Below are positions 1 through 47,855 of a stretch of 47,855 nt of DNA, in pieces. Numbering within the stretch: the stretch's first letter is position 1; the number at the start of each line of letters is the position of its first letter. The stretch comes from an uncultured Pelagibacteraceae bacterium (GTDB lineage: Bacteria; Pseudomonadota; Alphaproteobacteria; Pelagibacterales; Pelagibacteraceae). The notes under the pieces were generated by a model that was given only the letters and a program-made list of their open reading frames with translations, ran no database searches and had not been told where the DNA came from. The stretch lies in assembly GCA_902600855.1 (NCBI GenBank), contig CACKKY010000005.1, positions 1-47,855 of the forward strand, written 5' to 3'. The position numbers and the translations under genes were made by a program.

Positions 1-1
1 A

Positions 2-820
2 TCAATAAAACCTTTTCTAATTAAAGAGATTGAAAACCAAACTAAAAAGCTTGCATTAGCTCTTAAAGTAAAAGGGTTCATGAATGTTCAATTCGCCATT
101 AAAAAAGATGAAATATATGTGATTGAAGTAAACCCAAGAGCAAGTAGAACTGTGCCTTTCGTTTCAAAAGCAAAAGGTCTTCCTCTAGCTAAAATTGCCT
201 CAAGAGTTATGGCTGGCGAAAAATTATCTAAGTTTAATTTAAAAAATAAGTCAAAAGGTATGTATGCTGTGAAAGAAGCAGTTTTTCCTTTTAATAAATT
301 TCCAAACAGTGATTTACTACTAGGTCCTGAAATGAAATCTACAGGTGAAGTTATGGGATTTGATAAAGACTTTGGAATGGCCTTTGCAAAAAGCCAGATA
401 GCTTCAGCAAATTCGTTGCCAAAACAAGGACTAGCGTTTATTTCACTAAAGGATTCTCATAAAGATGAAGGAATTGATTTAGCAAAACAACTTATCAGAT
501 TAAAGTTTACGTTGTGTGCAACTAAAGGAACTGCAGAATATTTTAGACAACATAAAATTAAATGCAGAATTATAAATAAAGTTAGTAGTGGATCTCCTCA
601 TATTGTTGATGTATTAGACTCTAAAAAAATTGGCCTGGTGATTAACACAGGAGGTGGAAATAGTGAGCATAGATTGAATGATGCAATAGCACTAAGAAGG
701 GCAACTCTTAAAAATAAAGTTCCATATTGTACTAACATGTCAACTGCTCAAGCATGTTTAGAGGCTATTAAGTCTCTTAAAACGAAGAAATTAAAAGTTA
801 CTTCTCTTCAGGATATCTAG
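2..820 (+). CDS. carB: Carbamoyl-phosphate synthase large subunit, C-terminal part (5' truncated by window edge)
   Basis: Frame is open from base 2 through the listed ORF; VIEVNPRASRTVPFVSKAKGLPLAKIA is the CarB ATP-grasp signature, followed by an MGS-like allosteric domain (TKGTAEYFRQHKI). Confidence 0.95.
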   Translation, partial: SIKPFLIKEIENQTKKLALALKVKGFMNVQFAIKKDEIYVIEVNPRASRTVPFVSKAKGLPLAKIASRVMAGEKLSKFNLKNKSKGMYAVKEAVFPFNKFPNSDLLLGPEMKSTGEVMGFDKDFGMAFAKSQIASANSLPKQGLAFISLKDSHKDEGIDLAKQLIRLKFTLCATKGTAEYFRQHKIKCRIINKVSSGSPHIVDVLDSKKIGLVINTGGGNSEHRLNDAIALRRATLKNKVPYCTNMSTAQACLEAIKSLKTKKLKVTSLQDI

Positions 821-2943
821 AATTTTTTTTTATAACTATAGGATATCAAACTAGAATTTAAATTATTGTTATCGTTTTGGGTATGATAAATTCCAAAATT
901 ATATTGGGTATTACTTTCTTTACTATCTAAATTATAACCCAATCCAACAGTTATAAATGTATCATCTGTGTTATCGTCTACTATATCAAAATTAGATCCG
1001 GTTTCTTTTATTTTAGCTTTAGATGTTGTGCCATCTAATTTTTCTTCATAACTTCCATAAATTGAAAAACCAAAAGATTGAAATTTTGTTTCTGTATTAT
1101 TGAAGTATTTATCTATTGCAAACCCAATTTCAGGTTTGATAATTAATAAATCATCATTTTTTACAGATAAGGCTAAATCTCCACCTGTTTCATCTAAATC
1201 ATCTTGAATTATATAACTTATATTGGTTGAAAATGACGGAGTAAAAATGAAACTATTGTCTATATCATATGATTGCTTGATATCACCTGTAACATCAAAA
1301 CCAAAATTATGAGCTCTACTTTTTAGAGACTGAACAGATCCTTCAGTTATTTCTCTTTTCATATCAGTTCTAGTTATAAAAGTTCCAAGATTTATACCTA
1401 GAATATAATCATTAAATTTTTGATTTTGATAAATCATCCCATGAAAAGTTTCACTATCACTTTTGCCAAAACTATTGTCAAAGTCTGTATCACTTGAAGA
1501 CAGTCCTAACGCCCAACCTTGATGAATTTCTTCAGTCAAATTATTTTCATTACCCATTAAAAAACCTGCAGTAGTTGCTTCATAACCTACATCTTCATCG
1601 ATTTTATTTTGATTTAAATTATCTGCAAAAGTTCTTATGAAAAAAGTACTGCCATTACTTTTTAAAGAAAACAAATCTTTATTTTTATAAATAGTAGCTA
1701 GTGATTTAAAATCAAACTCATTAAAAGAATGCATTTCCATTTGACTGGTGCTTTTATTTAGATCTAAATCATTTAGACTTAAAGAAGCATAATTATTTTT
1801 AGTTAGCGAATTAACACTTGGACCAGTAATAGCACTTGAGACAGCTCTTTTAAAGGATGAGTGTTTTTGAACACTTTGACCTGCCATTTTCTTAATAGTT
1901 ACACCTTCAATTTGTTTTGCAACTTTTTTAAGAGCTGTATCTGACAGACTATCTAAAGCTGAAGTTAAGCTAGTGTTGGTTCCATTTGTATTAATATTTT
2001 CGAGAACATTTAAAATTTTAGCATAGGAATTTGCAGTTATCCTTAATTTATATCCTGTTCTTGTAGTGTAAGTAAACGTGATTGATCCATTGCCCGTCGC
2101 TGAGGCATGGCCTTGTGTATTTGTTACATCAGTTGCGGATGCTATCGTAAAGCTTGAACCTCCACCACCTGAAGCACCACTTTGATCAAATCCTGCACCG
2201 GCTCCGCCGCCACCAAAGTATCCGGCTCCTCCGCCGCCGCCGCCGCCGCCTTCAACCAAAAAAGCGCTGCTTCCACCATTACCGCCATTAAAACTAGCTC
2301 CTACAGAACCGTCGTCTCCTCCAAGTCCTGAAGGTCCTGATCCTGCTGCACCTCCTGCTGCTTGGGTTCCACCACCACCGCCTCCGGTGCCAAGGCCACC
2401 AGCAGATCCTGTGCCTCCTGTGGTGCCACCGCCATCTGCACCTGCGACTGCAGATCCTCCAGCACCCGAAACTCCATTTCCGCCACCGCCTGCACCAACA
2501 ACAAATAAATTTGTAGAGGATTTTTTAACATAAGTAGTTCCACCACCTGCTCCACCTTGATAACCCATAATCGCGGCGCCACCACCTCCTTTTCCTCCAT
2601 TTCCAAATACTGTTGAGGTTGCATCCATAGACTCAGTACCATTATGACCCTTTTGACCAATTCTTATAGTTAATGTGTCTCCTGCAGTGACAGATATGGT
2701 TGCTTTTAGATAACCACCCTTGCCACCAGCTCCTCCTGAATTACCTCCAGTACCTCCCGCTGCACCGAATCCCTCAATTGTAATACTTTTGGCACCTGTA
2801 GGCACTGTCCAAGACTCATCTGATCCAGTAAAAGTAAATGATTTTGTATCTGCAAAAGAAATATTAGTTATAAAAAAACAAATTAAGACAAGATATTTTA
2901 AATTAAAATAAATTTTTTTTTTATAATTTAAAAAGAAAATCAT
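817..2943 (-). CDS. Secreted glycine-rich protein with C-terminal autotransporter-like beta-barrel
   Basis: Hydrophobic N-terminal signal-like segment; W-V-P-x-G-x-x-S-I-T-I-E-G-F-G-A start typical of glycine-rich repeat domains; long poly-Gly region; C-terminal half with amphipathic beta-strand pattern ending in aromatic F. Confidence 0.7.
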   Translation of the reverse strand: MIFFLNYKKKIYFNLKYLVLICFFITNISFADTKSFTFTGSDESWTVPTGAKSITIEGFGAAGGTGGNSGGAGGKGGYLKATISVTAGDTLTIRIGQKGHNGTESMDATSTVFGNGGKGGGGAAIMGYQGGAGGGTTYVKKSSTNLFVVGAGGGGNGVSGAGGSAVAGADGGGTTGGTGSAGGLGTGGGGGGTQAAGGAAGSGPSGLGGDDGSVGASFNGGNGGSSAFLVEGGGGGGGGAGYFGGGGAGAGFDQSGASGGGGSSFTIASATDVTNTQGHASATGNGSITFTYTTRTGYKLRITANSYAKILNVLENINTNGTNTSLTSALDSLSDTALKKVAKQIEGVTIKKMAGQSVQKHSSFKRAVSSAITGPSVNSLTKNNYASLSLNDLDLNKSTSQMEMHSFNEFDFKSLATIYKNKDLFSLKSNGSTFFIRTFADNLNQNKIDEDVGYEATTAGFLMGNENNLTEEIHQGWALGLSSSDTDFDNSFGKSDSETFHGMIYQNQKFNDYILGINLGTFITRTDMKREITEGSVQSLKSRAHNFGFDVTGDIKQSYDIDNSFIFTPSFSTNISYIIQDDLDETGGDLALSVKNDDLLIIKPEIGFAIDKYFNNTETKFQSFGFSIYGSYEEKLDGTTSKAKIKETGSNFDIVDDNTDDTFITVGLGYNLDSKESNTQYNFGIYHTQNDNNNLNSSLISYSYKKKF

Positions 2944-2974
2944 ATTTTAATTTTTTATAATAGGAAAAAATAGA

Positions 2975-4420
2975 CTAGACGTCCACTATCATAGTATCTT
3001 TAGATCCACCACCCTGAGAACTGTTTACTATCGTGCTTCCTTTTCGAAGAGCAACCCTCGTTAATCCACCTGTAGTAACATATGTCGTCTTACCACTTAA
3101 AATGAATGGTCTTAAATCAAGATGACGGGGTTCAATTTCATTTTCAGTTATTGTTGGAGCTGTAGAAAGAGTTTCGAGAGGTTGAGCAATGTATTCTCTT
3201 GGATTTTTTTTAATCTTATTAATAACGCCCTCTCTTTCAGATTTTGAGGCTTTTGGTCCAATCATAATTCCATAACCACCTGATGCATTGGCTGGTTTAA
3301 CAACTAATTTTGAAATATTTTCTAAAACATAATCTCTTTGTTTTTTTTCATAACACAAGTATGTTTCAACTTGATTAAGGATTGGTTGCTCCCCTAAATA
3401 ATAAACTATCATTTTATTTACAAAAGAATATACAACTTTGTCATCAGCTATCCCTGTTCCAATAGCATTTATTATGCCTACATTTCCCTTACGCCAACTT
3501 TTAAATAATCCTGGAACTCCAATTACAGACTCTTTATTGAAAACTTTAGGATCCAAAAAATTATCATCTAAACGTCTATAAATACAATCAACCTTTAAAG
3601 GACCTTTAACAGTTTTCATATAAACTATATCTCCTTCAACAAAAAGATCCTTTCCTTCCACTAAAGCAATGCCCATCTGTTCTGCCAAAAAGGAATGCTC
3701 AAAGTATGCCGAATTGTAGATGCCAGGTGTCAGAACAACCATATGTGGGTTTAAGGTCTTTTTAGGAATACATTCCAACATACAGTTAAATAGCTTGTTT
3801 GTGTATTGATGGATAGATGCCACCTTATATCTTGTAAATAGTTCAGGGAATACATCCCTCATAACCATTCGATTTTCAAGCATGTATGACACACCTGAGG
3901 GAACTCTTAAATTATCCTCCAAAACTAAATAATCACCATTTGAATTTCTAATTAAATCTACTCCAGAAATATTAGCCCATGATTTATGTTTCGGAGAAAA
4001 ACCTTCGCACTCCTTTACATAATAAGGAGAATTAAAAATGATATCTCTGGGGACAATATTGTCTTTAAATATCTTTTTTTGATTATAAACGTCATCAATA
4101 AATAAGTTTAAAGCTTTTACACGTTGCTTTAAACCTTTTGAGACTTTATTCCATTGTTTTTTTGGAATAATTCGTGGAATAATATCAAGTGGCCATTTTT
4201 TTTCTTCAGCTCTATTATTAGCAGCATAAACTCTGAAATTTATACCCCTAGCACTTATTGTGCTTTGACAATTTTTCTCGATTTCTTGCAGTTTCTTTTT
4301 GCCATATCTTTCTAATATAGAAGAAATAATTGTTGCATGTTTTCTTAACTTATTATCTTTAGTAAAATATCCATCATAGGCATGTTTTGAATTGTAATTA
4401 CTCCACAGTTTTGGATTCAT
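2975..4420 (-). CDS. Circularly permuted ATP-grasp protein (DUF404/DUF407 type)
   Basis: EPRHLDLRPFILSGKTTYVTTGGLTRVALRKGSTIVNSSQGGGSKDT is the CP-ATP-grasp C-terminal signature; adjacent to an Anbu-type protease gene. Confidence 0.9.
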   Translation of the reverse strand: MNPKLWSNYNSKHAYDGYFTKDNKLRKHATIISSILERYGKKKLQEIEKNCQSTISARGINFRVYAANNRAEEKKWPLDIIPRIIPKKQWNKVSKGLKQRVKALNLFIDDVYNQKKIFKDNIVPRDIIFNSPYYVKECEGFSPKHKSWANISGVDLIRNSNGDYLVLEDNLRVPSGVSYMLENRMVMRDVFPELFTRYKVASIHQYTNKLFNCMLECIPKKTLNPHMVVLTPGIYNSAYFEHSFLAEQMGIALVEGKDLFVEGDIVYMKTVKGPLKVDCIYRRLDDNFLDPKVFNKESVIGVPGLFKSWRKGNVGIINAIGTGIADDKVVYSFVNKMIVYYLGEQPILNQVETYLCYEKKQRDYVLENISKLVVKPANASGGYGIMIGPKASKSEREGVINKIKKNPREYIAQPLETLSTAPTITENEIEPRHLDLRPFILSGKTTYVTTGGLTRVALRKGSTIVNSSQGGGSKDTMIVDV

Positions 4421-4440
4421 AAGAGAGAATTCTTTAATAA

Positions 4441-4457
4441 TTGCTTAAAATAAGCAA
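4441..4457. promoter_or_regulatory. Perfect inverted repeat TTGCTTA-AAA-TAAGCAA in the divergent promoter region
   Basis: 7-bp arms are exact reverse complements with a 3-bp spacer; lies between divergent ATP-grasp and Anbu genes. Confidence 0.5.
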
Positions 4458-4459
4458 AT

Positions 4460-4483
4460 GCATAATAGATATATCTGTTATGC
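4460..4483. promoter_or_regulatory. 24-bp near-perfect palindrome GCATAATAGATATATCTGTTATGC
   Basis: Self reverse-complementary except one symmetric position pair; 2 bp from the preceding inverted repeat. Confidence 0.5.
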
Positions 4484-4532
4484 TTTTAATAGATTATTAA
4501 ATAATGTTATAATTTACTAATTATTTAAATGA

Positions 4533-5258
4533 ATGACTTATTGTATTGGAATAAAGACTAACGATGGACTTGTTTTTGCATCAGACTCAAGAACAAACGC
4601 TGGATTAGACAATGTAAATATTTATTCCAAAATGATGACGCATGACGTCGGGGACAGAACAGTTGTAATTGTTACATCTGGAAATTTAGGAACCTCTCAA
4701 GCTGTATACAAATCAATTGAAAAAGATCTAAATAGTTCTTCAGGTATAATGAATCTGAATACTTGTAATGATTTTGAACAAATTGCATCATACGTCGGCT
4801 CGTTAAATATTGAACACTCGTCTCCTCAAGGTATAAATACTGACAATGTTTTATTAGGATCAACTTTTATTGTTGGTGGACAGATAAAGGGTCAACAACA
4901 TGAACTCTATCTAGTTTATCCTCAAGGTAATTACATCAGACCAGCTGACAGCAAACCGTATCTTGTAATAGGTGAAGTAAAATATGGTAAGCCAATATTG
5001 GATAGAGTTATAAAACCAGAGGTATCTATTGGGGACGCATCTCGATGTGCTCTCATTTCAATGGACTCAACTTTAAAAAGTGATTTGACTGTGGGACCAC
5101 CAATAGATTTTGCAGTACATAAAAAAGATGCAAATAAATTAATAACTTTAGAATGTCTAAATATCACTGATGAAAATTACTCAAAGGTCTGCAACAGATG
5201 GTCTGAGGGAATTTTTAAGGTTTTTGACTCTTTTCCAAGATTTGAGTGGGAAAAATAA
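4533..5258 (+). CDS. Anbu-type proteasome-like protease (ancestral beta subunit, Ntn hydrolase)
   Basis: MTYCIGIKTNDGLVFASDSRTNAGLDNV N-terminus with Thr2 is characteristic of Anbu; neighbour of CP-ATP-grasp gene. Confidence 0.9.
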   Translation: MTYCIGIKTNDGLVFASDSRTNAGLDNVNIYSKMMTHDVGDRTVVIVTSGNLGTSQAVYKSIEKDLNSSSGIMNLNTCNDFEQIASYVGSLNIEHSSPQGINTDNVLLGSTFIVGGQIKGQQHELYLVYPQGNYIRPADSKPYLVIGEVKYGKPILDRVIKPEVSIGDASRCALISMDSTLKSDLTVGPPIDFAVHKKDANKLITLECLNITDENYSKVCNRWSEGIFKVFDSFPRFEWEK

Positions 5259-5260
5259 TA

Positions 5261-5923
5261 CTATTTCACTTTCCAGTCAGTTTCAAAAGTAACATAGTTT
5301 ACTTGGATACAACGTCTTTCTTTTACAATTTTTTTCTTTTCCATACCATGCCAAGTATTTGGGCCACTTGTAAATAAATATCCATAATTATGTTTATAAG
5401 GAACTGTTTTTACTTTTTCTAATTTATCATTATAAAAATCTGTTCCCAAATCTTCAGTCTCATTAGCATTATTTACAAAAATTAAGCCTGACATTAACTT
5501 TTCTTTTATGTCACAATGAGGTTTTAACCAAAAACCTTCCCTATCACAAATAACTTCTACTCTTACATATGAATTTGATAAATCCTTATTGATCATTTTT
5601 GAAATAGCTTCATATGTTTCTTTAGATTGAAGTTCATTAATAAATTTTACCAAATGAGGAAATTGAGATGAATTTTCCTTTGTAATAAAGCATCTAAATT
5701 TAATTGCTTCACCGCCAGATGCAATACCTTCTCTAAATTCTGCTGCACCTCCATCAATAGCTCTTGTACCATCATAATTAAGATTATGTTTGCTTACATC
5801 TGGAATATCAGCTTTAATAATTTCTTCTATCGCCCCATCAGATAATGCATCATTATATTCCCAGTGATCAAAAGGGAATTCATGTTTTTTAGATTGATTT
5901 TGAATTGAGTTTAAAAATGTCAT
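5261..5923 (-). CDS. 2OG-Fe(II) oxygenase-like protein
   Basis: HCD (HxD) in FWLKPHCDIKEK and downstream NTWHGMEKKKIVKERRCIQVNYV fit the HxD...H...R pattern of the superfamily. Confidence 0.6.
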   Translation of the reverse strand: MTFLNSIQNQSKKHEFPFDHWEYNDALSDGAIEEIIKADIPDVSKHNLNYDGTRAIDGGAAEFREGIASGGEAIKFRCFITKENSSQFPHLVKFINELQSKETYEAISKMINKDLSNSYVRVEVICDREGFWLKPHCDIKEKLMSGLIFVNNANETEDLGTDFYNDKLEKVKTVPYKHNYGYLFTSGPNTWHGMEKKKIVKERRCIQVNYVTFETDWKVK

Positions 5924-6867
5924 TAAGAGTTAATTTTTTTTTTGATAATATTTGCCACTCTATTAGTTTCATCAAGTTTTTCATAGTTCCAATTTTCAAT
6001 CTCTTCACCTAAATTTCTAATGATATTTAATTCTTTAAATAGATTTCTAAATCTTTGAAATCTTTTGTCATTTTTTTTGGGTAAAATATTGGCTATATAA
6101 ATTGGTTTTCCAGTTAAAGCTGCTTCAGATATCATGGAACTAGAATCACAAGTAACAATAATATTTTCAGCAATCGCTAGAGCTGATAAATATGCCTTCT
6201 TATCAACATCCATTATAACTGTATGATTATTACCAAAATATTCTTTAGCATAATTAATGGTTTTGGCTGGAGTTCTCATTGAAGGAATTACAACTAATTG
6301 AAAATTATGTTTTTTTAATAATCCATCTAAGATCATAAAGATATTTTTCATATTTTTTATTGAGTAATCATAATACTTGGTTGGGCCACCTATTATTAAA
6401 GTCCAAATTTTTCTTTCATCTTTTTTAATATATGCATTTAAATAATCTTTATTTTCATTAATCTCATTTTCTGTAAGGTAATGAATAGCTCCCTTTGAAC
6501 TAATTACATTTTTACCTTTTACTAAATCATGGTCTGGGGCAACAATAAAATCAAAATGATTTAAATCTACCTTCGGATCCTGAATATGAATATTAAATAC
6601 TTTTTTTTTTGAAGTATTTTTTAAATGAATTGATGGAATTATACTTTTACGACCACAAGATATGATCACATCAAAATCATCAATTTCAATTTTTTTATAA
6701 ACATTTTGTGAGATAGGTGTGAACTTAGGAGGAATCATTTTCCAAAAATTATTTAGTTCAACTGTATGGTGAGTAAAATCAACATCTAAGGCCTTAGCTA
6801 AACCTTCTACTTGACTAATCATACCATGCATTCCCTGAGTTAATAATATCCCTTTTAATTTTGTCAT
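5923..6867 (-). CDS. ELM1/GtrOC1-family protein (mitochondrial fission ELM1-like, putative glycosyltransferase fold)
   Basis: GMISQVEGLAKAL, VISCGRKSIIPSIHLK, NIHIQDPKVDLNHFDFIVAPDHD and IIVTCDSSSMISEAALTGKPIYI are typical of bacterial ELM1-like proteins. Confidence 0.8.
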   Translation of the reverse strand: MTKLKGILLTQGMHGMISQVEGLAKALDVDFTHHTVELNNFWKMIPPKFTPISQNVYKKIEIDDFDVIISCGRKSIIPSIHLKNTSKKKVFNIHIQDPKVDLNHFDFIVAPDHDLVKGKNVISSKGAIHYLTENEINENKDYLNAYIKKDERKIWTLIIGGPTKYYDYSIKNMKNIFMILDGLLKKHNFQLVVIPSMRTPAKTINYAKEYFGNNHTVIMDVDKKAYLSALAIAENIIVTCDSSSMISEAALTGKPIYIANILPKKNDKRFQRFRNLFKELNIIRNLGEEIENWNYEKLDETNRVANIIKKKINS

Positions 6868-6888
6868 TTATACCTATATAGCTTTTGT

Positions 6889-7833
6889 ATGAGTGATAAT
6901 CCAACAAAACACACAAAAGTGTTAATAATTGGATCCGGTCCTGCCGGATACACTGCTGCTGTTTATGCGGCTCGAGCAATGTTAAATCCTATTTTAGTAT
7001 ATGGATCTGAGCCTGGTGGACAACTAACAACAACAACTGATGTTGAAAATTTTCCAGGATTTGCTGATGTAATTCAAGGTCCCTGGTTAATGGATCAAAT
7101 GAAAGAGCAAGCCAAAGCAGTAGGTACAGAAATGATCGAGGATCACATATCATCAGTAAATTTAAAATCACAACCATTTGAAGCGGTTGGTGATAGTGGT
7201 CAAAAGTATACTGCTGATAGCATAATAATTTCTACTGGAGCTCAAGCAAGATGGTTAAATCTTGAATCTGAACAAAAATTTAGAGGCTTTGGTGTTTCTG
7301 CTTGTGCTACATGCGATGGTTTTTTCTTTAAAGATAAAGAGGTTGCAGTAGTCGGTGGTGGTAACGCTGCTGTTGAGGAAGCTATGTTTCTTACAAAGTT
7401 TGCCTCAAAAGTAAAACTTATACATAGAAGAGATGCATTAAGAGCTGAAAAAATGCTTCAGAAAAAATTAATGGAAAATAAAAAAATTGAAATTATATGG
7501 GATAGTGCTGTAGAAGAAGTTATTGGTGATGGCGAGCCAAAAAATGTTACAGGTATCAAAATTAAAAATCTAAAAACGAATAATATTGAAGAAATTAAAG
7601 TAGATGGCTTATTTATTGCAATTGGCCATGATCCAGCTACAGCTTTATTTAAAAAACAATTAGATATGGACAATGAAGGATATTTAATTACTAAACCAGA
7701 TTCTACAGAAACAAATATTCCTGGAGTTTATGCAGCAGGAGACGTTAAAGATAAAACCTTTAGACAAGCAGTTACAGCTGCTGGTATGGGGTGTATGGCA
7801 GCGCTTGAGGCTGAAAAGCATTTATCACACTAA
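6889..7833 (+). CDS. trxB: Thioredoxin-disulfide reductase
   Basis: GSGPAGYTAAVYAARA, redox CATC in GVSACATCDGFF, GDVKDKTFRQAVTAAGMGCMAALEAEKHL. Confidence 0.97.
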   Translation: MSDNPTKHTKVLIIGSGPAGYTAAVYAARAMLNPILVYGSEPGGQLTTTTDVENFPGFADVIQGPWLMDQMKEQAKAVGTEMIEDHISSVNLKSQPFEAVGDSGQKYTADSIIISTGAQARWLNLESEQKFRGFGVSACATCDGFFFKDKEVAVVGGGNAAVEEAMFLTKFASKVKLIHRRDALRAEKMLQKKLMENKKIEIIWDSAVEEVIGDGEPKNVTGIKIKNLKTNNIEEIKVDGLFIAIGHDPATALFKKQLDMDNEGYLITKPDSTETNIPGVYAAGDVKDKTFRQAVTAAGMGCMAALEAEKHLSH

Positions 7834-7836
7834 TTA

Positions 7837-8784
7837 GTGAAAAATAATCTACATGTATTCTTAGGAGCTACAGTTGCTGATGCAGCAGCAAGGCCTTTGC
7901 ACTGGGTTTATAATCAAAAAAAACTACTAACTTATATAAAAGGAAAAAAAGATTTCACTTTTTTAAAAAATAATAAAAGTCCTTTTTATAATATAAAGAC
8001 TGGAAAAGTTTCAGGCTATAATGAGGTTGGTCAAGTCATGTTCAAAACATTACTTGAAGGTCATCAAAACATAGATGAAAGATTTAAAAAAAATATTACT
8101 GAGAACTTTGGTCCAGGAAGCTTGTATTGGAAGAACCTCAATTTAAGAGCTAAATATAGAAAAGTTAAAGATTGGCGGGGTATAATTAAAGGACCTTGGA
8201 TACATCAAAATATTATTGAAACAGTAAAAAATATTAAAGCTAAAAAAAAGTTAACAGGAGGAATTAAAGTAAATGAGTCCGATGGCTATTGTGCTGCTCT
8301 ACCTTATTTTTTATTTGGTTATGATTTTAATAGTTTAAAAAAAATCATTTCTACAGTTACTCTATCAAAAATAAGCCATAAATATGCATTAGCTAAATTT
8401 CATTTAATAGATTTGGCTCTAAAAGGTGCTAAAGATCCTATAAATGAATTCGTAAAAAAATTTAAGAAAAATCGGTATTTTAAATATGTCATTGAAGATA
8501 TTAAAAAAGTAAAAAGATTAAAATCAAAACCTCACTCGATAGTAGTTAAAAAATTAGGAATGGCATGTAGTTATCCTGGAACCTTTAACAGTTCTATACA
8601 TTCAATCATTAATTCAACAAATTACAAAGGGGCTATCTTAAAAACTATTAAAGCAGGAGGCTGCAATTGTTCAAGGGTTAATTTTATTGGAGCTTATTTT
8701 GCTGCTTTAAAAGGAGTTGATAATATTCCTAAATCATGGATAAAAAAAACTGATCCAGCTAAAAGAATATTAAGTCAAAAATGA
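7837..8784 (+). CDS. ADP-ribosylglycohydrolase-fold protein, divergent metal site (GTG start)
   Basis: N-term GATVADAAARPLHWVY and C-term AGGCNCSRVNFIGAYFAALKGVDNIPKSW align by pattern to the ARH family; 3 bp after trxB. Confidence 0.65.
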   Translation: MKNNLHVFLGATVADAAARPLHWVYNQKKLLTYIKGKKDFTFLKNNKSPFYNIKTGKVSGYNEVGQVMFKTLLEGHQNIDERFKKNITENFGPGSLYWKNLNLRAKYRKVKDWRGIIKGPWIHQNIIETVKNIKAKKKLTGGIKVNESDGYCAALPYFLFGYDFNSLKKIISTVTLSKISHKYALAKFHLIDLALKGAKDPINEFVKKFKKNRYFKYVIEDIKKVKRLKSKPHSIVVKKLGMACSYPGTFNSSIHSIINSTNYKGAILKTIKAGGCNCSRVNFIGAYFAALKGVDNIPKSWIKKTDPAKRILSQK

Positions 8785-8808
8785 AATATCTATGGAAAGA
8801 AAAATTAT

Positions 8809-9831
8809 ATGAGTAACAAGGTTTTACTAACAGGAATAAGTGGATGGATTGCTAAACATACAGCAATAGAATTATTAAATTCTGGCTATAAAGTTTTGGG
8901 AACAGTAAGAAATGAAAGTTTAATTCAACAAACAAAAGAAACTATAAGTAAACACGCTCAAATAGATAATTTATCATTTGTTAAATTAGATCTTTTAGAA
9001 GATGATGTATGGGATGAAGCAGCTATAGGTTGTAAATATATAATGCACTTAGCATCTCCGTTTCCTTTTAAAGTTTCTAATGATAGAGAAAAGTTATTAC
9101 CAGAAGCAGTTGATGGAACATTAAGAGTATTAAACGCAGGTTTGAAAGCTAATGTTGAACAATTTATAGTTACGTCTTCAATCGCAGCAATGTTTAGAAA
9201 ACCTAACAGAAGTAATCCATATTCATTTAATGAAAATGATTGGACGGACGAAAACTGGAAAGAGGGAGTAAAGGATTATTTTTTATCAAAAACAAAAGCT
9301 GAAAAAGCTGCTTGGAACTTTATGGAAAGTAAAGGTGTAAAAAATAAATTAACTACAATAAATCCAGGGGGAGTATTTGGTGATGCGTTAGATAAAAAAG
9401 GAGGAACTTCAATAGAATATGTAAGACAGTTTTTAAAAGGTAAATTTCCTGCAGCACCTAAATGGGGAATATTAATTTCAGATGTAAAAGATGTTGCAAA
9501 AGCACACATTGCTTGCATTGGAAATACCAAAGTTGGTGGTAGAAGATTAATTGTTGGAAAAGAAATAAAAAAATTAATTGAGTTATCCCAAATAATGGCT
9601 GAAGCAATGCCAGAGTATGCAAAAAAACTTCCAAAAAAAGAACTGCCAAATTTTATGGTTAAATTAATTAGTCTTTTTGATTCTAGTGCTAAAACATTAA
9701 TCCCAGACCTTGAGATAGTAATGCAAACTGACACAACCTATGCCGAAGAGTTATTAGGTTTAAAATTTAAACCTGCAAAAGGTTGTATAACGGATACAGC
9801 TAAATCAGTTGTTAGATTGGGTTTAGTCTAG
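8809..9831 (+). CDS. Extended SDR / NAD-dependent epimerase-dehydratase (dihydroflavonol-4-reductase-like)
   Basis: LLTGISGWIAKHTAIELL nucleotide-binding motif, MHLASPFPF, YxxxK-type DYFLSKTKAEKAAW. Confidence 0.85.
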   Translation: MSNKVLLTGISGWIAKHTAIELLNSGYKVLGTVRNESLIQQTKETISKHAQIDNLSFVKLDLLEDDVWDEAAIGCKYIMHLASPFPFKVSNDREKLLPEAVDGTLRVLNAGLKANVEQFIVTSSIAAMFRKPNRSNPYSFNENDWTDENWKEGVKDYFLSKTKAEKAAWNFMESKGVKNKLTTINPGGVFGDALDKKGGTSIEYVRQFLKGKFPAAPKWGILISDVKDVAKAHIACIGNTKVGGRRLIVGKEIKKLIELSQIMAEAMPEYAKKLPKKELPNFMVKLISLFDSSAKTLIPDLEIVMQTDTTYAEELLGLKFKPAKGCITDTAKSVVRLGLV

Positions 9832-10479
9832 AATCAGTTCAGCTATTTCGTTAGACTCAAAAGTATTTTTTTGTAAATCCTCATTTGCTACTTTAATCAT
9901 TGCTTTTGCAACTGTTGCCGAATGTATTGGTCTCATTTTTTTTATTGGACCTAAAAGCAAAGGAGATAGTATCTTAAAAACTAATATACCAATTTTTTCA
10001 CCTACTCTTTTCTCTTTTCTATTTCCTAATAAAAAAGAGGGTCTCATTATTGCTAATTTAGGAAAATTAAGTCTTTTCAATTCTTCTTCAACCAGTCCTT
10101 TAAACCTTATATAATCCCCAGAACTCTTAGAATTTGCATATAATGCTGAGACAAAAATAAATGAATTAACTAAATTAGATTTTGCAATTTTTGCAATTTC
10201 TTTAGGGATTTCAAGTTCAACCCTTCTATATTCAGTCTTATCAGGTGAATTTTGCTTAGTTGTGCCAATACAAACAAAACAGTCATCACCAACAATTTCT
10301 TCTTTATGTTTTGGTAAATTATAGAAATCAGTTTTAATAATCTCTACTTTTCCATCATTAATTTGAGGATCAGAGCGAACAAATAATTTTATCTTAGAAT
10401 AATTAGTATCTTTAATAATGTGATTGAGAACATGTCCTCCAACTAAACCCGAAGAACCAAATATTAAAGCTGTTCTCAC
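9823..10479 (-). CDS. NAD(P)-binding atypical SDR (HTATIP2/TIP30-like oxidoreductase)
   Basis: ALIFGSSGLVGGHVLNHII, CFVCIGTTKQ, MRPSFLLGNRKEKRVGEKIG. Confidence 0.75.
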   Translation of the reverse strand: MRTALIFGSSGLVGGHVLNHIIKDTNYSKIKLFVRSDPQINDGKVEIIKTDFYNLPKHKEEIVGDDCFVCIGTTKQNSPDKTEYRRVELEIPKEIAKIAKSNLVNSFIFVSALYANSKSSGDYIRFKGLVEEELKRLNFPKLAIMRPSFLLGNRKEKRVGEKIGILVFKILSPLLLGPIKKMRPIHSATVAKAMIKVANEDLQKNTFESNEIAELILD

Positions 10480-10928
10480 TACTTTAATGATCCTTGCAAT
10501 ATATATTTTAATATTCGAAAAGCTTGTTTTTGGTCTGATGCAACAGCAGCAGCGGCACCATCAATTTCTTTTAGGGCATGTTGATGATCATCATTATGGA
10601 TAACAATCATAGATTTATTAAGTGCTGTAGCATAACCTGCATCAAAGGCTGCATTCCATTGCTTATATTTTTCACCAAATTTTACAATAATCACATCACA
10701 ATCTTGAATAGATTTCTTAGTTCTAATTGAATTAATATTGGCCCCTTTTCTGTCTTTCCAAAAATTTTTTTCCTCAGTACCTAAAATTTCTACTCCACAA
10801 TTATCAGAAGCTTCATGATCAGTGACGGGAGAGGTAAATTTAACATCTAATTTTTCTTTTTCACAAAGTTGAATAATTTCTTCTCTCCAATTACTATGAA
10901 TTTCACCTGCTAAATATACGTTTAACAT
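10479..10928 (-). CDS. YtoQ family protein
   Basis: MLNVYLAGEIHSNWREEI...FTSPVTDHEASDNCGVEILG...WNAAFDAGYATALNKSMIVIH pattern. Confidence 0.8.
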   Translation of the reverse strand: MLNVYLAGEIHSNWREEIIQLCEKEKLDVKFTSPVTDHEASDNCGVEILGTEEKNFWKDRKGANINSIRTKKSIQDCDVIIVKFGEKYKQWNAAFDAGYATALNKSMIVIHNDDHQHALKEIDGAAAAVASDQKQAFRILKYILQGSLK

Positions 10929-12127
10929 TAGTTTAGGCCTTTACAAAAAATTGATATTTTATCTAAAGCTTTTTTTAGATTTTTCATTGATGTTGCATAA
11001 GAAATTCTAAAGAAACCTTCCAAGCCAAATGCTGAACCCTGAACAACTGCTATACCACTAGTCTCTAGTAAAGACCTAACAAAATCAGTGTCAGTTTTTA
11101 ATTCTTTACCATTAGAATCTTTTTTACCCATTAGACCTTTGCAACTTGGAAAAACATAAAATGCACCATCTGGATTCAAGCATTCAATACCATCTATTGC
11201 ATTTAACGATTTAACTACAAAATCTCTTCTTTCTTTAAAGGCCTTTGATCTCATTTTAATGAATCCTTGAGGACCATTTAAAGCCTCTACAGCTGCTGCT
11301 TGACTTATCGATGAAGGGTTTGAAGTAGATTGAGATTGAATTTTACCAATAGCTTTTATTAAATCTTTTGGGCCAGCCGCATACCCTATTCTCCAACCTG
11401 TCATAGCGTAAGATTTACTTACTCCATTCATGGTAAGAGTTCTATTTTTAAGTTTTGAAATTTGAGCAATCGTAAAAAAGTTAAAATTATCATATTTTAC
11501 ATGTTCATATATGTCATCACTCAAAATAAAAATTTTTTTATTCCTAATTAAAACTTGTGCTAAATCTTGAATCTCTTTTTTTGTATAGCCTAAGCCAGTT
11601 GGGTTTGAGGGCGAATTAAGAATTAACCATTTAGTTTTTTTTGTAATGGCTTTTCTAAGTTTTGTAGGAGTAAGTTTAAAATTTTCTTTCTGTGTACATT
11701 TAATTATTTTTGGCTTTCCTCCAGAAAGTAAAACCATATCTGGATAAGAAACCCAAAAAGGTGCAGGAATAATTACCTCATCACCCTTGTTTAATGTTGC
11801 CATAAAAGCATTGTAGATAACCTGTTTTCCACCACTTCCAACTGTTATCTGGTCAATAGAATAATTTAGTTTGTTTTCTCTTTTAAATTTATTAACAATA
11901 GCCTTCTTTAAAGCTGGCGTGCCATCTACGGCAGTATATTTAGTATCTCCTTTTTTAATTGCTCTAATTGCAGCATTTTTAATATTAAGAGGAGTATCAA
12001 AATCAGGTTCTCCTGCTCCAAGGCCTATTACATCTTTGCCAGCTGCTCTTAATTCTCTTACTTTTTGAGTAACAGAGATTGTGGGTGATGGTTTAACTCT
12101 TTTTAGACTATCCGATATTATGCTCAT
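10928..12127 (-). CDS. aspC: Aspartate/aromatic aminotransferase (PLP class I)
   Basis: GLGAGEPDFDTP, LNSPSNPTG, MNGVSKSYAMTGWRIGYAAGP (PLP Lys region). Confidence 0.9.
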   Translation of the reverse strand: MSIISDSLKRVKPSPTISVTQKVRELRAAGKDVIGLGAGEPDFDTPLNIKNAAIRAIKKGDTKYTAVDGTPALKKAIVNKFKRENKLNYSIDQITVGSGGKQVIYNAFMATLNKGDEVIIPAPFWVSYPDMVLLSGGKPKIIKCTQKENFKLTPTKLRKAITKKTKWLILNSPSNPTGLGYTKKEIQDLAQVLIRNKKIFILSDDIYEHVKYDNFNFFTIAQISKLKNRTLTMNGVSKSYAMTGWRIGYAAGPKDLIKAIGKIQSQSTSNPSSISQAAAVEALNGPQGFIKMRSKAFKERRDFVVKSLNAIDGIECLNPDGAFYVFPSCKGLMGKKDSNGKELKTDTDFVRSLLETSGIAVVQGSAFGLEGFFRISYATSMKNLKKALDKISIFCKGLN

Positions 12128-12162
12128 TGAAATATATTTTTAATCTAATAGTTTTATAGATA

Positions 12163-14331
12163 ATGCAGAATACATATCAAGATTTAATTACAGCCGTGCA
12201 GAATAAAAATCCTGCGATAAGCCCTAAACTAGAGGGTGGAAAAAAGTTTCAAATGAACACTGATTTTAAACCAGCTGGTGATCAGCCAAATGCCATTAAA
12301 GAGTTGGTCAATGGAGCAAACAAAGATCAGCTAAGTCAAGTATTGCTTGGTGTTACAGGTTCGGGAAAAACTTTTACCATGGCTAAAGTTATTGAAAAGA
12401 CAAATAGACCAGCTTTAATTCTTGCTCCTAACAAGACACTAGCAGCTCAGCTTTATGGTGAGATGAAATCATTTTTTCCAGATAATGCTGTTGAATACTT
12501 TGTGTCTTACTATGATTATTATACTCCTGAAGCATATGTTCCACGCTCAGATACGTATATTGAAAAAGAGGCATCTATTAATGAACAAATTGACCGTATG
12601 CGACACTCAGCAACTAGATCTTTACTTGAACGAGATGATGTGGTCATTGTGTCTAGTGTTTCATGTATTTATGGACTAGGCTCAGTCGAAGCTTACAGTA
12701 AAATGACTCTGAGTCTTAAAACTGGCTACGATTACAACAGAGAAGAATTGATAAAATCATTAGTAGCACTTCAATACAAAAGAAATGATCAAAATTTTTA
12801 TAGGGGAACATTTAGAGCTAGAGGGGAATATTTAGAAATTTTTCCTTCTCACCTTGAAGACCGAGCTTGGAGACTAAGTTTATTTGGAGATAGGTTAGAA
12901 AAAATAGAGGAATTCGATCCACTTACTGGTGACCTAGTAAATGAACTTCATGTAATTAAAGTTTATGCAAATAGTCACTATATAACTCCGAAACCAACAA
13001 TAGAGCAGGCAATAATTAAAATAAAAAGAGAATTAGAAATTACTTTAAAAAAATTTAAAGAACAAAATAAATTACTTGAAGCACAAAGATTAGAAGAAAG
13101 AACTAAATTCGATTTAGAAATGATTGAAGCAACTGGATCATGTGCAGGAATTGAAAACTATTCTAGGTTTTTATCTGGCAGAAAACCAGGCGAGCCACCG
13201 CCTACACTATTTGAATATTTTCCAGACAATACCTTAATTTTTGTAGATGAGTGTCACGTAACAGTTCCTCAATTAAATGGGATGTATAAAGGAGATAGAT
13301 CTAGAAAAAGTAATCTTGCAGAATATGGATTTAGATTACCATCATGTATGGATAACCGACCACTTAAATTTGAAGAATGGGATGCTATGAGAACCCAAAC
13401 AGTTTTTGTGTCTGCAACTCCTGGTCCTTGGGAACTAAAACAAACGAAAAATAAATTTGTAGAGCAAGTAATTAGACCAACAGGATTAATTGATCCTCCA
13501 GTTGAAATAAGACCTGCCAAAAATCAAGTAGATGATCTTATGCATGAATGTAAAAAAGTGGTTGAAAATAATTATAGGGTTTTAGTTACAACATTAACAA
13601 AAAAAATGGCTGAAGATTTAACAGAATACCTGCATGAAAACGGTATAAAAGTTAGATATATGCACTCTGACATAGACACGTTAGAAAGAATAGAAATAAT
13701 GAGAGATTTAAGATTGGGTGTATTTGATGTATTGGTTGGTATCAATCTTTTAAGGGAAGGACTTGATATACCCGAGTGTGCGCTTGTTGGAATATTAGAT
13801 GCTGACAAAGAAGGCTTTTTAAGATCTGAGACTTCTTTAATCCAAACAATTGGAAGGGCTGCGAGAAATCTTGAAGGAAAAGTTATTCTTTATGCAGATA
13901 AAGAAACAAAAAGTATCAAAAATGCAATTAAAGAAACTGATAGAAGAAGAACAATTCAACTTGCCTACAATAAAAAACATAAGATAAATGCTAAAAGTAT
14001 TAAAAAAGAAATTGGAGACGTATTAGAGAGTGTTTATGAAAAAGATTATGTAAAAGTTGGAACTGATGAGAATATTGGCGGTAACCTTAAAAAACACCTC
14101 AAAGCACTAAATAAAAGAATGAAAGAGGCTGCTACTAACCTTGAATTTGAGGAGGCAGCAAAAATAAGAGATGAAATTAGGAAGCTTGAGGCTTCCGAAT
14201 TAGAAATTACTTTAAATCCTAAAGTAAAAAAATATAGTTCAAATAATAAAATTTATCCAAAAGGTAGATCAACTATGGGTTTGCCAGGTACAAGGGCCCA
14301 AAAAGGAAAAAAGAAATGGAAAAAAATTTAA
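12163..14331 (+). CDS. uvrB: Excinuclease ABC subunit UvrB
   Basis: [12 protein letters not shown] Walker [33 protein letters not shown]-terminal UVR motif. Confidence 0.98.
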
Positions 14332-14346
14332 TAACCTGATTATTTT

Positions 14347-15096
14347 ATGAAAAAAATAATTATAACCGGGGGAGCCACTAGAATAGGTGCAGCTATTGCA
14401 AAAAAATTATCTGGTCCAAATATTGAAATATTAATTCATTATAATAAATCAAAATCTAAAGCTGATAGCTTAAAAAGAGAATTAGAAAAAATAGGTGCTA
14501 AAATTTACTTAGTTAAAGCAGATTTAAGCAAAGAAACTGATTTAAATAAAATGGTTAAATTTGCAAAATCAAAATTAAAGTTTTTTGATTGTTTAATAAA
14601 TAATGCATCATTATTTGAAAACGATAAATTGGATAATTTTACTACAGATAGTTGGGGTAAACATTTAAGAACAAATTTAAGAACACCTGCTTTATTATCT
14701 AAAGAATTTGCAAAAAATATTAAGGGCAAAAATAACAACATAATTAATATAATCGATCAAAGAGTTTTTAAACTTACACCTTATTTCTTTTCTTATACTA
14801 TAAGTAAGACTGGCCTTTACACTCTAACCAAAACAAGTGCTATGAGTTTAGCTCCAAATATCAGAGTGAATGGAATAGCCCCAGGTCCAACGATAAAAAA
14901 CATAAGACAAAGTGATAAACATTTTAAAAAACAATTTTTAGCAACACCTTTAAAAAAACAAGTAGATGTTCATGAAATTTGTAATGCTGTTGACTTTTTT
15001 ATTAAAAACAGTTCAATTACAGGTCAAGTTTTAGCAATTGATAGCGGTCAAAACCTAAACTGGCAAACACCAGATATTATGGGAGGAAAAGAATGA
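14347..15096 (+). CDS. SDR oxidoreductase, pteridine reductase/FolM-like
   Basis: IIITGGATRIGAAIAKKL, NNASLFEND, YTISKTGLYTLTK, GQVLAIDSGQNLNWQTPD; linked to folB. Confidence 0.7.
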   Translation: MKKIIITGGATRIGAAIAKKLSGPNIEILIHYNKSKSKADSLKRELEKIGAKIYLVKADLSKETDLNKMVKFAKSKLKFFDCLINNASLFENDKLDNFTTDSWGKHLRTNLRTPALLSKEFAKNIKGKNNNIINIIDQRVFKLTPYFFSYTISKTGLYTLTKTSAMSLAPNIRVNGIAPGPTIKNIRQSDKHFKKQFLATPLKKQVDVHEICNAVDFFIKNSSITGQVLAIDSGQNLNWQTPDIMGGKE

Positions 15097-16046
15097 AAAA
15101 ATTTTTAGTGTTTATCGTGCTAAGTTTAATATTAGGCAGCAGTGTTGCAAGCTCAAACGAAAGTATAAAAAAAGATGGTTTTTTAATACCAACAAATAAA
15201 TGGAAAGATAGAATTAAAATTGATGAAAAATTTGAGGTAAACAACCCTAAAGATAAGATAATAATAATTTATAATCACGGTTCTGATGTTAACGATGTTA
15301 AATCAAAAGATTGCTTTTGGATACGAGAGCTTAGAAATTGGGCTCAGCTAGCTGGTAATAAAATAAATGATAAAGAAATTATGGTTTATATACACTGCCA
15401 AGGCAAACTTGAGGGAGATTTAGGTTCTAAATTAGGAAAAATAGGAATGTGGATGAAAAAATGGGAAGGACCTTATCCAGGAACCTCAAAAATGGATCGA
15501 AGAGTTGAGGGTAATTTGGAGGTTGTTAAAAAATTTACAGACTTAGGAGTACCCAAGAAACAAATTTTTATATCAGGTCACTCTTGTGGAGGATGGGCAG
15601 TGCTAAGATTTACAGCTAAATACATGGACAAAGTAGGTGGAGGTATATCATTAATGCCCGCATGTTTTTGGAATTTATCAATAAAATTTAAAGTAAAGAA
15701 AGTTGGTTATGAAAAAGCTATGGAAAAATTTCATAAAAAATATCCTGGTATGGCTGAATGGAGACAAGCACAGATTGATATAATTAAAGAGGGAAATGCA
15801 CCAATTTTAATTTTTACTCATCCTATGGATCATTTTGAGGGACTAACCTCTGATTGGATGGATGATGTTCCTAACTTTAAGAGAATAGTAATTTCTGAAA
15901 AGAAAAAAATTAATGGAAAAAATTGCAAAACAGCAGGATCAAATTGGGAAGAGCCATTAATAAAAGCTCATATAATTGATCATGCTGATTGTTTTATGCA
16001 TTATCATCCACTAATAAAAGAATATATTGCTTCAAGAATAGAATAA
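15093..16046 (+). CDS. Secreted alpha/beta-hydrolase-like protein
   Basis: N-terminal signal-like peptide MKKFLVFIVLSLILGSSVASS; GHSCGGW nucleophile elbow; C-terminal DHADCFMHYHP His region. Confidence 0.6.
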   Translation: MKKFLVFIVLSLILGSSVASSNESIKKDGFLIPTNKWKDRIKIDEKFEVNNPKDKIIIIYNHGSDVNDVKSKDCFWIRELRNWAQLAGNKINDKEIMVYIHCQGKLEGDLGSKLGKIGMWMKKWEGPYPGTSKMDRRVEGNLEVVKKFTDLGVPKKQIFISGHSCGGWAVLRFTAKYMDKVGGGISLMPACFWNLSIKFKVKKVGYEKAMEKFHKKYPGMAEWRQAQIDIIKEGNAPILIFTHPMDHFEGLTSDWMDDVPNFKRIVISEKKKINGKNCKTAGSNWEEPLIKAHIIDHADCFMHYHPLIKEYIASRIE

Positions 16047-16472
16047 ATGAAAAAAAATAATTTTAGAGTTATAAAAATAGATAAAGAAAAGAATTTATTT
16101 AATTATGAAAAGAAAATTTTAATTAATGAACTTATTTTAGATTTAAAACTTGGTTATTATGATTTTGAAAAAGAAAGACTACAAAAAGTAAAATTTAGCC
16201 TTAATATTGATTATAAAGATAAAAAACCAACAAGTGATAAAGATATTAAATCTATTGTTAACTATGGCCAGGTAGTAAAACTTATAAAAAAACTCACAAA
16301 AAACAAACATTATAATTTTTTAGAAACTCTTGCCGAAGATGTTTTTGATATTTTATTTAAAGATAAGCGAATTGGTAAAATAATGCTTAAGATAGAAAAA
16401 TTAGAAATCTTAAAAGACTGTTCATCAGTTGGTATACAAATTACCAAAAAAAGAAGTCATGAAAAGTTCTGA
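16047..16472 (+). CDS. folB: Dihydroneopterin aldolase family protein
   Basis: [30 protein letters not shown] and [13 protein letters not shown]...[17 protein letters not shown] pattern of FolB. Confidence 0.75.
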
Positions 16473-18294
16473 ATTTGGAAAAGAAGTAATTAAAAAAGAG
16501 CTTCCATTAATTCCTAAAAGTCCTGGAGTTTACAGGATGTTAAATCATAAAGACGATATTCTTTACGTTGGTAAAGCTAAAAATCTACCCAATAGATTAA
16601 AAAGCTATGTTGCTGAGAAAAATCACATAATCAGAACTGAAAGAATGTTGTCACAAACATTTAAAATTGAAATAACAACTACTGCTAATGAGAGCGAAGC
16701 TTTACTTTTAGAGGCCAATTTAATCAAAAAACATAAACCCAAGTTTAATATTTTACTTAAAGATGATAAATCCTTCCCATTTATTTTTATTGGTGATAAA
16801 GACCAATGGCCAAGAGTTTTTAAACATAGAGGCAAAAAAGATAGGGAGGGTTTTTATTTTGGTCCTTTCGCATCAGCAGGTTCTGCAAATTGGACAATCA
16901 AAATGCTTCAAAAAATATTCCAACTAAGAGTATGTGATGATGGAACATTTAAAAATAGAAAAAGACCTTGCATACTTTACCAAATTAAAAGATGCTCTGG
17001 TCCTTGTGTAGGTTATATAGAAAAAATTGATTATAAAAAGTCAGTTGATCATGCAATTCAATTCGTTTCCGGTAAATCAAGAGATATTCAAAAAAATCTT
17101 TCTAAAGAGATGGAGAATGCTAGTGATCAACTTGACTTTGAAAGAGCTTCTATTTTTAGAGATAGAATAAAATCTCTAAACATAATTCAGTCTTCTCAAA
17201 GAATTAATGAGGCAAACTTAGTTGATGCGGATGTTATTGCTGGACACAAAGAGTCAGGAAGAACTTGTATTCAAGTATTTTTTTTTAGATCAAAACAAAA
17301 TTGGGGTAATCAGGCTTATTTTCCTAAACATGATCCAGATCAAAAGATTTCAGAAATTATGTCTTCTTTTTTAATGCAATTTTATGAAAATAAAACCGTT
17401 CCAAAATTATTAATCATAAATAGTGAGATTAAAGATAAAAAACTAATAGAAGAAACTTTAAGTAAGAAAGAAGGTTTTACAATTTCAATTACTAATGCAA
17501 CAAGAGGCAATAAAGCAAAAGTAATAGCTATGGCTAAAAAAAATGCTAAGGAGTCTTTAAATAGAAAACTATATGAAACAAATAATAATAAGAATTTATT
17601 TGATAACGTTGCTAAAAAATTTAATCTTAAAAATGCTATTAATATAGTAGAAGTTTATGACAATAGTCATATTCAAGGAGCCTATAGTGTTGGTGCTATG
17701 GTTACGTTTGGTAATGAAGGTTTTGTAAAGAAAAGATATCGAAAATTTGATATTAAAAACAAAGGTAATGAACAAGATGATTTTGGAATGTTAAAAGAGG
17801 TTTTATCAAGACGATTCAAAAGAGCAATTCTTGAAAAGGGAAATTATTTAACCTTACCTGATTTAATACTAATTGATGGAGGAAAAGGTCAATACTCATC
17901 TGCTAAAGAAGTTTTAAACGAGCTTGGATTATATGATCTACCCATAATTGCTATAGCAAAAGGAAAATTGCGAAATAGTGGTAATGAAACTTTTTTTTGT
18001 AATGGAAAAAGCTTCAAATTTGAAAAGAATGATCCAACTTTATTTTTTATGCAAAGACTACGTGATGAAGCACATAGATTTGCAATTACTTCACATAGAG
18101 CAAAGAGAGCTAAAGGAATATCAAAATCATTATTAGATCAGATAGATGGAGTAGGATCTATAAGGAAAAGGGCATTATTAAACCATTTTGGTTCAGCAAG
18201 AGCTGTAGAGTCTGCTAGTTTTGATGAAATAAAATCTGTAGAAGGTGTTGAGGAAAAAGTTGCTAAAAAAATATATAACTTTTTTCATGAATAA
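16459..18294 (+). CDS. uvrC: Excinuclease ABC subunit UvrC (in-frame ATG at 16459 preferred over 16429)
   Basis: [39 protein letters not shown] domain; [20 protein letters not shown]-terminal HhH. Confidence 0.97.
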
Positions 18295-18296
18295 TT

Positions 18297-18881
18297 ATGC
18301 TAAAAAAAATTCCTAATATTTTAACCATTGGGCGTATAATCATTGTTCCATTTTTTGTTTTAGCATTTTATCTTCCTGGTTTTTATGGAGATTTAACTGC
18401 GTTAATCTTGTTTGTTGTGGCTTCATTTACAGATTTTTTAGATGGAATGTTGGCGCGAATGCTTGGAGAAGAGTCTAAATTAGGTGAATTATTAGATCCC
18501 ATAGCAGACAAAATCATAATCGCCACTGCATTAATTCTGTTAGTAATGGACGGTACTATTAGAAATTATGAAGTAATTGCAGCAATAATAATTTTAACAA
18601 GAGAAATTCTTATCTCAGGGCTTAGAGAATTTTTAGCGAAAGGTAAAATTAAACTTCCTGTTTCAAATTTATCTAAATTAAAAACTGTTTTGCAAATGGT
18701 GGCTATAAGTCTTCTACTGTCAGGTGACACTGGTAATAAAATTATCAATTTTCAGGATTATAATGCTCAAACAATTGGTATTATTTTTTTATGGTTATCA
18801 GCATTTTTGACTTTATTCACAGGATATGAATACATGAGAACAGGAATTGATCATGCTATGTCCGAGGATAATAAGGATTAA
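18297..18881 (+). CDS. pgsA: CDP-diacylglycerol-glycerol-3-phosphate 3-phosphatidyltransferase
   Basis: ILTIGRIIIVP; FTDFLDGMLARMLGEESKLGELLDPIADK CDP-alcohol phosphatidyltransferase motif. Confidence 0.95.
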   Translation: MLKKIPNILTIGRIIIVPFFVLAFYLPGFYGDLTALILFVVASFTDFLDGMLARMLGEESKLGELLDPIADKIIIATALILLVMDGTIRNYEVIAAIIILTREILISGLREFLAKGKIKLPVSNLSKLKTVLQMVAISLLLSGDTGNKIINFQDYNAQTIGIIFLWLSAFLTLFTGYEYMRTGIDHAMSEDNKD

Positions 18882-19804
18882 GCTGCTTTTTTTTTTCTTA
18901 CCAAAGTTTGATAGCTGTCATTCAAATCAATTATTGTCTCACAAACTTTAAATTGATGCTCTGAAATACATGAAACAGGGGTAACTTCAGCTGCTGTTCC
19001 TGTTAGGAAACATCCTGCAAAACCTGATAATTCTGAAGGATTTATTTTTCTTTCATTAACTTTTATATTTTTTGATTTTGCAATTTCAATAACAGTTCTT
19101 CTGGTAATGCCATCAAGAAATGAGTCTGGTATTGGAGTGTGTAATTCACCATTTTTATCTTTAAAAAAAATATTGGCACCTGTTGCTTCAGCAACATTAC
19201 CTTCATGATCAAGCATTAATGAGTCTGTATATCCTTGCCTTTCCGCCTCGTGTTTTGAAAGTGTGCAGATCATGTAAAGACCAGAAGCTTTTGTGTCCCA
19301 TGGTATTGTATTTGGAGCTGGTCTTCTCCAGTTAGATATATTTAATCGAATTCCCTCAACTTTAAGTTTTGGATCAAAATACGATCCCCATTCCCATGTT
19401 GCTATAGCAACATGTATTTTTGTTTGCTGAGCAGAAATAGCCATCATTTCACTGCCCCTCCATGCAACTGGTCTTACATATCCATTCTGGACTTTTTGAG
19501 TTGAAATAATTTTGTTGGAAGCAATATTAATCTGTTCTTCGCTATAAGGAATTTCAAATCCCATTCTTCTTGCTGAGTGGAAAAATCTTGATGTGTGTTC
19601 CTCAAGTTTAAAAATTGTGCCATCATAAACTCTTTCACCCTCAAAAACACAACTTGCATAATGTAATCCATGGCTTAAAATATGTATTTTTACATCATTC
19701 CAATCGACAAGATTGTCGTTGTACCATATTTTACCAGATCTTTTATCGTAAGGTATCATTAGTGAATTAATTAAATTTTTATAAAAATAACTTTGTATCT
19801 TCAA
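18878..19804 (-). CDS. ilvE: Branched-chain amino acid aminotransferase (start possibly at 19759, MIPYDKRSG)
   Basis: HGLHYASCVFEGERVYDGTIFKLEEHTSRFF; NVAEATGANIFF; PLP class IV. Confidence 0.93.
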   Translation of the reverse strand: MKIQSYFYKNLINSLMIPYDKRSGKIWYNDNLVDWNDVKIHILSHGLHYASCVFEGERVYDGTIFKLEEHTSRFFHSARRMGFEIPYSEEQINIASNKIISTQKVQNGYVRPVAWRGSEMMAISAQQTKIHVAIATWEWGSYFDPKLKVEGIRLNISNWRRPAPNTIPWDTKASGLYMICTLSKHEAERQGYTDSLMLDHEGNVAEATGANIFFKDKNGELHTPIPDSFLDGITRRTVIEIAKSKNIKVNERKINPSELSGFAGCFLTGTAAEVTPVSCISEHQFKVCETIIDLNDSYQTLVRKKKAA

Positions 19805-19827
19805 TATGTCAATATAACTTACCTATA

Positions 19828-20265
19828 ATGAAAGAACTTTTATATTTAAAAGATGAACAATTAAAAGATTTAATTGAAAAACTATTTATTAGCAATAGGG
19901 AGACATTTTCCGATGCGAAAAAAATTTTAGATAAATATTCTATTGGTTTAGCTCATCATAAAGCTATTCATTTAATATCATTGTATAAAGGAATTTCAAT
20001 TTCAGAACTATTAAAAAGATTGAAAATAACAAAGCAAAGCCTCAATAGAGTTCTTAAAGATTTAATAAAACTTGAAATAATTTATTTTGAAAAAGATACT
20101 AAAGATTCAAGAATTAAACATATTTTTTTAAATAAAAAAGGGGAAAAAATATTTTTAGAAATTTTTAATAAACAAAAAAAAAGAATATATAATGCTTTGC
20201 TTAATTCTAGTTCGGAGGAAGTAATTAATTTTGATAATGTATTAAAAAAGATAATAAATGGATAA
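19828..20265 (+). CDS. MarR-family transcriptional regulator (PetP-like)
   Basis: Winged-helix pattern LISLYKGISISELLKRLKITKQSLNRVLKDLIKLEIIYFEKDTKDSRIKHIFLNKKG; overlaps the response-regulator gene. Confidence 0.8.
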   Translation: MKELLYLKDEQLKDLIEKLFISNRETFSDAKKILDKYSIGLAHHKAIHLISLYKGISISELLKRLKITKQSLNRVLKDLIKLEIIYFEKDTKDSRIKHIFLNKKGEKIFLEIFNKQKKRIYNALLNSSSEEVINFDNVLKKIING

Positions 20266-20935
20266 ATTGTTAGCACATATTTTAGTTGTTGATGATGATG
20301 ATGGAATCAGAGGTCTTGTTAAAAAATATTTAAATGAGAATAAATTTTTAGTCACAACTGCTGATAGCGCCGAAGATGCGTCAAAGAAAATTGATCTTAT
20401 TAAATTTGATTTAATTATCTTAGATATTATGATGCCTGGAAAAAATGGACTAGAATTCATTGAAGATCATAAACAAAACTTAAATACTCCTATTATTCTT
20501 TTAACAGCTAAGGGTGAAGTGAATGAACGTGTAGAAGGACTAGAAATTGGGGCTGACGATTATTTACCTAAACCATTTGAACCAAAAGAATTATTACTCA
20601 GAATAAATAATATATTGAAAAAAACTATCTTAATAGAACAAAAAAGAGTCATAGAATTCGAGAATGTAAAAATTGATTTGAACAAATTATTGATTATTAA
20701 AAATAATAATGAATTTAAAATAAACAACACCGAAAGAATTATTTTAGAAAAAATGATTAATAATCCTGGTAAAATATTTAAGAGGGAAAATATCGGAAAA
20801 CTTATAGATTTAAATAAAGAAAGATCTATAGACGTTATTATAACACGCTTAAGGAAAAAAATTGAAATAGATCCAAAAAAACCAAAATTTTTACAAACGA
20901 TTAGAGGAGAAGGATATGTTCTATGGATTGAGTAA
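20258..20935 (+). CDS. OmpR-family response regulator (PetR/OmpR-like)
   Basis: ILVVDDDDGIRGL receiver, DLIILDIMMPG phospho-Asp, LLTAKGE, Trans_reg_C DNA-binding domain ending VIITRLRKKIEIDPKKPKFLQTIRGEGYVL. Confidence 0.93.
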   Translation: MDKLLAHILVVDDDDGIRGLVKKYLNENKFLVTTADSAEDASKKIDLIKFDLIILDIMMPGKNGLEFIEDHKQNLNTPIILLTAKGEVNERVEGLEIGADDYLPKPFEPKELLLRINNILKKTILIEQKRVIEFENVKIDLNKLLIIKNNNEFKINNTERIILEKMINNPGKIFKRENIGKLIDLNKERSIDVIITRLRKKIEIDPKKPKFLQTIRGEGYVLWIE

Positions 20936-22235
20936 TTTTTTTAAGCAAATATTACCCAAAAGACTTTTTTATAGAGCACTTTTAATTGTTGCTATACCAG
21001 TGATAGTTTTACAATTAGTTATCACAATCGTTTTTTTTGATAGCCTTTGGATAAAAACAAACAAAGGTATGACCAAAACCTTAGTAAAAGAGATTAGCAC
21101 ATTCATAGAAGTTTATAATAATGAAAAGTCAGACAAAGATGGGTTATCAAATCTTTTTTCATTATTTTTAGACTTGAATATTGAATTTTTTGAAAATAAG
21201 GAATTTAACGATAATTACAATGAGAGATGGTTTAGTCCAATCGATCGGACTCTTAGAAGAGAATTAAAATCAAATTTCACACATGGAAATTATTGGTTCA
21301 ATACTACAAACTATAAAGAATTAATTGATTTGAGAATAAAATATCAAGATGGATATTTTAGATTTTTAATTCCAAAAGATAGAGTTGCTAGTTCATCAGC
21401 AAGAATATTTGCTCTTTGGATAACTGTGCCAGCGGTTATCATGATTTTTATTTCACTAATATTTCTTAAAAATCAAACAAGACCAATCACGAATTTAGCA
21501 CGTGCAGCGGAAAGGTTTGGTAAAGGTGAAGAAATTGAGAAATTTAAACCTTCTGGTGCTATGGAAATTAGACAAGCTGGTGAGGAATTTGATAAAATGA
21601 GAAAAAGAATTTTAAGACACCTAAAACAAAGAAATGAGATGCTATCTGGAATTAGTCACGATCTGAGAACTCCACTAACAAGAATGAAATTACAATTAGC
21701 ATTTATTAAAAACGATGATTTATCAAAAAAATTAAGTGAGGATATTAATGAAATGGAAAAAATGTTAAATGAATACCTTCAATTCACTAGATCATCTTAC
21801 TCAGAAAAAGATGAAATGTTTAATTTATCTGAATTAATTGAAAAAATTATTGAAAAATATGATAACCAAAATATTTCAAAAAATTTAGCTCCAAGAATAT
21901 ACATTAATGGTAAGAAAAATTTAATTAATCGCTGTATTAATAATCTTGTTGATAATGCTTTAAAATATGCAAGCAAAGTTAAAGTTGATCTTGCCAAAAA
22001 AAATAAGAATTTATTTATTTCTATTAATGATAATGGGCCAGGTATTCCCAAAAATGAACATGAAAATGTTTTTAAACCTTTTTATAAAATCGATAAAGGA
22101 AGAGCAGACTCAAAAGCAAGTGTTGGACTTGGTTTATCTATAGCCTCTGATATTATTAAATCACACGGTGGAAATATTAAACTTGAAAAATCAAATATGA
22201 AAGGTCTTAGCGTTAAGATTTTTTTACCTTTTTAA
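20916..22235 (+). CDS. EnvZ-like sensor histidine kinase
   Basis: HAMP region, GISHDLRTPLTRMKLQL H-box, NLVDNALKYAS N-box, DNGPGIP and GLGLSIASDIIKSHGG G-boxes. Confidence 0.93.
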   Translation: MFYGLSNFFKQILPKRLFYRALLIVAIPVIVLQLVITIVFFDSLWIKTNKGMTKTLVKEISTFIEVYNNEKSDKDGLSNLFSLFLDLNIEFFENKEFNDNYNERWFSPIDRTLRRELKSNFTHGNYWFNTTNYKELIDLRIKYQDGYFRFLIPKDRVASSSARIFALWITVPAVIMIFISLIFLKNQTRPITNLARAAERFGKGEEIEKFKPSGAMEIRQAGEEFDKMRKRILRHLKQRNEMLSGISHDLRTPLTRMKLQLAFIKNDDLSKKLSEDINEMEKMLNEYLQFTRSSYSEKDEMFNLSELIEKIIEKYDNQNISKNLAPRIYINGKKNLINRCINNLVDNALKYASKVKVDLAKKNKNLFISINDNGPGIPKNEHENVFKPFYKIDKGRADSKASVGLGLSIASDIIKSHGGNIKLEKSNMKGLSVKIFLPF

Positions 22236-22461
22236 TTTTCTTTCCTTTTTGCTCGAATTTTTTAATCTTGTTTTCTAAATGTTCAACACGCTTAGAAAGA
22301 ACATCAAATTCATCTTTACTAGTAAGTCTCATTTTAAAAACGACCTCATCTCTTTTAGATTTTAAAATGTTTATAAATTCTGTGCTCAAATCTTTTGATG
22401 AAATAAGCCCTTGTTCTAAAACTTTTGCAAGTTTATCAATTATAAATTTAGAGTTTTTCAT
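22213..22461 (-). CDS. ubiK: UbiK/BMFP family accessory factor
   Basis: 82 aa; FKMRLTSKDEFDVLSKRVEHLENKIKKFE C-terminal coiled coil typical of BMFP. Confidence 0.75.
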   Translation of the reverse strand: MKNSKFIIDKLAKVLEQGLISSKDLSTEFINILKSKRDEVVFKMRLTSKDEFDVLSKRVEHLENKIKKFEQKGKKIKKVKKS

Positions 22462-22493
22462 ATTTGAAGTATACTTTATATTTATTATTTAAA

Positions 22494-23276
22494 ATGTTCA
22501 TTAATAATTTTGACCCAGTAGCTTTTAAAATACTTTCATTAGATATTAGGTGGTATTCCTTAGCTTATATTTTTGGAATCATAATAGGATGGTTTTTGTG
22601 TAAGAAAATTTTTATCAAAGATATAAAATTAAATGAGAAGTTTGATGACTATATAACCTATCTAATATTTGGTATAATTTTAGGTGGAAGACTGGGATAT
22701 GTTCTTTTTTATAATTTTGACTATTATGCAAACAATTTACTTGATGCTCTTAAAATTTGGGAAGGTGGGATGTCATTTCATGGTGGTCTAATAGGAATTA
22801 TCTTATCGAGTATACTTTTTGCAAGAAAAAATGGAGATGACTCATTTATTTATTTGGATTTAGTAGCGTTAGTAGCTCCAATTGGAATTTTTTTTGGAAG
22901 ATTGGCTAATTTCTTAAATTCAGAACTTTATGGAATTCCCTCTAACCTGCCTTGGGCAGTGATTTTTGTTAAAGTAGATAATTTAGGAAGGCATCCATCT
23001 CAATTATATGAAGCTGTATTCGAAGGTATTATATTATTCATAATATTATTATATTTTAGAAAAAAAAATTTTTATAAGAAAGATGGTTTAACATCAGCAT
23101 TATTTTTAATCTTTTATTCTTTTTTCAGATTTATAATTGAATATTTTAGAGTACCAGACGAACAGCTAGGTTATTTAATTCTAGATTTAACTATGGGACA
23201 AATTATTAGTGTTTTATTTATTTTTATTGGAATAATTTTATTTTATTTTAAAAATGAAAACAGACAAAACAATTAG
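22494..23276 (+). CDS. lgt: Prolipoprotein diacylglyceryl transferase (start 22494 preferred over 22464)
   Basis: DIRWYSLAYIFG; GGRLGYVLFYN; GGMSFHGGLIG; GRLANFLNSELYG; RHPSQLYEA. Confidence 0.96.
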   Translation: MFINNFDPVAFKILSLDIRWYSLAYIFGIIIGWFLCKKIFIKDIKLNEKFDDYITYLIFGIILGGRLGYVLFYNFDYYANNLLDALKIWEGGMSFHGGLIGIILSSILFARKNGDDSFIYLDLVALVAPIGIFFGRLANFLNSELYGIPSNLPWAVIFVKVDNLGRHPSQLYEAVFEGIILFIILLYFRKKNFYKKDGLTSALFLIFYSFFRFIIEYFRVPDEQLGYLILDLTMGQIISVLFIFIGIILFYFKNENRQNN

Positions 23277-24309
23277 TATTCCATTAGACAAATTTATCGA
23301 ATTAGCTTTATACGATAAAAATTTTGGTTTCTATATGAAAAAAAATCCTTTTGGAAAAAGAGGTGATTTTATCACCGCTCCAAATATCACAAGAATTTTC
23401 TCGGAAATAATTGCTATTTGGATCATAACTTTCTGGAAGAGTCTTGGCTCACCAAAACATTTCAATTTATTAGAGCTTGGTGCTGGCAATGGAGAAATGA
23501 TGAAAGTAATCACAGAAACACTAAAAAATTTTCCTAAATGCTTTAATTCATGCAACTTTATGATTCATGAAAAAAGTAAATTCTTGATTAATTTACAAAA
23601 AAAAAATCTAAGAAATGAAAAAATAAACTGGATAAATAATTTAAATAAAATTAATTTTTATCCTACATTATATATAGCTAATGAATTTTTTGATGCTATT
23701 CCAATTAAACAATTTTTTAAAAAAAAAGAGTATTGGTTTGAAAGATTTGTTGACTTACGGAATTTAAAAAATGCAAAATTTAGAGAAAAAAGAACAAATA
23801 TTAAAAATATCGAAAGAATATTAAAATTTGAAGTTTCAAAAAATCAAAGTATTATTGAATACTCACCAAAAACTTTTAAATACCTTAATACTATCTTAAA
23901 AAAAATTGAAAAAAATAATGGTGGAATTTTAATAATTGATTACGGTTATTTAAACGCCAAAATGCAGGAATCTTTACAGGCTGTGAAAAATCATAAATAT
24001 TCAAATATTCTTGAAAATATTGGTGACACGGATATTACTTATAATATTAGCTTCAATTTATTTAAACAATTTGCTGATCAATTTAATAATTTAGATACAA
24101 TTATTACAAATCAAAAAAAGTTTTTAACTACTATGGGTATCCTTCAAAGAGCTGAAATTTTAAGTAAAAATATGCCTTTTTCAAAAAAAACTGATTTATT
24201 TTATAGAATAAGACGTCTAATAGATAAAAAACAAATGGGCGAGCTATTTAAAGTAATGTTAATTAAAAATAAAAAAAATATGTTTAACACAGGATTTCAA
24301 ATTGATTAA
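23254..24309 (+). CDS. SAM-dependent methyltransferase, MidA/NDUFAF7 family
   Basis: YDKNFGFYMKKNPFGKRGDFITAPNITRIFSEII; LLELGAGNGEMM; ANEFFDAIPIKQF. Confidence 0.9.
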   Translation: MKTDKTISIPLDKFIELALYDKNFGFYMKKNPFGKRGDFITAPNITRIFSEIIAIWIITFWKSLGSPKHFNLLELGAGNGEMMKVITETLKNFPKCFNSCNFMIHEKSKFLINLQKKNLRNEKINWINNLNKINFYPTLYIANEFFDAIPIKQFFKKKEYWFERFVDLRNLKNAKFREKRTNIKNIERILKFEVSKNQSIIEYSPKTFKYLNTILKKIEKNNGGILIIDYGYLNAKMQESLQAVKNHKYSNILENIGDTDITYNISFNLFKQFADQFNNLDTIITNQKKFLTTMGILQRAEILSKNMPFSKKTDLFYRIRRLIDKKQMGELFKVMLIKNKKNMFNTGFQID

Positions 24310-25060
24310 GTCAAAAAACTTAAAAAAGATTAAAAATTTAAAACATGGATTTTTTAATAGAAATGGTGGTAAATCAAAAAATATTTATAAAAGTCTAAAT
24401 TGTGGGCCAGGTTCTAAAGATTTGCCGTCTAATGTAAAACAAAATTTAGAAATAGTTAAAAAAAAAATTAGTAAGTCAGCAAATGATATTTTTTTATTGA
24501 ATCAAATTCATAGTAATAAATTTATATTCATAAATAAAAAAAATAAAATTAAAATAAGACCAAAAGCAGATGCTGTGATTACAAACCAAAAAAAATTACC
24601 TATTGCAGTATTAACTGCTGATTGCGTACCTATCTTACTATATGATAATAAAAAGAAGCTAATTGCTGCCATTCATGCTGGTTGGAAAGGTGCTTATAAG
24701 AACATTGTAGGAAAAGTGTTAAAATTTATGATAAGGATGGGATCTAAGCCTCAGAATATTCTAGCATCAATTGGTCCATCTATTTCAGTTAAAAATTATG
24801 AGGTTCAAGAAGATTTTAAGAGAAAATTTATGAAAAAAAATAAAAAAAACATCAAATATTTTAAAAAAAATAACAATAAACTATATTTTAATTTACCAAA
24901 TTATGTCTACTCCTCGCTTTTAGAAAATAAAATAAAAAAAATAGAAACTATAAAAATTGACACTTTCGATAAAAAAAATAATTTTTTTAGCGCAAGAAGA
25001 GCTTTAAGTTTAAATCATAATGATTATGGTAGAAATATTTCTATAATTATGCTTAATTAG
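24302..25060 (+). CDS. pgeF: Peptidoglycan editing factor / laccase-domain protein
   Basis: [51 protein letters not shown]. Confidence 0.93.
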
Positions 25061-25067
25061 GATTTTA

Positions 25068-26000
25068 ATGAAATTATTATCAGGAAATAGCAATAAAGTT
25101 CTAAGTAAAAATATTGCAAAATATTTAAAATCTAAATTAGTTAATTCTAGTATTAGAAATTTTTCTGATGGAGAAATTTATGTTGAAATAAATGAGAATA
25201 TAAGGGGGAATAGTATTTTTATAATACAGTCAGTATCCTCTCCAGCTAATGATAACCTTATGGAATTATTACTTTGTATAGATGCGTTAAAAAGGTCTTC
25301 AGCTAAAAATATAACAGCTGTAATTCCTTATTTTGGATATGCTAGACAGGATAGAAAAGTTGTTCCACGAACTTCAATTTCTGCAAAACTAGTATCAAAT
25401 TTAATCACTAAAGCTGGTGCTGATAGAATTGTGACTGTTGACTTACACGCAGGACAAATTCAAGGATTTTTTGATATTCCAGTTGATAACTTATTTGCAA
25501 CTCCAATTTTTGCAAGACATATAAAAAAGAAAATTAAAACTAAAAATATTATATGTGTTGCGCCAGATGTGGGGGGCACGGAAAGAGCAAGGGCACTTGG
25601 AAAACTTTTAAATGTTGGACTTGCAATTGTAGACAAAAGAAGACCGAAGGCTGGCCAATCTCAAGTAATGAATGTGATTGGTGATGTGAAAGGTAAAACC
25701 TGTGTTATTGTAGATGACATTATAGATTCTGGAGGAACAATAGTTAATGCTGCAAAAGCTTTAAAAAATAGAGGTGCTAAAGATGTTTATGTTTATATTA
25801 CTCACGGTGTATTAAGTGGAGAGGCAGTAAAAAAAATTAAAGGTTCAACAATTAAAAATTTAGTAATTACTGATACTATAGATAATAATAATAAAACCAA
25901 AGATGCTAAAAACATTGAAGTTTTACCTATTTCAGGGTTAATGGGTGAGGCAATAAAAAGGATTTCTAATTCTACTTCTGTTTCAGATTTGTTTAAATAA
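25068..26000 (+). CDS. prs: Ribose-phosphate pyrophosphokinase
   Basis: [67 protein letters not shown]. Confidence 0.97.
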
Positions 26001-26044
26001 TTAACTTGAGTTATTTAGGAACATGAGCTAAAACGCCTTGTTTT

Positions 26045-26758
26045 ATGAATTCAATTAATGCTAACATAAGAACTGATAAGACTAAAGGGGAATTAAATTT
26101 TCTTAGGAATAACGGTAACGTTCCTGCTATAATTTATGGTGGCAAGCAAGATAACCAGAAAGTATTTATTTCTAAAAAATTATTAAAATCTTTTTTAGAA
26201 AAAGAAAACTTTTTATCAAATATTCTTACTTTAAATTTGGAAGGTAAATCTCAAAATGTTCTTCCAAGAGAAATTAAATATGATGTAATATCAGATGAAC
26301 CAATTCATATCGATTTTTTAAGGGTAATACCTGGTGTAAAGATTATAATAGAAGTCCCAGTTCAATTTATTAATCATGAGAAATCACCAGGATTAAAAAG
26401 AGGTGGTGTTTTAAACATTGTTAGAAGAAAAGTAGAATTAAAATGTCCAAGTGAAAAAATTCCAGAAAATTTAGTAATAGATCTTGATGGAGTAGAGATA
26501 GGAGAAAGTTTCAAAATTTCATCAATTAATTTAGATCAAGATGTAGTTCCTACAATCCAAGGTAGAGATTTCGTAATTGCAACTCTTGCTGCCCCTACAG
26601 TTATGAAAGAGCCAGAAAAACCTGCGGAAGCCGAAGCAGTAGATGGGGCTGAGGGTGCTGAGGGAACTGAGTTAGCTGCTGAGGGTGGTGAAAAATCAGC
26701 TACAGATAGTGACAAAAAAGAAGTTGAAGATAAAAAACCCGCAGAAGAAAAAAAATAA
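26045..26758 (+). CDS. rplY: 50S ribosomal protein L25/general stress protein Ctc with acidic/Lys tail
   Basis: LRNNGNVPAIIYGG; PIHIDFLRV; TL5 C-terminal domain; low-complexity E/A/K tail. Confidence 0.93.
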   Translation: MNSINANIRTDKTKGELNFLRNNGNVPAIIYGGKQDNQKVFISKKLLKSFLEKENFLSNILTLNLEGKSQNVLPREIKYDVISDEPIHIDFLRVIPGVKIIIEVPVQFINHEKSPGLKRGGVLNIVRRKVELKCPSEKIPENLVIDLDGVEIGESFKISSINLDQDVVPTIQGRDFVIATLAAPTVMKEPEKPAEAEAVDGAEGAEGTELAAEGGEKSATDSDKKEVEDKKPAEEKK

Positions 26759-26799
26759 GTTATCAAAGTTGATTTTTATTATTCATTAACAGAAAATAT

Positions 26800-27360
26800 A
26801 TGCTTTTATTTGTAGGCTTAGGCAATCCGACACCAGATAGTGAAAACAATCGACATAATGTCGGCTTTAAGGTAATTGATTCAATCAATAAAAAATTTGG
26901 CTTGTCAAAACAAAAACCAAAATTTAAAGGATTATTAACAACTGGGAATGTCAATGGTCAAAAAGTTTATGCAATAAAACCACTTACATTTATGAATAAC
27001 TCTGGAATTTGTATCAGAGAATTGATTGAATATTTCAAAATAAATGCTGAAGATGTAATTGTCTTTCATGACGATTTGGATGTTGAATTTGGAAAAATTA
27101 AAGCAAAATTTAGTGGATCAAGTGCAGGTCATAATGGAATAGCTTCAATAGATAAGTTTATTGGAAAAGATTATTCAAGAGTTAGGGTTGGTATAGGAAA
27201 ACCAAAAAATAATATTGAAATTGAAGATTATGTTTTGCAAAATTTTGATGATGAGGAAATGATTGGATTAGAAAAAATTATAAATAGTATTTCAGATTCT
27301 ATTTCAATTCTTGTAGAAAAAAAATTAGATCTTTTTTCTAGCACTGTTAATAATAAGTAA
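26800..27360 (+). CDS. pth: Peptidyl-tRNA hydrolase
   Basis: FVGLGNPTPDSENNRHNVGF; PLTFMNNSG; VFHDDLDVEFGKIKAK; GHNGIASI. Confidence 0.97.
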   Translation: MLLFVGLGNPTPDSENNRHNVGFKVIDSINKKFGLSKQKPKFKGLLTTGNVNGQKVYAIKPLTFMNNSGICIRELIEYFKINAEDVIVFHDDLDVEFGKIKAKFSGSSAGHNGIASIDKFIGKDYSRVRVGIGKPKNNIEIEDYVLQNFDDEEMIGLEKIINSISDSISILVEKKLDLFSSTVNNK

Positions 27361-28433
27361 TGAGTTTGAAATGTGGGATAGTTGGATTACCAAATGTTGG
27401 GAAGTCCACTTTATTTAATGCGCTAACTAATTCTAGCAAAGCTCAAGCGGCTAACTTTCCATTTTGTACGATAGAACCTAACGTGGGAATTGTTCCTGTT
27501 CCAGATGAAAGACTCGCTAATCTTTCTAAAATTTCTAAATCAAAGAAAACTATTAATACAACAATATCATTTGTTGATATTGCTGGTCTAGTTAAAGGGG
27601 CCTCTAAAGGAGAAGGTTTAGGGAATAAATTTTTATCCCACATAAGAGAAGTTGATGCAATCATCCATATGATAAGATGTTTTGACTCTGATGATATACA
27701 GAATGTTAATTCTACAGTGGATCCGATAAGAGATCTTGAGATAATTGAAACTGAAATGATGCTTGCAGATTTGGAGTCTATCCAAAAAAGATTAGAAAAG
27801 AATAATAAAAAAAATATCGACGAGGAACAATTAAAAATATTAGAAATTGCTTTAGACTGCATAAATAATAATAAAGATACAACAAATTTAAAATCTCAAT
27901 TTGAAAAAAAACAAATCAATCAAAGTGGATTATTATCATTTAAACCAAAAATATTTGTTTGCAATGTTGACGAATCAAGCGTTAAAGATGGAAACACTTA
28001 CACAAAAAGTTTTAAGGATAAATTTGGTGAGGAAAATACTTTGGTTGTATCAGCAGATATAGAAAATCAAATTAATGAACTAGAAAGTGAAGAAAAAAAA
28101 AATTATATGGAAATGATTGGATTGAAAGAAACTGGATTAGATATATTAATTGAAAAAGGCTATGAAATTTTAGAACTAGACACTTTTTTTACATCAGGAC
28201 CAGAAGAAACTAGAGCCTGGACTATTGAAAAAAATTGTACAGCTCCAAAAGCAGCTGGAGAAATTCACACAGATTTTGAAAAAGGATTTATCAGAGCGGA
28301 AACTATTTCATATAATGATTTTATTAAAAATGATGGTTGGGTAAATTCTAAATTGAATGGAAAAATGAGATTAGAGGGAAAAGACTATATTGTAAAAGAT
28401 GGAGATGTTTTAAACTTCAGATTCAACACGTGA
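27360..28433 (+). CDS. ychF: Redox-regulated ATPase YchF (Obg family)
   Basis: CGIVGLPNVGKSTLFNALT; FVDIAGLVKGASKGEGLGNKFL; C-terminal TGS domain. Confidence 0.97.
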   Translation: MSLKCGIVGLPNVGKSTLFNALTNSSKAQAANFPFCTIEPNVGIVPVPDERLANLSKISKSKKTINTTISFVDIAGLVKGASKGEGLGNKFLSHIREVDAIIHMIRCFDSDDIQNVNSTVDPIRDLEIIETEMMLADLESIQKRLEKNNKKNIDEEQLKILEIALDCINNNKDTTNLKSQFEKKQINQSGLLSFKPKIFVCNVDESSVKDGNTYTKSFKDKFGEENTLVVSADIENQINELESEEKKNYMEMIGLKETGLDILIEKGYEILELDTFFTSGPEETRAWTIEKNCTAPKAAGEIHTDFEKGFIRAETISYNDFIKNDGWVNSKLNGKMRLEGKDYIVKDGDVLNFRFNT

Positions 28434-29189
28434 CCATATTTTTTTCATACTAAAATAAACTAAAACAGTCAAAATAATCAAATAGACTATTGCTTTAAAT
28501 CCCATTTTATGCCTTGTTTCTAAATGAGGCTCAGCAGCCCACATAAGAAAAGTAGTTACATCTTTTGACATTTGATCTACAGAGGCAATTGTGCCATCTC
28601 CATACTCAACTATTCCATCAGATAATGGTGCTGACATTTTTATTTTATTTCCATACATATATTTATTGTAGTAAACACCCTCATCTAAAACTACTCCAAC
28701 AGGCGCATCTTCATAACCTTGCAAGAGAGAGTAAATATAATCGACTCCTCCACCTCTAGCTTTAACCAAAACCGACATATCTGGTGGATAAGCTCCTCCA
28801 TTAGCTGCTTGAGCAGCTTTTACATTTTCATACGGCATTACAAATTTATCCGATAGCTTTGCTGGCCTCTGAAACATTTCACCATCCGCATTTGGTCCAT
28901 CAGTAACTTCAAATGATGCTGCTATAGCTTTTGCTTCTGCCACAGAAAATTCAGGTCCACCCTTTTCAGACAAATTTCTATAACTTAGATATTTCATAGA
29001 ATGACAAGAGGCACATACTTCTGTATAAACTTGATAACCCCTTTGGAGTGATCCTCTGTCAAATTTACCAAATAGACCTTTGAAACTCCAATCTGTTTTT
29101 AAATATTCTACTTTCTCACCTGCATTCACGTTTATTTGAAGTATAAAAATTAAAGCTAAAACCGAAAAGATTTTTGAAAAATTCCTCAC
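28410..29189 (-). CDS. petC: Cytochrome c1
   Basis: [16 protein letters not shown] haem c motif; C-terminal TM anchor; in bc1 cluster. Confidence 0.96.
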
Positions 29190-30454
29190 TTTAATTTAGC
29201 ATCCCTTTTATCATTTTTCGCAATTACTAGGTCAGGAGAACCGCCTAGAATTGGTTCTGTGATACTTAAAGGTACTGGTAAAGTTTTTTCTTTAAATCCG
29301 AGAACCGGTAGAACAACCAAAAAATGTAGAAAATAATAAGCTGTAGCTACTCTGGCAATTAATAAGTACAATCCCTCTGCTGGCATCGCGCCCATGTAAC
29401 CTAAAATTAAAACATCTGCGACCAATATCCAATAAAATTGTTTATATAAAGGTCTAAAAACTGCAGATCTTATTTTTGAAGTATCTAACCAAGGTAAAAC
29501 AGCTAAAATTAAAATAGCAGACAACATAGCAACTACTCCAAGCAACTTATCTGGTACAGATCTCAAAATAGCATAGAAAGGTAACAAATACCATTCAGGA
29601 ACAATATGTGCTGGTGTTACCATTGGATTAGCTTCAATATAATTATCTGCGTGACCCAAAATATTAGGTGAGTAAAAAACAAAAAAAGCAAAAACAATCA
29701 TAAACATCAGTAATGCAAAACCGTCTTTAATAACTATATAAGGGTGAAATGGAACTGTATCCTTTGAAGGTTTTTTAATATCGATTCCAACTGGATTATT
29801 GTTTCCAGGAACGTGCAGCGCCCAAATATGCAGAACAACTAGTCCCAAAATTAAAAATGGAATTAAATAATGAAGTGTAAAAAATCTTGTTAAAGTCGGA
29901 TTATCTACTGAGTATCCACCCCATAACCAAGTTACAATTCCTTCACCTACTAATGGGATTGCACTAAATAGATTTGTGATAACTGTTGCCCCCCAAAAAC
30001 TCATTTGACCCCAAGGTAGCACATAGCCCATGAATGCAGCAGCCATCATTAATAAATAAATAATTATTCCTATAATCCAAATAATTTCTCTTGGGGACTT
30101 ATATGAACCATAAAAAAGTGATCTAAAGATATGAATATAAACGGCCAAAAAGAACATGGAAGCCCCATTTGCATGAATATATCTTATTAACCAACCATAG
30201 TTTACATCTCTCATTATATGTTCAACACTTTCAAAAGCCATATCAGCATGTGCAATGTAATGCATAGCAAGTGTAAGACCCGTTACAATTTGAGTTATCA
30301 AGCAGAAAGTTAAAATTCCACCAAATGTCCACCAATAATTTAAATTTTTTGGAGTTGGATAATCAGTTAAATGGTTTGCAAGAGTTAATAATGGCAATCT
30401 ATCGTTAAACCATTTTCCTACTTTTGATGATGGGGTATAATTGTGATCACTCAT
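29186..30454 (-). CDS. petB: Cytochrome b
   Basis: [68 protein letters not shown]. Confidence 0.98.
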
Positions 30455-30459
30455 AATAT

Positions 30460-30969
30460 TTACCCTATTTTAATTGTATTTGAATTGACAAATTCATACT
30501 TTGGAACTTCCATATTAAGCGGTGCTGGACCTTTTCTAATTCTGCCAGAAATATCATAATGTGAACCATGACAAGGGCAAAACCAACCATCGTAATCTCC
30601 TTTATCATTTAAAGGTACGCACCCTAAGTGAGTACAGACACCCAACATCACAAGCCACTCAGGATTTTTTGCCCTATCCTCATCTTTTTCTGGATGAATT
30701 AAATCTTCCATCTTTACGGATCTTGCTTCAGAAATCTCATCTTGTGTTCTTCTTCGAATAAAAACTGGTTTTCCTCTCCATAAAACAGTAATTGTGTTTC
30801 CTGGTTTTACCGAGCTTACATCCACCTCAGTGCTTGCTAACGCTTTTACAGATGCGTCTGGGTTCATTTGATCAATCAAAGGCCAAACAACAGCTCCAAC
30901 TCCAACTGCACCAACAGCATATGATGCTGTGAATAGAAAATCTCTTCTTTTTGGTTTTTTTTCAGACAC
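30460..30969 (-). CDS. petA: Ubiquinol-cytochrome c reductase Rieske iron-sulfur subunit
   Basis: CTHLGCVP...CPCHGSHYD 2Fe-2S motifs; N-terminal Tat-like RRDFLF. Confidence 0.98.
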
Positions 30970-31059
30970 TTTTAATAGCTTAATATTATCACTTTTTGAT
31001 TTAAATTAGTTAATATACGAATTCATATAATATAAAATAATTATTTTACTACTGAAAGA

Positions 31060-31533
31060 ATGACACATAATTCAACAATTTTAGGACCCAAAATAGCATT
31101 GTACGAGCCTGATATACCTCAGAATACTGCTGCGATCATCAGAACATGCGCTTGTTTAGGCGCTAAATTAGAAATAATTGAACCATGTGGCTTTCTATTA
31201 TCAGACAAACGCTTTAAAAGAGTGGTTATGGATTATATGGATCATAGTCGAATTGAATTTTATCAGAGTTCAGAAAAATTTTTTGAAGCAAAAAAAAAAG
31301 GAAGAATTGTATTAATGACAACTAGGGGTTCAGCTAATTACACCAAATTTAAATTTATGCCTGATGATACAATTTTATTTGGAAGAGAAAGTGCTGGAGT
31401 GCCTGATAAAGTTCATAGATTAATTAAAAATCGATTAAAAATACCAATGAAAAATGAATTAAGATCTCTAAATATAGCATCATCTGTTGCAATTGTATTG
31501 GCAGAGAGTTTACGTCAAATAAAATTAATTTAA
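31060..31533 (+). CDS. trmL: tRNA (cytidine(34)-2'-O)-methyltransferase
   Basis: LYEPDIPQNTAAIIRTCACLGAKLEIIEPCGF; LFGRESAGVPD; SPOUT knot SLNIASSVAIVLAE. Confidence 0.95.
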   Translation: MTHNSTILGPKIALYEPDIPQNTAAIIRTCACLGAKLEIIEPCGFLLSDKRFKRVVMDYMDHSRIEFYQSSEKFFEAKKKGRIVLMTTRGSANYTKFKFMPDDTILFGRESAGVPDKVHRLIKNRLKIPMKNELRSLNIASSVAIVLAESLRQIKLI

Positions 31534-31534
31534 G

Positions 31535-32362
31535 ATGGATATCTCAATCAAAAAAGATTTAGCAAGTAATTGGTTCAAACTATTACAAAATGCAATATGT
31601 GACGATATTTTGAATATCGAAAAAAATAAACTAAGTTTTCAATCAACATCTTGGAAAAGAAGTAGTAAAAAAGATGAAGGTGGTGGTGAATATAGAATTC
31701 TAAGAAATGGAAAAATTTTTGAAAAAGTAGGAGTAAACTATTCAAATGTTTATGGAACATTTCCTAAACAATTTAAAAAAAATATACCTGGTGCAAGTAA
31801 AGATCCTAGATTTTGGGCCTCAGGAATATCAATAGTGATGCACATGCAAAACCCATATATTCCTGCAATGCATTTTAATACCAGATTTATTTGTACAACG
31901 AAAAGTTGGTTTGGTGGAGGAATGGATATAACACCAGCAATAAGAGATGATAAAGAAAAGAAAAATTTTCACAAAATTTTAAAAAAAATGTGCGATAGAC
32001 ATAATAAAAATTATTATAAAGAATACAAAAAATGGTGTGATGAATACTTTTATTTACCTCATAGAAAAGAGGCGAGAGGTATAGGTGGAATTTTTTTTGA
32101 TTATAAAAATGATAATTTTGAAAAAGACTTTATTTTTGTTAGAGATGTTGGGGTTACATTTCAAATGATATTTAATAAAATAATTAAAAAAAAGATAAAA
32201 CGTAAATGGAATTTAAAAGATAAAGAATCACAATATATTAAAAGAGGTCGATATGCAGAATTTAATTTACTTCATGATAGAGGGACAAAATTTGGATTGC
32301 AAACAGGCGGTAATGTTGAGGGAATTTTAATGTCTTTACCTCCAATTGCAAAGTGGAAATAA
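31535..32362 (+). CDS. hemF: Oxygen-dependent coproporphyrinogen III oxidase
   Basis: [75 protein letters not shown]. Confidence 0.97.
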
Positions 32363-32364
32363 AT

Positions 32365-32841
32365 ATGAATAAAGAGCCAATAACACTAAATGGATTAAAC
32401 AAGCTAAAGGAAGAATTAATTTTTTTAAAAGAAAAAAAAAGACCTGAAATTGTAGCTGCAATTGCTGAAGCAAGATCTCATGGAGACCTCAAAGAAAATG
32501 CTGAATATCATGCGGCGAAAGAAGAACAATCTCATAATGAGGGAAGAATAACTGAAATCAATGACATTATTGCAAGAGCAAATGTTATTGATGTCACAAA
32601 AATAAATAATAATGGAAAAGTAATTTTTGGATCAACGGTTTTTTTAGAAGATTTAGACACTGGTGAAAAAATTAACTACAAAATTGTTGGGAGAGATGAG
32701 GCGGATTTAAAACAAAAACTGATATTCTTCCAATCACCAATCGGTAAAGGTTTAATTGGTAAAATTAAAAATGACTTAGTAGAAATAAATACTCCCTCTG
32801 GTGTGAAAAATTTTGATATTAAAGACGTTAAATATATTTAA
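32365..32841 (+). CDS. greA: Transcription elongation factor GreA (start 32365 preferred over 32353)
   Basis: [40 protein letters not shown]. Confidence 0.96.
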
Positions 32842-34112
32842 CCTTTAACTATTTGAAGCACTTGCTTTTCCGAAATGTGAAATCCATTGTCAACCCACAT
32901 TTCTTCAATTCTTTTAAGTTTATTACCCAAGTTTTTACCCTCTGAAATTTGAAATTTAGTGATTAATAATTCAGCTCTAATTGGTAAAGTTGGAATTTCC
33001 TTTTCTTTATATGCATCTATTAATTTAATTAGTTTTTTTTCTATTTTGCTAGAAGTAAAAATTTTAAAATTAATTATATCAATTACAGCCTGTCGCCCAT
33101 TAAAATAAAAGATTTTATTCAAATTTTTTTCTGTAAAATTATCATGCGTTATTTTATCTTTATAAAAAAGATCTATTAATTTTAATCTTTTCTGATCCTT
33201 TTTTGAAATTTTAAACTTATAAAGAAAATAATCAGCATTATCAGTCCCATCAACTATCAAAAGAGATAATAAAAATATAAAATCAATTTTCGAAAAATTT
33301 TTACAAGCATAAGAATTAAGTTTTTTGAAATTTTGAATATTCTTAAATTGAGGAAAGATTATTTCGATAAGTTCCAAACTTTCTTTGTCATTAAATATTT
33401 TTATAAATCCAACTGTATCAGTAATCTTTTTAAGCTCATCAATTAATCTCTCTACAGATATATTTGAAATTCCATATATATTTTTTTTTATATTTTTTAT
33501 GACATCTGGCTGATGTTTATGTTTTGAATAATTCAAATAGAATCTTAAATATCTGAGAATACGTAAATAATCCTCTTGAATTCTTTTTTCTACATCACCA
33601 ATAAATTTGATATATCCCTCTTCTAAATCTTTTTTACCATTAAATGGATCAAATAAATTTCCATCCTTATCTGAATAGATTGAATTAATCGAAAAATCCC
33701 TTCTTAAAGCATCTTCTTTCCAGTCTTTAGAAAACTCTACTTCAGCATGTCTACCATCAGTTTTTATATCTTTTCTCAGGGATGTTATTTCATATTTTAT
33801 TTCATCTATAAATGCCGTTATTGTTCCATGCTTAATTCCAGTTTCATAAAATTTAATTTCATTATTTTTTAAAGCTTCACAAATTTCAATTGGATTTAAA
33901 TTTGTAGCTAAATCAATATCATCTACTAACTCTTTTTTTATAATTTTTCTTATACAACCACCTACATATCTAACCTCGCTATTTTCGGAATAAGTGTTGA
34001 TTGCCTTAAAAATTTTATTTACAGGAGTTTGATTGGTTAAATTCTTTAGGTTTTGACTTATATAATCAAGATTGTTTGATCTGAAAAAAATTTTGTCTAA
34101 AAAAAAACTCAT
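32838..34112 (-). CDS. CCA tRNA nucleotidyltransferase / poly(A) polymerase family
   Basis: [24 protein letters not shown] (G-x-D-x-D-like catalytic region), [25 protein letters not shown]. Confidence 0.92.
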
Positions 34113-34115
34113 ATA

Positions 34116-34189
34116 TGGCTGGGGCGCTAGGATTCGAACCTAGGATGCCGGTACCAAAAACCAGTGCCTTACCGCTTGGCTACGCCCCA
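34116..34189 (-). tRNA. tRNA-Gln (anticodon UUG), 3' CCA encoded
   Basis: Reverse complement TGGGGCGTAGCCAAGCGGTAAGGCACTGGTTTTTGGTACCGGCATCCTAGGTTCGAATCCTAGCGCCCCAGCCA folds as a cloverleaf; T-loop GGTTCGAATCC; anticodon loop TTTTGGT. Confidence 0.96.
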
Positions 34190-34221
34190 ATATTAATTTC
34201 ATATAACATAAAAAAATAAAT

Positions 34222-35067
34222 TTATATAGTTTTTGCTGTATTACACCAATATTTTTTAAATTTTCTTTTGAATCTAACTTTGGCTATCTCACAATCTTGT
34301 TTTGACTGAAAATATGCAACTAATACTGAACCTGAGCCTGTCATTCTAACAAAAGATAAATTGCTATTTTTCATTAAAAAATTCTTTAACTCTCTAAGTT
34401 TTGGATATATGGAAAATGCAACATCTTCTAAATCATTTTCTTGGGTAGATAAATATTTTTGTGAAAACATAAATTTTTTAGGATTTTTATATTTTGATTT
34501 AGAAAATTTTTTTACTTTAGAGTATATTTTTTTTGTAGAACAACCAAAATGTGGTTGTACTAAAAGAGTGAAAAATTTAGGATAATTTGGAAATGACTTA
34601 ATAATACCATTTGATGTAATAATGCTACTTTTGCCATAAAAACCTAAAATAACATCCGACCCAACTAAATTTGAAATTTCAATTTTTTGTCTTTGATTTA
34701 TCTTTAAAAATTTTTTTTTTTCTAAAAAATTTAAAATATTCGCTGAATTCATTGATCCTCCACCAAGACCTGCCTGCTGAGGTATATTTTTTTTTACTTT
34801 AATTTCAAATTTTTGATTATTTAATAATTTATTTTTATCTAAAATACCTAATAACTTCGAAATTGTATTTTTACTTTTAATATTTTTTGAAAATTTACCA
34901 TAAAAAGAAATTTGGTGTTTTAAACTATCAATTTTTTTTATAAAAATTAAATCATATAGATCAATAAAAGAAACTATGCTCTCTATTTTGTGAAGTTTTT
35001 TTAACTTTCCTGTAATATTCAAAGCTAAATTAATCTTTGCGTAAGACTTTATCTTAACTAAATTCAT
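34222..35067 (-). CDS. ispE: 4-diphosphocytidyl-2-C-methyl-D-erythritol kinase
   Basis: SYAKINLALNITGKL; NIPQQAGLGGGSMNSANIL GHMP motif; VRMTGSGSVLVAYF. Confidence 0.94.
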   Translation of the reverse strand: MNLVKIKSYAKINLALNITGKLKKLHKIESIVSFIDLYDLIFIKKIDSLKHQISFYGKFSKNIKSKNTISKLLGILDKNKLLNNQKFEIKVKKNIPQQAGLGGGSMNSANILNFLEKKKFLKINQRQKIEISNLVGSDVILGFYGKSSIITSNGIIKSFPNYPKFFTLLVQPHFGCSTKKIYSKVKKFSKSKYKNPKKFMFSQKYLSTQENDLEDVAFSIYPKLRELKNFLMKNSNLSFVRMTGSGSVLVAYFQSKQDCEIAKVRFKRKFKKYWCNTAKTI

Positions 35068-35068
35068 T

Positions 35069-36754
35069 TTAAGATTTTTTCAAACCTTCAATTAACTTAT
35101 TATTAACTTTTTGTTTTAATTTTTCGTCTGAGTCGACAAATCTTAAGACATTCTTCCAAAAATATCTTGCTTGTAATTTTCTATCTAACTTCCACAATAT
35201 ATCTCCATAATGATCATTTACTATTGGATCATCTGGCATCAATTTTACAGCTCTATTGAGATATTTTTCAGCCTCGACATAATTATCTATTAAATAATAA
35301 GCCCAGCCAATAGAATCTATTATGTATGGATCGTCATTTTTTAATAAATAAGCTTTTTTCAACATATCCATAGCTTGATCAATTTTATAATCTCTCTCCA
35401 ACCAGGAATAAGCTAAATAATTTAAAACGTAAGCATTATCTGGGTCTATATTTAATGAATTAATAAAATCTTCATCAGATTTTTTAAAATTTTTTAATCT
35501 CTCATAACTACTGCCTCTCCTATACAATAACTCTGATTTTATCTCTGAGTCTTTATCTAAAATTGAAATGATTTTAGAATAATATTCAACTGCTTTTTCA
35601 TATTTCTTTGAATTTTTATAAAAATTTGCAATATCAAATAAAATTTTAAAATTAGGTTTTTCTATTTTTTCAAATTTTGATGTAATAAAATTTACACCAC
35701 TTTCTGATCCCTCTTCTTCAATGATAATTTGGGCTTCTTTCTTAGCTCTAAACCAATAATAAAATTGATCATCCTCATTGAAATTTTGAATAACTTTTTT
35801 TACTTTTTTATATTCATTATTTTCGTAATAGTTTTCTACAATTAAAGCTAGATTGAATTTAAATTTTGGATTTAAGTAATATGAAAGATTTGAATAAAAA
35901 TTCGATTTATTTAAATCTTTCTCAGATGAGTATAAGTTAGCAACTAAGAATAAAAATTCACTTACAATATCATTATGATTACTACATGAAAATATTTTAG
36001 TAAATTTTTTAAATTCATTATTTTTAATCCAAATTTTTCCTTGAGATAATAATAGAGTGCTGTCTATAAATTCTATTTCCTCAAATATGTTTTTTACTTC
36101 ATCAATTTTGTTATTTTCAATTAAAAAATTCGCATAAAAAAATTTATACCTTGAGTAATCACCATTAGGATTATTTATTAAATTTATAAATGATGATCTT
36201 GCGCTATCTTTTTTTAAATAACATCTTTGAAACGCTTGAGAAATTAGGGAAATATTTCCAAAATTTACATCGTTATAAAAAATTTCTTTTTTATTGAAAG
36301 TATAGATAAAATTTTTCAATATTCCTGTAATAACAGGATGTAATCTATCAAGCTCATTAAGCTTTGCAATTTTAGTTAAGTATTTCTCCGCCTCATGAAA
36401 ATCATTTTTTTTCAGACTATCAATTATCAATAGCAAATATGCATCAAAAAAATTTGTATTATTTTCATTGCCACGACTCTTAATTACATTAATAGATTGA
36501 GAAACTTTATTTTCTAATACAAGTGAATAAATATATCTTTTTAAATAAGGATCGTGCTTATTTATCAAAATCTTAGATGAATTAAAAAACTTTAATGCAT
36601 CAGAATTTTCTTTATTTTCAAACGCTACTATCCCTGAGAAATAATTTGACAAATCTCTAGCATTTAGTTCATTAAAACTTGTACTTTTAGAATACAAAGG
36701 TGTCTGATAGGATAATATTATTATTAATGTTAATTTAACTAATTTATGAAACAT
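35069..36754 (-). CDS. Tetratricopeptide repeat protein with signal peptide
   Basis: N-terminal hydrophobic signal; TPR units e.g. NAYVLNYLAYSWLERDYKIDQAMDMLKKAYLLKNDDPYIIDSIGWAYY. Confidence 0.85.
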   Translation of the reverse strand: MFHKLVKLTLIIILSYQTPLYSKSTSFNELNARDLSNYFSGIVAFENKENSDALKFFNSSKILINKHDPYLKRYIYSLVLENKVSQSINVIKSRGNENNTNFFDAYLLLIIDSLKKNDFHEAEKYLTKIAKLNELDRLHPVITGILKNFIYTFNKKEIFYNDVNFGNISLISQAFQRCYLKKDSARSSFINLINNPNGDYSRYKFFYANFLIENNKIDEVKNIFEEIEFIDSTLLLSQGKIWIKNNEFKKFTKIFSCSNHNDIVSEFLFLVANLYSSEKDLNKSNFYSNLSYYLNPKFKFNLALIVENYYENNEYKKVKKVIQNFNEDDQFYYWFRAKKEAQIIIEEEGSESGVNFITSKFEKIEKPNFKILFDIANFYKNSKKYEKAVEYYSKIISILDKDSEIKSELLYRRGSSYERLKNFKKSDEDFINSLNIDPDNAYVLNYLAYSWLERDYKIDQAMDMLKKAYLLKNDDPYIIDSIGWAYYLIDNYVEAEKYLNRAVKLMPDDPIVNDHYGDILWKLDRKLQARYFWKNVLRFVDSDEKLKQKVNNKLIEGLKKS

Positions 36755-36764
36755 AAAACATTGT

Positions 36765-37484
36765 ATGACTAAAAGAGCGATAAATCAAAACGGCAAATTC
36801 ACCAAAGAGCTAATAAATACAATTGAGTCTAAATTTGTATATGCTGATAAACCAATAAATAGATTAAATTTTACCGAAAAAAAATATGACATCAATCATG
36901 AAGATAAAAAAAATTTACTTTTAAAATTAAAAAAACAATTAAATTCAATTGAAAATTGTAAATTAAAGGAAAGCTCAAAAAACATTGTTTTAGGCGAAGG
37001 TCATTTGAATAGTCCAATAATGTTGATTGGTGAAGCCCCAGGATTAGAAGAGGAAAAATCTGGTTTTCCATTTAAAGGAGAAGTTGGGGAACTTTTAAAT
37101 AAAATGCTTTTAGCTATAGATATTAAACGACAAAATATTTACACAAGTTATGCCATAAACTTTAGGCCTCCTGAAGATAGAAAACCTACATCAGTAGAAA
37201 TTAAAAGATACTCTATTTTCTTGAAAGAACATATATCAATAATAGATCCAAAAATTATAGTTTTGATGGGAAGCTCAGCAATGGAGGCTGTCACTGGTAT
37301 AAGCAAAAAAATTTCCTCTGAGAGAGGAAAATGGAAAGAAATTATATTGAAGAATAAAACTTATTCAATAATGATAACTTTTAACCCATCCTATTTATTG
37401 AGATTTCCAGAGAATAAAAAATATTCATGGGAAGATCTTAAAAAAATTAGAGATAAAGTAAAAGATCTCGATTTAAAAATTTAA
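36765..37484 (+). CDS. Uracil-DNA glycosylase superfamily protein (family-4-like, atypical)
   Basis: LIGEAPGLEEEKSGFPFKGEVGELLNKML motif 1 and NPSYLLRFPENKKYSWEDL motif 2 region; only one Cys in 239 aa. Confidence 0.8.
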   Translation: MTKRAINQNGKFTKELINTIESKFVYADKPINRLNFTEKKYDINHEDKKNLLLKLKKQLNSIENCKLKESSKNIVLGEGHLNSPIMLIGEAPGLEEEKSGFPFKGEVGELLNKMLLAIDIKRQNIYTSYAINFRPPEDRKPTSVEIKRYSIFLKEHISIIDPKIIVLMGSSAMEAVTGISKKISSERGKWKEIILKNKTYSIMITFNPSYLLRFPENKKYSWEDLKKIRDKVKDLDLKI

Positions 37485-38044
37485 TGAGAATAATAGCTGG
37501 TGTTGATGAGGTGGGTAGAGGTAGTTTAATTGGACCTGTTTATGCGGCAGCTGTGATTTTAAAAAAATCTGCTAATACAAGATTATTAAAAGACTCAAAA
37601 ACATTAAGTAAAAAAAAAAGAGAATATCTCTTTAATTACATAAAAAAAAATTCAATATGGTCATTAGGAAAAGCTTCTGTAAAAGAAATTGAAAGTATAA
37701 ATATATTGCAAGCAAGTTTATTAGCTATGAAAAGAGCTATTAAAAAATTGAAGAAGAAACCAACTCATATTCTAATAGATGGAAATAAAATTCCCGAATT
37801 AAAAAATTATAATTTAAAATCAGTTGTTCAGGGTGATAAAAAAGTTCCCTCTATTTCGGCAGCTTCTATAATTGCAAAAGTATCAAGAGATAAGTTTATA
37901 ACTGCTTTATCAAAAAAAAATAAAGGTTATAAATGGGATAAAAACTTTGGGTACGGAACAAAACAGCATTTAAAAGCGTTAAAAAAATTGGGTATTACAA
38001 AACATCATAGAAGAACTTTTTCACCAATTTCTAAAACAAATTAA
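37484..38044 (+). CDS. rnhB: Ribonuclease HII
   Basis: IAGVDEVGRGSLIGPVYAAAVIL; KDSKTLSKKKRE; AASIIAKVSRD. Confidence 0.97.
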   Translation: MRIIAGVDEVGRGSLIGPVYAAAVILKKSANTRLLKDSKTLSKKKREYLFNYIKKNSIWSLGKASVKEIESINILQASLLAMKRAIKKLKKKPTHILIDGNKIPELKNYNLKSVVQGDKKVPSISAASIIAKVSRDKFITALSKKNKGYKWDKNFGYGTKQHLKALKKLGITKHHRRTFSPISKTN

Positions 38045-38083
38045 TACTACATCTAGTTACTATATAATTTTAAAACACTAATT

Positions 38084-38132
38084 GAATCCAAATTTTTCAA
38101 TCTCAGGTTGACCATAGAATCCTTTTAGAGTC
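38084..38132. promoter_or_regulatory. Cluster of three GANTC sites upstream of ccrM
   Basis: GAATC at 38084-38088, GAATC at 38117-38121, GAGTC at 38128-38132, all in the 104-bp rnhB-ccrM intergenic region. Confidence 0.7.
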
Positions 38133-38148
38133 TAATTAATTTTTACAA

Positions 38149-39219
38149 ATGAAAACTGATTTCAAAAATAAAATAATTTACGGGGATAGTCTTGAAGAAT
38201 TAAAAAAAATTCCACGTGAAACTTTTGATTTAATTTTTGCTGATCCACCTTACAACTTACAATTAAAAAGTGAATTAACTAGACCAGATAGATCAAAAGT
38301 TAGCGCGGTTAATGATAAGTGGGACCAATTTGAAAATTTTAAAAAATATGATGATTTCACATATAAATGGCTTAGTGAATGTAAAAGAATTTTAAAAAAA
38401 GATGGAGCAATTTGGGTTATAGGCAGTTACCATAATATTTTTAGAGTTGGTACAGCAATACAAAATTTAGGATTCTGGATTTTAAACGATGTCATTTGGA
38501 ATAAAAATAATCCAATGCCAAACTTTAGAGGAACACGCTTTACTAACGCTCATGAAACTTTGATATGGGCGTCTAAAAGTGAAAAATCAAAATATACATT
38601 CAATTATCAATCTTTAAAATGTTTAAATGATGATTTGCAAATGAGATCTAATTGGAATCTTCCAATATGCAATGGTTCTGAAAGACTTAAAAAGGACGGA
38701 AAAAAAATTCACTCCACACAAAAACCAGAGGCACTTCTACACAGAATTTTACTAGCTACATCTAATAAAAATGACTTAATACTTGATCCTTTTTTAGGAT
38801 CAGGAACGACAGCTACAGTAGCAAAAAAACTAAGAAGAAATTATTTTGGAATAGAAAAAGAAAGAAATTATTTTAAGGTTGCTGAACAACGCTTAAAGAC
38901 TACAAAGCCTATAGAGGATGATTTGCTAGATACGCTTAAAAACAATAGATCAAAACCAAGAATCCCTTTTGGTTCATTAGTTGAGCTTGGCATGATTAAA
39001 CCTGGAACTAATATTTTTGATAATAAGAAAAAAATAACAGCCAGAATTATGGCAGATGGTAGTATAAAACATAATCAAGAAGAGGGCTCGATACACAAAG
39101 TTGCAGCCACTATTTTAGGAGCCGAAAGTTGTAATGGATGGACCTTTTGGCACTGTGATATCAATGGAAGAACTTATCCAATAGATTATCTAAGACAAAG
39201 ATTAATTTCTAAAAACTAA
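38149..39219 (+). CDS. ccrM: Adenine-specific DNA methyltransferase CcrM (GANTC)
   Basis: FADPPYNLQL; DPFLGSGTTATVAKKLRRNYFGIE; C-terminal RAMA-type domain GSIHKVAATILGAESCNGWTFWHCD. Confidence 0.95.
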   Translation: MKTDFKNKIIYGDSLEELKKIPRETFDLIFADPPYNLQLKSELTRPDRSKVSAVNDKWDQFENFKKYDDFTYKWLSECKRILKKDGAIWVIGSYHNIFRVGTAIQNLGFWILNDVIWNKNNPMPNFRGTRFTNAHETLIWASKSEKSKYTFNYQSLKCLNDDLQMRSNWNLPICNGSERLKKDGKKIHSTQKPEALLHRILLATSNKNDLILDPFLGSGTTATVAKKLRRNYFGIEKERNYFKVAEQRLKTTKPIEDDLLDTLKNNRSKPRIPFGSLVELGMIKPGTNIFDNKKKITARIMADGSIKHNQEEGSIHKVAATILGAESCNGWTFWHCDINGRTYPIDYLRQRLISKN

Positions 39220-40361
39220 TTTCTATAAATTTTACCTAAATAATTTTCTAAAAAATTTTCGTTTTTAACTAAATATTTCATTAAAATATCTCTAAAAAAG
39301 GTCATCATTGGATTAGATAAATGAAAAACAAACTGATTAAAATTAGATCTACGATTAATCATTTTTACTCTTTTTGATCTTATATTAAAATAATTATTCT
39401 TATTTAACATACTTTCATATAGCTCATGAGCTCCTTCAATTGATTGCGAGGCACCCTGAGCAAATGACGGAGAAAATGCAAAAAAAGCATCTCCGACTAA
39501 AAATGTACTATTTGGTGGTTCAAAAAAGTTTTTACTTACGAAAACTGGAAATAATTTGATATTTTGGATTTTTTCAAAAATCATTGAAGGCATTTTTTGA
39601 GATAATCTTTTTTTTATATTTTCTATAAAAAAATTTTCTTCAAAAAGTTTTTGATTTTTTTGTTCATTTGAATTTAATTTGTGTTTTAATATTCCAATAA
39701 AATTAAAATTCCTATCTTTATCTAAAGGATATACTACGTAGTGAAAATCTGAGCCTAGAAATAATGAAACATTTTCATCACTTATATTATGGAGATTTTC
39801 TTTTGAAATATTACCTCTAATTGCAATAGAATTATCATAAATTGTGTTTGATTTATTTACTGAAATTAATGACTTACCTTTAGAAAAAACTCCATCAGAA
39901 ATAATTAAATAATCGCAAGTTCTTTTTTCACCATTATCAAATTTTAAATTTATATTATCATTTCCATATTCTATTTTATTAATACTATAATTGTATTTGA
40001 TTATATCATCTTCAAGTCTGTCTATAAAAAACTGAAGTAATTTTGATCTTTTTAATGTTGTGTATTTACAATTTTCTGAATTAAATTTTGAAATTTCTAA
40101 GTAACAAATTTTTTTAGAATTTTTAATTTCGTAAAAATCAATCTTTTTAGGATTAAATTTTTCCTCATCAGTTAAAGAATTAAAGCCTATTTGATTTAAA
40201 AGCTCTACACTATTTACCGATAACTGTATTCCATAACCCTCATTAATTTCAATTAAATTTTTTTTTTCATAGATTGTGACTTTATAGTCTTTATGATTTT
40301 TGAATAAATTAGCTAAATACAAACCTGAAATACCTGCTCCTATAATTGCGATGTTTTTCAT
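39216..40361 (-). CDS. FAD-dependent monooxygenase/oxidoreductase
   Basis: IAIIGAGISGLYLANLF Rossmann motif; FLVGDAFFAFSPSFAQGASQSIEGAHEL. Confidence 0.8.
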   Translation of the reverse strand: MKNIAIIGAGISGLYLANLFKNHKDYKVTIYEKKNLIEINEGYGIQLSVNSVELLNQIGFNSLTDEEKFNPKKIDFYEIKNSKKICYLEISKFNSENCKYTTLKRSKLLQFFIDRLEDDIIKYNYSINKIEYGNDNINLKFDNGEKRTCDYLIISDGVFSKGKSLISVNKSNTIYDNSIAIRGNISKENLHNISDENVSLFLGSDFHYVVYPLDKDRNFNFIGILKHKLNSNEQKNQKLFEENFFIENIKKRLSQKMPSMIFEKIQNIKLFPVFVSKNFFEPPNSTFLVGDAFFAFSPSFAQGASQSIEGAHELYESMLNKNNYFNIRSKRVKMINRRSNFNQFVFHLSNPMMTFFRDILMKYLVKNENFLENYLGKIYRN

Positions 40362-41341
40362 TTATGATTTTCTAGATAATTTACAATCTTTTTTGTAAAA
40401 GTAGGTAAAGTATAATTATGTAAATTATTAGGATCTATCCAATTAGGTGCCTTTTCTAATCTAGTTGTCTTATCATATTCTATTTTTATATTCATATTCA
40501 TATTTGAAATTTTGATATTTAAATCTTTATTAAAATTTTTTGGCTTTATTAATTCTTTCATAGGAAAAATATCAAAATCTTTTAAAAAATTAAATTGAGT
40601 ATTTTTAATTACTAAATATTTTTGATTTTTTTTAAATACCTTAAGTAAATAATACTTATCTTTATTTTTCTTTTTTATTTTATTTAAAACAAAATCTTTT
40701 TTTTTCAATGAAATACAATTGTTAGATATTGGACAAAGATTACAATTAGGATTGATAGGTTTACAAATTAGTGCTCCTAATTCCATAAGTGCTTGAGCAT
40801 AATCGGCTGATCTTGATGCTAAACCGAATACTTTCTTTTCTTCATATAAATTTTTCTTTGTTATTTGATATTCTTTTTTCAAATATAAGTACCTTTTCAG
40901 AACTCTTTCAACATTTCCATCTAAAGGAATAAAGGGTTTGTTAAAAGCAATAGCTGAAATAGCGCTGGCAGTATAATCACCAATTCCTGGTAATGATTTT
41001 AATTCTAAAAAATCACTAGGTAAGTTTTTATTAAAATTTCTTACAACTATTTGAGCTGTTTTTTTAAGATTTTTAACTCTAGAATAATAACCAAGCCCCT
41101 CCCAAAGCTTTATTAATTTTTGATCATTAAAATTTACTAATGTTTCTAAATCTGGAATATTTTTTATGAATTTTTGAAAATATGGAATTACCGAAGATAC
41201 TTGCGTTTGTTGTAGCATAAACTCACTAACTAAAGTGTAATATTGTTTTTTTCTATTTGAAACCCTTTTTCTCCAAGGCAATGAGCGCTTATTAATATCA
41301 TACCAATTAAGAATTTTTTTTGTTATTATCTGATCTTTCAT
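40358..41341 (-). CDS. mutY: A/G-specific adenine glycosylase (start 41341 preferred over 41386)
   Basis: WYDINKRSLPWRKR; MLQQTQVSSVIPYFQKF; LPGIGDYTASAISAIAFNKP; CKPINPNCNLCPISNNC FeS cluster. Confidence 0.96.
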   Translation of the reverse strand: MKDQIITKKILNWYDINKRSLPWRKRVSNRKKQYYTLVSEFMLQQTQVSSVIPYFQKFIKNIPDLETLVNFNDQKLIKLWEGLGYYSRVKNLKKTAQIVVRNFNKNLPSDFLELKSLPGIGDYTASAISAIAFNKPFIPLDGNVERVLKRYLYLKKEYQITKKNLYEEKKVFGLASRSADYAQALMELGALICKPINPNCNLCPISNNCISLKKKDFVLNKIKKKNKDKYYLLKVFKKNQKYLVIKNTQFNFLKDFDIFPMKELIKPKNFNKDLNIKISNMNMNIKIEYDKTTRLEKAPNWIDPNNLHNYTLPTFTKKIVNYLENHK

Positions 41342-41830
41342 ATGCAAATTAAAAATAATACTAAGCAGAGAAGTCAATCCATTCAAGGATTAAGATCATT
41401 TAAAGACACTTTGCCAAAAAATGTTAAAAAAATTATTAATAGAAAAGGTCATATTTATTCAGAAACCTTAAGTAACTGGAAATACATAGTAGGAGTTGAA
41501 CTTTTTAAAGTCTGCTTTCCAAAAACATTCAAGAACTCTAATAAATTTGGAGTCAGCACTCTTGTAATAATGGTTAAAAGAGGACATGAGGTCGATATGG
41601 AATATTCAAAAAGAGATATAATAAATAAAATGAACAGTTTTTTTGGCTATTCTGTTGTGGAAAAATTAAAATTTGTCAGTTTTGATTGTGAGCAAGAAAT
41701 AGTTATAGAAGGTAAGAAAAGCAATAAAAATATAGAAATTAATAAATATAAAAAAAAAATTAATGATGTTAAAAATGAAAAAATAAAAAAATCTTTAATT
41801 GAATTAACAAAAGTGTTTAGAGAAAAATGA
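41342..41830 (+). CDS. dciA: DUF721/DciA-family protein (putative replicative helicase loader)
   Basis: WKYIVGVELFKVCFPKTF and C-terminal DUF721-like pattern; mutY-dciA-dsbA-smc order. Confidence 0.7.
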   Translation: MQIKNNTKQRSQSIQGLRSFKDTLPKNVKKIINRKGHIYSETLSNWKYIVGVELFKVCFPKTFKNSNKFGVSTLVIMVKRGHEVDMEYSKRDIINKMNSFFGYSVVEKLKFVSFDCEQEIVIEGKKSNKNIEINKYKKKINDVKNEKIKKSLIELTKVFREK

Positions 41831-42405
41831 AAAAAATAATTTTTACTTTAATAATAATCCTCAATATTTTTACAAACAGTAATGCAGAGGAAATCAAAAG
41901 AATAATTGTTGGAAATCAGGATGCCAAAATTTCAATAATTGCTTATGAATCATTAACTTGTAGCCACTGTGCAGATTTTCATAAAGAAGTTTATCCTAAA
42001 CTTAAAAATGACTATATCGATACTGGTTTAGCTAAAATTGAATTTAGACACTTTCCATTAGATATAGCAGCATTCAATGCCTCAAAAATATCTCAATGTA
42101 AAAATGATGGGGAGTCAATTATTTTAAATCGTTTATTTTTAAATCAACAGAAATGGGTTAAAGGAAGTACGGCTGAAGAGGCAAATGAAAACTTAAAAAC
42201 ATTTTTAATCGAGGAAGAAATTGAAATCGATTTTGAGGAATGTATTAATAATGAAAAAATTGAAGATTTTGTTTTAAATGATAGAATCGATGGTGTTAAA
42301 AAATTTAAAGTAAATGCTACTCCTACGATTATAATAAATAACAAAAAGTTCGAAAAATCTCTAAATTATAAAAATTTAAAAAAAGTATTAGAAAAACTGA
42401 TATAA
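41827..42405 (+). CDS. DsbA-family thiol:disulfide interchange protein
   Basis: Signal peptide, YESLTCSHCADFHKEVYPKLK active site CSHC, VNATPTIIINNKK cis-Pro loop. Confidence 0.9.
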   Translation: MKKIIFTLIIILNIFTNSNAEEIKRIIVGNQDAKISIIAYESLTCSHCADFHKEVYPKLKNDYIDTGLAKIEFRHFPLDIAAFNASKISQCKNDGESIILNRLFLNQQKWVKGSTAEEANENLKTFLIEEEIEIDFEECINNEKIEDFVLNDRIDGVKKFKVNATPTIIINNKKFEKSLNYKNLKKVLEKLI

Positions 42406-42413
42406 GTTAGTAC

Positions 42414-44987
42414 ATGGAGTTTAAAAAAATCTTACTTAATGGATTTAAATCATTTGCTGATAAAACGAACTTTCTAATTGAAGACGGTTTGACAGGTATA
42501 GTTGGTCCTAATGGTTGTGGTAAATCAAATATAGTAGAGTCTTTAAGATGGGTAATGGGAGAAACCTCTGCAAAAAGTATGAGAGGTTCTGGTATGGAAG
42601 ATGTAATATTTTCTGGAACTTCTAATAAAACTTCCAAAAATATTGCTGAAGTTTCAGTTTTAGTTAAAAATGAAAATAATGAAGGACCAGTTCAATATCG
42701 TGAACTTAAAGAAATTCATATAAGAAGAAAAATTGAAAAAGATAAGGGTTCAAAATTTTATATTAACGATAAAGAAGTTAGGGCAAGAGATGCTCAAATG
42801 TTTTTTGCAGATTTATCCACAGGTGCTCACTCACCTTCAATGATAAGTCAAGGTCGTATAGGTGCATTGGTAACAGCAAAACCTACAGATAGGAGAGCAA
42901 TCTTAGAAGAAGCAGCAGGAATTTCAGGATTACATGTGAGAAGGCATGAGGCTGAGTTAAGATTAGGTGCTGCAGAAAATAATCTTAAAAGAGCTGATGA
43001 ACTTAGAAGACAACAAGAAAAACAATTATTTAATCTTCAAAAACAAGCTGAAGAAGCGTCAAAATATAAATTGATAAGTGAAGAAATTAAAAAATTAGAA
43101 GCAGGACTTTATTATTTAAAATTATTGGAGATTGATAAAGAAATTAGAATTGAGCATGAAATTAATAACGAAGCTGGTGGAGAAGTTCAAGATTTTAATG
43201 ATAAAATTGCTGAACTTGAAAATCTTATTAAGACAGCTTCAGATAAAGTCTCACCTTTAAGAGAAAAAAATATTGAAAATTTATCAAAAATTCAACGACT
43301 CAACTTAGAGTTACAAAGTTTGGATGAAGAAAACTCTAGAACACAAGAAGAGATAGAGTCTATTCAAAAATCTCTTCAAACTTTAGATGAAGACATAACA
43401 CGAGAAAGAGGAATCATTATTGATGCTAATTCTAATGAAAAAAGAATTAAAGAAGAAAAGTCTGAATTAATTGAAATTGACTCAAAATATTTTGAAACTG
43501 AAAAACTATCTAATGAAGAATTGGAAATTGCAAAAATAAAACTTAAGAAAGAGCAAGAAGAAGTTGATCAAATAGTAAATGATATTGCTGATGTCACAAT
43601 AAATATTAGTGTAGGCCCAATTAAAAATGTTAAAAATACAATAAATAGAGTTAAAGAATTGATGAATAGTAAAGAAATTAATCAAGCTCTTACCCTGCTA
43701 GATAGATGCAATATTGAATTAGATAATTTTTTGGATGATTTGAAAAATGAAAAATCTAGGAATGAATTACTAACTGTTAATGAAAAAACTCAAAATATAA
43801 AAAAACTTCAAGAAAAATATGCTGATGCATACAGTAAAAATCAATCAATTAAAAACGAATCTATCAAAAGAAACGAAAGGATTAAAACTATTGAAACTGA
43901 AATTGAAAGTTGGAAAAACTTACTATCTAATTCTGAAAAAATGGTTAAAGAATTAAATGATAGAAAAAATAAATTAGCAGATCAATTAAAACAACTTGAT
44001 AATCAACCAAGAATACAAGCTGAAAAAAAGGGTCAAATTTCAGAAAACTTAAGAATTTCTGAAAAAGAAAAAATTGACAATGATTTTGTTATTGAAGAAA
44101 CTGACAAAAAAATTGAAACATTAAGATTACAATTAAACGAAATTCAAGAACAATCTATACAAATCCGGGAAAGAAAAGCAAGTTCTAGCGCAACTATAGA
44201 GGGGCTTCAGAAAAGAAAAAATGATTTGTTAGATAGAATTAATTCTGAGCTTAATTTGTCAGAGGATAATATTCTAGAAAACTCAAATTTATACGGAATG
44301 GAAGATTTACCTAATTCTGTTGATCAGGAAGATTCTTTAGACAAAAAAAAACAGGAAAGGGAGGGTTTAGGGTCCGTAAACTTAAAAGCCGATGAAGAAA
44401 CAAGTAAATATGAGGAAGAGATAAAAAAAATGGAACAAGATCGTTCTGATTTAGTAACAGCGATAGTAAAATTAAAAGAAAGTATCAATGAACTTAATCA
44501 AAAAGGTAGAGAAAGATTAATTCAGGCATTTGAAAAAGTTAATAGAAAATTCAATGAAGTTTATACAAAACTTTTTAATGGTGGAAATGCTAAACTTGAA
44601 TTAGTTGACTCAGATGACCCATTAGAAGCAGGTCTTGAAATGTTAGTAAGTCCTCCAGGTAAAAGACTTCAGTCAATAACATTATTATCAGGTGGAGAAC
44701 AAGCCTTAACTGCTTTATCATTAATCTTTGCAGTTTTTTTAACCAATCCATCTCCAATCTGTGTATTAGATGAGGTAGATGCACCTTTGGATGATGCAAA
44801 CGTAACTAGATTTTGTAGTTTACTTGAAGAACTTATTAAAATTACTAATACAAAATTTATTATTGTTACTCATCATGCTTTGACAATGTCCAAAATGAAC
44901 CGACTTTATGGAGTTACTATGCCAGAAAAAGGAATTAGCCAATTAGTAGCTGTTGATTTACAAAAAGCAGAAAGTATGGTTGCTTAA
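42414..44987 (+). CDS. smc: Chromosome segregation SMC protein, short form lacking a recognisable hinge
   Basis: Walker A GPNGCGKSN; LSGGEQALTALSLIFAVFLTNPSPICVLDEVDAPLDDANV signature/Walker B; FIIVTHH; only 857 aa. Confidence 0.93.
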   Translation: MEFKKILLNGFKSFADKTNFLIEDGLTGIVGPNGCGKSNIVESLRWVMGETSAKSMRGSGMEDVIFSGTSNKTSKNIAEVSVLVKNENNEGPVQYRELKEIHIRRKIEKDKGSKFYINDKEVRARDAQMFFADLSTGAHSPSMISQGRIGALVTAKPTDRRAILEEAAGISGLHVRRHEAELRLGAAENNLKRADELRRQQEKQLFNLQKQAEEASKYKLISEEIKKLEAGLYYLKLLEIDKEIRIEHEINNEAGGEVQDFNDKIAELENLIKTASDKVSPLREKNIENLSKIQRLNLELQSLDEENSRTQEEIESIQKSLQTLDEDITRERGIIIDANSNEKRIKEEKSELIEIDSKYFETEKLSNEELEIAKIKLKKEQEEVDQIVNDIADVTINISVGPIKNVKNTINRVKELMNSKEINQALTLLDRCNIELDNFLDDLKNEKSRNELLTVNEKTQNIKKLQEKYADAYSKNQSIKNESIKRNERIKTIETEIESWKNLLSNSEKMVKELNDRKNKLADQLKQLDNQPRIQAEKKGQISENLRISEKEKIDNDFVIEETDKKIETLRLQLNEIQEQSIQIRERKASSSATIEGLQKRKNDLLDRINSELNLSEDNILENSNLYGMEDLPNSVDQEDSLDKKKQEREGLGSVNLKADEETSKYEEEIKKMEQDRSDLVTAIVKLKESINELNQKGRERLIQAFEKVNRKFNEVYTKLFNGGNAKLELVDSDDPLEAGLEMLVSPPGKRLQSITLLSGGEQALTALSLIFAVFLTNPSPICVLDEVDAPLDDANVTRFCSLLEELIKITNTKFIIVTHHALTMSKMNRLYGVTMPEKGISQLVAVDLQKAESMVA

Positions 44988-44996
44988 ACTATTTAA

Positions 44997-45272
44997 ATGC
45001 AAAAAGACCCTTTTAAAACTCGCTTAGAGATTGCAAAAAGTAAAATTTCAAAGAAAAAACTGTTTAATAGGAAAAATAATGCCTCTTCTATAGGAACAGC
45101 CTTTAAATTGAGCACAGAACTAGTCTCTGCAGTTGCGGTGGGGACAATTATTGGGTTTATTTTTGATAAGACCTTTGGTACTAAACCTTGGTTTATATTA
45201 ATATTTTTTTTTGTGGGCGTAGTTGCTGGGATAACAAACGTAATTAGATCTGCAAAAAATATGCAAAAATAA
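44997..45272 (+). CDS. atpI: AtpI/AtpZ-like F0 subunit I
   Basis: 91 aa with two TM segments, GTIIGFIFDKTFGTKPWFILIFFFVGVVAGITNVIR; first in F0 operon. Confidence 0.85.
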   Translation: MQKDPFKTRLEIAKSKISKKKLFNRKNNASSIGTAFKLSTELVSAVAVGTIIGFIFDKTFGTKPWFILIFFFVGVVAGITNVIRSAKNMQK

Positions 45273-45281
45273 ATAAATACT

Positions 45282-46016
45282 ATGGCAGCAAATCCTATGT
45301 CTCAATTCGATGTTTATAGAATTGGACCTGAAATTAAAGTTGGAGCTTTTGATATATCTTTTACAAACGCAAGTTTGTTTATGATTTTAAGCACTTTATC
45401 TGTTTTAATAATTTTTAATATAGGCTCTAAAAAAAATTCAATTTTACCAAATAAAATTCAACTATTAGCGGAACTGAGTTATACTTTTGTATCAAAAATG
45501 ATCAGTGACACAGCAGGCTCAAAAGCTAAACCATACTTTGCCTTTATATTTTCTCTATTCATGTTTGTTTTATTTTGTAACATGTTTGGAATGATACCTT
45601 ATACTTTCACAGTAACCAGTCATATCATTGTAACATTTATGCTTGCAGCGTTTATATTTATTGGAGTGACTGTAATTGGGTTTATTAAACATGGATTTGG
45701 GTATTTAAAATTATTTGTTCCAAGTGGAGTGCCTGCGGTATTGCTCCCTTTAATTGTTGTTATAGAAATTATTTCTTACTTAAGTAGACCAATAAGTTTA
45801 TCAGTTAGATTATTTGCCAATATGATGGCTGGTCACACAATGATGAAAGTTTTCGGGGGCTTTGTAATTAGCCTTGGGATAGTTGGTGGATGGCTTCCAC
45901 TAAGTTTTTCGGTTGCGTTAACAGGTTTGGAGATCTTAGTTGCTTTTCTTCAAGCTTATGTTTTTGCAATCTTAACCTGCATCTATTTAAATGATGCATT
46001 AAATTTACACCATTAA
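45282..46016 (+). CDS. atpB: F0F1 ATP synthase subunit a
   Basis: RPISLSVRLFANMMAGH; LEILVAFLQAYVFAILTCIYLNDAL. Confidence 0.98.
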   Translation: MAANPMSQFDVYRIGPEIKVGAFDISFTNASLFMILSTLSVLIIFNIGSKKNSILPNKIQLLAELSYTFVSKMISDTAGSKAKPYFAFIFSLFMFVLFCNMFGMIPYTFTVTSHIIVTFMLAAFIFIGVTVIGFIKHGFGYLKLFVPSGVPAVLLPLIVVIEIISYLSRPISLSVRLFANMMAGHTMMKVFGGFVISLGIVGGWLPLSFSVALTGLEILVAFLQAYVFAILTCIYLNDALNLHH

Positions 46017-46034
46017 TAAACATAGGAGGATATA

Positions 46035-46262
46035 ATGGAATTAGAAGCAGCAAAAATGATCGGAGCAGGTTTAGCAGCAATCGCTTTAGCTGGAGCCGGT
46101 GTCGGTATTGGAATAATTTTTGGAAATTATTTATCTGGTGCGATGAGGAATCCATCTGCAGCACAAAAACAGTTTCCTAATTTGCTTTTAGGTTTTGCAC
46201 TTGCAGAAGCTACAGGATTATTCGGATTAGTAGTTGCATTAATCATTCTCTTTGCATTTTAA
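46035..46262 (+). CDS. atpE: F0F1 ATP synthase subunit c
   Basis: 75 aa, Gly-rich first helix, FALAEATGLFGLVVALIILF carboxylate helix. Confidence 0.98.
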   Translation: MELEAAKMIGAGLAAIALAGAGVGIGIIFGNYLSGAMRNPSAAQKQFPNLLLGFALAEATGLFGLVVALIILFAF

Positions 46263-46266
46263 ATTG

Positions 46267-46857
46267 ATGGTTAAAAAAATATATTTTCAGTCAATATTTT
46301 TTAGCTTCTTTTTTATTAAAGAAGCTTTTGCAGCTGAAAGCGGAGGTATGCCTCAATTAAATCCAGAGTTTTGGATTTCTCAAATTTTTTGGTTATCACT
46401 TACTTTTGGAATTATGTATTTAGTTTTATCTAGACTAATATTACCAAAAATTAGTAACAACTTAGAAACAAGAAAATCTCAAATATTAGAAAATATTGAG
46501 GCTGCTGAGAAACAAAGAGAAGATAGTGATGCAAAGCTAAAAGAATATGACGAAATTCTATCTAAAAGCAAACTTGAGGCTAATAGTATTTTCAATCAAG
46601 CAAGGGAAAAGGCTATAAAAGATATTGGTGCAAAAAGAGAAATTCTTGATAACCAAATTGATAATGAAATTGCTGAGGCTGAAAAAGAAATAGATATATT
46701 AAGAAAGAATGCACCAGATAAAATAAATAAAATAGCTATTGAGACTTCATCTGAGTTATTACAAAAACTTATCGGAGCTGAAGTAAATAATAGTAGCATA
46801 TCTGCAATTGTTGACGATCTATCTAAAAGAAATGGGGATAAATACTATGGCAATTGA
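46267..46857 (+). CDS. F0F1 ATP synthase subunit b' (start 46267)
   Basis: Signal/TM then PQLNPEFWISQIFWLSLTFGIMYLVLSRLILPKISNNLETR. Confidence 0.93.
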   Translation: MVKKIYFQSIFFSFFFIKEAFAAESGGMPQLNPEFWISQIFWLSLTFGIMYLVLSRLILPKISNNLETRKSQILENIEAAEKQREDSDAKLKEYDEILSKSKLEANSIFNQAREKAIKDIGAKREILDNQIDNEIAEAEKEIDILRKNAPDKINKIAIETSSELLQKLIGAEVNNSSISAIVDDLSKRNGDKYYGN

Positions 46858-47344
46858 TGCAACATTTTGGGTAGCAGTATCATTTATTATTTTTTTTGGA
46901 GTGTTAATTTACCTTAAGATTCCTCAAAAAGTTTCAGAAATGTTAGATAAAATGATATCTGATATTAAAAATGAAATTGATGAAAGTGAAAAATTAAGAA
47001 CCGAGGCAAAAACACTATTAGATAACTCACAAAAAAAATTAGATTCAGCTCAGTCTGTAAGCAACGAAATGCTTGAGAGCGCCAAAAGAGATGCAGATCG
47101 GTTGATAATTGAAATGAATGATAAGTTTCATAAATCATCAGAAATTAAAAAAAATTTAGCTGAAAATAAAATAAGTCAGATGAAAGAGGCTGCTTTAAAA
47201 GAAATTAAGGATGCATCAATAAAGATTGCAGTGGACTCAGTTAAAAAAATCATAACTACATCTGTAGATAAGTCAAAATTAGACGCTGTGTTTCAAAAAA
47301 ATTTAGATGAAACTAAAGAAGTTTTAAAAAAAATTAACTCATAA
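46847..47344 (+). CDS. atpF: F0F1 ATP synthase subunit b (start 46847 preferred over 46808)
   Basis: MAIDATFWVAVSFIIFFGVLIYLKIPQKVSEMLDK plus long charged helix. Confidence 0.93.
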   Translation: MAIDATFWVAVSFIIFFGVLIYLKIPQKVSEMLDKMISDIKNEIDESEKLRTEAKTLLDNSQKKLDSAQSVSNEMLESAKRDADRLIIEMNDKFHKSSEIKKNLAENKISQMKEAALKEIKDASIKIAVDSVKKIITTSVDKSKLDAVFQKNLDETKEVLKKINS

Positions 47345-47383
47345 TACACTTACAATTTTCCAAAAAAACTATAAATTATTAAA

Positions 47384-47855
47384 ATGAATTCTATAGTCAT
47401 TGGATCAGGATTTGGTGGGATCGCAGCAGCACTAAGACTTAAAGCAAAAGGACATAATGTAAAATTAATAGAAAAACATCCAGACCTAGGTGGTAGGGCT
47501 AGAGTTTTTAAAAGAAATGGATTTATATATGATGCTGGACCAACAGTAATTACTGCGCCCTATTTAATTAATGAATTGTTTGAGTTATTCAATAAAGATC
47601 CCAAGAATTATATAGAACTTACCCCACTTAAAATTTGGTACCAATTTATTTTTGAGGATAAAACCAAGTTTAACTACTCAGGTGATGAAATAGAAATGAA
47701 AAGCCAAATTGAAAAACTTAGCAAAGAAGATGTAAATGGATATGAAAAATTAGTTAATTTCACAAAAAAGATATTTGATAAAGGTTTTTCTGAACTTGCA
47801 GATATTCCTTTTAATAAACCATTGATAATGCTTCAGCAGCTACCTGCTCTTTTAA
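47384..47855 (+). CDS. crtI: Phytoene desaturase family (3' truncated by window end)
   Basis: Own translation: MNSIVIGSGFGGIAAALRLKAKGHNVKLIEKHPDLGGRARVFKRNGFIYDAGPTVITAPYLINELFELF; not in ORF track because it has no stop in window. Confidence 0.88.
   Translation, partial: MNSIVIGSGFGGIAAALRLKAKGHNVKLIEKHPDLGGRARVFKRNGFIYDAGPTVITAPYLINELFELFNKDPKNYIELTPLKIWYQFIFEDKTKFNYSGDEIEMKSQIEKLSKEDVNGYEKLVNFTKKIFDKGFSELADIPFNKPLIMLQQLPALL

Follow-up and report, generated by a model that had tools for sequence, protein, structure and literature searches.

How is ccrM, the gene for the GANTC adenine methyltransferase, controlled in lineages without CtrA, among them some of the ocean's most abundant cells? 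We found no stated answer in the open-access literature. The locus that raises this question lies in a window of 47,855 nucleotides (the window being the whole stretch of DNA that was analysed) on a contig of Pelagibacteraceae (SAR11), as the nearest matches to its ccrM, at ≤98% identity, were all Pelagibacteraceae or Pelagibacterales records. The earlier note on this DNA had pointed to three GANTC sites at 38084, 38117 and 38128, the last ending 16 bp 5' of the ccrM ATG, and these positions were correct. It had read the sites as an enriched cluster in the intergenic region upstream of ccrM and, pointing to the effect of GANTC methylation in the ccrM leader region of Caulobacter, had suggested that such a feedback may persist in this streamlined lineage.

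GANTC sites in the rnhB-ccrM gap

The gap between the end of rnhB (38044) and the ATG of ccrM (38149) was 104 bp and held all three GANTC sites; a terminator scan found no terminator-like site between the two genes. The features of the locus were as follows.

37484-38044, + strand: rnhB, ribonuclease HII, the upstream gene (from the ORF list, annotated by reading the sequence)
38084-38088, no strand: upstream GANTC (GAATC), 24 bp 5' of the -35; at the same exact offset in 97 of 121 distinct genus promoters
38096-38102, + strand: TTCAATC block directly 5' of the -35; 0-1 parsimony changes per column on the 121-sequence ccrM tree
38108-38113, + strand: -35-like hexamer TTGACC; TTGAC in 121 of 121 genus promoters (partly by construction, the regions having been anchored on TTGAC) and alignable class-wide
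38117-38121, no strand: GANTC site 1 (GAATC), in the -35/-10 spacer; 116 of 121 genus promoters
38128-38132, no strand: GANTC site 2 (GAGTC), sharing its 3'-terminal two bases with the 5' end of the -10; 120 of 121 genus promoters
38131-38136, + strand: -10-like hexamer TCTAAT, 17 nt 3' of the -35; departs from the canonical form by a C at position 2, in the conserved GAGTCTAAT block
38149-39219, + strand: ccrM, GANTC adenine methyltransferase of 356 aa with N6_N4_Mtase and RAMA domains; predicted 5' leader of ~5 nt

Two of the three sites fell within a promoter-like core, TTGACC-N3-GANTC-N6-GANTC-TAAT. Judging from its conservation, TTGACC-17 nt-TCTAAT probably represents a sigma70-type promoter that has a GANTC in its spacer and a second one at the edge of the -10. 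A start ~7 nt beyond the -10 would place the 5' end of the transcript ~5 nt ahead of the ATG. The sites would lie upstream of this start, and hence not in the transcribed leader. The presence of conserved GANTC sites upstream of ccrM stood, whereas the analogy with leader sites had to be revised, as two of the three lie in the predicted core promoter, one in its spacer and one at the edge of its -10. In Caulobacter, by comparison, the GANTC sites of ccrM lie in the transcribed leader, in contrast to the predicted core-promoter sites of SAR11 ccrM.

A strict sigma70 consensus scan had instead offered TTAATA-16-TATAAT at 38041-38068 as the ccrM promoter, a candidate that was rejected since its TATAAT was not conserved in relatives; the scan missed TTGACC-17-TCTAAT because of the C at position 2 of the -10. 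The TTCAATC block formed an imperfect inverted repeat with GGTTGA at the -35, and the combination of TTCAATC and -35 occurred once in the complete genome of a congener (G012), at ccrM. TTCAATC is a possible binding site of some other regulator.

GANTC frequencies were determined in the window and in the host genome, of whose 829-kb assembly (estimated completeness 57%) 628 kb was scanned. The window contained 85 GANTC compared to 132 ± 10 expected from dinucleotide shuffles, and the sampled genome 900 compared to ~1,730 in Markov sequence, i.e. about two-fold depletion, with densities of 1.42/kb in genes and 1.66/kb in intergenic regions. One site per 560-700 bp was therefore rarer than the one per few hundred bp assumed previously. 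The predicted enrichment upstream of ccrM was borne out, as this was the only one of 194 sampled intergenic regions with three GANTC and the others held no similar cluster. One further triple within 49 bp was present in the sampled genome, inside a coding region. At the observed densities, the probability of at least three GANTC in ~100 bp was ~5e-4 to 1e-3, and 2-9 triples of three sites within 49 bp would be expected per 628 kb of first-order Markov sequence of the same composition. Because random sequence of this composition yields a few triples per genome, the count by itself was insufficient; it is modest evidence, and placement together with conservation is strong evidence. Although those few expected triples would allow for a chance cluster, the actual sampled genome contained just two, one of them intergenic, and the sites were conserved far beyond the genus, which makes chance scarcely credible as an explanation.

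Conservation of the ccrM promoter layout

In a comparison of 121 distinct ccrM upstream regions from Pelagibacteraceae, the sites proved to be conserved in front of orthologous ccrM genes, most strongly at the -10 (120 regions) and in the spacer (116), followed by the upstream site (97). On the ccrM tree, columns of the -10 site showed 0-1 changes, compared to 16-31 in the spacer columns just 5' of site 1. In one subclade the spacer site was shifted 1 bp toward the -35 and its N was C, G or T rather than A, so that across promoters site 1 had A, C, G or T at N while GA and TC were held. Retention of GA/TC through a register shift, with N varying, is the pattern expected from selection on the recognition sequence rather than on particular promoter letters. 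At site 2, N was always G within the genus, and there the constraint on the -10 and the constraint on GANTC are consequently inseparable.

The pattern TTGACN4GANTCN6GANTC had 19 matches in the genomes of 101 relatives, at positions coinciding with ccrM upstream regions, and 0 control matches. The layout recurred in a second family of the order, where the two sites read GATTC and GAATC, and both were present in 16 of its 19 distinct regions. One complete 1.2-Mb relative (G183, genus g5 of the same family; locus L281) had both ccrM and GcrA and no GANTC in the ccrM promoter.

We also examined 69 ccrM upstream regions, nearly all of which came from other alphaproteobacterial families and many of which were GC-rich. 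Both sites were present in 33, one site in 19 and neither in 17; a stricter pattern was matched by 25 of the 69, compared to 0.01 in shuffles. Site 2 was at +19 relative to TTGAC in 34 of these promoters, and other families often had a GANTC 14-21 bp 5' of TTGAC. The N position was G in 12, C in 10, A in 8 and T in 3 at site 1, and C in 25, A in 5 and T in 3 at site 2. In 289 whole genomes of the class, TTGACN3GANTCN6GANTC gave 48 matches compared to 3 for a reversed control, and 25 of the 30 matches inspected were immediately upstream of ccrM; the fixed-spacing signature thus finds mostly ccrM in whole genomes. This distribution, which spans many families of the Alphaproteobacteria, suggests that the two-site layout predates SAR11. 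The architecture is common but dispensable, since G183 and 17 of the 69 class members lack it.

These data bear on two further explanations. The first is that this is an ordinary conserved sigma70 promoter in which GANTC is incidentally spelled by conserved spacer and -10 letters, as might be suggested by the invariant GAGTC of site 2 in the genus, which merges with the -10, and by the absence of the motif from part of the class. However, spacer letters are normally free, and yet GA/TC was held while N took all four letters across lineages, site 1 persisted despite the register shift, and both sites turned up again, at nearly constant phasing, in GC-rich genomes whose -10 letters differ, making incidental GANTC improbable. 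The second is that the cluster serves another methylation-related function (replication, mismatch repair or the binding of another protein) and is next to ccrM by coincidence. The practically invariant TTCAATC adjoining the -35 could bind another factor; against this, the sites had fixed phasing to TTGAC, were associated with ccrM across families and genomes, and made up the single intergenic triple of this kind in the part of the genome sampled, and we consider a coincidental placement very improbable.

A proposed autoregulatory loop and its possible readers

The encoded CcrM contained PF01555 and PF18755, scored 576 bits over its full length against NF050803 (below the model cut-off of 830 bits) and could be aligned with the CcrM structure 6pbd from residue 8 to residue 351 (E 3e-138). 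The reader of CcrM methylation in Caulobacter is GcrA acting together with sigma70 RNA polymerase (review: PMC7403470), and CtrA activates ccrM there (PMC3667746). The host genome encoded GcrA (PF07750; G000:C7:17677-18105), the DNA-binding and sigma-binding segments of which both aligned to the Caulobacter GcrA structures 7ye1, 5yiu and 5yix. PF07750 also scored above cut-off in the control genome of Sulfolobus acidocaldarius. CtrA was not found in the complete genome of the congener G012 (that of the host itself being incomplete), in which there were four Trans_reg_C proteins, one of them PhoB; none scored above 133 bits against the CtrA model, whose cut-off is 350. This is in line with the report that Pelagibacter has no ctrA (Brilli 2010, PMC2877005).

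The main reading of these results is that the ccrM promoter is methylation-sensitive and targeted by CcrM itself, to which we assign a probability of about 0.72 from sequence comparison; this figure covers those two properties and excludes both the direction of the effect and GcrA as the reader. CcrM would methylate its own promoter, ccrM output would depend on whether the promoter sites are fully methylated, hemimethylated or unmethylated, and each passing replication fork would reset that state, closing a direct autoregulatory loop. GcrA bound to sigma70 RNA polymerase would be the most likely reader of the methylation state.

Alternatively, RNA polymerase-sigma70 might read methylation itself, through altered recognition or melting of the spacer and -10, with the use of GcrA being secondary or lineage-specific. 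The overlap of site 2 with the -10 is consistent with this, as is the class-wide distribution of GcrA: in nine of the 69 class genomes (G124, G234, G238, G148, G164, G218, G216, G172 and G155) ccrM was present and GcrA was not detected with PF07750 or the Caulobacter GcrA segments, and 8 of these nine kept at least the spacer site in the ccrM promoter, 6 of them both sites. On the other hand, undetected GcrA is not the same as absent GcrA, and GcrA, a known methyl-dependent sigma70 partner (PMC7403470), was present in the host genome and its family. We consider reading by polymerase without GcrA to be rather unlikely. No association was found between GcrA presence and promoter sites across the class, and this co-occurrence does not support GcrA as the cause of site retention; either GcrA may be too diverged in those genomes or polymerase may read the marks itself. 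A further, doubtful extension is a minimal write-and-read loop, in which an old and widely shared alphaproteobacterial core promoter would have a double CcrM substrate as its -35/-10 interval, RNA polymerase would sense the methyl marks directly, CtrA would be unneeded, and GcrA would be unneeded in some lineages.

With regard to direction, our best guess, held at roughly even odds, is negative feedback, with ccrM output peaking in the hemimethylated state after replication and being damped at full methylation; damping would be favoured because it would give a stable level of a maintenance enzyme. A simpler scheme, in which methylation just activates the ccrM promoter, is a less favoured but serious alternative. 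In the congener G012, the distance from ccrM to the GC-skew minimum was ~192 kb, out of 672 kb for half the chromosome, so that the gene would replicate fairly early. GANTC is methylated in Pelagibacter, and the methylated fraction is lower near the origin in growing cells (PMC9516812).

The Caulobacter precedents point both ways on direction. The ctrA P1 promoter, with a GANTC at -29, is activated by hemimethylation after fork passage (PMC4287350; PMC3667746), and GcrA footprints -35 to -10 of this promoter on fully methylated DNA (PMC3667746), while the ftsZ promoter, with a GANTC between its -35 and -10, is most active when fully methylated (PMC3708114). Start sites with a spacer GANTC fall in one common time window of the Caulobacter cell cycle (PMC4287350). 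Like ftsZ, SAR11 ccrM has a spacer GANTC, whereas ftsZ is a different gene with one conserved site; ctrA P1 also has a single site, and ctrA was not found in the complete SAR11 relative. Reporters of mipZ, podJ, flaY and pleC are crippled by GANTC mutation (PMC3667746). These four resemble the present case in having GANTC in the promoter and CcrM and GcrA encoded in the genome, but differ in that here the gene under control would be that of the methyltransferase, and its promoter has two phased sites and a third upstream. For the Agrobacterium gcrA promoter, which has six GANTC sites, repression by full methylation has been proposed (PMC11514494), a parallel in that this is the GANTC-rich promoter of a GcrA/CcrM module gene with proposed replication-coupled derepression. 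It belongs to the other member of the pair, in contrast to SAR11, where gcrA upstream regions across the order had no consistent GANTC and mostly none.

Promoters controlled by methylation in the GcrA/CcrM manner are thus already known, and an effect on ccrM is suspected in Caulobacter, where, in a passage of Gonzalez 2014 (PMC3973325) that cites earlier work, methylation state 'most probably' affects its transcription. A Caulobacter-like feedback gained support from the conservation and uniqueness of the SAR11 layout, although it would act at core-promoter rather than leader sites and through an arrangement that probably predates SAR11. With its occurrence in many alphaproteobacterial families, the layout is not a remnant of a Caulobacter logic kept by SAR11. 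CtrA, the activator of Caulobacter ccrM, was not found in G012. We found no description in the open-access literature of a conserved core of phased GANTC sites in ccrM promoters, and its novelty is provisional. From the numbers of GANTC in front of cell-cycle genes, Brilli 2010 (PMC2877005) came to the conclusion that such counts do not allow control to be deduced; phasing to the promoter, unlike counts, makes the GANTC signal visible. A core promoter composed of CcrM target sequences and conserved in many Alphaproteobacteria leads to a specific model of autoregulation.

GANTC motifs at other genes

No other gene with a two-site promoter of the ccrM type was found in the sampled part of the host genome or in the complete G012 genome; this search returned a peroxiredoxin-like gene with one site of such a promoter. 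When the spacing was relaxed in 50 genomes of the class, 53 matches were obtained compared to 8 in controls. Of these, 20 preceded ccrM and another 20 preceded genes for small FtsB-like proteins; the nine such proteins tested all matched the DivIC family (PF04977). FtsB/DivIC and ccrM together made up about 40 of the 53 matches. TTGAC-N4/5-GANTC-N6/7-GATTC recurred just upstream of FtsB/DivIC genes in other alphaproteobacterial families (loci L350-L352, L354-L361, L363-L369, L371 and L374), and ftsB of the SAR11 genome G012 lacked this motif. No report of ftsB/divIC as a GcrA/CcrM target was found in the open-access literature.

Two other intergenic regions of G012 contained three GANTC, one beside a UmuD/LexA-like gene (G012:C1:220055-220226), with sites 12 and 11 bp apart, and one upstream of clpX (G012:C1:487167-487255). 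An intergenic region adjoining a ubiA-like gene had the identical 21-bp GATTCATAATCAAACTGATTC in the host genome (G000, C10:14434-14485) and in G012 (C1:108096-108147), a second conserved GANTC pair common to both species.
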